From Chloroflexota bacterium (GTDB lineage Bacteria; Chloroflexota; Anaerolineae; Anaerolineales; Villigracilaceae), in assembly GCA_016195815.1 (NCBI GenBank), contig JACPYX010000018.1, forward strand, positions 186,001 through 250,000: 64,000 nt of DNA. Direction: 5' to 3'. A model generated the notes under the pieces. It saw only the letters and a list, made by a program, of their open reading frames with translations. It did not search any database and was not told where the DNA came from. Positions 1 through 64,000 of this stretch are shown here, piece after piece. How positions within the stretch are numbered: the first letter of the stretch is position 1; each line of letters starts with the position of its first letter. The position numbers and the translations under genes were made by a program.

Positions 1-138
1 AAAAGTCCAGAAGTATCGGTAATACGTACTGGGTTGAATGAGAACACCTTTCGAATTGTTTCAACACATACCCTGCCTGCCCGAGGAGCAGATCTACTCG
101 AAACGATACACGATTGCATTGTTCGTACACAAGACTAA
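1..138 (+). CDS. C-terminal end of an unidentified upstream gene (partial)
   Basis: Frame 1 is open from the window edge to a TAA at 136-138 and encodes 45 residues of ordinary composition, ending in ETIHDCIVRTQD. The other two forward frames hit stops within 40 bases. I do not recognise the family. It lies on the same strand as the nar operon, about 80 bases upstream of the cytochrome start, so it may be the gene before the operon. Confidence 0.4.
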   Translation, partial: KSPEVSVIRTGLNENTFRIVSTHTLPARGADLLETIHDCIVRTQD

Positions 139-216
139 ATAGCCACAATCTTTCATAAACCAGTGGGAGAGCATTCCCGTGTTCGCCCTCATCAAAATCA
201 GGAGTTGGCAAAACCT

Positions 217-795
217 ATGATAAATCACAATGGTAAATACAGAGAGCGAACAAATCTCTTGTGGATTGTGTTGCTCGCATTTTCCCTGTTCGGGTGCGGT
301 TCGACGCCTGATGTGAAAACCGCCCAGCCACCTTCAGTAGAGGCAATTGCCAACGGGAATGTGGAGAACGGACGAAAGTTGTTTATGGGCTATGCCCACT
401 TTCAAAACGATGGACCTCCCTGCATGGGTTGTCATAGTGTGGGCGAGAACGGATTACTCGGCGGCGGGGTGATGGGTCCCAATCTGACAGATGTTTCCAA
501 CAAACTGAGTCAGGATGAAATTGTTTCCTTCCTCTCGAACAGTGGAACAAAAATCTCACCAGTCATGCAGCCCATCTTTACCGAAAATCCCCTTACCGAA
601 AGCGAGCAGGCGGATTTAATCGCCTTCATGAATGCATCCGTTGGACAACCAGAATCCAACAGGGAGATTGTAGTATTCGGTATAAGCCTGGCCGGGCTTG
701 CAGCGGTAATTGCATTTCTTGGGTTTGTCTACCGAGATCGTTTACGGAGCATCCGCAGGGCATTGGTGAATAAAGCACAAAAGGAGTTGTTATGA
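217..795 (+). CDS. membrane-anchored c-type cytochrome of the nar operon
   Basis: Likely an extracytoplasmic electron-transfer cytochrome working with the nitrate reductase. One heme-binding motif CMGCH is seen at residues 69-73, with a candidate Met ligand later in SPVMQPIF. The N-terminus has a hydrophobic stretch ending in SLFGC, which resembles a lipobox (Cys27). A second hydrophobic segment near residues 148-170 is followed by basic residues, so the protein may be held at both ends. The ATG at 217 is preferred over the GTG at 163 because GGAG lies at 201-204 and the signal sequence then sits at the N-terminus. It overlaps narG by four bases (ATGA), so the two are translationally coupled. 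The exact partner (NarI, or a quinol oxidase replacement) is inference. Confidence 0.85.
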
Positions 796-3700
796 GTTGG
801 ATTCAAGAGATCTCTAATCCGCAAGCCCGCCAGTGGGAGGAGTTTTACCGCAATCGCTGGCAACATGACAAAGTGGTACGAAGCACACACGGCGTTAACT
901 GTACCGGCAGTTGTTCGTGGATGATCTATGTGAAAGATGGAATTGTCACCTGGGAGTTGCAGGCGTTGGACTATCCAAGCTTGCAACCGGGGTTGCCACC
1001 TTATGAACCACGTGGCTGCCAGCGCGGCATATCCTTTTCGTGGTACCAGTACAGCCCGGTGCGTGTCAAATATCCGTACATGCGCGGTGTGCTGATGGAT
1101 TTGTGGCGCAAAGCCAAAGAGGAGCACGCGGACCCGGTCGAAGCGTGGACAGCCGTCATTGAGGATGAAGCGGGGCGTAAGGCTTTTCATCAAGCGCGCG
1201 GCAAGGGAGGCTTTCGTCGCACAAGCTGGGATGAGGTGCTTGAGATCATCGCCGCCTCCACCATGTACACCGTCAAAAAATATGGACCGGATCGCATTAT
1301 CGGTTTTTCGCCGATCCCAGCCATGTCGATGTTGAGTTATGCCGGAGGCAGTCGCTTCCTGCAAATGCTGGGCGCTGTGAGCATGAGTTTTTATGATTGG
1401 TACAGCGACCTGCCGCCCGCCAGCCCCGAGACGTGGGGTGAGCAGACGGATGTAGCCGAAAGCGCCGATTGGTTCAACGCGAAGTTCATTGCTTCGGTCG
1501 GATCGAACATGAGCATGACGCGCACGCCCGATGTGCATTTCGCCGCAGAAGCGCGTCACAACGGGACCAAGCTGGTGGTCTTTGCGCCCGATTTCAATCA
1601 GGTTGCCAAGTATGCGGATTGGTGGGTTCCTGTTCATGCAGGGCAAGATGGCGCGTTTTGGATGGCGGTCAACCATGTCATCTTGAACGAATTCCATCAT
1701 CAGACCCCGACGCCTTACTTTATGGATTATGCGCGCCGCTATACGGACTCTCCCTTCCTTGTTGTGCTCAACGAGTCAAACGGCAGTTATGTGCCGGGCA
1801 GAATGTTACGCGCTGGACAAGTGGAACGCACTCGAGATGTGGAAAATGGCGAGTGGAAGTTTTTGGTTTGGGATGAACTTAGCAATGAGCCGCGCATGCC
1901 GCAAGGCAGTTTGGGATTCCGCTGGCAGAAGCAAAAGGGACAGTGGAATCTGGAACCGAAAGATGGTCTGGATGGAAGCGAGATCAGTTCCCAGTTGAGT
2001 TTTCTCAACACATCTGAAGAACGGCTGACGGTTTCGTTCGCGGAGTTCGGCGAAGGCAAATCCTTCCAGCGCAGTGTGCCAGTGCGTTATATAGAAACGA
2101 CTGATGGTAAAGTGGCTGTTGCCACTGTGTACGACTTGCTCATGTCTCAATACGGTGTGGGGCGTGGACTCGAAGGTGATTATCCCGCTGACTACGATGA
2201 TGAGAATCTTTCGTACACTCCCGCCTGGCAGGAACGTTATACGGGTATCGACCGCCAGACCGTGATTCAGTTTGCACGTGAGTGGGCGACGACCGCAGTC
2301 AAGACCGAAGGCAAGTGCATGATCATCATCGGCGCGGGGGTCAATCACTGGTATCACAATAACTTGATCTATCGCGCCTGTATCGGAACCCTGCTGTTGA
2401 CTGGTTGTGTGGGACGAAACGGCGGCGGATTGAATCATTATGTGGGTCAGGAAAAGTTAGCCCCCGCGGCTCCTTGGGCGGCGATGGCATTTGCCACAGA
2501 CTGGCAGAAACCGCCACGCCAGATGAACTCACCTTCCTTCCATTATGTTAATAGCGATCAGTGGCGTTATGAACACACCTATACCGAACCTCAACCTGTT
2601 CCACGTCCCGATGATGAACAAAATCGGGATATGCCGCAGGAGCACACGCTGGATGCGCAAGTCCGCGCGGTGCGGATGGGTTGGTTGCCGTCGTATCCGC
2701 AGTTCAATGTCAGCTCGCTGGAAATTGTCAGAAAGGCGGAGCAGGCTGGGGCGAAGTCGGATGCGGAAATTCGTCAATGGGTGGTGGATCAACTTAAGTC
2801 AGGCGAACTAAAGTTTGCGGTACAGGATCCCGATGCTCCCGAAAACTGGCCTCGCCTGTGGTTTATCTGGCGTGGTAATGCGCTCAATGCCAGCGCAAAA
2901 GGTCAGGAATATTTCTTCAAGCATTATTTGGGGACGCATCATCAGATCATTTCGGAGGAAGTGGATAAGAGTCACTTCCATGAAGTGAATTACCGTGACG
3001 AGGCGCCCGAAGGCAAACTTGATCTGGTGGTGGATATCAATTTCCGCATGGATACTTCGGCGTTGTATTCGGATATTGTGTTGCCGACGGCGAGTTGGTA
3101 TGAAAAAGATGACTTGAACACGACCGACATGCACTCGTTCATTCACCCGCTTGCCGCCGCTGTGCCGCCCTCGTGGGAATCGAAAACAGACTGGGATATT
3201 TTCAAAATCCTGGCAGGGAAGGTCAGCGAATTGGCGGAGACTCATTTGCCTGAACCCGTGCGTGATTTGGTTGCCATGCCGCTTCAACACGATACGCCCG
3301 CTGAGATGGCGCAGGCGCACATCCGTGATTGGGCGCGTGGGGAATGTGAACCCATCCCTGGCGTGACAATGCCGAACTTTGTGGTAACCGAACGCGATTA
3401 CGTCAACCTGGGTAAACGCTTCATATCCTTTGGCCCGAAGGTGCAGAAGGAAGGTCTCGCAATTCACGGCATTCACTGGGATGTGGATGACTTGTATCAG
3501 CAATTACTGGATAGCAAACCAACTACTACATGGAATGGACAGACCTATCCTTCACTGGAGGTTGCGCGAGATGCCGCCAACATCATCCTGCATCTGGCTC
3601 CCGAAACCAATGGCGAAGTGGCGTACCGCGCCTTCCAAGCCGAAGAAGAACGCATGGGACTCAAGCTAACTGATTTGGCAGAACCCACACGCGCCACGCG

Positions 3701-4424
3701 CATGACCTTCAATGATTTGACTCAACAGCCTCGACGTTTGCTCAACAGCCCGATTTGGACAGGCATTGTTACCGATGGTCGTCCCTATTCAGCATATGTC
3801 TTGAATGTGGAACGACTCGTCCCCTGGCGCACGTTGACGGGACGGCAACACTTTTATTTGGATCACGAAGGGTATCTGGCGTATGGCGAACATTTGCCCA
3901 CTTACAAGCCGCGACCTGATCCATTGGCTTTTGGCGATTTGGATAAAAGTCACAGCGAAGGCAAGACCATCCAGTTGAATTACCTCACACCTCATGCCAA
4001 GTGGCATATCCATTCCAACTACTTTGATAACGACCGTATGTTGACTCTTTCACGCGGACTCGAGCCGATGTGGATCAGCGAAAAGGATGCTAAAGAAATC
4101 GGCATTGTGGATAACGACTGGGTGGAAGCCTACAACGATCACGGTGTGACGGTCACACGCGCGATTGTCAGCGCGCGCATCCCGCCCGGAATTTGCATCA
4201 TCTATCATGCTCCGGAAAGGACGGTGAGCGTGCCCAAGTCACCGATGCGCGGCAACAAGCGGGCAGGCGGGCACAATAGTCCCACGCGCATCCACCTTAA
4301 GCCTTCGTTGATGGTTGGCGGCTATGGTCAGTTTACTTATGCGTTCAACTACTGGGGTCCGACTGGCGTCAACCGCGACACATTCATATTGGTACGCAAA
4401 CTGCCAGGGAAACCTGAGTTCTAA
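792..4424 (+). CDS. narG: respiratory nitrate reductase alpha subunit NarG
   Basis: Molybdenum (bis-MGD) catalytic subunit reducing nitrate to nitrite. The N-terminal [4Fe-4S] ligand pattern HGVNCTGSC is present (His33, Cys37, Cys41), followed by a Cys in EPRGCQRG. The Mo-coordinating Asp is Asp206 in [17 protein letters not shown], the signature of NarG. At 1210 residues it has the normal length. No twin-arginine motif is seen at the N-terminus, so the catalytic site is predicted to face the cytoplasm, as in classical Nar rather than the outward-facing form of archaea. AAGGAG at 781-786 is the ribosome binding site and the start overlaps the cytochrome stop. It is followed by narH after about 100 bases containing a dispersed repeat. 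Confidence 0.97.
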
Positions 4425-4429
4425 AAATA

Positions 4430-4515
4430 TTTACCATGAAGGGCACGAAGTGTCACAAAGGAAAACCAAAAGCATTTACTTCGTGTACCTTCGTGAACCT
4501 TTGTGGTGAAAAGAG
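4430..4515 (+). repeat. dispersed CACAAAGG/CACGAAG-type intergenic repeat inside the nar operon
   Basis: The narG-narH spacer is made of short words such as CACGAAG, CACAAAGG, CTTCGTG and CCTTTGTGGT arranged as a loose inverted repeat. The same words recur at about 32,505-32,575. It adds an open N-terminal extension in front of narH (from 4436), which is repeat sequence and not protein. Confidence 0.6.
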
Positions 4516-4525
4516 GAAATCAATT

Positions 4526-6028
4526 ATGAAAATCAGATCACAAGTTTCAATGGTATTCCATCTCGATAAATGTATCGGCTGTCATACATGCAGTGTTGCC
4601 TGCAAAAACATCTGGACCGACCGCGAAGGCGCGGAATATATGTGGTGGAACAACGTAGAGACAAAACCCGGCGTCGGCTTTCCCACCCAATGGGAAGACC
4701 AGGACAAATATCACGGCGGCTGGGAACTTGAGGACAAGCCCAAAGATCCTACCCTAAAATTAAAACTCCAAAACCGTTTGCAGACCTTTACCAATTTATT
4801 TTCCAACCCAGCCATGCCTACGATGGACGATTACTACGAGCCGTGGACGTACAACTACAGCGATCTGTTCAATTCACCGCTCGGCAACGATCAGCCGACG
4901 GCGCGTCCCATCTCGCGCATTGATGGCAAACCGATAGACATCGAATCGGGTCCCAACTGGGATGACGATCTGGGCGGCTCCAACATCTATGCGGTCAATG
5001 ATCCGCTACTCAAAGACATGAGTGCAGAGGAAAAACAACGCCTCTTTTCGATCGAGCAACTCTTCTACTTCTACATGCCGCGCATCTGCAACCACTGTTT
5101 GAACGCGGCTTGTGGGGCAGCGTGCCCATCGGGTGCCATATACAAACGCGCTGAAGATGGCGTGGTGTTGATCAATCAGGATAAGTGCCGCGGCTGGCGC
5201 ATGTGTGTCTCTGCCTGCCCTTACAAAAAAACTTACTACAACTGGTCAACGGGCAAATCTGAAAAATGTATTCTCTGCTACCCACGCCTCGAAACCGGAC
5301 AAGCCCCCGCCTGTTTCCACTCCTGTGTTGGACGTATTCGTTATCTCGGGGTTTTGCTGTATGACGCGGACCAGATTCCAGACGCTCTTAAAGTGCCGGA
5401 TGAACAACTCGTTGAGCGCCAGCGTCAGATGATCCTCGATCCTCACGACCCGAAAGTTGTTGCGGCGGCGAAAGAAAGCGGCGTACCCGACGGCGTGATT
5501 ACCGCCGCGCAAAATTCACCGGTCTATCGCTATGTCAAAGAATGGGAATTGGCTTTGCCTTTGCACCCTGAATATCGCACACTCCCCATGCTGTTCTATG
5601 TGCCGCCGCTTCTGCCTGTTCTCAATGCAACCCAGTCAAACGGCACGCAACGCGTGGAAACAGACCTGTTCAGTTCGCTGGAAAGCGCGCGTGTGCCCGT
5701 CCGCTATATGTCACGTACATTGTCCGGTGGTAACGATGAATTGGTGATCAAGTCGTATCAGAAGATGATCGCCGTCCGCATTTACAAACGCGCCGAAACT
5801 GTCGGTGATGTGACTGCGGAAGAAGCCGCTGCCGCCCTCGCCAAAGCTGGGATGACCGCCGAGGAAGCCGAAGCCATCTATCGCCTGACATCCCTACCCA
5901 CGTATCAGGAACGCTTTGTTATCCCGCCCTACAGCCGCGAAGGCGACATCGAGGAAGTGTACGATCCGCAACAACGCAAAGCAGAGACTGGCTTTGGCAA
6001 ACGCCAGGGTCCACAAAGAGGTTTGTAG
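4526..6028 (+). CDS. narH: respiratory nitrate reductase beta subunit NarH
   Basis: Iron-sulfur subunit carrying electrons from NarI to NarG. Ferredoxin-type Cys clusters are visible: CIGCHTCSVAC (Cys16, 19, 22, 26), CNHCLNAACGAAC (from Cys188), CRGWRMCVSAC and CILCYPRLETGQAPACFHSC. The Trp in CRGWRMC replaces a Cys, the known feature of NarH that makes one centre a [3Fe-4S] cluster. The start is set at the ATG at 4526, which has AGAGGAAA upstream and matches the family N-terminus; the upstream in-frame extension is repeat DNA. The product is 500 residues, the usual size. narJ starts three bases after the stop. Confidence 0.97.
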   Translation: MKIRSQVSMVFHLDKCIGCHTCSVACKNIWTDREGAEYMWWNNVETKPGVGFPTQWEDQDKYHGGWELEDKPKDPTLKLKLQNRLQTFTNLFSNPAMPTMDDYYEPWTYNYSDLFNSPLGNDQPTARPISRIDGKPIDIESGPNWDDDLGGSNIYAVNDPLLKDMSAEEKQRLFSIEQLFYFYMPRICNHCLNAACGAACPSGAIYKRAEDGVVLINQDKCRGWRMCVSACPYKKTYYNWSTGKSEKCILCYPRLETGQAPACFHSCVGRIRYLGVLLYDADQIPDALKVPDEQLVERQRQMILDPHDPKVVAAAKESGVPDGVITAAQNSPVYRYVKEWELALPLHPEYRTLPMLFYVPPLLPVLNATQSNGTQRVETDLFSSLESARVPVRYMSRTLSGGNDELVIKSYQKMIAVRIYKRAETVGDVTAEEAAAALAKAGMTAEEAEAIYRLTSLPTYQERFVIPPYSREGDIEEVYDPQQRKAETGFGKRQGPQRGL

Positions 6029-6030
6029 CC

Positions 6031-6585
6031 ATGCTCAAAGATTCAATCGGAATTCTGTACGATCTGTTCGCCGACCTGTTGGCGTATCCCGCTATGTCAA
6101 TCACGCAAAAGGCTGAAGAGTGCCTTTCACAATTGCAGGAGTCCCAGCCTGATGCAGCCAGCGCATTGGAAAAATTCCTGCACGGTTTGGGACAACATCC
6201 GTTGGCAAAAATGCAGGAACTGTACACCACTACTTTCGATATGCAACCCGTTTGTTATCCCTATCTCGGTTATCAGTTGTTCGGCGAAAGCTATAAGCGT
6301 GGAGCCTTCATGGCGCAACTCAACGAAGCCTATCACACCATCGGTTACTCTGCGGTGCAGGAACTTCCGGACCACGTAGCGATTGTCTTGCGTTACCTCG
6401 GGCTGGATGCAACCAACCGACAGAATGATTTCTGTCAGGCGTTGATAAACGAAGGTCTGAACCCCGCAATGGAGAAAATGCTGAAAGTCTTCGGCGAGGG
6501 ATCTGAAAACCCCTATTTTGGACTCCTCTCTGCACTTCATCTGTTTCTTGTTCACACCCCTGAAAAGGAATTGAGTCATGGCTGA
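6031..6585 (+). CDS. narJ: nitrate reductase assembly chaperone NarJ
   Basis: Cytoplasmic chaperone of the NarJ/TorD family needed to insert the molybdenum cofactor into NarG and attach NarGH to NarI; not part of the final enzyme. It is all-helical in appearance, 184 residues, with the family segment MQPVCYPYLGYQLFGESYKRG. It starts three bases after narH and overlaps narI by eight bases, the standard narGHJI order. Confidence 0.93.
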   Translation: MLKDSIGILYDLFADLLAYPAMSITQKAEECLSQLQESQPDAASALEKFLHGLGQHPLAKMQELYTTTFDMQPVCYPYLGYQLFGESYKRGAFMAQLNEAYHTIGYSAVQELPDHVAIVLRYLGLDATNRQNDFCQALINEGLNPAMEKMLKVFGEGSENPYFGLLSALHLFLVHTPEKELSHG

Positions 6586-7252
6586 TATTCTTCTGTTTAT
6601 CGTCTTCCCATATGTAGCGGTTGCCCTTGCCGTGGGGGGCACTGTATATCGCTACCTCACCAATCAATATTCTTTTACGAGTCTTTCGTCGCAGTTCCTC
6701 GAAAGTGAACTCCAGTTTTGGGGTTCAACGCTCTGGCACTATGGCATCATCCCAACCTTGCTGATTCACATGGCAGGTTTCACTATCCCCAAAGTGATGG
6801 CGGCTTTGCACAGCACACCTGAAACACTTTACATGGCGGAATTGGCAGGCAAGATTCTGGGACTGATGGCGTTGGTCGGCGCGGGAGCGATGATCGTACG
6901 GAGACTCACGTTCTCAAAAATTCGGGCAGTGACCACGCCGGCCGATTGGGTCGTGTTGTTTCTGCTGTTCATGCAAGTTTTCTTTGGGATGTGGATCGCC
7001 TTTGGATACCGCTGGGGCGCCGTCTGGTTCCTTCACGCTGCCACCCCCTGGGTGGTTTCACTGGCTACGTTTCAACCTTCGGTGGCATCGGTTACCGCCC
7101 TGCCATTGGTCATCAAACTCCACTTTTTGAACGGCGTCTTGTTGATTACAATTTTCCCATTTGGCAGGTTGGTACACATGGTCAGTTTCCCCGTCAGCTA
7201 TCTCTGGCGGCGCTTCCAATTGGTGATCTGGACACGACGGAAAGTCATTTAG
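6578..7252 (+). CDS. narI: respiratory nitrate reductase gamma subunit NarI (cytochrome b)
   Basis: Membrane diheme cytochrome b that oxidises quinol and passes electrons to NarH. About five transmembrane segments are predicted in 224 residues. Candidate heme-ligand histidines lie in LWHYGIIPTLLIHMAGF (first pair) and in KLHFLNGVLLITIF / GRLVHMVSFP (second pair), as expected for NarI. It overlaps narJ by eight bases and is followed after ten bases by the TehA-like channel gene, so all are probably on one transcript. Confidence 0.95.
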   Translation: MADILLFIVFPYVAVALAVGGTVYRYLTNQYSFTSLSSQFLESELQFWGSTLWHYGIIPTLLIHMAGFTIPKVMAALHSTPETLYMAELAGKILGLMALVGAGAMIVRRLTFSKIRAVTTPADWVVLFLLFMQVFFGMWIAFGYRWGAVWFLHAATPWVVSLATFQPSVASVTALPLVIKLHFLNGVLLITIFPFGRLVHMVSFPVSYLWRRFQLVIWTRRKVI

Positions 7253-7261
7253 GAGAATCCT

Positions 7262-8356
7262 ATGTGGAATAGAATAACCAGCATGGTTCAGAACGGGGTG
7301 CGTGACTTGTTCCCCGCCTACTTTGCTCTCGTCATGGCAACGGGCATCGTTTCCATCGCCTGTTATCTTTTGAAGATGGATTTTCTTGCCTTCCCATTGT
7401 TCTACCTCAATCAATTTTTCTATATCATACTTTGGCTTCTCACTATAGCCCGCATCTTCCAACACCCATCACGGCTCATCGGTGATCTATCGAACCACCG
7501 TTTGGGTACGGGCTTCCTGACCCTTGTCGCTGGGACGAATGTGCTGGGCAGTCAGTTTGTTATTCTCAGCTCAAATCAAACAGTAGCGTTTATCCTCTGG
7601 ATTTTGGGATTGGCGCTCTGGCTTTTGCTGATCTATGCTCTGTTCACCATCCTGACCGTCAAAGAAGAGAAACCGCCGCTGGAGTCAGGCATCAACGGCG
7701 CGTGGATGCTGTTCGTTGTCTCCACTCAATCCATTGTTGTGCTTGGCATGTTGATCGCTTCCCGTTTCTCACCCTGGGATGAAATGTTCGCCTATGCCAT
7801 GCTGGGGTTTTATCTGCTCGGCTGCATGTTCTACATTCTGATCATTTCACTCATCGTATATCGTTTCATGTTCTTCAAAATCGGCGCAGATGAAATGGGA
7901 CCTCCCTACTGGATCAACATGGGCGCGGTTGCCATCACCACGCTGGCAGGTGCGAACATCCTACTCAAAGGCAATGCGCCATTTCTAAACGATCTAATCC
8001 CTTTCATCAAAGGCTTCACGATCTTCTTCTGGGCGTCGGGAACCTGGTGGATTCCGCTTCTATTCCTCCTCGGCGCGTGGCGGCACATTTACAAACGCTA
8101 TCCCCTCACATATCATCCCGCCTACTGGGGTTTGGTCTTCCCAATGGGTATGTATACAGTCTGCACGTTCCGATTGGCTCAGGTGATGAAATTGGATTTT
8201 CTTTTAGTCATACCCAAATTCTTTATCTACCTAGCCTTGATTGCCTGGGCTGCTACTATCTTCGGGTTGGCACGTCAGTTGATCACCACTTTCATAAAAA
8301 CAGAAGCGGTGGAACAGATCAACAAGAAGATTACTAAAGATGCAGGAAAAATATAG
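7262..8356 (+). CDS. TehA/SLAC1/TDT-family anion channel or transporter
   Basis: Ten-helix membrane protein of the tellurite-resistance / C4-dicarboxylate (TDT) family, which includes bacterial TehA and the plant guard-cell anion channel SLAC1. The first helix begins LFPAYFALVMATGIVSIACYLL, close to the family start FxxxMGTGxxS. Length 364 residues; AGGAG lies just before the ATG. It follows narI directly, and no NarK-type nitrate/nitrite antiporter is present in the window. SLAC1-type channels conduct nitrate, so a role in moving nitrate or nitrite is a reasonable inference; sulfite or dicarboxylate transport are alternatives. Confidence 0.85.
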   Translation: MWNRITSMVQNGVRDLFPAYFALVMATGIVSIACYLLKMDFLAFPLFYLNQFFYIILWLLTIARIFQHPSRLIGDLSNHRLGTGFLTLVAGTNVLGSQFVILSSNQTVAFILWILGLALWLLLIYALFTILTVKEEKPPLESGINGAWMLFVVSTQSIVVLGMLIASRFSPWDEMFAYAMLGFYLLGCMFYILIISLIVYRFMFFKIGADEMGPPYWINMGAVAITTLAGANILLKGNAPFLNDLIPFIKGFTIFFWASGTWWIPLLFLLGAWRHIYKRYPLTYHPAYWGLVFPMGMYTVCTFRLAQVMKLDFLLVIPKFFIYLALIAWAATIFGLARQLITTFIKTEAVEQINKKITKDAGKI

Positions 8357-8363
8357 GTGAAGT

Positions 8364-9023
8364 TTGAACACATCTTCGATGTTGACCACACCCGATCTGG
8401 ATGCCCTGCTGGAAGTCGGCGCAGTACATCACCACAAAGTTTGTCCCCGTCAGGTGCTCGGCGTTCGTATCGGACTTTTAGCAGGGAGCCTGCTCGAGAT
8501 TCCTTTGCCTCAGCCCGAGAAGCGTCTGCTCGCTATCGCTGAAACAGACGGCTGTTTCATAGACGGACTCTCCGCAGCAACAGGTTGTTACGTCGGCAGA
8601 CGTACTCTGCGGATTGAAGATTATGGCAAGACCGCTGCAACTTTTATAGATACACTCACCGAACAAACCCTTCGTATCGTGCCACAAAATCACGCTCGTG
8701 AACTGGCATGGGAATATGCACCTTCCGCACGCAATAAGTGGGAAGCGCAACTCATAGGCTATCAACACATTCCTGATGAATTATTATTTCATTGGCGACG
8801 AGTGGAATTAAAGATTCCCGTGAAGCAAATCATCGGTCAAGCGGGTAAGCGTGTTATATGTGAAGCCTGCGGGGAGGAGATCATCAACCAGCGGGAGATG
8901 GTCTGCGAAGGGTCGGTTTTGTGCAAATCCTGCGCAGGCAAATCATATTTTTGTTTTGTTGAACATTCAGCAGCCAGTTGGAACTTCATGCAGGGTCTGG
9001 TACATTGTCCACTTGATGAATGA
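8364..9023 (+). CDS. FmdE-family protein with C-terminal zinc ribbon
   Basis: Resembles FmdE, originally subunit E of molybdenum formylmethanofuran dehydrogenase and widespread near molybdoenzyme genes in non-methanogens. The FmdE domain (about 10-150) has HHHKVCPRQVLGVRIG; the C-terminal part has a CxxC...CxxC zinc ribbon (CEACGEEI, CKSC). The start is uncertain: TTG at 8364 or ATG at 8379, neither with an ideal ribosome site. It follows the channel gene by seven bases, so it belongs to the nar transcript. A role in molybdenum cofactor handling for NarG is inferred from context only. Confidence 0.8.
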   Translation: MNTSSMLTTPDLDALLEVGAVHHHKVCPRQVLGVRIGLLAGSLLEIPLPQPEKRLLAIAETDGCFIDGLSAATGCYVGRRTLRIEDYGKTAATFIDTLTEQTLRIVPQNHARELAWEYAPSARNKWEAQLIGYQHIPDELLFHWRRVELKIPVKQIIGQAGKRVICEACGEEIINQREMVCEGSVLCKSCAGKSYFCFVEHSAASWNFMQGLVHCPLDE

Positions 9024-9185
9024 TTGGTAGTAAGGCAGGTTGTTTCCCCAATAAACTTTGCGGACAGAATACGCCGTCATTTCGATAGATAGCAGAGTTA
9101 CAGACAATTGATCGGCACACACCGAAAATGGTCAGAGGGTAAAGTCAACGAACACGATGTATAGAGTCGCTTGATTTGAGGATTG

Positions 9186-9542
9186 TTATAGCGCTTTCCG
9201 CGCTTGAAAGAACATCAGCGCCAAAATGGCAAGCCAGGTGATCAGACGAAATATCATGGCGGCGAGACTTTGGTTAGCAACTGTGTTGCGAAAGGCGGTA
9301 AAGAGAATCAGCAAAACAACCGCGTGAACACCGAGGGTTGCAATAGTGGTGATTAGCGCGTAGTGGTGATTCGTCCAAATTAAAACTGCGGGGATGAGAG
9401 ACAGAATTCCCATTACAAAATTATATACGGGAAGCCACGTGAGGACGGAGTAGCCAGGATTCCAGCCGCGCATGGCTTTTCCACCCGCAATAATGGACAT
9501 GACCCCGATGATGAAAGCGAGAATGGATGCGATTTGATTCAT
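9186..9542 (-). CDS. small membrane protein, unknown function
   Basis: 118 residues with four predicted transmembrane helices and few charged residues; the C-terminus is basic (FFQARKAL). I do not recognise a family. Its ATG overlaps the stop of the DUF1858 gene (ATGA), so the two are co-translated. It is the last gene of a minus-strand run convergent with the nar operon. The ~160 bases between 9024 and 9185 show nothing clear. Confidence 0.7.
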   Translation of the reverse strand: MNQIASILAFIIGVMSIIAGGKAMRGWNPGYSVLTWLPVYNFVMGILSLIPAVLIWTNHHYALITTIATLGVHAVVLLILFTAFRNTVANQSLAAMIFRLITWLAILALMFFQARKAL

Positions 9543-9778
9543 GTTTCTCCTCCTTTCTGTTCCTGCTTTTTGGCATTTGCGCGATTAAGGATTTCGAGAA
9601 ATTCATTCAACGGCACGCGATGGATGCGCGCCGCCCATTCGACTGTCACCGCTTTTGCCGCAAGCATTCGCAATGAATATCGTCCCACACGCTTCACGCC
9701 GAACACTTCCATTACATCAGCGATGTCGCCGTGTTCTTGAAGGACGGCAGATACGCGTGTATCTTTTGTAATTTTCAT
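9539..9778 (-). CDS. DUF1858-like small protein
   Basis: 79 residues, MKITKDTRVSAVLQEHGDIA..., resembling the DUF1858 domain often fused to or beside redox and hybrid-cluster-type proteins. The usual Cys pair of that domain is absent: the position after VMEVFGVKRVG carries RYSL. The ATG at 9778 is preferred over an upstream GTG because GGAAG lies eight bases before it. Function unknown; its neighbours suggest a link with nitrogen-oxide metabolism. Confidence 0.7.
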   Translation of the reverse strand: MKITKDTRVSAVLQEHGDIADVMEVFGVKRVGRYSLRMLAAKAVTVEWAARIHRVPLNEFLEILNRANAKKQEQKGGET

Positions 9779-9832
9779 TTTATAGTTCTTCCAGCGGCAG
9801 GTCACGCTCGTGCCTACCGCTTTTATGGTTCT

Positions 9833-10066
9833 TTATTTATCTGCCAGTTTCTTGCGAGCATCCGCGCCTTTGAGCGGATATCCCATCGCAAAACCGATCA
9901 GGCAAAAGTCGAATATGCCGCCTGAGATGGGAATGAGCGCCACCACCGTCAAAATTGTGCCGAGCGTTCCATGCACAACGAATTGTCCCAGACTCATGAT
10001 TGTGAGACCCAGCACGATGCGCGCGCCGCGCCCTGTTCCACTGGTCATAAATTTTATGAATTGCAT
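9833..10066 (-). CDS. DUF2892 (YgaP-like) small membrane protein
   Basis: 77 residues, two transmembrane helices (MSLGQFVVHGTLGTILTVVA and PISGGIFDFCLIGFAMGYPL), matching the DUF2892 family found alone or at the end of YgaP-type rhodaneses. The ATG at 10066 has AAAGGAG at good spacing. There is no rhodanese domain here. The function of the family is unsettled. Confidence 0.8.
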   Translation of the reverse strand: MQFIKFMTSGTGRGARIVLGLTIMSLGQFVVHGTLGTILTVVALIPISGGIFDFCLIGFAMGYPLKGADARKKLADK

Positions 10067-10113
10067 TTTGTTCTCCTTTGATTGAGATTTCAATTTAATA
10101 TGAAGGAATATGC

Positions 10114-10518
10114 CTACTTTAATGTGTGGATGTGGGAAATAACCTGCCAGATCTGTTCATCCGTCAATACACCTTTCCATCCAACCATCGCAGTACCTTG
10201 CCGCCCCGTGGAAATGCACCAGAACAAATAGTCATCTCCAGCAACTTTAACCAACTCTGGTAAATTTTTAGGAGCAGGATCGAGAGCTGCGCCCGCAGGT
10301 CCATCCCCGTGTCCCTGCGGACCGTGACAAGCGGTGCAGTTTGTGTCGAATAAGTCTGCTCCCATGTTTGCGGCATCGGATCCCAACGGATTGGTTTTAC
10401 CCGCATACTCAACTGGGACAGGCGCCAGGGTGGTGGTTGATTCTGTACTTTCACTGCCGCCGCAAGATGCAAGAGTCAATGCGACCAGGGCAAATGCAAT
10501 AAATATTATTTTTTTCAT
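10114..10518 (-). CDS. lipoprotein cytochrome c (class I)
   Basis: Periplasmic-side electron carrier. The signal peptide ends in the lipobox LASC (Cys19), followed by a Ser/Thr-rich spacer. One heme site CTACH is seen at residues 61-65 (NCTACHGPQGHGDGPAG), with a Met ligand in GTAMVGW. At 134 residues it is the size of a mono-heme SorB/cbb3-CcoP-like cytochrome. It lies 13 bases after a polytopic membrane protein gene and is probably its redox partner. Confidence 0.9.
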   Translation of the reverse strand: MKKIIFIAFALVALTLASCGGSESTESTTTLAPVPVEYAGKTNPLGSDAANMGADLFDTNCTACHGPQGHGDGPAGAALDPAPKNLPELVKVAGDDYLFWCISTGRQGTAMVGWKGVLTDEQIWQVISHIHTLK

Positions 10519-10530
10519 TAACTGCTCCCG

Positions 10531-11709
10531 CTAAGCCAACTCATGGTTTTGCAAACCCGTCCGCGTGATCTCGATAAGTTCTTGCAATGGATGGATCAAG
10601 GCGATGGCGTACATTGCGAATCCGATTCCATACAACACGCCTCTTGCAGGGACGATGAAGATGCTCACCCACACAAGCAGACTCCCCACTGTCGCAGAGG
10701 CGAGACTCAGCCAGCTTCCGCCGAGTTGTGGATGCTCCTCCTTAAGGAAGTATTTGCGGGCAATGTATGGGATGAAGGCAATGCCAAATTGCAGCACCCA
10801 GCCATAAATCAAAGCCTGAGGCGCAATGGATTCAATCGCTCTGCCGTCTAAAAATCCAAGCAAAATGAATGGCGCAACCAGGATCGGTGCGGTAATCCAG
10901 GCGTAGGAGGAAACCAAATGCCATGCGCCTACGCTGTTCAACTTGTTGCTTTCTTTGAAGGCGCGAATCATCAAGACCACCAACCAGATCGTTGAACTCA
11001 AATGCAGGATTAAACCTGAAACGGTGGGAGGCAGACTGCCGCCCAGCCACGGACCCAATACGAGACCGAATGCGCCGAGGGTCATACCCCAGTAAATGAG
11101 CGAAACATTTTTTGTGCTGCTAAGCAGACGCCCCGTGATCATCGGCACAAAATCCACGAGTAAGCCTGCGAAGACGAGCGACATGAAGCCCCATGAGTTG
11201 GCGTGGATGTGCGCTTCGAGCGGCACTTTGATATATAATGCCGCGCTCCAGTTTAGATATATGCCTGTGCCAATGATGATGCCGACCAGTAAATAGAACA
11301 TACCCGTGATGTAGAACTTTAGGCTTTCGGGCGCATCGCCTCCGCGCACATTCCATAGTTGAATGAGCAGCAGTACTGCAGAGATGAAAATAAGCATGCC
11401 GCCCGTCAAGATCATTGGTTGATTAACGCCCGCGAAGCCCGCCACAAGAGCGACAAAGCCGACGTTGAGGGTCAGCCAAATGTCCCAGCGCATGGCAGGG
11501 CGTGGTTTTTTGGAAAGCGCCGCGACCAGCAACGGCAGTAATCCGAAGATGACCTGCGAGAGAATCCCCAATGTGATGAAATGCACGCGCACCCAACGCA
11601 ATGCGGGAAACGCGCTGATGAGATTGATGCTGACCAATGAAGCATCCGCCGCGGCAAGGAATGCCACGAAGGTGAAAAGCAAAGTTGTGAGTAAATATGG
11701 GATGGGCAT
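10531..11709 (-). CDS. polytopic membrane protein with conserved His motifs, NnrS / heme-copper-oxidase-like
   Basis: 392 residues, about 12 transmembrane helices. Two related histidine motifs occur: RVHFITLGILSQVIFGLLPL early and EAHIHANSWGFMSLVFAGLL in the middle, which look like heme- or metal-binding helices of cbb3-type subunit I or NnrS-like proteins. The same motif type (His, then GW/GF, Q, G, P) occurs in the two 4-TM proteins at 15.4-16.2 kb. The ATG at 11709 has AAGGAG upstream. The cytochrome c next door suggests a membrane redox function, perhaps nitric-oxide related (inference). It lacks the complete ligand set I would expect of a true oxidase. Confidence 0.6.
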   Translation of the reverse strand: MPIPYLLTTLLFTFVAFLAAADASLVSINLISAFPALRWVRVHFITLGILSQVIFGLLPLLVAALSKKPRPAMRWDIWLTLNVGFVALVAGFAGVNQPMILTGGMLIFISAVLLLIQLWNVRGGDAPESLKFYITGMFYLLVGIIIGTGIYLNWSAALYIKVPLEAHIHANSWGFMSLVFAGLLVDFVPMITGRLLSSTKNVSLIYWGMTLGAFGLVLGPWLGGSLPPTVSGLILHLSSTIWLVVLMIRAFKESNKLNSVGAWHLVSSYAWITAPILVAPFILLGFLDGRAIESIAPQALIYGWVLQFGIAFIPYIARKYFLKEEHPQLGGSWLSLASATVGSLLVWVSIFIVPARGVLYGIGFAMYAIALIHPLQELIEITRTGLQNHELA

Positions 11710-11710
11710 T

Positions 11711-12034
11711 TTATTTTTCTCCTTTTGAGCCGAGAAATACAACGCGCGTTCTGGCGTTTATGCCGCGCTTCACGCCGCTCGGCACAACAATCGTTACACC
11801 AGGTTTGATCTCAAAGGCTTCATCGCCAACAGTCATCAAGCCTGTGCCTTCGAGAAAATGATACATCGCCGCCTCCGCAGGGTGAACAGGGATTTGTCCG
11901 CCTGCCTCCAACCCCACGACCAACGCCTTGAAATTCGGCGTGTCAAGCAGAAATTGCGGCTTGGGACCTTCCGACGAAAAGACGGCTTTTGCTTTTGTAT
12001 CCGTGAAATAGATTTGTGCAGTTGTGTCAGACAT
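11711..12034 (-). CDS. cupin-domain protein
   Basis: 107-residue single cupin beta-barrel. The first motif is HPAEAAMYHFLEGTG and the second is around IKPGVTIVVPSGVKRGINA. The upstream open frame to 12232 is not used: AAAAAGGAG lies directly before the ATG at 12034, and the region above it is a decayed crp fragment. It is separated by one base from the polytopic membrane protein gene, so it belongs to that operon. It differs from the two paralogous cupins at 22.0 and 35.2 kb. Confidence 0.85.
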   Translation of the reverse strand: MSDTTAQIYFTDTKAKAVFSSEGPKPQFLLDTPNFKALVVGLEAGGQIPVHPAEAAMYHFLEGTGLMTVGDEAFEIKPGVTIVVPSGVKRGINARTRVVFLGSKGEK

Positions 12035-12077
12035 GTGGACTCCTTTTTGAATATGCCTGACTTTAACCTTTTTTCCT

Positions 12078-12211
12078 GCTTCCCGCCCCGACTTTTGTCG
12101 GGTTTCTGAACCCAATCTTTCTCCGCCCCGATTCATTGCCGCTCTGCCAAGCCCGTGCGATTCAAAATATGGATTTGGTGCCTGTCCATTTCGATCAGTC
12201 CCGCCTTCGTC
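12078..12211 (-). pseudogene. decayed copy of the 3' end of the Crp/Fnr gene at 14.7 kb
   Basis: On the minus strand this reads TKAGLIEMDRHQIHIL, then NRTGLAERQ and a stop at 12133-12135; the intact gene at 14,687 ends TKAGLIEMDRHQIHIL, then DRAGLAERARLGGD. Homology continues beyond the stop through the hairpin CCCGACTTTTGTCGGG, so a segment of about 130 bases carrying the gene end and its flank was duplicated. Nothing of the sensory domain remains. Confidence 0.85.
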
Positions 12212-12416
12212 TAAATGGGCGTCCCATTCCAAATATAAATATGAAAAGGAGCATTACACAAACCCATTAACCAAATAATCTCCATTACAATAAGTCTGTA
12301 TCCATAATGTGTCAGCTCACCTTATTGATTAAAATCGGCTGATAAAATTACAGAACATCCTCAGAGCAGCCGAATCTTGAAATTGAATTTTTATGAATAC
12401 AAATAATGGATAAAGC

Positions 12417-14594
12417 ATGAATCGCAAACAACATAGTCGCACAATCGTTTCCCGTGATCCGGGATTGGCTGTGCTTGATAAACTAATTTCGACGACGCAT
12501 ACATGGATCGACACACAGGCTGTCTTATCCACGGCATTGAAGCAAACTGCAAAACTAGCTGCATCTGATGGGGCTGAATGCCATCTGGTTAATCCGTCTG
12601 GCGAATTGCAACTGACAGCACAGTACAACATGGACCCTGATTTCATGTCCGGCTCCTTGGATATTCGTTTCCCCGCTGGAACGGGCATTCCCGGTCTGGC
12701 ACATGCAAGCCAAAGAGCTTTCTTAATCCCTGATATTGAATCCGAAGAACATTATCAACGGCAAATTCTGGCGAAACAAGCGGGTTACCACTCGCTGATC
12801 TGTATCCCGCTTTCCGGCATGGATTCACTTCTGGGAACAGTTATGCTGTATTTTAGGAAAAGGAGTCAGCCATCTGATGGTCTGCTAGGGACCTTAACTA
12901 CTGTTGGCAAACAACTGGGCATTGCAATTGAGCGGGCGCTCCTCTTTCAGCAAACCACAGAACAGTTAAAAGAATTGCAGATTTTACAAACCGTGGCAAA
13001 TGCATTGAATCGTTCCGCCAATATTCAAGAAGCACTGGAACGAAGTTTGGAAGCGGTCATCACGGCAATGAACATGCGGTGTGGCTGGGTGGTATTGTTG
13101 GACGGCTTCCGAAAAAATCGACTGGCAGCCTCCTATAACCTGCCGCCTGAATTAAATCCCGCCGACTGGTCCGCCATGCAGACCCCGTGTCGTTGCATTG
13201 AGTTGTTACAACTTGGAAAACTGGATGCGGCGATCAAAATTGTTGAGTGCCAACAGTTGAAAAGAGTGACGAGTCCCGATTACCCATACCATTCCCACGC
13301 CAGTATCCCCGTTCGTGCCGGAACCGTGCTTTTGGGGAACCTCAATCTTGTGCCTTCATCTGGTTCTGCTATCACGGTCGAGAATTATCGATTATTCAAT
13401 TCCATCGGCGATCAGATTGGCGTGGCGATTGAGCGTGCCCGCTTATATGAGCAGGCAAGGGAACAGCACAGTCACGAACAACAAATCCTGCTCGGGCATG
13501 GACAGATGCTATTGGGGGAACGCAACCTGCAAACCATCGCAGACCAAACCATGAAGGTGGTAGCTGATGTGTTACAGGTCGAATACGCCGTGCTGGCTTT
13601 GGTTGCCCCAGGCGGCAAAATGTATTCCATCAAAACTGGTTTGGGCTTTCCATCCGAAAAAATACGGGAGACTGTTGATGTTCCGATCAGCGGCAATTCT
13701 GCCATATCCCAATCCATCCGTACGAAAACGCCTGTCATTATCCCGGACATTAATCTTGAAAAGCAATTCAAAACAAACTTGACCGATCCAAATGTAAAAC
13801 TGATGTCATCATTGGTTGTCCCAATGTTGATGGGTGAAGAAGCGCTTGGTGGCATCATGGTGTATTCGCAATTCGCCCGTCAATGGAACGAGGATGAGAT
13901 TCGTCTACTCTCCCTGCTCGCCAACCAGACAGCCATTGCAATTGAGAATACCCGCTTGTTCAAAGCTGAACACACTATCCGCAAGCGTGCCGAGTCATTG
14001 CATTTGCAAACAATACAACAAGCTCAGGATCTTACCCTTGCTTACGATGCGACCATCGAAGGCTGGTCACGCGCACTTGACTTGCGCGATAAAGAGACCG
14101 AAGAACATACTCTGCGCGTTACCAACCTGACCTTGCAACTGGCACAAGCCGTTGGAGTCAGCGACTCAGAATTAATACATATACGCCGCGGCGCATTGCT
14201 CCATGATATTGGAAAGATGGGCATCTCCGATGATGTTCTGCATAAATCAGGAGAGTTAAGTGATGAGGAGTGGACGATGATGCGCCGTCACCCGCAACTC
14301 GCCTACGAGATGCTGTCTCCCATTGCCTATTTACTGCCTGCGCTGGATATTCCATATTGTCATCATGAAAAATGGGACGGCAGCGGTTACCCGCGTGGAC
14401 TAAAGGGAGAGGAAATTCCACTGGCGGCGCGTATCTTTTCCATAGTGGATGTCTTTGACGCGCTGACAAGTGATCGTCCCTATCGCCCTGCATGGACGAT
14501 GAAAAAAGCCGTAGCGTATATCCGCCAACAGGCTGGCTTGTACTTTGATCCGAAAATTGTGAACGTCTTTATAGAATTGATCAGGAAGAAATAA
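12417..14594 (+). CDS. GAF-domain HD-GYP phosphohydrolase (probable cyclic-di-GMP phosphodiesterase)
   Basis: 725 residues with three GAF-type sensory domains (roughly 30-165, 195-330 and 365-515) and a C-terminal HD-GYP domain (about 540-720). The catalytic signatures HDIGKMG (from His596) and GSGYP (657-659), plus HHEKWDG and DVFDALTSDRPYRP, are intact. No transmembrane segment is seen, so it is cytoplasmic. GAF domains can bind heme, nucleotides or NO-sensitive centres; the ligand here is unknown. It stands alone on the plus strand between two minus-strand nitrogen-oxide gene sets. Confidence 0.93.
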   Translation: MNRKQHSRTIVSRDPGLAVLDKLISTTHTWIDTQAVLSTALKQTAKLAASDGAECHLVNPSGELQLTAQYNMDPDFMSGSLDIRFPAGTGIPGLAHASQRAFLIPDIESEEHYQRQILAKQAGYHSLICIPLSGMDSLLGTVMLYFRKRSQPSDGLLGTLTTVGKQLGIAIERALLFQQTTEQLKELQILQTVANALNRSANIQEALERSLEAVITAMNMRCGWVVLLDGFRKNRLAASYNLPPELNPADWSAMQTPCRCIELLQLGKLDAAIKIVECQQLKRVTSPDYPYHSHASIPVRAGTVLLGNLNLVPSSGSAITVENYRLFNSIGDQIGVAIERARLYEQAREQHSHEQQILLGHGQMLLGERNLQTIADQTMKVVADVLQVEYAVLALVAPGGKMYSIKTGLGFPSEKIRETVDVPISGNSAISQSIRTKTPVIIPDINLEKQFKTNLTDPNVKLMSSLVVPMLMGEEALGGIMVYSQFARQWNEDEIRLLSLLANQTAIAIENTRLFKAEHTIRKRAESLHLQTIQQAQDLTLAYDATIEGWSRALDLRDKETEEHTLRVTNLTLQLAQAVGVSDSELIHIRRGALLHDIGKMGISDDVLHKSGELSDEEWTMMRRHPQLAYEMLSPIAYLLPALDIPYCHHEKWDGSGYPRGLKGEEIPLAARIFSIVDVFDALTSDRPYRPAWTMKKAVAYIRQQAGLYFDPKIVNVFIELIRKK

Positions 14595-14652
14595 ATGACG
14601 GACTGCTCTTTGCCTGAAGCAACCAGAGCGAATTAACCGCCTTCCGCTTCCC

Positions 14653-14675
14653 GCCCCGACTTTTGTCGGGTTTTT
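14653..14675 (+). terminator. terminator after the HD-GYP gene
   Basis: Hairpin CCCGACTTTTGTCGGG followed by TTTTT on the plus strand. The same hairpin is found in the duplicated fragment at about 12,095. Confidence 0.65.
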
Positions 14676-14686
14676 GACTCCAATCT

Positions 14687-15385
14687 TTAATCGCCCCCAA
14701 GCCTTGCCCGCTCCGCCAAGCCCGCGCGATCCAGAATATGGATTTGGTGCCTGTCCATTTCGATCAAGCCTGCCTTCGTCAACTCACGAATGACACGGCT
14801 TAACACGTCTGGTACGGTGCCGAGGTGCGATGCCATTTCTGTTTGATTCGTCCAGCGGCGACGTTCGATCACGTCCCCTTCGGCTTGCTCCAACAAAAGT
14901 TTCGCAAACCGCGCTTCGACCGTCTTCAGCGACAAATCCGCCGCAAGCGTGACCAGATTGATGATCTTATCGGACATGTTTTCGATGATCTGAAATGCCG
15001 TTCGTGGATGCGCCAGCATGATCTCCTCCAGTGCGTGGCGCGGCAAGAGCCAGATTCCTGATTCCTCCAATGCAACCGCCGTTGCAGGGTTGGGACGCCC
15101 AGCAAACACACCCACTTCATTGAATATCTCGCCCGTATCCAGAAAACGCAAAACTTGTTCGCGTCCATCGGGTGAAGTCTTCAATACTTTCAATGAGCCA
15201 TATTGTAGATAATATAAATTCGTTTCGGTATCCCCCTCCCAAAATACAACAGCATTGGGTGGAAACACCTTCCATGCTGCGCTCTCTGCCAGAGTGACCA
15301 GAGTCTCATGATCGAGTCCGCATAGGAATTCAAAGTTTTGTAATCGGTTTAAGAGAATTTCGGTTTGCATCATAGCTCCGATCAT
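14687..15385 (-). CDS. Crp/Fnr-family transcription regulator
   Basis: 232 residues: a cyclic-nucleotide-type sensory domain (about 10-130), a long dimer helix and a C-terminal winged helix (WTNQTEMASHLGTVPDVLSRVIRELTKAG split over about 170-215). It lacks the N-terminal Cys cluster of oxygen-sensing FNR (one Cys only, in FLCGLD), so a DNR-like NO/heme sensor or a ligand-free regulator is more likely; this is inference. The start at 15385 overlaps the preceding stop (ATGA); a second candidate is ATG-ATG at 15373/15370 after GGAG. It is the last gene of the NnrS-like minus-strand operon. Confidence 0.88.
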   Translation of the reverse strand: MIGAMMQTEILLNRLQNFEFLCGLDHETLVTLAESAAWKVFPPNAVVFWEGDTETNLYYLQYGSLKVLKTSPDGREQVLRFLDTGEIFNEVGVFAGRPNPATAVALEESGIWLLPRHALEEIMLAHPRTAFQIIENMSDKIINLVTLAADLSLKTVEARFAKLLLEQAEGDVIERRRWTNQTEMASHLGTVPDVLSRVIRELTKAGLIEMDRHQIHILDRAGLAERARLGGD

Positions 15386-15786
15386 ACTTCTAATGGTTTG
15401 ACTCTTCGCCAAGATGTCATAATAAACAGCAGGATAGCGGAAGTTTCCAGAATGCGCCCTGTCAAAGAAAGCCAATTCGCGCCAATCAACGGTTGTATCG
15501 CGACCATCACAATTCCTGCGTTTAAAAGAAACAGTGCGCCCCGTACATAATTAACATTTCCGCGAGATGGGCTTGATCTGAAGCGCGGCAGAATCCAAAA
15601 CGCTACGCCCATTGCCAGTTGCACAACCCAGCCGAGGAGCAGAAATTCCATGTGAGCGGGTAACAGGCTCCAAGTCCAGGGTGCGAACGGGATTCCCTTG
15701 TTCGCGAGGATGAGTCCGCCGAAGGTTAATCCCAAAAAGAGATGGATCAATGAACAACGCACAAACCAGACACTCAAGCGCGGCAT
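15382..15786 (-). CDS. 4-TM membrane protein with His-GW-Q motif (paralogue A)
   Basis: 134 residues, four predicted helices. The motif PAHMEFLLLGWVVQLAMGVA followed by FWILPRF is closely similar to that in the next gene upstream (IHLLVFGWLTQLIFGVVYWMFP), so the two are tandem paralogues. The His could ligate heme or metal. It resembles half of a cbb3-subunit-I-like or NnrS-like unit. It overlaps the crp gene by four bases and abuts the paralogue. No function is established. Confidence 0.7.
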   Translation of the reverse strand: MPRLSVWFVRCSLIHLFLGLTFGGLILANKGIPFAPWTWSLLPAHMEFLLLGWVVQLAMGVAFWILPRFRSSPSRGNVNYVRGALFLLNAGIVMVAIQPLIGANWLSLTGRILETSAILLFIMTSWRRVKPLEV

Positions 15787-16185
15787 TTACTTTTCCTTGA
15801 CCCGCTGCCAGGTATTGGCGATAAATGCAACACCCGCCAGCCATTGCAAAATTGCTGAAAGGACAAGCAGCGTGCCAAACAGGTTGCTTGCATGTGAAGT
15901 TTGAAGCGGTTCAGCGATGGCGCGCAGGATCAAACCGATATTCAATGCGGCATAAGTGATCCAACTTAATGCTTCCCATCCGCGTGGATGTTGATTTGAA
16001 TATTTGGGAAACATCCAGTAAACTACGCCGAATATCAATTGTGTCAACCAGCCGAAGACCAGCAAATGAATATAAACGGGAAAGAAACCGTTCGGCACAC
16101 CCAGGGTCAACAAAATGCCAAGTAGAAGCGCAAGCATAAGATAAACCAGCGCGGTCTTAATTAACATGCGGGTGGGGAGTGGCAT
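15787..16185 (-). CDS. 4-TM membrane protein with His-GW-Q motif (paralogue B)
   Basis: 132 residues, four predicted helices, with YIHLLVFGWLTQLIFGVVYW then MFPKY. It is the tandem paralogue of the gene at 15,382 and ends where that one begins. The two could form a heterodimer equivalent to one eight-helix protein. It starts just downstream of the NnrS-like gene (two-base gap). Function unknown. Confidence 0.7.
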   Translation of the reverse strand: MPLPTRMLIKTALVYLMLALLLGILLTLGVPNGFFPVYIHLLVFGWLTQLIFGVVYWMFPKYSNQHPRGWEALSWITYAALNIGLILRAIAEPLQTSHASNLFGTLLVLSAILQWLAGVAFIANTWQRVKEK

Positions 16186-16187
16186 GA

Positions 16188-17270
16188 TTACTTTCCTGCA
16201 AGACTTTTTCGAATGGATAAAACGGTCATAACGATAAACATCAAAATCGCAACTTCATTTAAAAGTCCGCCCCACATGCGCAGCGTATGCCAGTTTGCAT
16301 AATCTGCGATCACGCGCAATGCAAGCGATGTGTGCAACAAAATCAGTTGGATATAAAAAGCAGGCTGGAAATTGATCGGCACGCCAAGAATGGCAGGGAA
16401 GATGATCGGCGAGTGACCGAAGATCATCGAAATGACAAAGCCAATGAAGACGACATGCAGGATCGCGTCATATCTTGGACCTGCAACCTGCGCGCCAAAG
16501 ACGAGGCTTAATACGCCGCCGACGCCGAGCCAGGTCAGCCCAAGCGCCAGGCACCACGCAATGTAACGTGTCAGCGGAAGTTTATGTTTGAGGTTTCGCC
16601 ATGCAAGATCGTTCCGCACCGACCACAGCGACAGAAAAAGCAGAGCCGCGCCGTTCAAGCGCCAGCCAATCTGCGGATTGAAAATGGAAATGAATATACC
16701 CGCCAAAAAGATGACAACCATTGCCCCGAATTGAAGTTGGCTATTACGCGATGGACGCAGAACGCGGCTCAACTCCAAGCGTTCGCCAGTGATGGTGAGA
16801 ATCAAAAATGCCTGCCAAAAGAAAACTACCTGGAAGATCTGCCATCCAAATAACCAGAGCAGGTTGCCTGTGAACCACGCCAGCATACCGAGCAGCATGG
16901 TGAAGGTGTGTAGTGCAAACTCGCGGCGCGTCATCTCTATCAAGATCGCGACTCCGCCCAGGCTTGCAAGTGTAAGTAGAAAAGGTCCGAGGGGCAGAGT
17001 CGGGCTCAGTAACGTGACCAGCCATCCCAGTCCTGCAAGAAGCGGAGAAAGGTACATCCATTTTTGTCTCATTGCCACCGCCCGTTCGAGCGGTATCAAA
17101 ACCCCCAAAAATCCTGAGATCATTAGGGGACCGTGTAACAACGCAAGTGAAGGAGTCAATGCGGGTAGTTGCCATCCGATCCGCATTAAGCCAGCCCAGA
17201 GCGCGGCGAGCAATGCGAGAATGGCAAGAAAGAGAAATGGCAGCGGAAAGCGGTTGGGAAATGATTTCAT
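16188..17270 (-). CDS. NnrS-like polytopic membrane protein
   Basis: 360 residues and about 12 transmembrane helices. Histidine-containing helices LLHGPLMISGFLGVLIPLER and LHVVFIGFVISMIFGHSPII are in keeping with NnrS, a heme/copper membrane protein that relieves nitrosative stress in denitrifiers. The match is by motif layout, not by a search. It is the first gene of a minus-strand operon with two 4-TM proteins and a Crp/Fnr regulator, which strengthens the NO-related reading. Confidence 0.65.
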   Translation of the reverse strand: MKSFPNRFPLPFLFLAILALLAALWAGLMRIGWQLPALTPSLALLHGPLMISGFLGVLIPLERAVAMRQKWMYLSPLLAGLGWLVTLLSPTLPLGPFLLTLASLGGVAILIEMTRREFALHTFTMLLGMLAWFTGNLLWLFGWQIFQVVFFWQAFLILTITGERLELSRVLRPSRNSQLQFGAMVVIFLAGIFISIFNPQIGWRLNGAALLFLSLWSVRNDLAWRNLKHKLPLTRYIAWCLALGLTWLGVGGVLSLVFGAQVAGPRYDAILHVVFIGFVISMIFGHSPIIFPAILGVPINFQPAFYIQLILLHTSLALRVIADYANWHTLRMWGGLLNEVAILMFIVMTVLSIRKSLAGK

Positions 17271-17366
17271 GGCATCATTCTATCGTTTGTCTCGTAATAA
17301 GTAAACTTTTCGTTTATGGCTGGTTGAGCATTTTGTGTGATAATTCATTGCAGTGGAGAAACATTT

Positions 17367-17681
17367 ATGGAAAAGATAAATACTTGGTATTCCGTAGCAC
17401 TTGGCGATGGGATGTGGTCGCCCACAATATCCGCGCAGATCGAAGAAACATTCCTGCCGTTGTTTGATGAGGCTGGCAAGCCCGTGGATATGGCGGTTTT
17501 CACGCGGAGCGAATCGGAAGGAAGATTACATTGTGAGGTAATAGCTTATTTCTCTCCTGCAGCTGGAGAGGTTGCTGAAGTATTTGATGCGGAACCTTGT
17601 GAAAAACCTTTCCGTGCTGGACTGGGGCTGTTGGCGGGTGACCCGAATTGCTGGGGATTCTTTTTCCCCGAAGCCAAATGA
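17367..17681 (+). CDS. hypothetical protein, about 104 residues
   Basis: Soluble and acidic, with a Cys-containing C-terminal part (EPCEKPFRAGLGLLAGDPNCWGFFFPEAK). I do not recognise the family. The ATG at 17367 is preferred over 17337 because GGAGA precedes it at proper spacing. It is divergent from the NnrS-like gene, with about 100 bases between them, so the two may share control sequences. Confidence 0.65.
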   Translation: MEKINTWYSVALGDGMWSPTISAQIEETFLPLFDEAGKPVDMAVFTRSESEGRLHCEVIAYFSPAAGEVAEVFDAEPCEKPFRAGLGLLAGDPNCWGFFFPEAK

Positions 17682-17738
17682 AATCAGATGTTTTCTTTTA
17701 TTTCCGCATATCCTTGAACTGAATAATGCGAGTTCTAT

Positions 17739-18101
17739 ATGAAAATCAAAGCCGTGAATACGATCTTATACTGCAAAAAATGGGGTGAAACAGTTGCATT
17801 TTATAAAGATGGATTGAAGTTGCTTGTCATTTCCTCCAATGATTGGTTCGTGGAATTCAAACTCAACGAAAGATCCCGATTGAGCGTTGCTAACGCTGCT
17901 CGAACATCCATTGACAGCGGCGCTGGAAAGGGAATCACGATCAGTCTCCAGGTGGACGATATAGAACAATTGCAGGCAGAATTATTGGAAGCACAAATCA
18001 CCTCAACGCCGATCAAGGAAGTATGGGGTTCAAAAGCGATATATATTCACGACCCTGAAGGAAACAGGCTTGAGTTTTGGATGGGGCGGGCAAAGGCTTA
18101 G
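17739..18101 (+). CDS. VOC / glyoxalase-family protein
   Basis: 120 residues with the beta-alpha-beta-beta-beta layout of the vicinal-oxygen-chelate superfamily: it starts KAVNTILYCKKWGETVAFYK and ends IYIHDPEGNRLEFW, the usual second-half metal-site motif (His, Glu). Members include glyoxalase I, fosfomycin-resistance enzymes and antibiotic-binding proteins; the substrate cannot be told. Confidence 0.85.
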   Translation: MKIKAVNTILYCKKWGETVAFYKDGLKLLVISSNDWFVEFKLNERSRLSVANAARTSIDSGAGKGITISLQVDDIEQLQAELLEAQITSTPIKEVWGSKAIYIHDPEGNRLEFWMGRAKA

Positions 18102-18142
18102 TTTGGCAATGTTAAGTTTGATCTCAGAAGAAAGGAGTCCAT

Positions 18143-18898
18143 ATGGTGCGTCCAAAATCTCCCCTTCGTCTTGACTGGGTAGATCCCACGGTTTGCTCGT
18201 TGGATTACCGCTTGAAGATTATCGGGCGTTTACCGTTCTTCAAACATTTGCCTGCTGACGCGATTTCAAAAATCAATGATCGCTTCCATGACCATGAAGT
18301 TTCCACCGATGAACGGATTTATTTCGAAGGGGACGAGGCTGAATACTTGTATCTCGTGGCAATGGGAAAAGTGAAATTGGTCCGCAACACCGATTCAAGG
18401 CGTGAAGTATTACTGGATATTTTGCGCGGTGGTGAATACTTTGGTACTTTGACCGTGTTCGGCAGGAGCATCCACACGGAAACTGCCATCGCCCAGACGG
18501 ATTGTTGCATCCTTCAAATTTCATCCGAGAGTTTTGAAACGGTTCTGACGGAGTACCCCGATGTAACTCGCAAGGTACTTGAAGCCGTCAGCCAGCGACT
18601 GACGGAATCACAGGAAATTGTCAAGCAGTTGAGCGCCTATACCGTCGAGCAACGGATCGCGTCCGCGCTGCTGCGGTTGGCGGGGAAACTGGGTGAAGCA
18701 CGCGGACAGGGTGTGCTAATCCAGTTGCCGTTCTCGCGGCAGGATCTGGCAGCCATGACCGGTTCCACAACGGAAACGGTCAGCCGTGTGATGAGTCGCT
18801 TTGGAGAGGCGGGAATGGTTAAGTCGGGGCGCAAGTGGGTGACAATCATGGACATGCCGCGCCTTGAGAAACTGGCAGAAAAGGGTGCAGTTAATTGA
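18143..18898 (+). CDS. Crp/Fnr-family transcription regulator
   Basis: 251 residues. The cNMP-type sensory domain is at about 30-150 (FFKHLPADAISKI..., GEYFGTLTVFG) and the winged helix at about 175-235, with recognition-helix motif FSRQDLAAMTGSTTETVSRV typical of Crp/Fnr. Cys residues are present (CSLDYRL near the N-terminus, DCCILQI) but not in the spaced pattern of FNR. Good ribosome site AAAGGAG. The hemerythrin gene follows 73 bases later on the same strand and is a likely target. Confidence 0.92.
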   Translation: MVRPKSPLRLDWVDPTVCSLDYRLKIIGRLPFFKHLPADAISKINDRFHDHEVSTDERIYFEGDEAEYLYLVAMGKVKLVRNTDSRREVLLDILRGGEYFGTLTVFGRSIHTETAIAQTDCCILQISSESFETVLTEYPDVTRKVLEAVSQRLTESQEIVKQLSAYTVEQRIASALLRLAGKLGEARGQGVLIQLPFSRQDLAAMTGSTTETVSRVMSRFGEAGMVKSGRKWVTIMDMPRLEKLAEKGAVN

Positions 18899-18971
18899 TC
18901 TGCGTCATGTAAATTTCCGATGGGGATAACTATACTCAGGGTATAAATTTCAAACCAAAAGGAGAAACACC

Positions 18972-19478
18972 ATGAATACCCTGACCCAACCCTTGCGCGA
19001 TGAACACAAAGAATTGTTCCCTCAAGTTGATCGTATCCGCCAGGTTGCAGAATTGGTCGGCGAGGCGTCTATTGGCGATATCCGCAGCGGTGTGGATGAA
19101 GTCTACGATTTCCTGGCAAACCACCTCAAGCCGCACGCGGAGGCAGAAGAAGCGGCGCTCTATCCCGTCGTGCAAAAAGTTCTCGGTAGTCCTGACGCAA
19201 CGAAGACGATGAGCCGTGACCACGTGGAGGTCGGTCTCTATATTGATGAACTGGCTTTATTACGGAACGGACTGACCGACAATGCGCTGACCGCCGCGCA
19301 AGTCACATCCCTGCGGCGTGTTTTGTACGGTGTGTACGCACTTGTCAAAGTCCACTTTGCCAAGGAGGAGGAGGTTTACTTGCCAATCCTTGACCAGCGC
19401 CTCACACCCGAATCTGCACAGGAGATGTTCGAAGCGATGGAAACTGCGGCGCACAATGCCAAACATGCACATGCATGA
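18972..19478 (+). CDS. hemerythrin HHE-domain protein
   Basis: 168-residue four-helix bundle with di-iron ligands: H in LRDEHKELFP, H..E in LANHLKPHAEAEEAALYP, H in SRDHVEVG and H..E in VKVHFAKEEEVYLP. Bacterial HHE proteins bind O2 or NO or repair iron-sulfur centres; the neighbouring Crp/Fnr regulator and nar genes suggest a nitrosative-stress role (inference). The stop codon lies at the first base of a perfect terminator palindrome. A decayed copy of its 3' half is found at 24.4 kb. Confidence 0.92.
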   Translation: MNTLTQPLRDEHKELFPQVDRIRQVAELVGEASIGDIRSGVDEVYDFLANHLKPHAEAEEAALYPVVQKVLGSPDATKTMSRDHVEVGLYIDELALLRNGLTDNALTAAQVTSLRRVLYGVYALVKVHFAKEEEVYLPILDQRLTPESAQEMFEAMETAAHNAKHAHA

Positions 19479-19522
19479 TTAGTGAAGAAGACCTGATGTC
19501 ACATCAGGTCTTCTTCACTAAT
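19478..19522. terminator. bidirectional terminator between hemerythrin and marR genes
   Basis: A perfect 22-base inverted repeat (19478-19499 and 19501-19522) separated by one base. It begins at the last base of the hemerythrin stop and includes the final codons and stop of marR, so it serves both convergent genes. Confidence 0.9.
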
Positions 19523-19950
19523 GGAGTCGGAGCGGAAATCCCGTCTGCAGCTAGCTGCTCAACTAGCTGTCGAAGGCCGGGCAGGACACGGCGTAATTCC
19601 TCCTTGTGGACAGCAGATAGTTGTTCAAGGATCGCCAATCCTTTCGAGGAAAGCATTACATAAACCTGACGGCGGTCAGTGGGAGATTGTTCGCGCACAA
19701 GCAATCCCTGCGCCATTAACCTGTCAGCCAAACCAACTGCGCTATGATGACGGATTTGCAACTGTTCAGCCAATTCTGTGATGGTGATCTTGTCACGACC
19801 AGGGAAGCCCTTGATCGATAATAATGCCTGATGTTGCTGAGGCGCCAAACCTACTGATTGCGCAGCTTCCTCACTGAAATGTAGGAATTTCCGCAAAGAA
19901 TAACGGAAAGCAGCCAGAGTTTCATATTCTGATTTTGTGATACGCGCCAT
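19504..19950 (-). CDS. MarR-family transcription repressor
   Basis: 148 residues, winged helix with the family core ITELAEQLQIRHHSAVGLAD and the wing QSPTDRRQVYVMLSSKG. It is divergent from the ClC transporter gene, and a 19-base near-perfect palindrome between them is the obvious operator. It probably represses both itself and clc. Its last codons form half of the terminator shared with the hemerythrin gene. Confidence 0.92.
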   Translation of the reverse strand: MARITKSEYETLAAFRYSLRKFLHFSEEAAQSVGLAPQQHQALLSIKGFPGRDKITITELAEQLQIRHHSAVGLADRLMAQGLLVREQSPTDRRQVYVMLSSKGLAILEQLSAVHKEELRRVLPGLRQLVEQLAADGISAPTPLVKKT

Positions 19951-19999
19951 CTACTTCTCCTTGATCCCTGTTTGAATATTTTCCAAATCAATTATACTA

Positions 20000-20028
20000 T
20001 TGAATTATATCGTAATACGATATATAAT
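20000..20028 (+). promoter_or_regulatory. clc promoter with MarR operator in the spacer
   Basis: -35 TTGAAT (20000-20005) and -10 TATAAT (20023-20028) are 17 bases apart. The palindrome TATATCGTAATACGATATA (20006-20024, nine-base arms around one central A) fills that spacer exactly. On the minus strand a TATAAT lies at 19991-19996 for marR. Confidence 0.85.
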
Positions 20029-20059
20029 CTGGCTATTAAATTTGGCTGAGGTGTAGAAA

Positions 20060-21928
20060 ATGGTTGAACGAAATAGTCTGGATTACAAACACATGAACGT
20101 TAACCCTTCAGGAGGGTTCCGCATGCTGTTGATTTCATTGTTGGCTGCATTGATTGGGATCCTTGCTGGTTTTGTGGCATTTGGTCTTTATTCATTAATT
20201 TCCATCATTACAAACCTGGTGTTCTTCCAACGTTTTGGACTCACCCTGCCGAGTCTGAATGACAATCCGTTGGGATTATGGATCATTATTGTCCCAATGA
20301 TCGGTGGATTGATCATCGGTGTGATGGCAAAGTATGGGTCATCAAAGATTAAAGGGCATGGGATTCCGGAAGCAATGGAAGCTGTGTTAACAAACCGAAG
20401 CCGGATTCAACCGCGCGTCGCGATACTCAAGCCGATTTCTGCGGCGATCGCAATCGGCACCGGCGGCCCTTTTGGCGCGGAGGGTCCAATCATTCAGACC
20501 GGAGGTGCAATAGGTTCGTTAATCGGCCAATTAATCCATACTACTTCATCAGAACGAAAAATTTTATTAGCTTGTGGAGCAGCGGCTGGTATGGCTGCTA
20601 CATTTAGCACCCCAATTGCGGCGGTCATTCTTGCCATTGAACAGTTGCTTTTTGAGTTTAAATCACGCTCCTTCATTCCGCTGGTGATCGCCAGTACATT
20701 CGCAACAACGATTCATCTTTGGCTAATGGGAGCCGGACCCATGTTTACAGTTGCCATTGCGGATTTCGGCATCCCAAATGCGTTGCCTTATTACATCCTG
20801 CTTGGGCTTATATGCGGCTTGGTGGCAGTTGGGTTTAGTAATTTGCTTTATTGGGTTGAAGATTTATTCGAACGGCTTCCTTTTGACTCGGTGTGGTACC
20901 CGGCGATTGGCGCTCTTGGGTTGGGTATCATTGGCTATTTTTTTCCGCGTGTGATCGGCGTTGGTTATGACACCATATCCGACATACTAAATGCCCGCCT
21001 TACATTGACAGTCCTCCTGGCTATTATGATATTCAAAAGTTTGGCACTCGTTATTTCGCTCGGGTCCGGGACTTCGGGCGGATTGCTCGCCCCAATGTTC
21101 ATGGCCGGAGCGGCTCTGGGTGGAGCGTTTGCCATAATCGTCAATCAAATCATACCCGGTGCGAATCTATCACCAGCAGCCTTCGCGCTAGTGGGAATGG
21201 CTGCTGTATTCGGATCGGCTGCGCGCGCTACTTTTACACTCATCATCTTTGCGTTTGAAATTACCCGCGACTATAGTGCCATCCTGCCTCTCATGTTGGT
21301 CTGTGTTATCGCGGATGGCGTGGCAATTCTGTTAATGCGAAATTCGATTATGACTGAGAAATTGGCGCGGCGCGGATTACACATTCATCTCGAATATGAG
21401 CCGGATATTTTGCAACAAATGCGAGTCGGCGAAGTCATGGATTCCAAGCCGGATGTGATCCCTTCTACAATGACAGTGAGAGAAGTTGCAAATCATGTTA
21501 CGCACGGCGACCCGGCATTTATCCGCCATCAGGCATTTCCAATTGTGGATAAGCACCGCCTGGTCGGAATTGTTACTCGGGGTGATATCTTCCAGGCATT
21601 AGCTGCGGAAGGTAATGAAGACAAAACCGTACTTGAAGCTGGTAACGATGAACCAATTGTCACTTATCCAGATGAGTTGATTCATGATGCAGTTAGTAAG
21701 ATGTTGCGCAATGATATAGGTCGCCTGCCGGTTGTGGATCGTCACGCCCCGCATGAATTAGTGGGCTACCTAGGCCGTGCGGCGGTGATGGAAGCACGTC
21801 TGTATCGTTTACATGAAGAGCATGTCCTTGAACCCGGTTGGCTGAAACAAATGTCTCTCTCCAAATCATCAAATACTTCAAGAAGCCGCAAGCGTTCCAG
21901 TGTTCCTAATAAAGATGATACGCAGTGA
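20060..21928 (+). CDS. ClC-family anion channel/antiporter with CBS domains
   Basis: 622 residues: a ClC membrane domain (about 20-430) and a C-terminal CBS pair (about 450-590). The gating-glutamate motif is present as GPFGAEGPI, and the later pore motif as GSGTSGGLLAPMF. The first selectivity motif, GSGIP in chloride-type proteins, reads GHGIP (His100). In plant ClCa a change at this same position gives nitrate selectivity, so the anion preference here cannot be assumed to be chloride. The CBS pair suggests nucleotide control. Expression is probably controlled by the adjacent MarR. Confidence 0.93.
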   Translation: MVERNSLDYKHMNVNPSGGFRMLLISLLAALIGILAGFVAFGLYSLISIITNLVFFQRFGLTLPSLNDNPLGLWIIIVPMIGGLIIGVMAKYGSSKIKGHGIPEAMEAVLTNRSRIQPRVAILKPISAAIAIGTGGPFGAEGPIIQTGGAIGSLIGQLIHTTSSERKILLACGAAAGMAATFSTPIAAVILAIEQLLFEFKSRSFIPLVIASTFATTIHLWLMGAGPMFTVAIADFGIPNALPYYILLGLICGLVAVGFSNLLYWVEDLFERLPFDSVWYPAIGALGLGIIGYFFPRVIGVGYDTISDILNARLTLTVLLAIMIFKSLALVISLGSGTSGGLLAPMFMAGAALGGAFAIIVNQIIPGANLSPAAFALVGMAAVFGSAARATFTLIIFAFEITRDYSAILPLMLVCVIADGVAILLMRNSIMTEKLARRGLHIHLEYEPDILQQMRVGEVMDSKPDVIPSTMTVREVANHVTHGDPAFIRHQAFPIVDKHRLVGIVTRGDIFQALAAEGNEDKTVLEAGNDEPIVTYPDELIHDAVSKMLRNDIGRLPVVDRHAPHELVGYLGRAAVMEARLYRLHEEHVLEPGWLKQMSLSKSSNTSRSRKRSSVPNKDDTQ

Positions 21929-22019
21929 AAGATGAGGTTCATATATTTATCAGTGTTTCATTAGGAATTTTCTCTCTTCCTTGTTCAACGACAAACAGCA
22001 ATAAAGAAAGGAATCAAAA

Positions 22020-22346
22020 ATGAAGGTTACAGACTTATTAAAAAACATGAAATTCGGAGATAAAGATCCCCACGCTGAACCGCTGCATGTCGACACACAG
22101 GGTCGGGCGATCCTTTTCACACTCAAGCCTGATCAAACGATTCGTGAACACAATGCACCCAGTTCACCCTTTTTTGTGGTGGTCTTGAAAGGACAAGGTG
22201 TATTTACCGGCGGCGATGGCATTGAGCACACCTGCGGATCGAATACACTCCTGGTATTTGACGCGGGTGAACAACATACGATCCGTGTCGTCGAGGAGTT
22301 GATCTTTGTCGGCTTTTTGCACGGGGCGCCGCTCGCTCAAAAATAA
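22020..22346 (+). CDS. small cupin protein (paralogue 1)
   Basis: 108-residue cupin: REHNAPSSPFFVVVLKGQG gives the first metal-site motif and FDAGEQHTIRVVEELIFVGF the second. It is about 85% identical to the cupin at 35,150, including the GDKDP-AEPLHVD N-terminus, so one is a recent duplicate. AAAGGAA precedes the ATG. It follows clc by about 90 bases. The substrate is unknown. The ~260 bases that follow (22347-22606) hold no gene I can support. Confidence 0.88.
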   Translation: MKVTDLLKNMKFGDKDPHAEPLHVDTQGRAILFTLKPDQTIREHNAPSSPFFVVVLKGQGVFTGGDGIEHTCGSNTLLVFDAGEQHTIRVVEELIFVGFLHGAPLAQK

Positions 22347-22606
22347 CGTGATCTTTTCGAACCAATTCCGATTCACATTTGCAATTGCAATCGCGATGTT
22401 GAGGATGCCTTTGTGTCGCTGAAACGCATGTCATACATGATTACAATATATTCTATGATGAATATCTGATTCGACAAAAAGTCGGAATATCTATGACCAA
22501 CCTTAACTATTAATGAGAAGGGCTTGGAAAGAATAATTGTTGCCGATGGCACTCTTGTATCGGGGCGACCTTCGCTGTCCAGGTAAATTTACAGATTGGA
22601 GTACCC

Positions 22607-24340
22607 ATGAATAACTATCGCCAAACCCAACTGCTTCAAAAGCCACTAGAAAAAAGCCTAAGCATTGCGGAAAACCATGTCAAGCTGAACTCCTGGATGC
22701 CGCCACAGAACGGCATTGTGCCTCGCATTCGTGTGGGCCGGCGCTGGATAAATATATTATGGGCCATCCCGGCAATCGTTGTTTTGTTAATTCCCGCAAT
22801 TGCCTTCGCTCAACATTTGCGCACAATACCTGCTGTGCAGGAATTCATCCTGCGCTACCCAGGCGACACATCTTCACGGACGATCTACTCAGGTTTCCCA
22901 TTGTGGCTGCGGTTACAGCATTTTTTCAATTTGTTCTTCATGATGTTTATCATCCGCGCCGGCATCCAAATTCTTGCCGATCACCCGCGCCTGTATTGGC
23001 GACGTGACTCCACCCCGGGATCTGAGTGGTTTCGCTTCCAGCACGATGTCCCACGAGACCGCATTTGGACATCCAAAGACGATTCGGTTTCCATCCCTAA
23101 ATGGCTGGGCATTCCGGGCATTCGGCACTCGGTGGGACTCGCTCGATGGTGGCATTTTTCTTTCGATCTTTTATGGGTAATTAACGGCGCGATCTTTTAT
23201 GTGCTGCTATTCACCAGCGATCAGTGGCAAAGACTCGTGCCTACCGATTGGTCAGTTTTTCCTAATGCGCTCTCTACGGCGCTTCAATATTTATCACTGC
23301 GGTTTCCGGTTGATCATACCTGGACAAACTACAACGGACTGCAACAGCTCACATATTTCATCACCGTGTTCATCGCCGCTCCGCTGGCGGTGGTTACCGG
23401 GCTCATGCAGGGACCAGCGATTTCCAACAAGCTTGGCTGGTTCGCAAAAATCATTAACCGTCAGGCAGCCAGAACTATCCATTTTCTGGTACTGAGCTGG
23501 TTTCTTTTTTTCATCTTTGTCCACGTGACTCTCGTGTTTGCGAATGGGATGCGTCAAAACCTAAACCACATGTTTGCCGGCGTGGATAACGCTTCCTGGG
23601 CAGGGCTTCTGATATTTATCCCGGTTCTGGTGGTCGTAGTCATTGCCTGGTTGCTTGCCTCCCCCTTCACCCTTAAGCACTCCCGTCTGGTTCAGAAAGC
23701 CGGCCAAGCCCTGGTCAACCCTATCAAGATTATCGCCGAACAATGGGAACCGAACACTCAATACACGGAAAAGGATATCTCGCCTTATTTCTGGGTTAAT
23801 GGCACGCTACCAGCCTCTGATGAGTTTCGCACACTGGAGGAGGATAACTTTATGAATTATCGCCTGAGTGTGGGCGGGCTGGTTATGAATCCGCGCGAGT
23901 TTTCCTATGCTGAACTCAAGTCAATGCCAAAGCAAGAGCAGATTACCAAGCACTTCTGTATACAAGGATGGTCGGGCGTTGCAAAATGGGGTGGTGTCCC
24001 CATGCGCAGCATTCTGGACATCGCGAAACCAACACCCGAGGCTCGCTACGTGGTCTTCTACTCCTTCGCCGAGGGTGCCGAAGGCGGCATTTACTATGAC
24101 GTTCACACAATTCAGAACATGAAACACGCATTAACCCTCCTCGCCTATGAGATGAATGGCGCGCCGCTCAATGTGTCTCATGGGGCTCCATTGCGATTGC
24201 GCTGCGAGAACCAGTTGGGCTTCAAGATGGTCAAATGGATCCAGGCTGTCGAGTTCGTGCATGATTTTGCCCACCTAGGCAATGGTCAAGGTGGCTATAA
24301 CGAAGATCACGAATTCTATGGGAACCGCATGCCAATTTGA
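22607..24340 (+). CDS. fusion of a cytochrome b-like membrane domain with a sulfite-oxidase-type molybdopterin domain
   Basis: 577 residues. The N-terminal half (about 45-360) has roughly six transmembrane helices with histidines typical of di-heme cytochrome b561/FdnI-like proteins (LRLQHFFNLFF, ARWWHFSFDLLW, ARTIHFLVLSW, FVHVTLVF). The C-terminal half (about 395-570) is a molybdopterin domain of the YedY/MsrP/sulfite-oxidase family, with the Mo-ligand Cys451 in HFCIQGWSGVAKWGGVPM. In E. coli these are two proteins, MsrQ and MsrP, the latter exported by Tat. Here they are one chain without a twin-arginine signal, so the molybdenum domain must follow the last helix to its side of the membrane. 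The electron donor and substrate are unknown. Confidence 0.88.
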   Translation: MNNYRQTQLLQKPLEKSLSIAENHVKLNSWMPPQNGIVPRIRVGRRWINILWAIPAIVVLLIPAIAFAQHLRTIPAVQEFILRYPGDTSSRTIYSGFPLWLRLQHFFNLFFMMFIIRAGIQILADHPRLYWRRDSTPGSEWFRFQHDVPRDRIWTSKDDSVSIPKWLGIPGIRHSVGLARWWHFSFDLLWVINGAIFYVLLFTSDQWQRLVPTDWSVFPNALSTALQYLSLRFPVDHTWTNYNGLQQLTYFITVFIAAPLAVVTGLMQGPAISNKLGWFAKIINRQAARTIHFLVLSWFLFFIFVHVTLVFANGMRQNLNHMFAGVDNASWAGLLIFIPVLVVVVIAWLLASPFTLKHSRLVQKAGQALVNPIKIIAEQWEPNTQYTEKDISPYFWVNGTLPASDEFRTLEEDNFMNYRLSVGGLVMNPREFSYAELKSMPKQEQITKHFCIQGWSGVAKWGGVPMRSILDIAKPTPEARYVVFYSFAEGAEGGIYYDVHTIQNMKHALTLLAYEMNGAPLNVSHGAPLRLRCENQLGFKMVKWIQAVEFVHDFAHLGNGQGGYNEDHEFYGNRMPI

Positions 24341-24384
24341 CGCCTTCGCCAGATCGAGAGTCTCGCTACTCCATTGAAGACCGT

Positions 24385-24569
24385 CGAGCCCCAATCTCCG
24401 CAAGGTATTTTGCTCGGCGTATACGGACTTCATCAAGCTCTACTTTCCTAAGGCGTGAGGAAGTCTACCTACCGATACTCAACCAACGTCCAACGCTGAA
24501 TCTGCGCAGGATTTATGCAAAGCGATGGAAGTTGCTGCGCACGAGACTAAACACGCCGCGCATGCTTGA
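24385..24569 (+). pseudogene. decayed hemerythrin gene fragment
   Basis: Three frames together recover the 3' half of the hemerythrin at 18,972: NLRKVFCSAYTDFIKLYFPK, then EEVYLPILNQR, then AESAQDLCKAMEVAAHETKH ending AAHA and a stop at 24567-24569. The intact gene has EEEVYLPILDQR and ESAQEMFEAMETAAHNAKH. There is an in-frame stop and at least two frameshifts, so no product is possible. It lies between the molybdenum fusion and NDH-2 genes. Confidence 0.9.
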
Positions 24570-24677
24570 TAAACGGAGAAAGCTCAAATTCACATTAAGC
24601 CTTCTTGATTACAAAATCGAAGCGGCAATCGCTGCCAGCGCAGCTGCGGTGGCATGCCATTTGCTGAAAGGAGAAAA

Positions 24678-25943
24678 ATGACAATCCCGGATCGCCCTCG
24701 TGTGGTCATCATTGGAGCCGGGTTTGCGGGACTATGGGCTGCCCGAGCTTTGTCACATTCACAAACCGACGTGCTTGTTCTAAACCGTAACAATTATCAT
24801 ACTTTCTTCCCGCTGCTTTATCAAGTTGCCGCAGGGGAGCTTGAAGCGGAGGATATTGTTTATCCAGTGAGAAGTATCCTGCGCGGGCAGGAGAATATTC
24901 GCTTTCTCATGAACGAAGTTACTGAGATTGACCTTGCCGCCAAACAGGTCAAAACTACCGATCACGTTTTCCCTTACGACTTTCTTGTCTTAGCCCTCGG
25001 CAGCGCATCCCACTTCTTTGGGGTGACAGGCGCAGCCGAGTATGCTTTCCAACTGAAAACGCTGGAACAGGCAATCGCCCTGCGGAACCACATCCTGTTT
25101 CGCTTTGAACGCGCACTGTGCGAAACCGACCCTGAGCGGCGGCGGCAAATGTTGACCTTTGCCATCGTCGGCGGCGGGCCAACCGGAGTGGAATTTGCCG
25201 GCGCACTTGCCGAACTGATCCGTGGTCCGCTGGTAAAAAACTATCAGGCTCTCGATCCCCGAGAGATGCACATTCTATTGCTGGAGGCAAATGATCGCCT
25301 GCTCGCCTCTTTCCCGGAACGTCTCGAAAAATATGCCTTAAGGCGGCTGGCAAAAATGGGAGTGGAAGTACGCTTGCAGGCAACGGTCAGTCAAATCACG
25401 CCGGATTGTATACGGCTTAAGGATGGGGCAACGATCCCACTCGAAACCGTGATTTGGACATCGGGCGTGCGCGGCGAGTCTTTCAACGCAGAACTTCAGA
25501 CAATCCGTAACGGACAAGTGAAGGTTCTTCCGACGCTTCAAACCCCTGACCACCCCGAGGTCTATGTAATCGGTGATCTGGCTTTCATGGAAGAAGATGG
25601 ACGTCCACTTCCCATGCTCGCCCCAGTCGCTACCCAGCAAGGGGAAGCCGCCGCCCGCAACATCATTCGTCAGACAAACGGACAAATACCTGTGCCTTTC
25701 CACTATCACAACCGGGGCACGATGGTGACCATCGGTCGAAATGCCGCTATAGCCCATGTGTGGGGGCGTGCTTTCGCTGGCTTCCCGGCCTGGCTTCTGT
25801 GGTTGAGCATCCACCTTTACGGCCTGATCGGATTTCGCAACCGGTTGCTGGTATTAATCAAGTGGGCCTGGGATTACCTTTTTTTTGAGCGCGCCGTGAG
25901 TTTGGTTGTGTCTTTGCCTGTCTCACAAACACATTCAAAATAA
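24678..25943 (+). CDS. type II NADH dehydrogenase (NDH-2)
   Basis: 421-residue membrane-associated flavoprotein passing electrons from NADH to quinone without proton pumping. The FAD Rossmann motif is at the N-terminus (VVIIGAGFAGLWAARAL), the NADH motif near 160 (AIVGGGPTGVEFAGALAE), and VYVIGDLA is the third FAD contact. The C-terminus has the hydrophobic, amphipathic helices used for membrane attachment. The ATG at 24678 has AAAGGAG; the earlier in-frame ATG at 24654 lacks one. It could feed electrons to the quinone pool used by NarI. Confidence 0.93.
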   Translation: MTIPDRPRVVIIGAGFAGLWAARALSHSQTDVLVLNRNNYHTFFPLLYQVAAGELEAEDIVYPVRSILRGQENIRFLMNEVTEIDLAAKQVKTTDHVFPYDFLVLALGSASHFFGVTGAAEYAFQLKTLEQAIALRNHILFRFERALCETDPERRRQMLTFAIVGGGPTGVEFAGALAELIRGPLVKNYQALDPREMHILLLEANDRLLASFPERLEKYALRRLAKMGVEVRLQATVSQITPDCIRLKDGATIPLETVIWTSGVRGESFNAELQTIRNGQVKVLPTLQTPDHPEVYVIGDLAFMEEDGRPLPMLAPVATQQGEAAARNIIRQTNGQIPVPFHYHNRGTMVTIGRNAAIAHVWGRAFAGFPAWLLWLSIHLYGLIGFRNRLLVLIKWAWDYLFFERAVSLVVSLPVSQTHSK

Positions 25944-25964
25944 TATGAGGAGGCGGAAAACAAA

Positions 25965-26105
25965 GTGAACATTCACAACGATCCGGATGATATTGAGCAC
26001 CTTGCGACAATGAAACTACAGATATATTAGATATCAGACAAGCAGTTTCTTAAAGGGGCAGAAAAAAGGATAAGCCGCATTACAGATATGTTCCTGTGCA
26101 AAGTC
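25965..26105 (+). pseudogene. decayed folE (GTP cyclohydrolase I) 5' fragment
   Basis: Starts with GTG after AGGAGG and reads NIHNDPDDIEHLATMKLQIY, stop, ISDKQFLKGAEKRISRITDMF. The intact folE at 31,099 reads NIHDDPDDIEYLTTMKLQMR, then QISDEQFHKFEGYAAEIFSAF. A CAG-to-TAG change makes the internal stop, and the catalytic part is missing. The ribosome site is still good, so a 21-residue peptide could be made. Confidence 0.9.
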
Positions 26106-26151
26106 AAACGAAAATATTATCAAAGGGGTAACGACCGTATGATAGATATAT

Positions 26152-26191
26152 ATAATATTTATGAGAAATATCATAAATATTATGATATAAT
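26152..26191 (+). promoter_or_regulatory. inverted repeat and -10 element upstream of metE
   Basis: A perfect 13-base inverted repeat ATAATATTTATGA / TCATAAATATTAT (26152-26164 and 26171-26183) with a six-base gap, followed by TATAAT at 26186-26191. It may be a repressor operator or a hairpin. The surrounding sequence is very AT-rich. I see no SAM or cobalamin riboswitch core between here and metE. Confidence 0.55.
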
Positions 26192-26288
26192 CGATTTTGG
26201 ATAGTTTCCTCTCCTCCTAAAGCTCTCGGGAAGGGCAAGCCTCTGGATAAAATTCGATGCAAGCTGGAACATAAAAGGAGTATAAAAA

Positions 26289-28580
26289 ATGGCAGTTACG
26301 GCAAACCTAGGTTATCCGCGTTTAGGCGCAAAACGTGAATTAAAATGGGCCTTGGAAGGCTATTGGTCGGGGAAACTTGGCGCTGTAGATCTCCTGAAGA
26401 CTGGCAAAGAATTACGGCTTGCGCACTGGAGGGTTCAGCAGGAAGCAGGCATTGATATCATCCCATCGAACGATTTTTCATTTTACGATCAGGTATTGGA
26501 TACAACCTGTATGGTTGGCGCCATACCCCAACGCTACTCCTGTCTCGAAAACCCGGCCGACCTTGATCTTTATTTTGCGATGGCAAGAGGGACTCAACAA
26601 GGCAGTCTTAATCTTCCTGCGATGGAAATGACCAAGTGGTTCGATACGAATTACCATTACCTTGTCCCGGAGATCGAAAAGGATCAGGTCTTTCGGTTTG
26701 CCTCCGCGAAAGTGATCGATGAGTTCGTTGAGGCAAAAGGTCTGGGCATTCACACCCGGCCCATATTATTGGGACCTGTGTCCTATTTGTTGTTGAGCAA
26801 ATCATCCTCTCCAGAAGGTGTCCCTCTGGACACCTTACCAAGTCTTATTTCTGTTTACACCGAAATTTTACAACGCCTCTCAGCCGCCGGGGCAGACTGG
26901 GTGCAGATGGATGAACCCTGCCTGGTTTTGGATCCTGATGAAAATACCCGCGCCGCCTACTCTTACGCGTACAGCCAATTAAGCCAGGTCACGGACGTGC
27001 GCCTGATGGTGGCAACTTACTTTGGTGGTCTTGGGGAAAATCTATCCCTGGCAGTTCATTTACCCGTTGCCGGTTTACATATTGATTTAGTTCGCGCACC
27101 GCAACAACTCGAAAACATACTGACAGTTCTGCCAGCCGAAAAAATCCTATCGTTGGGCGTGGTTGATGGGCGCAATGTCTGGCGGAATGATTTGGATGCA
27201 ACCCTCGCCCAGATTCAACAGACCGTTTCTGCTTTAGGTATGGATCGAATCCAGCTTGCGCCCAGTTGCTCATTGATGTTTAGTCCGCATGATCTGGATT
27301 TGGAGACCGAGTTGGATGCCGAACTACATTCATGGCTGGCGTTTGCCCGTCAGAAACTGGATGAACTCGCGGCGCTTAAGCAGGCAGTCGATGATGGAAT
27401 TGAAATTGTGGCTGAGGCGTTTTCAGCGAGTCGTGAAGCAGCCAAAAGCCGCCGCGAGTCGCCACGCACGCATAATTTGCAAGTGCGCAAACAACTCGAC
27501 GCTGTAGATCAATCCATGTTGCGGCGCGAGAATGAATACAAAGTGCGTAAATCCGCTCAAGCGGAAAAACTCTCTCTACCCTTGCTGCCAACCACTACCA
27601 TTGGTTCATTTCCACAGACCCCTGAAATACGCGCGCATCGTTCTGCCAAAAATAAGGGCAGCCTTCCGCAGGATGAATACGATGTATTAATGAAGATGGA
27701 AATCGCTCGTACGATCCGATTGCAGGAAGACATGGGGCTGGATGTTCTCGTTCACGGAGAATTCGAACGCACCGATATGGTTGAATACTTTGGAGAGCGT
27801 CTCACCGGGATTGCCTTCACCCAACATGGCTGGGTGCAAAGTTATGGTTCGCGCGGCGTGAGACCTCCAATTATCTTTGGCGATGTTGCCCGCCCTGTTC
27901 CAATGACCGTGGAATGGTCTGCGTATGCCCAATCCCTCACCAGCAAACCGATAAAAGGAATGCTCACCGGACCAGTCACTATACTGGAGTGGTCGTTCGT
28001 CAGGGACGATCAACCGCGCGCCTTGACCTGTCGGCAAATCGCATTGGCAATTCGCGAGGAAACGCTCGATCTGGAACGCGCTGGGATTCACATCATCCAG
28101 ATCGACGAGCCTGCCTTCCGCGAGGGGTTGCCCCTTCGCCGAACAGAGCAGGAAGCCTATCTTCAATGGGCGATTGAGTGTTTCAGGCTGGCATCCAGCG
28201 GGGTGCGTGACGAAACACAGATTCACACTCACATGTGCTACGCCGAATTCAATGACATCATTAAAGCCATTGGGCAAATGGATGCGGATGTTATTTCCGT
28301 TGAGGCATCCCGTTCGAAGATGGAACTATTGGATACCTTTGAACAATATAAGTACCCTGGGGATATAGGTCCCGGTATCTATGATATTCACTCGCCGAAT
28401 ATACCTTCGCAGGCTGAAATGGAAATATTGATCGCGAAAGCCGCACAGGTTGTGCCAATTGAACGTCTCTGGATCAACCCTGATTGCGGATTAAAAACAA
28501 GACAGTGGGATGAGGTTATCCCTGCGCTAAAAAATATGGTGAACGCCGCCCAAACCTTTCGGCAGCAACAGGATGTGTAA
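26289..28580 (+). CDS. metE: cobalamin-independent methionine synthase MetE
   Basis: Transfers a methyl group from methyltetrahydrofolate (polyglutamate) to homocysteine. 763 residues, full length. The N-terminal barrel begins ANLGYPRLGAKRELKWALEG and the C-terminal barrel begins TTTIGSFPQTPEIR. Zinc ligands are in IHTHMCYAEFND (His, Cys), the Glu further on (ISVEASRS), and Cys in NPDCGLKTRQW. Good AAAGGAG site. It is probably controlled from the inverted repeat region upstream; it stands alone between a folE fragment and an AIF-like flavoprotein. Confidence 0.97.
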   Translation: MAVTANLGYPRLGAKRELKWALEGYWSGKLGAVDLLKTGKELRLAHWRVQQEAGIDIIPSNDFSFYDQVLDTTCMVGAIPQRYSCLENPADLDLYFAMARGTQQGSLNLPAMEMTKWFDTNYHYLVPEIEKDQVFRFASAKVIDEFVEAKGLGIHTRPILLGPVSYLLLSKSSSPEGVPLDTLPSLISVYTEILQRLSAAGADWVQMDEPCLVLDPDENTRAAYSYAYSQLSQVTDVRLMVATYFGGLGENLSLAVHLPVAGLHIDLVRAPQQLENILTVLPAEKILSLGVVDGRNVWRNDLDATLAQIQQTVSALGMDRIQLAPSCSLMFSPHDLDLETELDAELHSWLAFARQKLDELAALKQAVDDGIEIVAEAFSASREAAKSRRESPRTHNLQVRKQLDAVDQSMLRRENEYKVRKSAQAEKLSLPLLPTTTIGSFPQTPEIRAHRSAKNKGSLPQDEYDVLMKMEIARTIRLQEDMGLDVLVHGEFERTDMVEYFGERLTGIAFTQHGWVQSYGSRGVRPPIIFGDVARPVPMTVEWSAYAQSLTSKPIKGMLTGPVTILEWSFVRDDQPRALTCRQIALAIREETLDLERAGIHIIQIDEPAFREGLPLRRTEQEAYLQWAIECFRLASSGVRDETQIHTHMCYAEFNDIIKAIGQMDADVISVEASRSKMELLDTFEQYKYPGDIGPGIYDIHSPNIPSQAEMEILIAKAAQVVPIERLWINPDCGLKTRQWDEVIPALKNMVNAAQTFRQQQDV

Positions 28581-28652
28581 GAAACATCTTTCTGGATATT
28601 CAAGAACTTTTTACTCGAAAATCAGTAAACCAGCTTGTGAAAGGAATGGAAT

Positions 28653-29825
28653 ATGAAGTCATATAAATTCTTAATCGTTGGAAGTGGCATGACTGCTGAT
28701 GCCGCGGTGCGCGGCATCCGTGAACTGGACCCGAACGGTTCGATTGGCATGATCGGCTCTGAAACCGATATGCCTTACGCTCGTCCTCCGCTCACCAAGG
28801 GAATGTGGAAGGGGCGTCCGTTTGAAAAGATCTGGCGCGGCACCGATAAATTGAATGTCGAATTTCATCTCGGAAGACAAGTGACCGAACTCGATCCCAA
28901 GTCAAAACTATTGCGCGACGATCAGGGTGAAGAATACAGCTACGATAAACTTTTGCTTGCTACCGGCGGTTCGCCGATCCGTTTGCCGTTTGGCGGCAAT
29001 GAAATTATTTACTACCGCACGCTTCAAGATTATCAACGCCTGCGCGCCCTGACCGAACAGGGACAGCGGTTTCTTGTGATCGGCGCTGGCTTCATTGGTT
29101 CTGAAGTTGCAGCGGTATTGAGTACGCTTGGCAAACAGGTGACGATGATTTTTCGGGAGAATTCGATCGGTGAGAATATTTATCCGTCTGAGCTTTCCAA
29201 CTTCCTGAACGATACCTATCGGAAGAAAGGGGTGGACCTCGTACTTGCAGACGAGGTTGCCAGCCTCGAGAAAACCGGTACCAGTTTCAAGGTCCAGACT
29301 CGAGGCGGACGCACTTTCGAAGTGGATGGAGTCGTGGCTGGGATTGGAGTCCGCCCCAACGTCGAGCTGGCAAAATCCGCAGGTTTGAAAGTCGAGAATG
29401 GCATTATCGTGGACGATCATCAGCGCGCGTCTATGCCCGATATTTTTGCGGCGGGTGACGTGGCGATGTTCCCTCATGCGACGCTGGGGAAACTGGCGCG
29501 CATTGAACACGAAGACAACGCTCTGCAAATGGGTAAACAGGCCGGGCGCAACATGGCTGGCGCGGATGAGCCTTATACGCACACGCCGTTCTTTTATTCA
29601 GATCTGTTTGAGTTTGGCTATGAAGCGGTTGGAGAGCTGAGCAGTAAGCTGGAGATGGTTACTGACTGGCAGGAACCTTTCCAAAAGGGCACGGTGTACT
29701 ATCTCGATGGCGGGCGCGTACGCGGCGTGCTGTTGTGGAATGTATGGAAAAAAATAGAAGAGGCGACTGCCTTGATGGCCGAGCCGGGACCCTTTAAGGC
29801 GGCTGAACTAAAAGGCAGGTTATAG
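28653..29825 (+). CDS. AIF / rubredoxin-reductase-like FAD-dependent NAD(P)H oxidoreductase
   Basis: 390 residues. FAD motif FLIVGSGMTADAAVRGI at the N-terminus, PYARPPLTKGMW typical of ferredoxin/rubredoxin reductases and AIF, NAD motif VIGAGFIGSEVAAVLSTLGK near 145, and DIFAAGDVAMFP as the C-terminal FAD contact. The last 90 residues resemble the reductase C-terminal domain. No Cys pair for disulfide chemistry is seen. The electron acceptor is not known; no ferredoxin or rubredoxin gene is adjacent. Confidence 0.9.
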   Translation: MKSYKFLIVGSGMTADAAVRGIRELDPNGSIGMIGSETDMPYARPPLTKGMWKGRPFEKIWRGTDKLNVEFHLGRQVTELDPKSKLLRDDQGEEYSYDKLLLATGGSPIRLPFGGNEIIYYRTLQDYQRLRALTEQGQRFLVIGAGFIGSEVAAVLSTLGKQVTMIFRENSIGENIYPSELSNFLNDTYRKKGVDLVLADEVASLEKTGTSFKVQTRGGRTFEVDGVVAGIGVRPNVELAKSAGLKVENGIIVDDHQRASMPDIFAAGDVAMFPHATLGKLARIEHEDNALQMGKQAGRNMAGADEPYTHTPFFYSDLFEFGYEAVGELSSKLEMVTDWQEPFQKGTVYYLDGGRVRGVLLWNVWKKIEEATALMAEPGPFKAAELKGRL

Positions 29826-29872
29826 CAAGGATGAGTATGGCATTTCTATATGTTGTGCCGGGAGAAAATATT

Positions 29873-31012
29873 ATGAAAAATAACACTTTATTGGATCTTG
29901 AGGCTTTTGGACAGAGCATCTGGATGGATTTTATCAGTCGAAGGACAACATCTTCGGGCGAACTCCAACAGCTGATCGAGCGGGATGGCATAAGCGGCGT
30001 CACTTCAAATCCCTCCATTTTTGAAAAGGCGATTGCGGGGAGCCATGACTACGACGAAGCGATTCATTCTTTAACCCGGAATGGGATGAACAGCGATGAA
30101 ATTTATCAAGCGCTGACGGTGGAAGATATCCAAAATGTTGCCGACCTCTTACGCCCCACTTACAGTCGAGCGGAGGGTCGGGACGGGTTTGTAAGCCTGG
30201 AGGTTTCTCCCGGGCTGGCACACGATAGCGACGGAACGATTGCAGAAGCCCGCCGGCTTTGGTCTCTGGTGGATCGCCCCAACGTGATGATCAAAGTTCC
30301 AGCCACTGCGGAAGGACTTCCAGCCATCCAACAACTCACTGGGGAGGGGATCAACGTTAACATTACCCTGCTCTTCGGTCTGCCTCGTTATAGAGAAGTG
30401 GTGGAAGCATATCTCGCCGGGTTGGAAACCCTGGCAGCTAAGAAAAAACCTCTCAACCAGGTTGCCTCCGTCGCTAGTTTCTTCCTCAGCCGCATTGACG
30501 TTCTTATTGATCCGATGCTTGAAAAAAAGATGGCAATAGATGGGTCACAGGTTGATATCGCCGCACACTTGCGCGGTCAAATAGCCATTGCCAGCGCCAA
30601 AGCGGCTTACGAAATATACAAAGAGATTTTTGGCAGTGATCGTTTCCAGAAACTTGCAAATAAAGGCGCACAGCCGCAACGGTTGTTGTGGGCCAGCACG
30701 AGTACAAAGAATCCTGATTACAGCGACATCAAATATGTGGAGGCGCTCATCGGTCCCAACACCATCAACACTTTGCCCATTGAAACACTGACTGCCTATC
30801 GGGATCACGGGCATCCGGAACAGAGTTTGGATCACAATGTACCTGACGCCTATCAGGCGTTAAAGGACCTTTCATCGGTTGGAATTGACCTGGATGCGGC
30901 AACTCAGCAATTGGAGGATAACGGCGTTGAAAGTTTCATCTCAGCCTTCGACCGATTGATGGCTTCTCTAAAAGAAAAACAAGCTGCTGTGCCTAAGCTG
31001 TCTGAGCGCTAG
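29873..31012 (+). CDS. tal: transaldolase
   Basis: Pentose-phosphate enzyme exchanging a dihydroxyacetone unit between sugar phosphates. 379 residues, the long Tal subfamily. GVTSNPSIFEKAI is near the N-terminus, and the Schiff-base Lys is in NVMIKVPATAEGLPAI. The ATG at 29873 has GGGAGA upstream and is preferred over 29831. It follows the AIF-like gene by about 50 bases and could supply NADPH-linked metabolism for redox stress (inference). Confidence 0.93.
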   Translation: MKNNTLLDLEAFGQSIWMDFISRRTTSSGELQQLIERDGISGVTSNPSIFEKAIAGSHDYDEAIHSLTRNGMNSDEIYQALTVEDIQNVADLLRPTYSRAEGRDGFVSLEVSPGLAHDSDGTIAEARRLWSLVDRPNVMIKVPATAEGLPAIQQLTGEGINVNITLLFGLPRYREVVEAYLAGLETLAAKKKPLNQVASVASFFLSRIDVLIDPMLEKKMAIDGSQVDIAAHLRGQIAIASAKAAYEIYKEIFGSDRFQKLANKGAQPQRLLWASTSTKNPDYSDIKYVEALIGPNTINTLPIETLTAYRDHGHPEQSLDHNVPDAYQALKDLSSVGIDLDAATQQLEDNGVESFISAFDRLMASLKEKQAAVPKLSER

Positions 31013-31019
31013 AAACTCA

Positions 31020-31076
31020 TGAGAATTGGTTTTCTTTTGACGAACCTCAGAGTGAACCGATAGCAACCGATTCTCA
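31020..31076. promoter_or_regulatory. inverted repeat between tal and folE
   Basis: TGAGAATTGGTT (31020-31031) and AACCGATTCTCA (31065-31076) are complementary at 11 of 12 positions, with a 33-base gap. It may be a terminator-like hairpin for tal or a folE leader. No strong T-run follows. Confidence 0.35.
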
Positions 31077-31098
31077 AAACAGTATAAAGGAAACCAAA

Positions 31099-31758
31099 AT
31101 GAATATTCATGACGATCCCGATGATATCGAATACCTTACAACAATGAAGTTGCAAATGCGCCAGATATCCGACGAGCAGTTTCATAAATTCGAAGGCTAT
31201 GCCGCTGAAATCTTCTCTGCGTTCGGACTCGACTTGAACACAGCGGCGACGAAAGACACGCCCCGTCGTTTTATCAAGGCGCTCTTTGACTCAACGGAAG
31301 GCTATGATGGCGATCCCAAACTTCTGCGCGTCTTCGACACGGAATGCCACGGCGAGCCCGATTGTCGCCTGAGCCAGGTCGTTGAGGGTCCCATTCCATT
31401 CTTTGCGCTTTGTGAACATCATGCCCTGCCCTTCTATGGAAAAGCTTATGTTGGTTACATTGCCCACGAGAACATCATCGGTATTTCCAAGTTGACGCGC
31501 CTGGTTCGGATCTTCTCCAAGCGCTTTGCGGTGCAGGAACGGATCGGTCAGCAAATCGGCGATACTCTGGAAACCATGCTTCATCCGCACGGTGTGGCTG
31601 TATATCTTGAGGCTCATCATCTGTGTATGGAGATGCGCGGCGTGCGCGAAATCGCCCCGATGACGCGCACGACCGTCTGGCGCGGTTTTTACGCAGAAGA
31701 TCCGACACTGCGATCCGAATTCTTCACCGCCTGTGGATTGCAAAGGAATGAAAGGTGA
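31099..31758 (+). CDS. folE: GTP cyclohydrolase I FolE
   Basis: First step of tetrahydrofolate/pterin synthesis: GTP to dihydroneopterin triphosphate. 219 residues. Zinc and catalytic residues are present in CEHHALPFYGKAYVGYI and in AVYLEAHHLCMEMRGVRE. A decayed 5' copy is located at 25,965. Its stop region supplies the ribosome site of the DsbA-like gene that follows. Confidence 0.96.
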   Translation: MNIHDDPDDIEYLTTMKLQMRQISDEQFHKFEGYAAEIFSAFGLDLNTAATKDTPRRFIKALFDSTEGYDGDPKLLRVFDTECHGEPDCRLSQVVEGPIPFFALCEHHALPFYGKAYVGYIAHENIIGISKLTRLVRIFSKRFAVQERIGQQIGDTLETMLHPHGVAVYLEAHHLCMEMRGVREIAPMTRTTVWRGFYAEDPTLRSEFFTACGLQRNER

Positions 31759-31767
31759 GTAAATACC

Positions 31768-32451
31768 ATGACCGACAAAAATATCCCCGAAATCTGGGAG
31801 TGGGCGGAATATTATTGACCCTGGTGCTATGTTGCGGCCGTGCGCCTGCAAAAAATCGCGCCTGAATATGAAGGACGTGTCCGTTTGGTGGAAAAGGCGT
31901 TTCCGCTGGAAGTATATGGCGGAGGTCCGCCTGACCGAGAGGAACTTGAATTGGAAATTTGGCTCGCGGCACTACAAGAACCTGCGGCAGTTTTCAAACC
32001 CTTTGGCGCGGACTGGCCCACGACCACGCTTCCCGCCTTCGACGCGGCTTGGTGCACGATTCAACAGGGCGAATCCTTCGGACGGGATTTCGATCTGCGA
32101 ATCCGCCGCGCATTCTTTGCCGAGGGACGCAACATCGGGAAACGCGAAGTGATGCTCGATCTCGCGCGCGAAGCGAATTTGGACATGGATCATTTCACTC
32201 GTCTCTTCAACAGCGATGTACCTCGCGCCGCTGTGTTGGAAGAAGGCAAACTCGGCAAGGAAAAATTTGGCGTGCGCGGCACGCCGACCATTATGTTGAG
32301 CAACGGCACGAAACTCCGTCACAAGATGTCGTACCCGAATATCAAAGATGGGAAGATTATTTCAGTCGGAAAACTGCCCTGTTGTGGCGAAGGTTGCTAC
32401 CAAGCCACGCGCGAATTATTTGAAAAAGCGCTCACACCTGAAGAAAAATAA
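31768..32451 (+). CDS. DsbA/FrnE-like thioredoxin-fold protein with in-frame UGA at the active site (candidate selenoprotein)
   Basis: 227 residues if the TGA at 31816-31818 is read through. The N-terminus is MTDKNIPEIWEWAEYY, then TGA, then PWCYVAAVRLQKI. DsbA/FrnE relatives have CPWCY at this place, so the UGA sits exactly at the first active-site Cys, giving UPWC (Sec17, Cys20). The rest is a normal DsbA-family domain with RGTPTIML (cis-Pro). AAAGGTGAG before the ATG is the ribosome site. A possible hairpin follows the UGA (GGTGC pairing with GCGCC, with a bulged U). The alternative, translation from GTG at 31840, would lose the active site. No other lesion is present, which argues against a pseudogene. 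Confidence 0.75.
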
Positions 32452-32454
32452 AAA

Positions 32455-32580
32455 ACATTTAATCACAAAGGCTTGTACTGAGCCTGTCGAAGTAAAACAA
32501 AAGGTCACGAAGGAAAATAAAAAAAATAGAAAAAGACTTTGCGTACCTTTGTGACCCTTCGTGGTAAAGAAAAAATCAAA
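32455..32580. repeat. dispersed intergenic repeat cluster
   Basis: The spacer contains GAGCCTGTCGAAG, GGTCACGAAGG, and on the other side GTACCTTTGTGACCCTTCGTGG. These words match the narG-narH spacer (4430-4515) and form a loose palindrome. No gene is present. Confidence 0.6.
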
Positions 32581-32596
32581 ATTAAAAAGGATAAAA

Positions 32597-33079
32597 ATGG
32601 AACCGCGTCTCAATTATTCCGAAGTTGCGCCCGAAGGCGTGGAAGGCTTGAGCAACCTCGAAGGCTACGTCCGAAAATCGGGGCTGGAACACAGCCTGCT
32701 CGAACTGGTCAAACTACGCGCCTCACAACTCAACGGATGCGCCTACTGCATTGACATGCACACCAAAGACGCGCGCACCAACGGCGAAAGCGAACAACGC
32801 CTATATGGAGTCAGCGCGTGGCACGAAGCGCCGTTTTACAGCGAGCGCGAACGCGCCGCCCTCGTCTGGACGGAAGCCGTGACGCTCATCAGCCAGGACC
32901 ATGTGCCGGATGAAGTCTACGCCGAAGCGCGCAAACATTTCTCGGAAAAGGAACTCGTGGACTTGACATTGGGAATCATCGCCATCAACAGTTGGAATCG
33001 GCTCGCCGTCAGCTTCCGCACGCTGGCGGGGTCCTACCAGCCCGACCATCCAGCCGCGAAAAAGGGTTCGTCCAAATAG
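32597..33079 (+). CDS. AhpD-like carboxymuconolactone decarboxylase-family protein
   Basis: 160 residues, all-helical, with the redox motif CAYCIDMH (Cys48, Cys51, His55) of AhpD-type alkylhydroperoxidases, following KLRASQLNG. AAGGA precedes the ATG at 32597; the upstream open frame is repeat DNA. It follows the DsbA-like gene, so two thiol-redox genes sit together. The peroxide substrate is unknown. Confidence 0.9.
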   Translation: MEPRLNYSEVAPEGVEGLSNLEGYVRKSGLEHSLLELVKLRASQLNGCAYCIDMHTKDARTNGESEQRLYGVSAWHEAPFYSERERAALVWTEAVTLISQDHVPDEVYAEARKHFSEKELVDLTLGIIAINSWNRLAVSFRTLAGSYQPDHPAAKKGSSK

Positions 33080-33088
33080 AGGATTGAC

Positions 33089-34048
33089 TTGCCCCCTCAC
33101 ACCGCTTCTTTCGCGCTCGAACCTGCTCCGCCCTTTCGGCTGGACCTCACTGTTTGGACTCTGCGTCGACGCCTCGATAATCTGTTCGACCGCTGGGATG
33201 GCAAAACTTATCTGCGTGTTTTGATCGAGGATGATAAGCCGTTTGAAATCGCAGTGATGCAACTCGGAGAATCGAAAAGCCCGCAGTTGCGCGTTGCGTT
33301 GACGGGTAAGACATTAACTTCCAAAACGAAGGCATTCGTCACCGTAGCACTGGAGCGTTTGCTCGGAATTAAAATTGACTTGCAAAAGTTTTACCGCTTG
33401 AGCAAAAAAGATCAATGGCTCGAACCGTTTGTCAGTCAATTTCAAGGTATGAAGCCGCCGCGTTTGCTGACTCCGTTTGAAGCGTTGGTCAACGCAATCG
33501 CTTGTCAGCAATTGACTCTCACGATGGGCATCCGCCTGCTCAACCGCCTGACCGAAGCGTATGGCATGGCGCTCAAAACGGAAGCAGGAATCGTCCACGC
33601 TTTTCCACGTCCGCAAGATTTGGCAAATGCCGACATCGAAGACCTACGCAAGATGGGTTTCAGTTATCAAAAAGCCCGCTACCTGACAAACATCTCGCGT
33701 TTCATCGTGGATGGAGAACTTAATCTGGATACGATCGCTCAATTAGATGATAAAGAAGCAGTTGCCCGTCTGTGCGAACTGAAAGGTGTGGGACGCTGGA
33801 CAGCGGAATACGTTCTCCTGCGCGGGTTGGGACGCACGCACATCTTCCCTGCGGACGATGTGGGCGCACGCAACAATCTGCAACGCTGGCTGGATTTATC
33901 TGGAACGATGACTTATGATAATACACGTGAGGCGTTAAGTCGCTGGGACGGTTATGGTGGGCTGGTTTATTTTCATCTATTGTTAAAAAGCCTGACAGAG
34001 AAAGGCTGGATAGGAGGCGGTTATGTTGAAGATCAAGCGCGTGTATGA
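33089..34048 (+). CDS. AlkA-like DNA-3-methyladenine glycosylase (HhH-GPD)
   Basis: Base-excision repair enzyme removing alkylated bases. 319 residues; N-terminal AlkA-type domain then HhH-GPD (about 125-300) with the hairpin LCELKGVGRWTAEYVLLRGL and the catalytic Asp in FPADDVGA. The start appears to be TTG at 33089, with GAGGA five bases upstream. It overlaps the DUF488 gene by 26 bases. Confidence 0.9.
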   Translation: MPPHTASFALEPAPPFRLDLTVWTLRRRLDNLFDRWDGKTYLRVLIEDDKPFEIAVMQLGESKSPQLRVALTGKTLTSKTKAFVTVALERLLGIKIDLQKFYRLSKKDQWLEPFVSQFQGMKPPRLLTPFEALVNAIACQQLTLTMGIRLLNRLTEAYGMALKTEAGIVHAFPRPQDLANADIEDLRKMGFSYQKARYLTNISRFIVDGELNLDTIAQLDDKEAVARLCELKGVGRWTAEYVLLRGLGRTHIFPADDVGARNNLQRWLDLSGTMTYDNTREALSRWDGYGGLVYFHLLLKSLTEKGWIGGGYVEDQARV

Positions 34049-34376
34049 AGCCGCTGAAAAAAGCGACGGTAAACGTTTTCTGGTCGAGCGGCTATGGCCC
34101 CGTGGGATGAAAAAAGAAGCCTTGAAAATGGATGCCTGGTTGAAGAATGTCGCGCCCAGCACCGACTTGCGCAACTGGTTCGCACACGATCCGCTCAAGT
34201 GGGCTGAATTTCAGAAGCGTTATCAAGCGGAACTACGCGCCAACTCTGTGGAATGGCAAATCATTTTAGAAGCCGCCCAAAAAGGCGATGTGACCCTGCT
34301 CTATAGCGCGCACGATACGGAACACAACAACGCGCTGGCGCTCAAATCCTTTTTGGAGAAGCGTTTGAAAAGGTAG
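34023..34376 (+). CDS. DUF488-family protein (YeaO-like)
   Basis: 117 residues with the family signatures KRVYEAAEKSDGKRFLVERL, WPRGMKKEAL and TLLYSAHDTEHNNA. The function of the family is unknown; members often sit by DNA repair or stress genes. The start lies inside the AlkA-like gene, so they are co-translated. Confidence 0.9.
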   Translation: MLKIKRVYEAAEKSDGKRFLVERLWPRGMKKEALKMDAWLKNVAPSTDLRNWFAHDPLKWAEFQKRYQAELRANSVEWQIILEAAQKGDVTLLYSAHDTEHNNALALKSFLEKRLKR

Positions 34377-34457
34377 GATCATGGAATGGTTAGAAACGGT
34401 TGATTCGCAAAGATAGATCGCCGATTTATAAAAACACATCAAAAGGAGATATACACA

Positions 34458-34703
34458 ATGTCCGAAAGCACAACCACGTTAGATGTACGAGAAATCCCGC
34501 CGCGCGAACGCCACCCGAAGATCTTCCAGACCTTCGATGCGCTGAAAGAAGGCGAGTTCTTCACGCTGGTCAATGACCACGACCCGAAACCGCTCTTCTA
34601 TCAATTCTCGCACGAGCGCGAGGGCTTGTTCGGCTGGGAATATCTGGAAGAAGGTCCCGAAACCTGGCAGGTGAAGATCAGCCGCGTCGCCGCGTCAGCC
34701 TAG
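34458..34703 (+). CDS. DUF2249 protein
   Basis: 81 residues. TLDVREIPPRERHPKIFQTF and LYQFSHEREGLFGWEYLEEG match the DUF2249 family, a TusA-like small domain common near hemerythrin and nitrogen-oxide respiration genes. There is no TusA-type catalytic Cys. AAAGGAG precedes the ATG. It is followed by a strong terminator. Confidence 0.88.
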   Translation: MSESTTTLDVREIPPRERHPKIFQTFDALKEGEFFTLVNDHDPKPLFYQFSHEREGLFGWEYLEEGPETWQVKISRVAASA

Positions 34704-34722
34704 GTAACGGAATAACTGCGAA

Positions 34723-34762
34723 AAACGTCCCGAAGGTTTTTTCAAAAACCTTCGGGACGTTT
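34723..34762 (+). terminator. terminator after the DUF2249 gene
   Basis: Perfect 19-base arms (34723-34741 and 34744-34762) with a two-base loop, GC-rich in the middle and T-rich at the end. Confidence 0.9.
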
Positions 34763-34780
34763 AACGAAAGGAAGATGATC

Positions 34781-34998
34781 ATGTCTTCAAACCTCAACTT
34801 GAATACAGAAGAACAACATAAGAAAGCCGAACGCTTTCGAGCGTTACATCACGGTTTGCATATTTTGGTTGCCCCAACGCCTGGGATGCCGCATCCGCCA
34901 AGGTGTTCGAACGGGCGGGGTTCAGCGCGATAGCCACAACCAGCGTGGGGATCGCGTCTGCACCTCGCGGTATTGCAAGATTTATCTTGCCGCAATAA
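34781..34998 (+). pseudogene. truncated, frameshifted PEP mutase / isocitrate lyase-family gene
   Basis: Begins with a good ribosome site (AAAGGAAG) and reads KKAERFRALHHGLHILVAP; one missing base then shifts to NAWDAASAKVFERAGFSAIA followed by TTSVGIASAP and a stop at 34996-34998. This is the N-terminal signature of the PEP-mutase/isocitrate lyase superfamily, normally 250-290 residues. About three quarters of the gene is gone. No intact copy lies in the window. The rest of 34999-35149 holds no gene. Confidence 0.85.
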
Positions 34999-35149
34999 AG
35001 CAACATAAATCCCCATTCGGGGATGATGTGTTACGATACCATAAGCCGCGTACCATCAGTTTCTATACCATAGTATCTCGCCGTGAAACTGTTGCATCTA
35101 CCTGACAGACGGCGCAAAAAATATGGGTAGAAGGAAAAAGGAGTAAAAA

Positions 35150-35470
35150 ATGAAAACCATAGATTTATTTGAAAACTTACAATTTGGAGATAAGGACCCT
35201 CGTGCTGAACCACTCCATGTTGACAGGCAGGGACGTGCGATCCTTTTCACACTCAAACCGGAACAATCGATTCGTGAGCACAATGCGCCCAGTTCACCAT
35301 TTTTTGTGGTGGTCTTGAAAGGACAAGGTATATTTACCGGCGGCGATGGTGTGGAGCATACCTGCGGACCGAATACGCTCCTTGTATTTGATGCAGGAGA
35401 ACAACATGCGATCCATGCCGTTGAGGAATTGGTTTTCGTCGGCTTTTTGCACGGCGTACCGAGTGCTTAA
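35150..35470 (+). CDS. small cupin protein (paralogue 2)
   Basis: 106 residues, about 85% identical to the cupin at 22,020; both have EHNAPSSPFFVVVLKGQG and VFDAGEQH. AAAGGAG precedes the ATG. It has its own terminator downstream and no co-directional partner gene. Substrate unknown. Confidence 0.88.
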   Translation: MKTIDLFENLQFGDKDPRAEPLHVDRQGRAILFTLKPEQSIREHNAPSSPFFVVVLKGQGIFTGGDGVEHTCGPNTLLVFDAGEQHAIHAVEELVFVGFLHGVPSA

Positions 35471-35557
35471 GAATTACTCACCACACATTTTTTCCATCCT
35501 ATTAATTCGATGCGAACATAAATGTGGGGTGCGTTATGATAACCATAAGCAAGTTGG

Positions 35558-35601
35558 AAAGACAAAGGCGGTAGAGACACATCTCTACCGCCTTTGTCTT
35601 T
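35558..35601. terminator. bidirectional terminator
   Basis: Perfect 20-base arms (35558-35577 and 35582-35601) with loop CACA. It lies between the cupin gene and the convergent DUF35 gene. Confidence 0.9.
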
Positions 35602-35671
35602 TGGCATAATTTCCACTTATTTTCTGCAAAATGTTCGAAAAGCGAAATATTTCTGCCGCCTACGTTGCCGC

Positions 35672-36067
35672 CTACGTTCGCAACCGAAACTTATACCCGT
35701 AAACAATAATCCCTCGTTCATCGCCGTCGTTCCTCATCTTGCGCGTTACCATCTCGACCGGCATCCCAATTTCAACGGGCGTGCTATCAAGATCGGTCAA
35801 TTGGGCCGTGATGATGGGGCCTTCCTCCAGTTTTACCAATGCGACCGTATAAGGTGCGTTAGCGTCGAAGCCGGTTGGGGCTTCGTAAATCTTCGTATAC
35901 GAGTAGACTTCACCTTTGCCGCTAAACGTGAAAAGTTCTTTGGCCTCGTCGCCGCAATTGGGACATATGTCGCGCGGCGGAAAAATCTTATGATCGCAAT
36001 GCGGGCAGACTTCGCCCACGAGAGAATATCGTTGTTGTTTCAAGCGCCAGTGTCTTGGGATTTCCAT
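35672..36067 (-). CDS. DUF35 OB-fold / zinc-ribbon acyl-CoA-associated protein
   Basis: 131 residues. The rubredoxin-like zinc ribbon is CPHCDHKIFPPRDICPNCG, followed by an OB fold (GKGEVYSYTKIYEAPTGFDA). In archaea such a protein bridges acetoacetyl-CoA thiolase and HMG-CoA synthase in a complex that channels acetoacetyl-CoA; here it sits next to homologues of both. The ATG at 36067 has AAGGAA. Confidence 0.93.
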   Translation of the reverse strand: MEIPRHWRLKQQRYSLVGEVCPHCDHKIFPPRDICPNCGDEAKELFTFSGKGEVYSYTKIYEAPTGFDANAPYTVALVKLEEGPIITAQLTDLDSTPVEIGMPVEMVTRKMRNDGDERGIIVYGYKFRLRT

Positions 36068-36121
36068 TCTCAAATTCCTTTCGTCAGGCCTAATTCTACG
36101 CCCCCAGACTCTCAAACCCTA

Positions 36122-37285
36122 TCAGGCTTCGAATCTCTCAAAAATATGAGAAACAGCCGTGGAGGCCGGCCCGCCCAGGCTTTGAATTAATGCGATCTTC
36201 GCTCCCGTCACCTGGCTCGCTTCAGCCTGACCTCGAAGCTGGATCGCGGCCTCGACAGCTTGATACACACCCGCCGCGCCGCCGGGAAAGCCACGCGCTT
36301 TCATGCCGCCCATCGTCGCGCAGGAGATTTTTCTATTTAGGCTTATCTCGCCATCCTCGGCGAGTTTCCAACCTCTGCCTTTAATTGCAAACCCAACTGC
36401 TTCCAAAGATAGCGCAGCGTAAATACTAAATGCATCGTGATATTCAAAGAAGCTCACTTGATCTAAGACAATCCCTGCCTGCTTCATAGCCTTGCCTGCG
36501 GAGATTTGCGCGGTGTCAAAGTACAACATGTCTTTGCGGTCGTGCAATGCCAGCGTATCTGACGAAGAAGCAGAACCAGCGATCCTCACCAGCGGATGCG
36601 GAAAATCTTTTGGCAATAGATCCCGCCTTGTCAAAACGACTGCCGCGGCGCCATCCGCATTCGGCGCGATGTCGAACATATTGAGCGGCTCGCTGACCAT
36701 TTCGGCTTTTGTGTATGTTTCAGGTTTGATCGCCTTGCGGAACATCGCACATGGATTATTCGCGCCGTTCGCGTGCGCGGTCAATGCAAATCCGGCAAAG
36801 CCATCTTTTGGAACATTGTATTCGTGCATATAACGCTTCATCAACAGCGCGGCTTGCGCGGCGAGAGTCATGCCCTGCACGGCCTCGAAATCGGAATCGC
36901 TTGTTGTGGCCAGCGCGGCATCTACACCGGCGCCGATTTTGTCGGTGAACTTCTCCACGCCGACCACGAGCGCAACGTCCACCATTCCGCTGGCGACCGC
37001 CAGATAGCCCTGTCGCAGCGCCGCTCCGCCGGATGCGCCTGCGGCTTCAATGGTGACGGCTTCGATGCCGGTGAGACCTGCATAATCCGCGAGCAGCGCG
37101 CCGAGATGCGCCTGATTGGACAGATTCGGCGCGAGCATATTGCCGACGAATAACGCCTGCGGTTTGAGTCCGCCGCTATCTCTGACCGCGTCTTGAATAG
37201 CGGCGATAGCCAGCTCGCGCAAGCCAATCTCCCAGTGTTCGCCGACTTCGGTTTGGCCTATCCCAGCAATGATGACTTCAGACAT
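36122..37285 (-). CDS. thiolase-family protein lacking the catalytic Cys and His (archaeal acetoacetyl-CoA thiolase homologue)
   Basis: 387 residues, full length, with all regions of the archaeal/SCP2-type thiolase fold. The nucleophile region, normally EAACASGG, reads EAAGASGG: Gly83, codon GGC at 37037-37039. The GHP region reads KARGFPGG: Phe333 replaces the catalytic His. The HDAF motif (YHDAFSIYAAL) and the end LGGPASTAVSHI are kept. It is placed between the DUF35 protein and HMG-CoA synthase, as in the archaeal complex. It cannot work as a normal thiolase if these readings are right; a structural or lipid-binding role is possible. Confidence 0.88.
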   Translation of the reverse strand: MSEVIIAGIGQTEVGEHWEIGLRELAIAAIQDAVRDSGGLKPQALFVGNMLAPNLSNQAHLGALLADYAGLTGIEAVTIEAAGASGGAALRQGYLAVASGMVDVALVVGVEKFTDKIGAGVDAALATTSDSDFEAVQGMTLAAQAALLMKRYMHEYNVPKDGFAGFALTAHANGANNPCAMFRKAIKPETYTKAEMVSEPLNMFDIAPNADGAAAVVLTRRDLLPKDFPHPLVRIAGSASSSDTLALHDRKDMLYFDTAQISAGKAMKQAGIVLDQVSFFEYHDAFSIYAALSLEAVGFAIKGRGWKLAEDGEISLNRKISCATMGGMKARGFPGGAAGVYQAVEAAIQLRGQAEASQVTGAKIALIQSLGGPASTAVSHIFERFEA

Positions 37286-37381
37286 AAATAATTTCCATAT
37301 CCTATTGAGTGAAGGTTGTGATTTTTCGAAATTGGGAATCGGGAAAGCCCATGTCCGATTCCCGAATCACGATTCCCGTTA

Positions 37382-38461
37382 TTACTTCATCTGTAACTTC
37401 CCTCGATACCTCACATACATTGCATAATCAATCTCTGTGCGGCGTGAAATATATTCTTGAGTCTTCGTCGCGAGACCCGCGCGGAGCGGAGCGGCGTCAG
37501 TGACGAGAATGTCGAAGGCGTCGGAGCCAGCCCCACTTCCGAAAGAGACGACGAGAATCCGATCGCCGGGCTGGGCGATGTCGAGAGTTGCAGTCAGACC
37601 GATCATGGCCGCGCCCGCGTACGTGTTCCCGATGACAGGGACGAGAAGCCCGGGTTCAATTTGTTCGGGAGAGAATCCGAGTTGACCGGACACGCGTTGC
37701 GCGAACTTGGTATTTGGCTGATGGAAGACCGCCCACTTGTAATCTTTGGCGGTTGTGCCGCTGGCTTCCATCAAATGCGTGGCGGCTTCGGTGATGTGTT
37801 TGAAGTAGGCCGGCTCGCCCGTGAAGCGCATGCCGTGCTCGGGATATTTTTGATTTTCGCGCCGCCAGAAATCGGGCGTGTCGGTGACGTACGAATACGA
37901 GGCGTTGATGATCGCCAGAGACTCTTCGGCAGGACCGAGGATGAACGCGCCGCCGCCCGCGCCTGCGGTGTATTCGAGCGCGTCGCCGGGCTTACCCTGC
38001 GCGGTGTCCATGCCGATGGCCATGGCGTAGTGACCCATGCCCGAGCCGACCAGGCCCATCGCGGCGACGAGCGCTTCGGTGCCGGCTTTGCAGGCGAATT
38101 CCCAATCCGCGGCTTGTGTGTTCGGGACCGCGCCAATCGCTTCCGCGACTAAGGTGGAGGTGGGTTTCACCGCATAAGGGTGGGACTCAGACCCGACCCA
38201 GACCGCCCGCAATTCTGTCGGGTCAATTTGTGCGCGGAGCATGGCGTTGCGCGCGGCTTCAATAGACATGGTGATCACGTCTTCATCCAGCCCAGGCACG
38301 GCTTTCTCCTTGATGGGGAGTCCGCCTTTGCCACCGGTCCATACGCGCGCGACTTCCTTGGCAGGCAGGCGATAGCGCGGCACGTACGCGCCGTAGCCAA
38401 CGATGCCGACAGGCTTGACGGGTTTGAGCAGGGTGGGGGAGTGAGGGTGAGGGGTTGTCAT
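37382..38461 (-). CDS. hydroxymethylglutaryl-CoA synthase (archaeal type)
   Basis: Condenses acetyl-CoA with acetoacetyl-CoA to HMG-CoA in the mevalonate pathway. 359 residues. The active-site Cys is in [11 protein letters not shown], the His in FHQPNTKF and the Glu in GLDEDVITM, so it looks active. The family N-terminus is [15 protein letters not shown]; here 17 extra residues ([17 protein letters not shown]) precede it, coded by CCCTCACCCTCACTCC-like repeat DNA. No closer start codon is available. Confidence 0.95.
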
Positions 38462-38477
38462 AATTTATCTTCTTTCA

Positions 38478-39005
38478 TTATGGTAAGGGAATTGGAGATT
38501 CCGGTGCATTGTTGTCCACAACTATCGAAAGTCGAAAATCTCTGATTTGCAAAAATCCTTTGCCTTCCTTTACTGCTTCAAACATGATCGGATAGCATTG
38601 CGGCCCTCTTATCGAACCGTTGGAAACATAGCCGATAATTTGTGGGACTGAATTCAATAAGTCGCGCAATGGATAAATCCTATCATCGAGATATATCCAA
38701 AAACGGGAAGTGACATGGGCGATAAAAGTTTTTCCATTATCTTTGATTGTAATTGAGCGGTCGATAAAATCATTTGATTCTTCTGGTGCTGGAGTCACAC
38801 ATGGTCCGGGCAAAGGAGTAAAAGATGGTACAGATGCAAGGGTTTCCATTTCCAATGTTTCTAACAGTAACGGGGTTTGAGTGATGTTGCGAGTGGAAAT
38901 AGGCATCGGAAGAGAATCTTTTGTCGGTTGGAAAGTGACTTGAGAATTTCCACAGGCTGATAAAAATAAAACCAGCAATATCGAATAAATGGCAGCACGT
39001 TTCAT
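38478..39005 (-). CDS. hypothetical lipoprotein
   Basis: 175 residues. The signal peptide ends in LFLSACG (lipobox, Cys18), then a Thr/Pro/Ser-rich linker, then a beta-rich domain with two Cys (CVTP and GPQCYP). I do not recognise the domain. Such lipoproteins are common in this lineage. It lies 16 bases upstream of the HMG-CoA synthase start on the same strand. Confidence 0.75.
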   Translation of the reverse strand: MKRAAIYSILLVLFLSACGNSQVTFQPTKDSLPMPISTRNITQTPLLLETLEMETLASVPSFTPLPGPCVTPAPEESNDFIDRSITIKDNGKTFIAHVTSRFWIYLDDRIYPLRDLLNSVPQIIGYVSNGSIRGPQCYPIMFEAVKEGKGFLQIRDFRLSIVVDNNAPESPIPLP

Positions 39006-39068
39006 AAAACTCTTCGTATCAAGTCAAAGGGTTGTTCTTTTTTCAAAAGCTCTTCCGCTTTTACATAT

Positions 39069-39096
39069 ACCAAAACTTTGAGGTCAACCCTGCCTG
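39069..39096. repeat. 28-base direct repeat, copy 1
   Basis: ACCAAAACTTTGAGGTCAAC, continuing CCTGCCTG; 26 of 28 bases match copy 2 at 39531. The pair flanks the membrane-protein gene 39119-39508. Confidence 0.75.
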
Positions 39097-39118
39097 GTTG
39101 ATAATCTCTGCAACCTGT

Positions 39119-39508
39119 TCATTGTTTGTTGAACGGTCGTGTAATCATGGCATAGATAAAAGCAACCACAAAAAAGGCTGCGCCAAAAATAATATCGGGG
39201 CGCAGGGCAAAGGACGTCAAAAATGGTGCACCGAACTGAGGTCCGCTAGCAGTGACCAGTGTGATCGTTTTAGGAGTGCCGCTGGCATCTTGTAGCTTGC
39301 AGTCACCATCACGACCCAGATTGGTTTGCCCGGAACCAACATAAAAAATCGCCGGTTCGTATCCAGTATATGTCAGACCCTGAGACGTGGCATATGCACG
39401 GCAAGTTGGCTCAGCATATGAGGTCACTGCCCATTGGAATACGAAGTAGGCGATCCCAGCCGAAATGGCAGAGACAAAAATTAAATTGAACCAATGTATG
39501 GGTTTCAT
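39119..39508 (-). CDS. hypothetical membrane protein
   Basis: 129 residues with one helix at each end (FVSAISAGIAYFVFQWAV; IIFGAAFFVVAFIYAMI) and a middle domain with two Cys (PTCRAYA, DGDCKLQ) that probably faces outward. The ATG at 39508 has GGAG upstream. Family not recognised. It is flanked by a 28-base direct repeat. Confidence 0.7.
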   Translation of the reverse strand: MKPIHWFNLIFVSAISAGIAYFVFQWAVTSYAEPTCRAYATSQGLTYTGYEPAIFYVGSGQTNLGRDGDCKLQDASGTPKTITLVTASGPQFGAPFLTSFALRPDIIFGAAFFVVAFIYAMITRPFNKQ

Positions 39509-39530
39509 ATTGACTCCGTTATCTATAAGA

Positions 39531-39596
39531 ACCAAAACTTTGAGTTCAAACCTGCCTGACCTCACCCCCGCCCCTCTTCTGAAAGGAGAGGGGAGA
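39531..39596. repeat. 28-base direct repeat, copy 2, with adjoining GC-rich hairpin
   Basis: ACCAAAACTTTGAGTTCAAA, continuing CCTGCCTG, at 39531-39558, then CCTCACCCCCGCCCCTCTTC and its partial complement AGGAGAGGGGAG (to 39596). The second part resembles a dispersed intergenic repeat. Confidence 0.65.
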
Positions 39597-39604
39597 GTAT
39601 ACGG

Positions 39605-39910
39605 CTATTTCACCACGCCGCGATCATCCAAAAACTCAACTGGTTCTTTCTCCTTGCCATGTTCCCACATCAATGAGAAAAACCAGATGCCGCTTTCGCC
39701 GATCCAGAAATCAGCAGGGGTAAAGGTCATGTTTGAGTCCAAAGGCTTTTGGTCGCTTTGAGGTGTGTACTCTGCCTGCCAGCCGAAAATTTCTCCGTGC
39801 CAGTGTTTGCCAAGCGAATGCAGGTGATTGGCAAATGAGCGGACTTCATTCAAGTCGGGGATGGCAAGCGGCAGGGTGTAATCCTGGATTTTAACTTTAA
39901 CCGTGGACAT
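39605..39910 (-). CDS. hypothetical protein, 101 residues
   Basis: Soluble, Trp-rich in the second half (KHWHGEIFGWQAEY, GIWFFSLMWEHGKEKEPVEFL). I do not recognise the family. GAGGAGAAAGG precedes the ATG. It overlaps the out-of-frame end of the DUF4160 remnant by about 14 bases, as the second gene of a DUF4160 pair usually does. Confidence 0.6.
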   Translation of the reverse strand: MSTVKVKIQDYTLPLAIPDLNEVRSFANHLHSLGKHWHGEIFGWQAEYTPQSDQKPLDSNMTFTPADFWIGESGIWFFSLMWEHGKEKEPVEFLDDRGVVK

Positions 39911-40144
39911 GTTTGCCTTTCTCCTCGTCCCATGCGTTCAAGAGGAATTCGAGGTTGTCTTTAATCAATTGTTGATCTCACGCAGATCAACTGGGCGAAA
40001 TCGCCCCTCGCGCGCAACCTTCACGGGTTTGAGCCAGAACTTGGCTTCATTCCCGTCTTTGCCCACATGAACATGCGGCGGTTCTGCCACATCGGCCATG
40101 TAGAACCAAAACTTATAGCCGCGAACGCGCAAGACAACTGGCAT
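39897..40144 (-). pseudogene. DUF4160 gene with a single-base frameshift
   Basis: From ATG at 40144 it reads MPVVLRVRGYKFWFYMADVA, then EPPHVHVGKDGNEAKFWL, clearly DUF4160, to a TGA at 39965-39967 after 59 codons. In another frame the typical C-terminal helix continues at once: IKDNLEFLLNAWDEEKGK, stopping at 39897-39899. Adding one base at the AACAATTG site restores the full gene. It is either a fresh mutation, a sequencing error, or a short functional form. Confidence 0.75.
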
Positions 40145-40209
40145 GGCATTCTCCGTAGGAACGAGATTTATTCAAAGTATACAACAGACGCAAGAGCAAA
40201 TAAACCTGT

Positions 40210-41505
<1,296 letters not shown>

Positions 41506-41593
41506 GGTTATCCTTTGCGTCCATTCTATGTTGGTCTTCTGCCAAATCCTATCAGGTTTTTACGATTATAATCACGGTGAGGTGTCTGTTATT

Positions 41594-43276
41594 ATGCTCC
41601 TGACCCGTGAACAATTACAGGAACGTCTTATTGCGTTGCACATTGCCAGCCTGGAGTTGGTGAAGGATGTTTCCCTTGACCACCTTTTGGAACGGATTGC
41701 AACATTGGCTTGTGAACAAGCAGAGGCGCGCTATGCCGCCCTGGGGGTACTCGACAACGCGGGGCAACTCAAGAACTTTATTTCTGTTGGTTTGGCGGAA
41801 GACCAGATCAAACGAATAGCCCATCCGCCGGTGGGGCTTGGTTTGATCGGCGAATTGATGAGTATGGAGGAGCCTTTGCGGGTGCCGGTTATTCAGGATC
41901 ATCCGCATTCGGTGGGGTTCCCGGCACATCATCCGGCTATGACTTCGTTTTTGGGTGTGCCAATCCGTGCCGGCGATCATCAATTAGGTCAAATCTACCT
42001 GACCGATAAGCTTGACGCGCCCGAATTCACCGCTGACGATGAAAAGATTATCCAAATGCTGGCGGCTTATGCCGCGGCGGCCATTCAGAATGCCCGGCTT
42101 GTGGAGCAAATGCGTGAGCGAGACACCGTTCTGACGCGCCGCAGTGAAGATTTGATCCTGTTGAACGACATTGGCTCGGCTTTGACTTCTTCTCTCGAAC
42201 TCGATGAGATTTTGAACAAGGCTTTAGCCCTGGTCATGAATTACATGAAGGTCGAATCGGGGGAAATATTCATGCTGGAAGACGACAAGGAAACGCTTCG
42301 AATGGTTTTGCATCGCGGCGAAGCTGCTGAAGCGTTTTGGACCCGCAATCGTTTTAAATTGGGCGAAGGATTTATAGGGATGGTTGCCCAAAAAGGCGAA
42401 TCTGTTCTCACTACCGACCTAAAAGCGGACGGCCGTTTTGCCCGCGAGGCCGTGGTCCAGGCGGGATTCCGTCAAATGGCCGCTTTGCCACTGCGGTCCA
42501 GCGAAAATATTATGGGCGTGATGACGATTGCGACCCGTTCCGAGCATCCACTTGAACAACGCAGTCTCCAAATGCTCGATGCGGTAGCCAATTGGGCCGG
42601 ACTTGCAATCGAAAATGCCCGCCTGCATCAAAATGTGCGTCGCTTGGCGGTGCTCGAAGAGCGTGATCGTATTGGCATGGACTTGCATGATGGCATCATC
42701 CAGTCTATTTACGGGGTGGGGCTTTCACTGGAAAGCGCATTGCACACGGTAGATGAAGATGCCGACCTGGCAAAGGTACGCATCAAGCAATCCATTGAAG
42801 GCCTGAATCAGTCCATTCGCGATATTCGCACTTATATTCTTGATCTGAGGCCGCGCCAGCTTGGCAATGACGGGTTGATGAATGCCTTGAAACGTCTCGC
42901 GACCGAATATCGCGCCAATACTTTTGCAGAAGTATCGCTAAAGGGGCCGCAAAAAACACTGGAGAACCTGCCGCAAGCACGCTCATTGGCACTTTTCCAT
43001 ATCTGCCAGGAGACTTTGGCGAATGCTGCCAAACACGCCGGCGCAAAAAAAGTCGATATCAATGTGTGGATTACTGCTGAGCGTGTGATCATGGAGATCC
43101 ACGATAATGGCAAGGGCTTTGATGTAGATAAAATGAGCACCACCATTGGTCATGGATTATCCAATATTCAAACGCGGGCGCGTTCTGTGGGCGGAGAAGT
43201 GGATATAACCTCCATAATCGGCGAAGGAACGACGGTTCTCGCATGGGTTCCGCGTGATGTTCGCTCGCATGAGTGA
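41594..43276 (+). CDS. GAF-domain sensor histidine kinase (HisKA_3 / NarX-like)
   Basis: 560 residues from ATG 41594. There are two GAF domains (about 20-165 and 190-345), then a HisKA_3 dimerisation helix with the phospho-His in EERDRIGMDLHDGIIQSIYG and an HATPase domain (HICQETLANAAKHA, DNGKGFD, GLSNIQTRA). No membrane segment. The usual partner would be a NarL-type regulator, but none is adjacent; the nearest is at 54.1 kb, with its own kinase. Confidence 0.92.
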   Translation: MLLTREQLQERLIALHIASLELVKDVSLDHLLERIATLACEQAEARYAALGVLDNAGQLKNFISVGLAEDQIKRIAHPPVGLGLIGELMSMEEPLRVPVIQDHPHSVGFPAHHPAMTSFLGVPIRAGDHQLGQIYLTDKLDAPEFTADDEKIIQMLAAYAAAAIQNARLVEQMRERDTVLTRRSEDLILLNDIGSALTSSLELDEILNKALALVMNYMKVESGEIFMLEDDKETLRMVLHRGEAAEAFWTRNRFKLGEGFIGMVAQKGESVLTTDLKADGRFAREAVVQAGFRQMAALPLRSSENIMGVMTIATRSEHPLEQRSLQMLDAVANWAGLAIENARLHQNVRRLAVLEERDRIGMDLHDGIIQSIYGVGLSLESALHTVDEDADLAKVRIKQSIEGLNQSIRDIRTYILDLRPRQLGNDGLMNALKRLATEYRANTFAEVSLKGPQKTLENLPQARSLALFHICQETLANAAKHAGAKKVDINVWITAERVIMEIHDNGKGFDVDKMSTTIGHGLSNIQTRARSVGGEVDITSIIGEGTTVLAWVPRDVRSHE

Positions 43277-43557
43277 TTTGTTGCGATTCTTTAACATTCG
43301 AATCACTGGAGTCCGTTGTTCATTTGCTGCGAATCAAAAATAATTTGCATTGAGATTCTTTAACACATGTTTATTCGAAAAATGCAGAAAAGGATGCCGA
43401 TGCCCATATATGGGGGGCAACCGTGTTTTTTATCGTGCGCTTGGCTGAAACAGGTGTTCTGGCAAGTTCGATTATGTCCCTTGTTTGCATATTGATTCTT
43501 TAACGTTGAGTAACCTTAAAAAAGCAGATGTTTTTAAGTTAACGTAGGTAAAAAGTG
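43277..43557. other. probable replication-origin region upstream of dnaA
   Basis: The gene-free region between the kinase and dnaA has three exact copies of GATTCTTTAAC (43285-43295, 43354-43364, 43494-43504) at start-to-start spacings of 69 and 140 bases, and AT-rich stretches. No exact TTATCCACA box is present; two TTATCTGC words (43561, 43574) are the closest. Its position next to dnaA is what supports an oriC call. Confidence 0.5.
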
Positions 43558-43587
43558 TTGTTATCTGCATTGATTATCTGCTAGAAT
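43558..43587 (+). promoter_or_regulatory. dnaA promoter with two TTATCTGC words in the spacer
   Basis: -35 TTGTTA (43558-43563) and -10 TAGAAT (43582-43587), 18 bases apart. TTATCTGC occurs at 43561-43568 and 43574-43581. If these are DnaA sites, dnaA would be self-repressed. A 153-base leader with no clear gene follows. Confidence 0.6.
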
Positions 43588-43740
43588 GAACACACGCTGA
43601 GATATGGATGTGAAGCAGGTTCGCATCTAAAGTCCCGAAGGCAAGTTGAAATAAACAGAATATTTGTATCCTCGCTAAGCCGCGGACAACTGGCGGGTTA
43701 GTTTAATCTACCCTATTCATTTTCATTGAGGAAGCAATTT

Positions 43741-45084
43741 ATGAACGCAGCGCAGGCGTGGCATTCGGTACTCGGACAACTTCAGATGGAAATGCCCAAG
43801 GCATCCTTCGATACCTGGGTACGCGATACGCGTCCATTGTCTTATGAGAACAATACCCTGACGGTGGGTGTGCAGAATGCCTATGCGCGCGACTGGCTTG
43901 AAAGCCGCCTGGCAAGTACAGTCAGCCGCTTATTAGTGGGCATCCTTAACTCCAACGTTGCCGTAAATTTCGTGGTATCGCAAGGGGATGAGACAGAAAC
44001 TGTCGAAACGGAAGCCGCCGCGCCCGTCCAAAGCGAGGCGTATGAGCCGCGCCCGCGCAGTGTGTCGCTGAATCCGCGCTATACATTCGAAACGTATGTG
44101 GTTGGGGCGGGTAATCGCCTGGCTCACGCCGCCTGCCAGGCTGTGGCCGAGAAACCGGCGCGCGCTTACAATCCGCTTTTTCTGTATGGGGGCGTCGGGC
44201 TTGGAAAAACTCATTTGTTACATGCAATCGGTAATTCATGCTATGCGCGCGGCTTGAATGTCCTCTATGTATCTTCTGAAGAATTTACGAATGACCTGAT
44301 CAATGCCATTCGCACGCACACCACCCAGGCATTTCGTGAGAAATATCGCTCAGCAGATGTATTGTTGATTGACGATATTCAGTTTATTGCCGGCAAGGAA
44401 AGTACGCAGGAAGAATTTTTCCACACTTTCAATACCTTGCATGGACAGGACAAGCAGATCATCGTTTCGTCGGACAGGCCGCCCAAGGCGCTTTCCACGC
44501 TCGAGGAACGCTTACGTTCCCGCTTCGAATGGGGACTGGCGGCGGACATCCAGCCGCCGGACCTTGAGACTCGTTTGGCAATTCTGCGCGCCAAAGCTGA
44601 ACGCACAGGCCGTTTTATTTCAGACGAGATTCTGGATTCCATCGCTCAGCGCGTGCAATCCAATATCCGTGAATTGGAAGGCGCTCTAAACCGCATCATT
44701 GCTTTTGCAGACTTGAGCGGTTCGGCTCTGACGCCAAACCTGGTGGATGTCGCCCTGGCTGACCTGCTGCCACAACGCCAGAATATCCTGCCATTAAAAA
44801 TCGTAGAACTGGTTGCCCGAGAATGGCAGACAAGCGTGGAGGCTCTGATGGGCCGTGACCGTTCGCAGAAAATCGCTGAACCGCGCCAGGTGGCAATGTA
44901 TCTGATGCGAAAGGAAACAGATGCGTCGTTACCGCAGATCGGCGAGGTATTGGGTGGGCGCGACCATACCACTGTCATGTATGCCATTGACAAGATCACG
45001 AATGAACTTGCGACAAAACGCGAGCTCGAGAAACGCGTAAGAAATGTACGCGAACAATTATATGGACAACTTGTGGCCGCATAA
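43741..45084 (+). CDS. dnaA: chromosomal replication initiator DnaA
   Basis: 447 residues. Domain I is at the N-terminus (WHSVLGQLQMEMPKASFDTW), the AAA+ domain has Walker A GGVGLGKTHLL and Walker B VLLIDDIQFIAGKE, and the C-terminal DNA-binding domain has GGRDHTTVMYAIDKI. Domain II is short. The ATG at 43741 has GAGGAAG at 43727-43733. Confidence 0.98.
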   Translation: MNAAQAWHSVLGQLQMEMPKASFDTWVRDTRPLSYENNTLTVGVQNAYARDWLESRLASTVSRLLVGILNSNVAVNFVVSQGDETETVETEAAAPVQSEAYEPRPRSVSLNPRYTFETYVVGAGNRLAHAACQAVAEKPARAYNPLFLYGGVGLGKTHLLHAIGNSCYARGLNVLYVSSEEFTNDLINAIRTHTTQAFREKYRSADVLLIDDIQFIAGKESTQEEFFHTFNTLHGQDKQIIVSSDRPPKALSTLEERLRSRFEWGLAADIQPPDLETRLAILRAKAERTGRFISDEILDSIAQRVQSNIRELEGALNRIIAFADLSGSALTPNLVDVALADLLPQRQNILPLKIVELVAREWQTSVEALMGRDRSQKIAEPRQVAMYLMRKETDASLPQIGEVLGGRDHTTVMYAIDKITNELATKRELEKRVRNVREQLYGQLVAA

Positions 45085-45099
45085 ATACCGAACGAATTC

Positions 45100-45136
45100 A
45101 AAAACAGCCCCGATGAATTTCATCGGGGCTGTTTTT
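45100..45136. terminator. bidirectional terminator between dnaA and the FecR-like gene
   Basis: AAAAACAGCCCCGATG (45100-45115) and CATCGGGGCTGTTTTT (45121-45136), perfect 16-base arms with a five-base loop, T-runs both ways. Confidence 0.92.
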
Positions 45137-45159
45137 GGCTACATCAGAGTCTGGTCGCG

Positions 45160-46368
45160 CTAAGGAGCACTGACAGTGATCGTTCCAATTGTCGTATTGC
45201 TTGATCCGTAATTCAGAAGCGCGTTGTTGCAGGAATATTGAAGATCGTAATGTACGCCGATGGAATATGTCCCGGGCGTTGTGGGCGCAGTAAGGGAATT
45301 TGTGTCATGCCCGGATGCGCCAGGATAAATCCCGGGAATGCCGTTGTAAGCGCAATATACGCCTGAGCCTTCGAGTCCAATCGCTAGCTGGTCAATACAA
45401 CTTGGGCATTCCACAGCACTCCATATCTGATAATCCAAATCCACGGAAAACTGCGCGCCGGGAGCTACTGTAATGTTGTTGCTTGTATTATTGAACAGAA
45501 CATTTGAAATGGTGTAACCATAACCCTGCGTCGGATCAGTGGTAGCTGTAGGCGTATCAACCGGAGGGCGCTTCTTTTTGGTCGGCGGGGGAGCAGGAAC
45601 GTAGGAAGTGGCAGTTGGAGGGATGTTCGTTGCGGTCGGCGCGCTGGTAGCGGTTGATGGAACATCGGTGGCTGTTGGCTCACTGGTGGCAGTCGATTCG
45701 GTTGTGGCGGATGGCGCCGGAAGTGTCAACGATGGGACGACCAAGGTCGCTTCGGGATTGGCGTTTAACCATTCCTGGACTTCCTGCTCGCTCATTTGCT
45801 GGACAAAAGGCGGGGTCTGCGCGTTCAAAACAAAGGCGCTTTGGCCTGTGACCAACGGAAAGTCGCCGCTTTCGTTTTTGATGTTGCAGCTCCCTTCGAG
45901 ACAAGTTAATTTAATGCCGCCGCCTTCCACGACCTCCACCATTAAATATGAGCCAAGCACAGATGCTACGCCGGAGGGCGTCTGCACATTGGCCGAGCCG
46001 CTGGTGAGAACGATCCAAATACGCCCAATATCGAGTTTGAAAGAAGAGGCCAGGCTGTTTCCGGTTGGTGTGTTGGAGATGAGACTAAACAAGGAAGACG
46101 GGGCAATTCGAATAATGGTACCGGTTGAAAGGTCGAGTCTGACGCGGCCATCATCGCCAGTCTGGATTTCTCCATTTTGTTCAAGGATGAAGCCGTTGGA
46201 GACGCGGGTAAAGTCGGCCTGTCCTGTTTGTTTCGCCATGACAGTGCCTTGCAATTCGCTAAATGCGGCACTCAAGGGCGGGATGGCCGTGGCCTTTGGG
46301 GCGCAGGCAGTGAAGATAATGGTAAAGGATAGTAATATGCAAATAAAAACAATAGGCTTCCTTTTCAT
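45160..46368 (-). CDS. FecR-like lipoprotein with Thr/Pro-rich linker
   Basis: 402 residues. Lipobox at IIFTACAP (Cys22). A FecR-type domain (about 35-190: ILEQNGEIQTGDDGRVRLDL, GSYLMVEVVEGG, VTGQSAFVLN) is followed by a low-complexity linker of TSEPTATDVPSTAT-like repeats (about 215-275) and a C-terminal beta domain with four Cys. It is anchored outside the membrane and probably binds surface polymers or senses envelope state; the function is not known. It converges with dnaA. Confidence 0.85.
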   Translation of the reverse strand: MKRKPIVFICILLSFTIIFTACAPKATAIPPLSAAFSELQGTVMAKQTGQADFTRVSNGFILEQNGEIQTGDDGRVRLDLSTGTIIRIAPSSLFSLISNTPTGNSLASSFKLDIGRIWIVLTSGSANVQTPSGVASVLGSYLMVEVVEGGGIKLTCLEGSCNIKNESGDFPLVTGQSAFVLNAQTPPFVQQMSEQEVQEWLNANPEATLVVPSLTLPAPSATTESTATSEPTATDVPSTATSAPTATNIPPTATSYVPAPPPTKKKRPPVDTPTATTDPTQGYGYTISNVLFNNTSNNITVAPGAQFSVDLDYQIWSAVECPSCIDQLAIGLEGSGVYCAYNGIPGIYPGASGHDTNSLTAPTTPGTYSIGVHYDLQYSCNNALLNYGSSNTTIGTITVSAP

Positions 46369-46481
46369 TGCGGCGTCGCTCCTCTTGGATATCTAAATAA
46401 ATTCAAATTGTCCTACTTTGTGCTCTATAAAGAATAGAAAGTGCAAGTATAGCATAAAGATATTCATCCATGCTTTTATGG

Positions 46482-46640
46482 TATAATCCCGCCGCTTCAA
46501 AAGAAGCACATCTTGCCTGGGACGGGCATTGAGCGTCCCTGAGCGGGTCATTGCCTTCTAAAGAGGGCATTATCCCCGCTAAACTCACTCCGTTTGGCGC
46601 CAGCATGACTGCGCGTTGATGAGCGGAATATCAAGGAGAA
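46482..46640 (+). promoter_or_regulatory. rpsB promoter and structured leader
   Basis: TATAAT at 46482-46487. The ~150-base leader has a hairpin GGGACG / CGTCCC (46519-46524, 46534-46539) and a second possible pairing of AGCGGG (46542-46547) with CCCGCT (about 46574-46579). Leader control of rpsB-tsf by S2 is known in other bacteria; here it is inference. AAGGAGAAAG is the ribosome site. Confidence 0.45.
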
Positions 46641-46644
46641 AGAA

Positions 46645-47559
46645 ATGGCCGTCATTTCCATGAAGGCCCTGCTTGAAAGCGGTGTACATTTTGGGCATCG
46701 CACAAACAAGTGGGACCCGCGCATGAAACCGTATATCTTCACCGAGCGTAACGGTATTCATATTATTGACCTTCAGCAGACTGTGAAGCTGTTGAACCAG
46801 GCGTATAACGTTGTCCGCGATACGGTGGCGAACGGCGGAACCGTGATGTTCGTTGGTACAAAACGCCAGGCCCAGGAAACCGTGAAGGAAGAAGCAGAGC
46901 GTTGTGGTATGCCTTACGTTACCGAGCGCTGGCTGGGCGGTATGCTGACTAACTGGTCTACAATGCACGCCCGTATTCAAGAGCTCAATCGCCTTGAGGA
47001 ACTGCGCGACAGCGGGGATATTGCGCGACTGACCAAAAAGGAAGGCCTGTTGATACAGCGTGAGATTGATCGCCTGCTGATACGCCTGTCTGGCGTCCGT
47101 GCGATGAAGCGTGTTCCTGAGCTGGTTTTTATCGTGGATGTAGCTCGCGAAGATGCGGCTGTCCACGAGGCAAACGTGCTGAACATCCCTGTGCTGGCCA
47201 TGGTTGACACGAATTGCAACCCCCTCGGCGTTGACTATGTTGTCCCGTCGAACGATGATGCCATCCGCGCCATTAAACTGTTGGTTGCCAAGGTCGCCGA
47301 CGCTGTTCTCGAAGGTAAAGCCCTGCGCAAGGAAGATGAATCCGCAGAAGCCGCACCTGCCGCCTCGAGTGAGGCTAAATTTGAGAAGCCGCGCACTCGC
47401 AAAGGTCCGAAAGTTGTGGATGCGGATGAAGTTACCGATGAAGGCGCTTTGTTGGGCGAATCCACGCTGGCAAAGTTGAGCGCAACCCGCGCCCCCGAGC
47501 CGGAAAAAACCGAAGAAACCAAGGCGGATGATGCCAAGCCGGCTGAGGCCGCCGAGTAA
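46645..47559 (+). CDS. rpsB: 30S ribosomal protein S2
   Basis: 304 residues. The core is typical (SGVHFGHRTNKWDPRMKPYI; VDTNCNPLGVDYVVPSNDDA). The C-terminus has about 70 extra residues, rich in Glu, Ala and Lys, beyond the usual end, as seen in several phyla. It heads the tsf-pyrH-frr-uppS-cdsA cluster. Confidence 0.98.
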   Translation: MAVISMKALLESGVHFGHRTNKWDPRMKPYIFTERNGIHIIDLQQTVKLLNQAYNVVRDTVANGGTVMFVGTKRQAQETVKEEAERCGMPYVTERWLGGMLTNWSTMHARIQELNRLEELRDSGDIARLTKKEGLLIQREIDRLLIRLSGVRAMKRVPELVFIVDVAREDAAVHEANVLNIPVLAMVDTNCNPLGVDYVVPSNDDAIRAIKLLVAKVADAVLEGKALRKEDESAEAAPAASSEAKFEKPRTRKGPKVVDADEVTDEGALLGESTLAKLSATRAPEPEKTEETKADDAKPAEAAE

Positions 47560-47586
47560 TCAGCCTTTTGAACGAAGGAAATAGAT

Positions 47587-48195
47587 ATGGAAATTACCGC
47601 CGAAATGATCAAGGAATTACGCGCCGCGACCAGTGCTGGCATGTTGGATTGTCGCAAGGCGCTCCAGGAAGCGGATGGCGACTTTCAGAAGGCTGTTGAT
47701 TATCTGCGCGAAAAAGGCATGGCTACGGCCGCCAAACGGGCTGACCGCGATGCTTCGAATGGGACGGTGGAGCTCTACTCTCACGGCGGCGGACGCGTTG
47801 GCGTGATGGTGGAAGTCAACTGCGAGACAGACTTTGTGGCGCGTTCCGAACAATTCCGCAGTCTGGCGCATGAAATTGCTTTGCAGATCGCGGCCAACGC
47901 GCCGAAGTACGTCAAAGCCGAAGATATTCCGGCCACTGAACTGGAGCACGAAGCCGAGATCGCCCGTGCGCGTGCCAAAGAAGAGGGCAAGCCCGATAAA
48001 ATGATGGATAAGATCGTCGAAGGCCGTCTCGAGAAGTTCAAGGATGAAGTAACTTTGCTTCGTCAGGCCTATATCCGCGACGAAAATCTTACAATCGAAA
48101 AGCTCGTAATGCAGAATGTAGCCGCCATTGGCGAAAATGTCATTATCCGCCGCTTTCAACGTTGGGAACTGGGCGAGGGCACGAATCAAGAATAG
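47587..48195 (+). CDS. tsf: elongation factor Ts (short form)
   Basis: Nucleotide-exchange factor for EF-Tu. 202 residues, like the short EF-Ts of Thermus (E. coli has about 280). ITAEMIKELRAATSAGMLDC is the UBA-like N-terminus and VEVNCETDFVARSEQF the family core. It is 27 bases after rpsB and followed by a terminator. Confidence 0.97.
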   Translation: MEITAEMIKELRAATSAGMLDCRKALQEADGDFQKAVDYLREKGMATAAKRADRDASNGTVELYSHGGGRVGVMVEVNCETDFVARSEQFRSLAHEIALQIAANAPKYVKAEDIPATELEHEAEIARARAKEEGKPDKMMDKIVEGRLEKFKDEVTLLRQAYIRDENLTIEKLVMQNVAAIGENVIIRRFQRWELGEGTNQE

Positions 48196-48200
48196 ACGAG

Positions 48201-48230
48201 AAGGCCAACCGGCATCGGTTGGCCTTTTTC
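48201..48230 (+). terminator. terminator after tsf
   Basis: AAGGCCAACC / GGTTGGCCTT with loop GGCATC's centre, followed by TTTCTT. Confidence 0.9.
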
Positions 48231-48266
48231 TTAAACAAGCGATTCATATCCAATCCTTCTTTATGA

Positions 48267-49001
<735 letters not shown>

Positions 49002-49015
49002 TTTGTTTTACTCAG

Positions 49016-49054
49016 AAGCAGATGAACGCAGATACCATCTGCGTTCATCTGCTT
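49016..49054 (+). terminator. terminator after pyrH
   Basis: Perfect 18-base arms (49016-49033, 49037-49054), AAGCAGATGAACGCAGAT and its complement, with loop ACC. The words GCAGATGAACGCAGAT also resemble a dispersed intergenic repeat. Confidence 0.8.
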
Positions 49055-49163
49055 ATTTGGCAGGCTCTCAATTTTCTTCAAAGTCTCTCTGCTTTGCTTC
49101 TCCCATAGCATAAATTGAAGTTTTAGTGTATCCTTAAACCGACTAATCCCACCGGAGGCCGAA

Positions 49164-49721
49164 GTGATTAAAGACCTTCTGAAAGACGCCGAAACCCGCA
49201 TGTCGGGCGCGATCAAATCCCTGGCTGACGATCTGGCGGCCATTCGCACGGGGCGTGCCAACCCCTCGCTCGTTGAAAGATTGATGATCAACTACTATGA
49301 CACACCGACGCCCCTGATGCAATTGGCGTCTATCAGCGTGCCTGAACCGCGTTCGTTGATGATCAAACCTTTTGATGCCACCACGCTCAAGGAAATCGAA
49401 AAAGCAATTCAAGCCTCGGACCTGGGACTGAATCCCAATACCGATGGCAAAGTGATCCACCTCAACCTGCCGCCACTCACCGAAGACCGCCGCCGCGACC
49501 TTGTGAAGCAGGTGCATGCGCGGCTGGAAGAAGCGCGAATCGCCATTCGCAATATCCGCCGTGATTCGCACAACGATATGCGTGACTTTGAGAAGGAAAA
49601 ACTAATTTCTGAAGATGACCTGGCGGGCGGCGAAGAAGATCTGCAGAAACTCACTGACAAGTTCGTCGAAGAAGTCAATGAAACCGGCAAGAAAAAAGAA
49701 AACGAGATCATGGAAGTCTGA
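49164..49721 (+). CDS. frr: ribosome recycling factor
   Basis: 185 residues. GRANPSLVERLMINYYDTPT and PLTEDRRRDLVKQVH are family signatures. It starts with GTG at 49164, with GGAGG a few bases upstream. It releases ribosomes after termination together with EF-G. Confidence 0.97.
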   Translation: MIKDLLKDAETRMSGAIKSLADDLAAIRTGRANPSLVERLMINYYDTPTPLMQLASISVPEPRSLMIKPFDATTLKEIEKAIQASDLGLNPNTDGKVIHLNLPPLTEDRRRDLVKQVHARLEEARIAIRNIRRDSHNDMRDFEKEKLISEDDLAGGEEDLQKLTDKFVEEVNETGKKKENEIMEV

Positions 49722-49816
49722 TCGGCTGAATGGGTCTAACAAGTCTTACCGGTCCGACTGATTCCTGGCAAAACTTGTTGGACTCGCAAGACTTATTAGA
49801 CTTATTTGATAAAAGC

Positions 49817-50555
<739 letters not shown>

Positions 50556-50563
<8 letters not shown>

Positions 50564-51359
50564 GCGAACAATTACCGCTTTAGTACTGCTGGCAATTCTC
50601 ATGCCTGCCATCCTGTTCGGGGGAGTGCTGTACTTTATGTTCATCAGTTTTTTTGTTGTAACCGCTTCGTGGGAATATGTTCATATGTTCCGCGCCATTA
50701 AATTTGAACCATCCATCTACCTTACGGTTGGAGGAACATTTGTCATTTTGGCTGTGCGCGCCTTCTGGCCTCAGTTCATCGAGTTTGGCTTTCTGGCCCT
50801 CATCCTGTCAGCCATGACATATCATCTTTTCGAATACGAGCGCGGTCGAAACGAGGCCGCGCTCGATCTCGTGATCACCCTCGGCGGACTCGCCTACCTT
50901 GGCTGGGTCGGCGGCTACATGATCGATCTGCGTTCCCTGCCCAATGGCGGCTGGTGGGTGATGTTCATCTTTCCTGTTGTCTGGCTGGCCGACTCGGGAG
51001 CTTACAGCATTGGAGCGCGCTATGGCAAACACCAAATGTTCCCGCGCCTTAGCCCCAGGAAATCCTGGGAAGGGTATTGGGCTGGCGTCTTAATGGGCAC
51101 TTTATATGGTGGATTTTTTGCTTTCGCTTACACAAAATTTGGTCCGCTTCATGTACAGATCTGGCAGGGCGTTCTGATTGGTTTTGTATTAAGCACAGTC
51201 ACCACTCTGGGTGATCTTGCCGAGAGCCTGTTCAAGCGCGAGGCCCTGATTAAAGATTCGGGCAACCTGTTCCCCGGTCATGGCGGCGCGTTCGACCGTA
51301 TTGACTCGTTGATCTGGGCGGCTGCCATCGGCGTTTACATTGTTAAATATTTCTTCTAA
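50556..51359 (+). CDS. cdsA: phosphatidate cytidylyltransferase CdsA
   Basis: Makes CDP-diacylglycerol for phospholipid synthesis. 267 residues, about seven or eight transmembrane helices. The C-terminal signature is SPRKSWEGYWAGVL ... GDLAESLFKREALIKDSGNL then FPGHGGAFDRIDSL. The ATG at 50556 overlaps uppS by eight bases. Confidence 0.97.
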
Positions 51360-51376
51360 TAAGCCTGGAGAGGTTT

Positions 51377-52366
51377 ATGAACCATCAAAGCGAACCAACT
51401 CGTAATCTTGCGCTTGAACTGGCGCGCGTCACCGAAGCCGCGGCACTCTCGGCTGGACGCTTCATGGGGCGCGGCGACAAGGAGGCCGCCGATGCGGCCG
51501 CGGTCAATGCCATGCGCCTTGTGCTTGGCACGGTTGACATGAATGGCATCATCGTGATTGGCGAGGGCGAAAAGGATAATGCCCCCATGTTATACAATGG
51601 CGAAAACGTGGGCAACGGCTCTTCCCCCGACGTGGATGTGGCTGTGGACCCCATTGACGGAACCCGCCCTTTGGCATTTGGCCGCACCAACTCGCTCTCG
51701 ACGGTTGCCATTGCCCCGCGCGGCACAATGTTCAACCCGGGGCCTTTCGTTTATATGAATAAGCTGGCGGTCGGGCCCGAAGCCAAAGGCGCGATCAACA
51801 TCGAGAAATCCATCACTGAGAATCTTAAGGCAATTGCGAAAGCCAAAGGTAAAGCCGTCGAAGATCTGACAACTATCATTCTCGAACGCCCTCGTCACGA
51901 TGCCATGATTGCCGAAATTCGCAAAGCCGGCGCGCGCATCCGCATCATCCCCGATGGCGATGTGGCTGCGGCCTTGATGACATCCATGCCCGATACCGGC
52001 GTGGATGTGTTGATTGGCATTGGCGGCACGCCCGAAGGTGTGCTGGTAGCTTGCGCCCTGCGCGCCATGGGTGGAGAGATCCAAGGCAAGTTGTATGCGC
52101 GTGACGAAGATGAACTCCGCCGCGGACGCGAAGCCGGCTATGACTTCGATAAAGTTCTCACGATGGATGATCTTGTCTCATCTGAAGATGTTTTCTTTGC
52201 CGCCACCGGAATCACCGACGGCGAATTGCTCAAAGGGGTGCGTTACTTTGGCGACGGCGCACGCACTGATTCCATTGTTGTGCGCGGCCTGACAGGCACC
52301 GTTCGCCAGATCACCGCCACGCATCGTCTCGATAAACTGGATCATCTGGGATCGATCCACTACTAG
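51377..52366 (+). CDS. glpX: fructose-1,6-bisphosphatase class II GlpX
   Basis: Gluconeogenic phosphatase. 329 residues with IVIGEGEKDNAPMLYNGE and DVAVDPIDGTRPLAFGRTNS, the Li-sensitive phosphatase metal site, then GIGGTPEGVLVACALRAMGG. GGAGAGG precedes the ATG. Its stop codon is part of the terminator hairpin. Confidence 0.97.
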   Translation: MNHQSEPTRNLALELARVTEAAALSAGRFMGRGDKEAADAAAVNAMRLVLGTVDMNGIIVIGEGEKDNAPMLYNGENVGNGSSPDVDVAVDPIDGTRPLAFGRTNSLSTVAIAPRGTMFNPGPFVYMNKLAVGPEAKGAINIEKSITENLKAIAKAKGKAVEDLTTIILERPRHDAMIAEIRKAGARIRIIPDGDVAAALMTSMPDTGVDVLIGIGGTPEGVLVACALRAMGGEIQGKLYARDEDELRRGREAGYDFDKVLTMDDLVSSEDVFFAATGITDGELLKGVRYFGDGARTDSIVVRGLTGTVRQITATHRLDKLDHLGSIHY

Positions 52367-52406
52367 CAAAATGACCGTCGCTTCCAAAGCGACGGTCATT
52401 TTGCTA
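52364..52406 (+). terminator. terminator overlapping the glpX stop
   Basis: Perfect 20-base arms (52364-52383 and 52387-52406) with loop CCA. The first three bases are the glpX stop TAG. Confidence 0.9.
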
Positions 52407-52412
52407 AATTGC

Positions 52413-52441
52413 TTGACACATCCCTGCCTTATACGTATAAT
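52413..52441 (+). promoter_or_regulatory. consensus sigma-70 promoter of the tRNA-Asn gene
   Basis: TTGACA (52413-52418), 17-base spacer, TATAAT (52436-52441). Both hexamers are perfect. The tRNA begins 12 bases downstream. Confidence 0.93.
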
Positions 52442-52452
52442 CCCCGTCGCCT

Positions 52453-52524
52453 TCCTCGCTAGCTCAATGGCAGAGCGGGCGGCTGTTAACCGCTAGGTTC
52501 GAGGTTCAAGTCCTCGGCGAGGAG
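52453..52524 (+). tRNA. tRNA-Asn (GUU anticodon)
   Basis: Cloverleaf: acceptor TCCTCGC / GCGAGGA, D arm GCTCAATGGCAGAGC, anticodon loop CTGTTAA with GTT, T arm GAGGTTCAAGTCCTC. Discriminator G at 52524. CCA is not encoded (CTA follows). Confidence 0.96.
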
Positions 52525-52525
52525 C

Positions 52526-52549
52526 TAAGCCCTGTCACGGGGCTTTTTG
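52526..52549 (+). terminator. terminator after tRNA-Asn
   Basis: AAGCCC / GGGGCTT hairpin with loop TGTCAC followed by TTTTTG. Confidence 0.88.
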
Positions 52550-52694
52550 TTTAAGTGTGATGCGTGTTGCGGGCATGGTATTCAATGGACTTTATCGGGA
52601 ATAGCGCGCGAACCATCCTATCCACTACTGTCTGCTTCTTCGTCGAAGAGCTTTTTCTAATTTCAAGCATCTCAGGGATTATAATTTTCCCGGT

Positions 52695-54098
52695 ATGGAC
52701 TTCCTCCGCAATGTCTTCGCGCTCAACCGCGAGATCATCTACTTTGTTTACGGGCTGGTCTTTTTCGTGCTGGGCTTGGCCATTAGCCTGCAATCCCGCT
52801 ATACATCGCGGCTCGAACTTGCCCGCAATTTGAAATGGCTGGCGGCTTTCGGTTTTACGCACGGCTTTCACGAGTGGGGCGATCTGTTCATCCCCATCCA
52901 GGCGGAATATTTGCCGGCCCCGGCGGTGCTTTTTCTCCAGCACATTCATCTGATCCTGCTGGCCGTTTCCTTTGCGTTCCTGTTCGAATTTGGGCTGTCC
53001 CTGCTCAGCCCGTTTGGCAACTGGCATTGGCTGCGCCTCATTGTAATTGGTGTCACAGCAGTTTGGCTGTTTGTGATGTGGTTCCCGCTCCATCTCTGGC
53101 TGACGGACGCGCAGGCATGGCACAGCACCGCCAGCGCGCTGGCGCGCTACTTCATCGGTTTGCCCGGCGGAGTGTTCGCGGCCTACGCCTTGCGCAAATA
53201 TGCCATTCAACGCATTGCCCCGATGAACGTGCCGCGCATCTTCAATGCCATGCGGGCGGCCGGCATTACGCTATTCTTCTATGGCGTGATTGCAGGATTG
53301 ATTGGGCCGCGGGTTGATTTCTTTCCGGGAAACTGGCTGAACGGCGAAACTTTTACAGCCTGGTTCGTCGTCCCGCCTCAGCTTGTGCGGGCTGTTATTG
53401 GATTGACGCTGGCTCTCACAACCATTCGCGCGCTTGAAATTTTTGATATCGAGACCGAACAACGCTTCGAGACCTTGCAGAAACAGCAGATTCTCTCCTC
53501 CGAACGCGAACGTTTCGCCCGCGAACTGCATGATGGCACGATCCAGAAAATGTACACGGCTGGATTGCTGATCCGCTCGGTTCGGAATCTGACCCGCGCC
53601 GGTTCGCGCCTGACCGGGCGTCTCGCGACCGCCTTGGATGTGCTGGATGACGCCATCGGCGACCTGCGGCACAACCTGGGCATATTGAACGCCGCCGGGG
53701 AATCTCAGCAATCACTGGATGTTGCTTTGCAGGAACTGGCCTCTGATCCGCGCTTCGGCTCGCTCGTCACTGTGACTTTGGACCTGAGTCTGCCCGAAGC
53801 GGCGGAGATTTCCCCCGAGCGCGCCGCGCACGTTCTGTCCATCGTGCGCGAGGCGCTTGCAAACATCGTCCGCCATGCGCGCGCCCATCATGCGCGCATC
53901 TTCGTGCGCCACATTGAGGATCGCCTTCACGTCGCGGTCACAGACGACGGAGCCGGTATTCCGCTTCACGTCGAGGAAGGATACGGGCTTCGCAACATGC
54001 GTGACCGCGCTTCATTGCTGGGCGGCCGCCTCGACATTCAGAACACAGGCAAAGGCACGCGCCTGACCCTGGATGTTCCCTGGGGAGTCTCGAAATGA
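52695..54098 (+). CDS. membrane sensor histidine kinase (HisKA_3)
   Basis: 467 residues. About seven transmembrane helices form the N-terminal sensor (to about 250), with many His/Trp/Phe residues (FTHGFHEWGDLF, LQHIHLILLAV). Then a HisKA_3 helix with phospho-His in RFARELHDGTIQKM and an HATPase domain (REALANIVRHARAHHA, DDGAGIP, GYGLRNMRDRA). It pairs with the response regulator, which overlaps it by four bases. A TATAAT lies only nine bases before the ATG, so the mRNA may be leaderless. The signal is unknown. Confidence 0.92.
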   Translation: MDFLRNVFALNREIIYFVYGLVFFVLGLAISLQSRYTSRLELARNLKWLAAFGFTHGFHEWGDLFIPIQAEYLPAPAVLFLQHIHLILLAVSFAFLFEFGLSLLSPFGNWHWLRLIVIGVTAVWLFVMWFPLHLWLTDAQAWHSTASALARYFIGLPGGVFAAYALRKYAIQRIAPMNVPRIFNAMRAAGITLFFYGVIAGLIGPRVDFFPGNWLNGETFTAWFVVPPQLVRAVIGLTLALTTIRALEIFDIETEQRFETLQKQQILSSERERFARELHDGTIQKMYTAGLLIRSVRNLTRAGSRLTGRLATALDVLDDAIGDLRHNLGILNAAGESQQSLDVALQELASDPRFGSLVTVTLDLSLPEAAEISPERAAHVLSIVREALANIVRHARAHHARIFVRHIEDRLHVAVTDDGAGIPLHVEEGYGLRNMRDRASLLGGRLDIQNTGKGTRLTLDVPWGVSK

Positions 54099-54757
54099 AA
54101 AAGATCCGCGTCATTCTGGTGGACGATCACGCGTTGGTTCGGCTGGGGCTGATGACGCTGATCAACGATCAGCCGGATATGACGATTGTCGGCGAAGCCG
54201 GCACAGGTGCGGAGGCGATGCGCCTCGTCGAAAGATTGAAGCCGGAAGTGGCGCTGATGGATATTCGCCTGCCCGGCGAGGGAGGCCTGGAAGCGACGCG
54301 CCAGATCTCGGAACGTTTTCCGCAGACACGCGTCATCATGCTGACCTCGTTCGCGGATGAGGAACTGGTGGTGCAGGCCATACGCGCCGGCGCGGCGGGT
54401 TACTTGTTGAAGGAAGTGGGCAATGATGAGGTCCTGAACGCGATCCGCTCTGCCGCGGCCGGTAAGGCCGTGCTGGATGCGTCCACCACGGCGCGCCTGT
54501 TCCAGCGCGTGCTTAAATCTGAACGCCAGGCGGATAAAGACGCCTTCCGCGATCTTTCCGTCCGCGAGCTGGATGTGCTGCGCGAAGTGGCGCAGGGCAA
54601 AACCAACGGCGAGATCGCCGCTTTGCTCCACCTGAGCGAAAAAACCGTGCGGAATCATGTCAGCGCGATCCTGGATAAACTGCATTTTTCCAACCGCATC
54701 GAACTGGCAACCTATGCTACCCAGCATCATCTGGATGAACGATACAGGCGCGAATAA
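54095..54757 (+). CDS. NarL/FixJ-type response regulator
   Basis: 220 residues. The receiver domain has Asp10-Asp11 and the phospho-acceptor Asp56 (VALMDIRLPGEGG), Thr in MLTSFAD and Lys in YLLKEVG; the C-terminal LuxR-type helix-turn-helix has LREVAQGKTNGEIAALLHLS then EKTVRNHVSAIL. It is translationally coupled to the kinase. Targets are not evident; the flanking DoxX gene is on the opposite strand. Confidence 0.95.
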   Translation: MKKIRVILVDDHALVRLGLMTLINDQPDMTIVGEAGTGAEAMRLVERLKPEVALMDIRLPGEGGLEATRQISERFPQTRVIMLTSFADEELVVQAIRAGAAGYLLKEVGNDEVLNAIRSAAAGKAVLDASTTARLFQRVLKSERQADKDAFRDLSVRELDVLREVAQGKTNGEIAALLHLSEKTVRNHVSAILDKLHFSNRIELATYATQHHLDERYRRE

Positions 54758-54790
54758 AAAAACGGACGGCGAAATTTCGCCGTCCGTTTT
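54757..54790. terminator. bidirectional terminator after the response regulator
   Basis: A perfect 34-base palindrome with no spacer, AAAAACGGACGGCGAAA and its complement, T-run at both ends. Confidence 0.92.
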
Positions 54791-54826
54791 TGTGTTAGCG
54801 TAACTCGTTCAATCGGCCGCGGCGGG

Positions 54827-55477
54827 TTAATCTGCGCCGGACATAACTTGCGAACAGGTGGAGTCATTGCAACCGCAGGCGGCGGCTGAGGCAGGCTCTC
54901 TCCTGCCGGATAACGCGCCGATGGTTCTCCGCCGGTCCGCCCAGAATGCGACGCGCGGCAGAACGAAGTAATCCACGCCGAGATAACCGGCCACTTTCCA
55001 TGCCATGAAAAGAACCACTGACACAACCAGGAACATGCCGTTGACGCTGGCCGATCCGGCCATGATAAAGTTCCAGTTCATAAAGCCGCCAAAGAAAGCG
55101 GCCGCGCCGACGAACAAGCCGATGATCAGCGAGATGCCGATGAATAGCTCGCCGAGCACGATCAGTTTGGCGAACCAGGTGTAGGCCTGCGCGTCCAGCA
55201 TAGACTGGAGGAAGGCGCGGTACCAGTCGAAGCTGATGGCCGGGCGGCCCTGCTCCGGCACCAGCACGGCTTTGCTCCAAAAACCTTTCAAGGCCTCGCC
55301 GCTTTGCATCCAGGCTGGGTTGCTGAATTTTCCCAAACCCGATTCGAGCCATTGCCAGCCCAGCCATAGGCGAAGGACCAGCCAAATTACAGATGCGCGT
55401 TTATCGTTCAACAAAGCCGTGATGAACGATGGATTGCGAAGTGCCGCGCCTTTGAGGGTGGTAACAGAGGTAGTCAT
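54827..55477 (-). CDS. DoxX-family membrane protein with Cys-rich tail
   Basis: 216 residues, four or five transmembrane helices. LVLRLWLGWQWLESGLGKFS is the DoxX start and LGELFIGISLIIGLFVGAAA its second signature. DoxX was described as a thiosulfate:quinone oxidoreductase subunit and in oxidative-stress complexes. The end CGCNDSTCSQV has three Cys that could bind a metal. The ATG at 55477 has GGAGAAG. Confidence 0.88.
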   Translation of the reverse strand: MTTSVTTLKGAALRNPSFITALLNDKRASVIWLVLRLWLGWQWLESGLGKFSNPAWMQSGEALKGFWSKAVLVPEQGRPAISFDWYRAFLQSMLDAQAYTWFAKLIVLGELFIGISLIIGLFVGAAAFFGGFMNWNFIMAGSASVNGMFLVVSVVLFMAWKVAGYLGVDYFVLPRVAFWADRRRTIGALSGRREPASAAACGCNDSTCSQVMSGAD

Positions 55478-55689
55478 TTTATCTTCTCCTTTGCTTGAAA
55501 CTCGATGAATATGACTGATTACGTCTCCAATATACGACTTTCCTGTGCGGCGCGGCAGGTGCGGGTGTCCCATTAAAACAGGGACACGTGTACCGATTTA
55601 TCTTGTTTAGGGAATGTTGTGGTGAAGGTCTATGTTCAAAGCGAGTTGCATTTGCCGCAGTATAATCACGCCATTCGCCAAAGGAGACC

Positions 55690-56934
55690 ATGAACAACTT
55701 ACAATCCATTGCCCGCAAGATCACCGCAATTCTTTTCGCGCAGCAAAGCCTTGCCTCGGCAGGTTTCATTGCCGCCGCTACGCTCAACTCCATCGTCGGC
55801 GCAAAACTCGCAAACAATGCCGGTTTTGCAGGTGTGCCGACGGCAACTTACTTATTGGCCGGCGCGTTCTCCGCGTTTGGTTGGGGCTACGTCAATGACG
55901 CGCTCGGACGCCGCCTCGGCCTGACGATGGGACTATCCATCGGCGTGATCGGCTCGGGCGTGGCGTTCTTCGCCATCTCGAAAGAATCGTTTGCCATCTT
56001 TCTCATCGGCATGATTTTGATGGGCGTCGCCAACGCGGCTGTCCAACTCGGACGCTTCGCGGCCGCGGAAGTGAATCCGCCTGATCAACGCGGGCGCGCC
56101 ATCTCCAACGTGGTCATTGGCGGGACGATTGGCTCGGTCATCGGTCCGTTCGTGGCTGGGCCGGCCGGGAAATTTTTCCTGCCTCTGGCGGGCGATGAAC
56201 TGGCCGGCGCGTACGCGGTCAGCCTTGCATTGTTCGCGATTGGCGCGCTGGTCGTCTTCTTCGGCCTGCGGCCTGATCCGCGCGAGGTGGGGCGTCAGCT
56301 GGCGGAACAATTCCATCCAGCGGTGGCCGCTAACGGCGTCGTGCGAAGCGTGTTCGAGATCTTTCGTCAGCCCGCGGCCATCGTCGCGTTACTCGCCATG
56401 GTGCTGGGTCAAATGGTCATGGTGCTGATAATGGTTATCACGTCGCTTCACATGAAAGATAACCTTCAGACGCTCGGCAATATTTCCATCGTGATCTCGG
56501 CGCACACGTTTGGCATGTACGCATTCTCGATTCTTTCGGGACAACTCGCCGATCGCTGGGGGCGCGGGCCGGTTATCCTCGCAGGGTCTGGCACGTTGAT
56601 CCTCGCGTCTCTCGCCGCGACCATCTCGCCGGATGTGCTGCCGATGGGTGTGGCTTTGTTTTTGCTCGGCCTCGGCTGGAATTTTTGTTATGTGGGCGGT
56701 TCGACTTTGTTGGCCGATCAACTTTTGCCCGCCGAACGCGCGCGCACGCAGGGCTTCAATGATTTGCTCGTCGGATTCGCTTCGGCCATTGGCAGTTTAT
56801 CGAGCGGATTTATTTTTGCCGCGCTGGGTTACGCGGTGATGGCCTACATCAGCGCGACGGTGGCGATCCTGCCATTCGCCGCCGCTTCATTCTGGACCCG
56901 AAAACGGGCGCGCCTTTCAGAAGCCGCGTCTTAG
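55690..56934 (+). CDS. major facilitator superfamily transporter
   Basis: 414 residues, about 12 helices. The MFS motif between helices 2 and 3 is GYVNDALGRRLGLTMG, and between 8 and 9 GQLADRWGRGPVILAG. It resembles drug/multidrug efflux members. The substrate is unknown. AAAGGAG precedes the ATG. The 210 bases before it hold a small hairpin (GTGTCCC / GGGACAC) and no gene. Confidence 0.9.
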   Translation: MNNLQSIARKITAILFAQQSLASAGFIAAATLNSIVGAKLANNAGFAGVPTATYLLAGAFSAFGWGYVNDALGRRLGLTMGLSIGVIGSGVAFFAISKESFAIFLIGMILMGVANAAVQLGRFAAAEVNPPDQRGRAISNVVIGGTIGSVIGPFVAGPAGKFFLPLAGDELAGAYAVSLALFAIGALVVFFGLRPDPREVGRQLAEQFHPAVAANGVVRSVFEIFRQPAAIVALLAMVLGQMVMVLIMVITSLHMKDNLQTLGNISIVISAHTFGMYAFSILSGQLADRWGRGPVILAGSGTLILASLAATISPDVLPMGVALFLLGLGWNFCYVGGSTLLADQLLPAERARTQGFNDLLVGFASAIGSLSSGFIFAALGYAVMAYISATVAILPFAAASFWTRKRARLSEAAS

Positions 56935-56940
56935 TTCGAT

Positions 56941-57022
56941 ACGTCATTGCGAGGATGGCTGTTTTCCCGACGAAGCAATCTCGTGTTTAACGAGGAGATT
57001 GCCTCGCTTCGCTCACAATGAC
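56941..57022. repeat. dispersed CATTGCGAG palindromic repeat
   Basis: CGTCATTGCGAGG ... GACGAAGCAATCTC, then GAGGAGATTGCCTCGCTTCG, CTCACAATGACG. An imperfect palindrome of about 80 bases typical of intergenic repeats found in many environmental bacterial genomes. It separates the MFS gene from the convergent fmdB-type gene. Confidence 0.75.
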
Positions 57023-57084
57023 GTGGGCGATGAATCAAAATCGCCGACCGCATTGGCCGGCGATTTTAGTTGATGATCGAAGCG

Positions 57085-57357
57085 CTACTCGCTCTTTTCG
57101 CTGGGTTTGGCTGACGGCTTGCTCTCGGACTTGCTTTCTTCTTTTTTGCCCGATTTTTTGGAAACCTCACCGGAAGGAGACTTGTGATCTGTAGCGTAAA
57201 ACCCCGAGCCTTTGAAGATGATCTTGGTGGGCGTGATGACTTTCTTGAGGGTTTTCTTGCGGCATTCGGGGCAGGTCTTCAAAGAAGCGTCGGTGAATGA
57301 TTGCTGGCGTTCAAATTGCACACCGCAGTTTTCACAACGATAAGTATAGATTGGCAT
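57085..57357 (-). CDS. FmdB-family zinc-ribbon protein
   Basis: 90 residues. MPIYTYRCENCGVQFERQQS then CPECRKKTLKKVI is the FmdB zinc ribbon (two CxxC). The C-terminal 35 residues are Lys/Ser/Glu-rich and low in complexity. It is proposed as a regulatory or nucleic-acid-binding protein; function unproven. Confidence 0.92.
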   Translation of the reverse strand: MPIYTYRCENCGVQFERQQSFTDASLKTCPECRKKTLKKVITPTKIIFKGSGFYATDHKSPSGEVSKKSGKKEESKSESKPSAKPSEKSE

Positions 57358-57478
57358 GGACTTTTTCCTTCTTTCTTAACAGCGTAGTGGATTATAGCGC
57401 GGCTGTTACCACGTGCATAGCCTTAGACGCCGCATGTTATAATTTTCTAACGTTTTGCAAGTTGACCAGGAGGCTGAC

Positions 57479-57721
57479 ATGCTAAAAATCGAGATCGTTT
57501 ACTGCGCGGTCTGACACTACACCGAACGGGCCGTGAGCCTGGCAAATGACCTGCTCAAGGAATTTGAGCATATGATCGAGTCGTTGGCGCTCATTCCCTC
57601 GGACGGCGGCCGCTTCGAGGTCAGCGTGAACGGGAAGTTGATTTATTCAAAACTCGAGACCAAACGTCACGCCGCAGCAGGTGAAGTTGTGGGTCTGGTT
57701 AATAAAATGGTTGAAGGATAA
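57479..57721 (+). CDS. SelW-like selenoprotein (Rdx family, Cys-x-x-Sec)
   Basis: 80 residues if the TGA at 57512-57514 is read as selenocysteine: MLKIEIVYCAV-U-HYTERA, giving Cys9-Ala-Val-Sec12, the redox motif of selenoprotein W. The rest fits SelW closely, including GRFEVSVNGKLIYSKLETKR. AGGAGG five bases before the ATG is an excellent ribosome site for this start, and no other lesion exists. A hairpin follows the UGA by about 13 bases (CGGGC with GCCTG, loop CGTGA), a plausible bacterial SECIS. Annotation programs will call only the 62 residues from 57533, which lack the active site. trpS starts four bases after the stop. Confidence 0.9.
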
Positions 57722-57724
57722 AGA

Positions 57725-58711
57725 ATGGCAAAAAAGGGACGTGTTTTTTCCGGCGCCCGTCCAACGGGACGCCAACATCTCGGCAATTATCTCGGCGCGA
57801 TCCAAAATTATGTGGCTTTGCAGGACGACTACGAGTGTGTTTACTGTATCGTGGATATTCACGCATTGACCACTGTGGAGGATACGCTCGACCTCAAGCA
57901 AAATACATACGAGATGGCGCTCGACTGGCTGGCGGCTGGCATCCGCCCGCAAGAGACCATCATGTTCATTCAGTCGCACGTCCCCGAAGTGATGGAATTG
58001 CACACGCTTCTGTCCATGGTCACTCCGCTTGGCAAATTGACCGACCTGCCGACTTTCAAGGAAAAAATCCGGCAACAGCCCGACAATGTGAACTATGGCC
58101 TGGTCGGCTATCCCGTTTTGATGACGGCCGATATTGTGCTTTATAAAACGGATGTTGTGCCGGTCGGCATTGACCAGGCTCCGCACATCGAGTTTGCGCG
58201 CGAGATCGTGCGTTCTTTCAATTATCGTTATAAGACCAATGCGTTGGTCGAACCGCAGATGAAGAACACCAAGATTCTCAAGGTGTTGGGCATTGACGGC
58301 AAAGAGAAGATGGGCAAGAGTCTCAACAATCACATTGAGTTGGCGGCCACGCCCGAAGAAACCAAAACGCGTGTCCTGCAAATGGTCACCGACCCGGCGC
58401 GCATCAAGCGTACAGATCCGGGCAACCCGGATGTGTGCAATGTCTTCACCATGCACAAGATTTTTTCGCCGCAGGATGAAGTGGACATGATCAACGTCGA
58501 GTGCCGCCGCGCTGGGATCGGTTGCGTGGATTGCAAAACGCGCTTCGCCGCGAATCTAAACAAGAACCTTGAACCTTTCCGCGCCAAGCGCGCCGAACTC
58601 GATGCCAAGCCGGATGTTGTCCAGGACATTCTGAACGATGGCGCTAAACGCGCCCGCACCATTGCCCAAAAGACGATGACCGAAGTCCGTGAGGCCATTC
58701 AACTTCCATAG
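57725..58711 (+). CDS. trpS: tryptophanyl-tRNA synthetase
   Basis: 328 residues, class I. The HIGH-type motif is [16 protein letters not shown] and the KMSKS-type motif is [12 protein letters not shown]. Cys residues in GCVDCKTRF near the C-terminus. AAAGAATGG start, four bases after the SelW-like gene, so both are probably on one transcript. Confidence 0.97.
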
Positions 58712-58718
58712 ATATTTT

Positions 58719-58751
58719 GCAGGGACACAGCGACGCTATGTCCCTGCGTTT
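58719..58751 (+). terminator. hairpin between trpS and dtd
   Basis: GCAGGGACA (58719-58727) pairs with TGTCCCTGC (58739-58747), then GTTTTA. It may be a weak terminator or attenuator. Confidence 0.6.
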
Positions 58752-58760
58752 TATTCAAAT

Positions 58761-59198
58761 ATGCGAGTTCTAATTCAACGCGTTTCCCGCGCCAACGTTA
58801 CAGTCAATGGACAGGTCATTTCCAAAATCGGAAAAGGCCTGTTGATTTTATTGGGCATCGGTCACGGCGATGGGGAGCAGCAAGTCCAATTCCTGGCCGA
58901 GAAAATTGCGAACCTGCGTGTCTTTGAAGATGAACAGGGCAAAACGAATCTGTCCGTGTTGGACGTAAAAGGCGAAGCGATTGTCGTCTCGCAGTTCACG
59001 CTGTACGCCGATGCCCGCAAGGGACGCCGCCCCTCGTTTACCGATGCGGCTTTGCCCGAAGATGCCGCACCGCTCGTGGATCGGTTCGTCGAGTTGTTGA
59101 AAAGTTATGGCGTCTCGACCCAGACCGGGCAATTCGGCCAGTACATGCAAGTTGAAATACACAATGACGGTCCGTTTACGGTCTGGCTGGAACGCTAA
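58761..59198 (+). CDS. dtd: D-aminoacyl-tRNA deacylase
   Basis: Removes D-amino acids wrongly attached to tRNA. 145 residues starting [38 protein letters not shown] holds the SQxT active-site motif and the C-terminal part has [17 protein letters not shown] (Gly-cisPro region altered). The ATG at 58761 is the family start. Confidence 0.96.
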
Positions 59199-59281
59199 AA
59201 CTCATGCTTGACTTTATAAGGCATCGCTGATAAAGTTGACTCTTGTAGGATGCAAGTAGGTTTTCGTTGGAACTGAAGGCG

Positions 59282-59317
59282 ACGGCTCAAAGCAAAACTG
59301 CTCTGAGCCGTTTTTTT
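59282..59317 (+). terminator. terminator after dtd
   Basis: ACGGCTCA ... TGAGCCG stem, then TTTTTTT. It lies about 85 bases after the dtd stop; two TTGACT words lie between but without good -10 partners. Confidence 0.85.
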
Positions 59318-59383
59318 GACCACCGATGAATGACATACTGTGCGTCAATCCAATTTTTTTCTTTTTGTCTTAGGAGGCAAAAA

Positions 59384-59593
59384 ATGTCAGAACGTGTAAT
59401 CGGTACGGTTAAGTGGTTCAACGGAGAAAAAGGCTATGGTTTCCTCGCGCGCGAGGGCGGCCCGGACGTGTTTGTCCATTACTCTGCGATCGACAGCGAA
59501 GGCTATCGCAATCTCCAGGAAGGCCAGAAGGTGGAATTTGTCATCGAAAAAGGCCCCAAAGGTTTGCAGGCCGCCAGCGTCAAGATCGTGTAA
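59384..59593 (+). CDS. cold-shock-domain protein
   Basis: 69 residues, single OB-fold CSD. RNP1 is KGYGFLARE and RNP2 [21 protein letters not shown] is the family start. RNA/ssDNA chaperone. TAGGAGG precedes the ATG at 59384. There is a short T-rich leader after the dtd terminator. Confidence 0.97.
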
Positions 59594-59608
59594 TTGATCT
59601 TTGACACT

Positions 59609-59644
59609 AAAAAGTCCCTCGTCAAACGACGAGGGACTTTTTTT
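59609..59644. terminator. terminator after the cold-shock gene
   Basis: AAAAAGTCCCTCGT / ACGAGGGACTTTTT with loop around CAA, T-run; it also ends the convergent DHODH-like gene. Confidence 0.92.
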
Positions 59645-60386
59645 ATCCTTTGGGAAGCCACAACTCCGCGTCTGCCTGGACCGCGAGTGCGCCGGCGGTT
59701 AATAAATCTTGGGCGGCATCCTGAGTATACACGCCTCCCGCGCCGATGATGGGCAGTCCAAGCTTTACCGCCGAGTGGACAACTCCAAGTGTTTGCGGGA
59801 AAAGTGACGGACCGTATAAGCGGCCAGTAATCAGCGATGAGTGATCAGCGACCAGCGTTCCGCGCCGCGCGGACAAACTGATTGCCGCTGCGCCGCCCTG
59901 AATCAATTTCGGTCCGAGACTCAAAACTTGTTCCGCCGGCAGGGAAAGAATCAACGGCAGTTCGCCCAAACACATTTCAAGCGCCAGCGAAATAATATCG
60001 TCGGCGAGTAATGGCGCGAAGCCCAGTTCAACGGCCATGACGTTTTCAATATTCTCCAATTTTTCGACCATTCGCTGAGTCTCTTCAGGACGGTCGGCCA
60101 TCAAATGCGCGATGATTGGCAGGTTCGAGTCCTTCCAGCGATGCGCGTATTTTTTCAGCGCGGCATCAAAGCCGGGATTTGGCAGGCCGGTGTGCAGCAG
60201 GAATCCGCCGGGGTATTCGATCAAGGCTGGGTGGGCCGCGCCCGCTCTGGGTCGTAGGGAGAGCGGGTTGGTGATAAACGCGCCGAAGTCATCCCACGGC
60301 ACAGGCGCGCGCAAGTCGGGCGCGAATCCAAGAGTCCCGGCCGCGTTCATAAGTGGTTTGCGAAAAATCAAATCCTGTTTGGGCAT
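59643..60386 (-). CDS. dihydroorotate dehydrogenase-like barrel protein lacking the catalytic motif
   Basis: 247 residues, shorter than the usual 300 or so. MNAAGTLGFAPDL and the C-terminal LGLPIIGAGGVYTQDAAQDL with LTAGALAVQADAEL match class 1 PyrD. The catalytic segment N-x-S-C-P-N is replaced by AVELGFAPLLADD, the Lys after the next strand is Ser (LPLILSLP), and the Asn-Thr before the last third is missing. So FMN-dependent dihydroorotate oxidation is doubtful. It may be a divergent flavin-binding protein. Confidence 0.75.
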   Translation of the reverse strand: MPKQDLIFRKPLMNAAGTLGFAPDLRAPVPWDDFGAFITNPLSLRPRAGAAHPALIEYPGGFLLHTGLPNPGFDAALKKYAHRWKDSNLPIIAHLMADRPEETQRMVEKLENIENVMAVELGFAPLLADDIISLALEMCLGELPLILSLPAEQVLSLGPKLIQGGAAAISLSARRGTLVADHSSLITGRLYGPSLFPQTLGVVHSAVKLGLPIIGAGGVYTQDAAQDLLTAGALAVQADAELWLPKG

Positions 60387-60550
60387 CTCAGTTCAGGACA
60401 TTTTACATTGCTTTAGTTCCATTGGGGCATTTTCATCGCCCGGTTTAGCGATCCACCGACGGGCAATGGTTCTTATCGGTAAGTGGATGCCGTCACGCGT
60501 ACCGAAGCCGTTGAATCGTTGGTTTGTCAATAATTGCTCTATGGGTTATC

Positions 60551-60579
60551 AAAAAGCCGCGAATCGCTCGCGGCTTTTT
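60551..60579. terminator. terminator after the ferredoxin-NADP reductase-like gene
   Basis: AAAAAGCCGCGA / TCGCGGCTTTTT with a short loop. It lies just past the minus-strand gene that ends at 60593. The rest of 60387-60550 holds no gene that I can support. Confidence 0.88.
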
Positions 60580-60592
60580 GATTCTTGTTTTG

Positions 60593-61933
60593 TCATGCTG
60601 TTTCCGTCACGCCGATAGCCTGCAACATCTCTTCATTGCTGGCGAACTTGAATTCTTCCAGTCCGCGCTTTTGGGCCTCGGCGGCCTCAATTGTTTCCAG
60701 TTTTTTGATGTCGTTCTTTGTGATGACTGCCTTGTCGAAATTTTTGAACTTCGCGGCGAGTGCCTCTGGGTTTACGTTGATGGGTTGCAGAGTCTGCAAA
60801 TATTGCCAGACCGCCTTCGACGCGTTGATGCCGTCTTTGCGTGCATATCCCACCAGGCCTTCGCTGGCCTGGCGCGACCATCCGCCGACGAAAACGCCAT
60901 CTATGGAAGACTCATACGAGATGCCCTCCACTGGAAAACGCGGCGTTGTGGATTTTACAAATTCATTGGAGGCGACCGGCAGACCGAACGCATCGTCCAC
61001 TTTATCGCCGATGGCGAAGATCACTGTTTCGACATCCAGCGTGCGTTTGTTGCCGGTGCCGCGCGCTTTGACTTCGCCGTCTTTCAAGGTCAAAATATTG
61101 TCTTCAATTTCGAGTTTGGTTAGCGATCCGTTTTCTCCGAGCATTTGAACGGGTGAGGCTAAAAATTCAAAGCGGAAGCGCCCTTCGGCGGTTTTTGGAT
61201 CCGCTTTCGGCAGGGCATCCAATATTTTATGGCGGCCCAGTTCAGGGTCCTGATCGATCGCCTGCAAAGCGGGCGGGACGCGCGCCATTTCCGCGTCGAA
61301 GGCTGGCATATCCAAATTGGCGATGATGTGTTTCATCTCCTCTTTGGTGAAGTTGACCTCGCCTGGTCCTCGCCGCACAACGGCAATGACTTCATCTGCT
61401 TTTCGGTTTTGAAGCAGATAACGCGCAATATCCACCATCACATTGCCTGCGCCGACCACAACACAGCGTTTGCCAATGCGGAAATTCTTCTGGTTATAGG
61501 GTGGTAATTTGTTATAGCCATACACAATTTCCTTGGCGTGATATACGCCTTCGAGGTTTTCTCCGGGCAGGCCGAGCCATTTGGTGCCCTGCGCTCCAGC
61601 CGCGACCAGAATGGCTTGAAAACCAAGTGCGCGCAAATCGCCGAGACTTAGATCGCCCTGTTCGCCAATCACAACATTGCCGTAATAATCAATGTTTGGA
61701 TTGTCGAGAGCGGCGCGGAATTGTTTGCGCAACCCTTCTTTCATTATATGCTTATCGGGGTAGATGCCGTATTCAGCCAATCCACCGGGTTTGATGTCGC
61801 GGTTGAAAAGCGCCACGCGCGCGCCCTGTGATGCGAGCTCGCGTGCGCCAAAGAGTCCGGCGGGCCCGGCTCCGATCACTGCGACAAAATATGCGCTCTG
61901 TTCAGACACAACTTCCTCCTTGAATTCAGACAA
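60593..61933 (-). CDS. ferredoxin/adrenodoxin-type NADP reductase-like flavoprotein
   Basis: 446 residues. FAD motif VAVIGAGPAGLFGARELASQ, GGLAEYGIYPDKHIMKEG typical of GltD/FprA-type proteins, NADP motif CVVVGAGNVMVDIARYLL, and the end GVFVGGWSRQASEGLVGYAR seen in adrenodoxin reductase/FprA. No iron-sulfur Cys. It moves electrons between NADPH and ferredoxin. AAGGAGG precedes the ATG; the promoter is described separately. The last 60 residues contain a helical tail of unclear purpose. Confidence 0.9.
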   Translation of the reverse strand: MSEFKEEVVSEQSAYFVAVIGAGPAGLFGARELASQGARVALFNRDIKPGGLAEYGIYPDKHIMKEGLRKQFRAALDNPNIDYYGNVVIGEQGDLSLGDLRALGFQAILVAAGAQGTKWLGLPGENLEGVYHAKEIVYGYNKLPPYNQKNFRIGKRCVVVGAGNVMVDIARYLLQNRKADEVIAVVRRGPGEVNFTKEEMKHIIANLDMPAFDAEMARVPPALQAIDQDPELGRHKILDALPKADPKTAEGRFRFEFLASPVQMLGENGSLTKLEIEDNILTLKDGEVKARGTGNKRTLDVETVIFAIGDKVDDAFGLPVASNEFVKSTTPRFPVEGISYESSIDGVFVGGWSRQASEGLVGYARKDGINASKAVWQYLQTLQPINVNPEALAAKFKNFDKAVITKNDIKKLETIEAAEAQKRGLEEFKFASNEEMLQAIGVTETA

Positions 61934-61944
61934 AAACAGACTGT

Positions 61945-61973
61945 ATTATAGTGGAGAAATTTTAATCGGACAA
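61945..61973 (-). promoter_or_regulatory. promoter of the ferredoxin-NADP reductase-like gene
   Basis: On the minus strand TTGTCC (61968-61973) and TATAAT (61945-61950), 17 bases apart, about 10 bases before the leader of the gene starting at 61933. Confidence 0.75.
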
Positions 61974-62084
61974 GCAATTCTTATAACAACTATATACATC
62001 AGTCGTTTGACGCTGCAAAGCGTTACTGTGCACGGGTGAGAGTTGCCTGAGAATCTTAGTGAGCAGATACCAGATGCGTTAACC

Positions 62085-62120
62085 GAAAACTTCCGAAGTC
62101 CGCGGACTTCGGAAGTTTTC
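62085..62120. terminator. terminator after glnA
   Basis: A perfect 36-base palindrome with no spacer: GAAAACTTCCGAAGTCCG and its complement. It lies 25 bases past the glnA stop. Confidence 0.88.
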
Positions 62121-62144
62121 TTTCTATTTGCCGGTCACAGCCGC

Positions 62145-63482
62145 TTACGCCGTTTCCAAATATCGTTCGATCTCGTAATCGCTGACGCGCAGACGGAATT
62201 CGTCCCACTCTTCCCACTTGGCGCGGGCAAACGCTTCGTAGGTTGATACACCCAAAGCGGACTTCACGACTTCGTCTTTCTCCAATTCGATCAGGGCTTC
62301 AGCCAGCGAACCGGGCAGTTCCTGAACGCCCATCTTCCCGCGTTCTTCCTTGTCGAGATGATACAGGTTGACGTTGTTGAGCGGCGCGGGCGGGGTCATC
62401 TGTTTGTCAACGCCGTCCAGGCCGGCGGCCAGAATTGCGGCGAAAGCCAGATATGGATTCGACGACGGGTCGGGGAAGCGCAGTTCGGCGCGCACGGCCT
62501 TATCGCGGCCTTCCGTGTAGCGCGGAATGCGGATCAGCGCCGAGCGGTTCTGCTGCGCCCAGCCGATGTAGACCGGCGCTTCGTATCCGGGCACGAGACG
62601 TTTGTACGAGTTGACGGTTGGGGCTACGACGGCGGCCAAGGCGCGGGCGTGCGCCAATTGTCCGGCGATGAACGCGTAAGCCGTCTTCGAGAGATGCACT
62701 TCATCTTTCGCATCGAAGAACACGTTGCCGCCTTTTTTATCGAACAATGACTGGTGACAGTGCATGCCCGAACCGTTGATTCCGAAGACCGGCTTGGGCA
62801 TGAACGAAGCGGTCAGTCCATGCTGGGCGGCGATGGCCTTGACCGTGTACTTCAAAGTCAAAACATTATCGGCGGTCTTCAACGCGTCTGCAAAACGAAA
62901 GTCAATTTCGTGCTGACCCAAAGCAACTTCATGATGGCCTACTTCAACTTCCAGTCCCATTGCATCCAGCGCTTCCATCAAAGCGGTGCGGACGATCACG
63001 GCTTCGTCATCGGCGGAGAAATCAAAATAACTGCCGGTGTCGTGCGGCACGGGATGCACGCCATGTCCATTCGTACCTTTGAACAGGAAGAACTCAGGCT
63101 CCGGGCCAACGTTGAACACCCAGCCGCGCTCATCCAATTTGGCGAGCATCCGCTTCAAGGTCCCGCGCGGATCGCCTTCGAATGGGTCGCCTTTCGGTGT
63201 GAAGATGTCGCAGAAAATGCGGGCGCGGCGCGAATCGACGGGTGTCCACGGTAACACTGCGTAGGTATCCGGGTCCAGGATCAGGCGCATATCGCTTTCC
63301 TGAATGCGGGCGAAGCCCTCCACCGAAGACCCATCAAACCACACGCCATCGGCCAGCGCGTCCGAGAGACGGCCAACCGGCATGTCCACACTCTTCACGG
63401 CCCCGGTCACGTCCGAGAACTGCAAAGAGATGAACTTGACATTATCTTCCTTTACACGAGCGATCAAATCTTTTGCGTTCAT
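62145..63482 (-). CDS. glnA: glutamine synthetase type I
   Basis: Assimilates ammonium: glutamate to glutamine. 445 residues, like the GSI-alpha group (Bacillus), shorter than the adenylylated GSI-beta. WFDGSSVEGFARIQESDM, GSGMHCHQSLF and VPGYEAPVYIGWAQQNRSAL are active-site and ATP-binding motifs. The NLYHLDKEERGKMG segment lies where the adenylylation Tyr would be, but the flanks do not fit that site. The ATG at 63482 has GGAGAGAAGGAAATG. The gene is alone in its unit. Confidence 0.97.
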   Translation of the reverse strand: MNAKDLIARVKEDNVKFISLQFSDVTGAVKSVDMPVGRLSDALADGVWFDGSSVEGFARIQESDMRLILDPDTYAVLPWTPVDSRRARIFCDIFTPKGDPFEGDPRGTLKRMLAKLDERGWVFNVGPEPEFFLFKGTNGHGVHPVPHDTGSYFDFSADDEAVIVRTALMEALDAMGLEVEVGHHEVALGQHEIDFRFADALKTADNVLTLKYTVKAIAAQHGLTASFMPKPVFGINGSGMHCHQSLFDKKGGNVFFDAKDEVHLSKTAYAFIAGQLAHARALAAVVAPTVNSYKRLVPGYEAPVYIGWAQQNRSALIRIPRYTEGRDKAVRAELRFPDPSSNPYLAFAAILAAGLDGVDKQMTPPAPLNNVNLYHLDKEERGKMGVQELPGSLAEALIELEKDEVVKSALGVSTYEAFARAKWEEWDEFRLRVSDYEIERYLETA

Positions 63483-63548
63483 TTCCTTCTCTCCTTTAAT
63501 TAATGGGTTTTCCAACTGCGTACGCACGCAGACGATGGATGATAGGGT

Positions 63549-64000
63549 TTAAATTTCTTCAATGGGCACCTGCCCCGGCTCTTTTTCAGACTTCGAGTTG
63601 CGCCCGCTATTGATAATGAACACCGACCCAATGATGATTCCCGCCGCGATAAGGATGCGCGCTGTGATCGGCTCACTCGCCAGCCAACTTCCCAGGAATA
63701 CAGCCACGACCGGGTTGACATAGGCATAAGTAGACATCAATGAGATGGGCGCATTCTGTAACAACCAGCCATAAGACACAAACCCGACCAGCGATCCGAA
63801 TGTGATCAGATAAGCCAGCCCCAGCCACGAACGCATCGAAACGGACGCGAAGCTGAATCCGTTTAATTCGCCGGAGCCCGCGCTGACAACGAACAGCGCC
63901 AGCGCGCCTGCCATCATCTCCATGCCTGTAGCTTGCAAAGATGATTTTGGCATATCAGCCGTCTTGCTGAAGATCGAACCGAGCGACCAAAGCAGCGCGG
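63549..64000 (-). CDS. EamA/DMT-family transporter (partial, 5' end outside the window)
   Basis: The C-terminal 150 residues of a drug/metabolite transporter: an open frame continues from the window edge through ALLWSLGSIFSKTADMPKSS, with five helices and the family segment APISLMSTYAYVNPVVAVFL. The internal ATG at 63953 is not the real start. Substrate unknown. Confidence 0.88.
   Translation of the reverse strand, partial: ALLWSLGSIFSKTADMPKSSLQATGMEMMAGALALFVVSAGSGELNGFSFASVSMRSWLGLAYLITFGSLVGFVSYGWLLQNAPISLMSTYAYVNPVVAVFLGSWLASEPITARILIAAGIIIGSVFIINSGRNSKSEKEPGQVPIEEI

Follow-up and report, generated by a model that had tools for sequence, protein, structure and literature searches.

Does the TGA triplet that interrupts an otherwise open frame at positions 57479-57721 of the window (the whole stretch of 64,000 nucleotides analysed here, from a genome of the Anaerolineales) end a truncated product, or does it specify selenocysteine (Sec) in a protein of the SelW type? 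The frame lies on the plus strand. It starts with the ATG at 57479-57481, which is separated by a 5-nt spacer from the Shine-Dalgarno sequence AGGAGG (57468-57473), contains a single in-frame TGA as codon 12 (57512-57514) and continues to the TAA stop at 57719-57721. This arrangement, described in an earlier note on the same DNA, is confirmed by direct reading of the sequence. An in-frame TTG at 57455 could extend the frame upstream; the ATG is taken as the start because it has a ribosome site and aligns with the starts of relatives. With UGA read as Sec, the product of the gene, selW, is a protein of 80 residues (MLKIEIVYCAVUHYTERAVSLANDLLKEFEHMIESLALIPSDGGRFEVSVNGKLIYSKLETKRHAAAGEVVGLVNKMVEG) carrying the motif Cys9-Ala-Val-Sec12. 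Under the standard code, the locus yields merely a peptide of 11 residues and an ORF of 62 residues from the GTG at 57533.

The product belongs to the SelW/Rdx family. It matches the Pfam Rdx profile PF10262 with an E-value of 9.4e-20 and 71 bits (cut-off 22.6 bits) and TIGR02174 (CXXU_selWTH) with 59.9 bits (cut-off 34.2), while its score of 77.9 against NF041051, a narrower Campylobacter equivalog, is under the cut-off of 88. In the PDB, the proteins matched by sequence are of the SelW type. In 30 aligned relatives, Cys9 and position 12 (Cys or UGA) are invariant. The AlphaFold2 model, built from 30 aligned relatives and with a pLDDT of 96.9, places the CxxU motif between strand 1 (residues 2-9) and helix 1. 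Foldseek ranks highest the crystal structures of three Cys-type SelW relatives, 2fa8 (Agrobacterium), 2obk (Pseudomonas) and 2p0g (Vibrio cholerae), which share the fold (TM about 0.9) and are alike in sequence over residues 3-59; in 2p0g and 2fa8, the two alignments inspected, Cys occupies the position of Sec. Further bacterial relatives, mouse SelW and MIEN1 follow at lower ranks, and then thioredoxins. Mouse selenoprotein W (2npb), a Sec protein of the same family, is a weaker fold match (TMq 0.66). Profiles and predicted fold agree with the earlier claim that the product resembles selenoprotein W around CxxU, and fold and motif together suggest a thioredoxin-like oxidoreductase with a redox function.

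The same note had held that the organism should possess the Sec machinery, and had named a lack of selB or selC (tRNA-Sec) as an observation that would speak against recoding; both occur in the genome of the window, a draft of 3.16 Mb in 23 contigs that is 97.9% complete. The tRNA-Sec scores 69.8 bits (gathering score 47) and is called SeC with anticodon TCA by ARAGORN, and selA (538 bits), selB (352 bits) and selD (349 bits) are all over their curated cut-offs. These genes are scattered, on separate contigs or far from one another. The selD match (C5:18226-19158, minus strand) contains an in-frame TGA within CAGUASK, and the usual Sec site of SelD is UxxK (PMC13188914); selenophosphate synthetase is thus probably itself a selenoprotein in this genome. 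Across the 152 genomes of the taxonomic family, selB is present in 139 (86 of the 88 of good quality) and tRNA-Sec in 130 (84 of 88). Some SelW-positive genomes have no selB or tRNA-Sec match; they are mostly incomplete assemblies.

Other in-frame TGA codons are found in the genome of the window. Two AhpC/TSA-type (Prx-like) proteins carry one in a UxxC motif, FNUMQC at C22:117953-118324 and FLUPYC at C3:126806-127177, and both are probably selenoproteins by this signature. For Sec of the formate dehydrogenase type, no TGA lies within the PF00384 matches (the Sec site may lie outside this domain), and there is none in the AhpD-like CMD proteins. Scanning the window for further frames with a read-through UGA returned 17, some of them overlapping, none compelling by eye.

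Eukaryotic SECIS elements are located in the 3′-UTR, as in mouse SelW, whereas the bacterial element considered here lies inside the coding frame. It is a SECIS-type hairpin, CGGGC-CGUGA-GCCUG (57527-57541, plus strand), with a 5-bp stem and a 5-nt CGUGA loop that has G at its second position and begins 17 nt past the UGA. The bacterial SECIS model comprises an apical loop of 3-9 nt, a stem of 4-16 bp, a distance of 16-37 nt from the UGA, a G within the first two loop positions and an MFE of -7.5 kcal/mol or lower (PMC13188914). In loop size, stem length, loop G and distance the hairpin has this layout, and its MFE is -5.5 kcal/mol alone and -7.1 in 31 nt with flanks, both short of the -7.5 of the model, a value that may refer to another stretch. 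As a single sequence it is unremarkable: an equally stable candidate follows 7.7% of all plus-strand TGAs in the window, and in single-sequence folding longer stretches around it favour other structures. What counts is the comparison across species.

Among 113 sequences, a 6-pair version of the hairpin has 95.1% of its cells paired versus 91.8 (sd 0.4) in shuffles, and both sides of a pair have changed in 32 cells versus 10.1 in shuffles (0 of 500 shuffles), while in shifted registers pairing reaches 50% at most. Compensatory changes affect two pairs. The clearest joins the third base of Arg17 to the first base of Leu21 (G-C 91, A-U 12, G-U 2, other 8), and this covariation is not due to protein constraint, since CGG to CGA and CTG to TTG are both synonymous. 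When placed on the trpS tree, the two bases change together in four to six of seven independent pairs and never oppositely (median p 0.06), a result that is not significant alone because the independent pairs are too few; control site pairs agree more weakly or not at all. RNAalifold alone recovers just four of the hairpin pairs, with a small covariation term. Codon usage over the hairpin is frozen from codon 17 to codon 21: CGG at codon 17 (84% versus 12% for Arg elsewhere in the gene), GCC for Ala at codon 18 (98% versus 23%), GTG at codon 19 (89% versus 33% for the same amino acid elsewhere), AGC at codon 20 (82% versus 12%, likewise) and CTG at codon 21 (86% versus 27% for Leu). Pair conservation, compensatory changes, frozen codons and the tree-aware check all point to a constraint acting at the RNA level, exactly where a SECIS element would be expected.

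UGA readthrough occurs in other bacteria, and the codon might accordingly specify Trp or Cys instead of Sec, either by near-cognate decoding or in a reassigned code. Such a reading is very improbable for selW, where the UGA occupies the known Sec site of the family in a CxxU motif, is followed by the SECIS-like constraint and stands in a genome encoding the full Sec pathway. A reassigned code is rejected, since TGA is a normal stop in the window, where it terminates 12 of 40 long ORFs.

Is the TGA a nonsense mutation or a misread TGC or TGT, so that selW would be a pseudogene or really a Cys form? It is alone in its frame, one base away from a Cys codon, and it stands where 2p0g and 2fa8 have Cys. 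But the same triplet recurs at codon 12 in 130 of 131 related loci (about a dozen of which repeat a genome), in separately assembled genomes whose frames are open on both sides of the UGA and whose proteins are about 55-87% identical to SelW of the window. The only other codon, TGC (Cys), belongs to a divergent second selW copy with 38% identity (C28:10154-10375), whose genome carries the UGA form as well. At the level of genomes, selW occurs in 125 of the 152 of the family and the match contains the UGA in 124 of these 125, the remaining one being a fragment of residues 21-63 that misses the site. This conservation of the TGA rejects a pseudogene or a sequencing error, and with the Sec machinery encoded alongside, such an origin is extremely improbable. 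Nor is the frame there by chance, given the Rdx match, the UGA-bearing relatives in 124 family genomes and the near-invariance of the TGA among the loci. The comparison of homologues proposed in the earlier note therefore comes out for Sec, not Cys, within the family, and the Sec form of SelW proves to be retained over an entire Chloroflexota family.

Beyond the family, among the matches listed for 400 Chloroflexota genomes, UGA-form selW is dominant near the window and Cys forms lie further off. Outside the family and again among the matches listed, selB is found in 85 of 86 UGA-form genomes versus 28 of 34 Cys-only genomes (Fisher p 0.002), in a phylum-wide tally counted by hand in which the UGA form was judged from stops inside the matches.

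Extremely improbable, too, is a UGA acting as a true stop behind an 11-residue leader peptide, with a separate 62-residue protein from GTG 57533 and a hairpin regulating a downstream operon that includes trpS: this ORF exists and trpS is directly downstream, but the segment ahead of the UGA, with strand 1 and Cys9, shows conservation at the protein level and is integral to the fold, the Sec machinery is present, and the GTG falls within the loop of the hairpin and lacks a ribosome site, two reasons for rejecting a separate ORF.

The gene, its family, its predicted fold, the conservation of the UGA, the RNA-level constraint and the machinery genes are all read from the sequence, and in their light selW is almost certainly a genuine selenoprotein gene of the SelW/Rdx family whose UGA would be decoded as Sec by canonical bacterial Sec insertion. 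The recoding that the earlier note had surmised gains its support from the machinery, the conserved UGA and the conserved SECIS-type hairpin. In the mechanism that we infer, ribosomes would start at the ATG behind AGGAGG, and at codon 12 the UGA, together with the CGUGA-loop hairpin downstream, would recruit SelB with Sec-tRNA-Sec, itself made by SelA using selenophosphate from SelD. Sec would then be inserted and translation would continue to the UAA. The Cys9-Ala-Val-Sec12 segment would form the redox centre, most likely as a selenenylsulfide in thiol redox chemistry.

The gene for tryptophanyl-tRNA synthetase, trpS (57725-58711, plus strand), follows 3 nt after selW. This adjacency is conserved, trpS starting within the same short distance of selW in 107 of the 111 related loci in which it was found, and the two genes are probably co-transcribed. 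On the other side, an FmdB-type zinc-ribbon gene (57085-57357, minus strand) is divergent and upstream of selW, and it is found in many related loci too. It is conceivable, if very unlikely, that selW and trpS form a regulatory unit in which the efficiency of UGA decoding in selW, reflecting Sec supply, determines how strongly trpS is translated, so that selenium status would tune the supply of tryptophanyl-tRNA; the effect could pass through translational coupling or through premature termination at codon 12.

SelW-like proteins with CxxU are listed among the selenoprotein families of prokaryotes (PMC13188914), had 10 members in a 2006 survey (PMC1794560) and outnumbered every other selenoprotein family in the marine GOS survey (PMC2398784). 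Compared with the known bacterial members (PF10262/TIGR02174), the protein described here has the same family, length and CxxU motif, in which Sec occupies the second redox position, and a predicted SECIS right after the UGA; it differs only in its host lineage (Anaerolineales, Chloroflexota) and in the trpS neighbourhood. Sec formate dehydrogenases and selenocysteine-specific factors have been noted in single-cell genomes of Anaerolineales (PMC4959059), and the literature searched contained no paper on SelW in Chloroflexota or Anaerolineales. In Epsilonproteobacteria, SelW genes were 'completely missed' by genome annotation (PMC4607533). The earlier suggestion that automated annotation hides the gene fits this precedent and holds as a possibility only: annotation could still miss it.

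Sec decoding at a UGA, as in SelW, is already a well-known system, and the general picture is unchanged by selW; what is added is its family-wide retention in Chloroflexota. The locus is a reminder that the gene would be cut short or passed over if such genomes were read in the standard way, and its relatives provide a large added set of natural sequences for the study of SECIS elements and SelW. For this family of Anaerolineales, known mainly from uncultured genomes, the comparison shows a Sec-form SelW in most members and the Cys form almost never.
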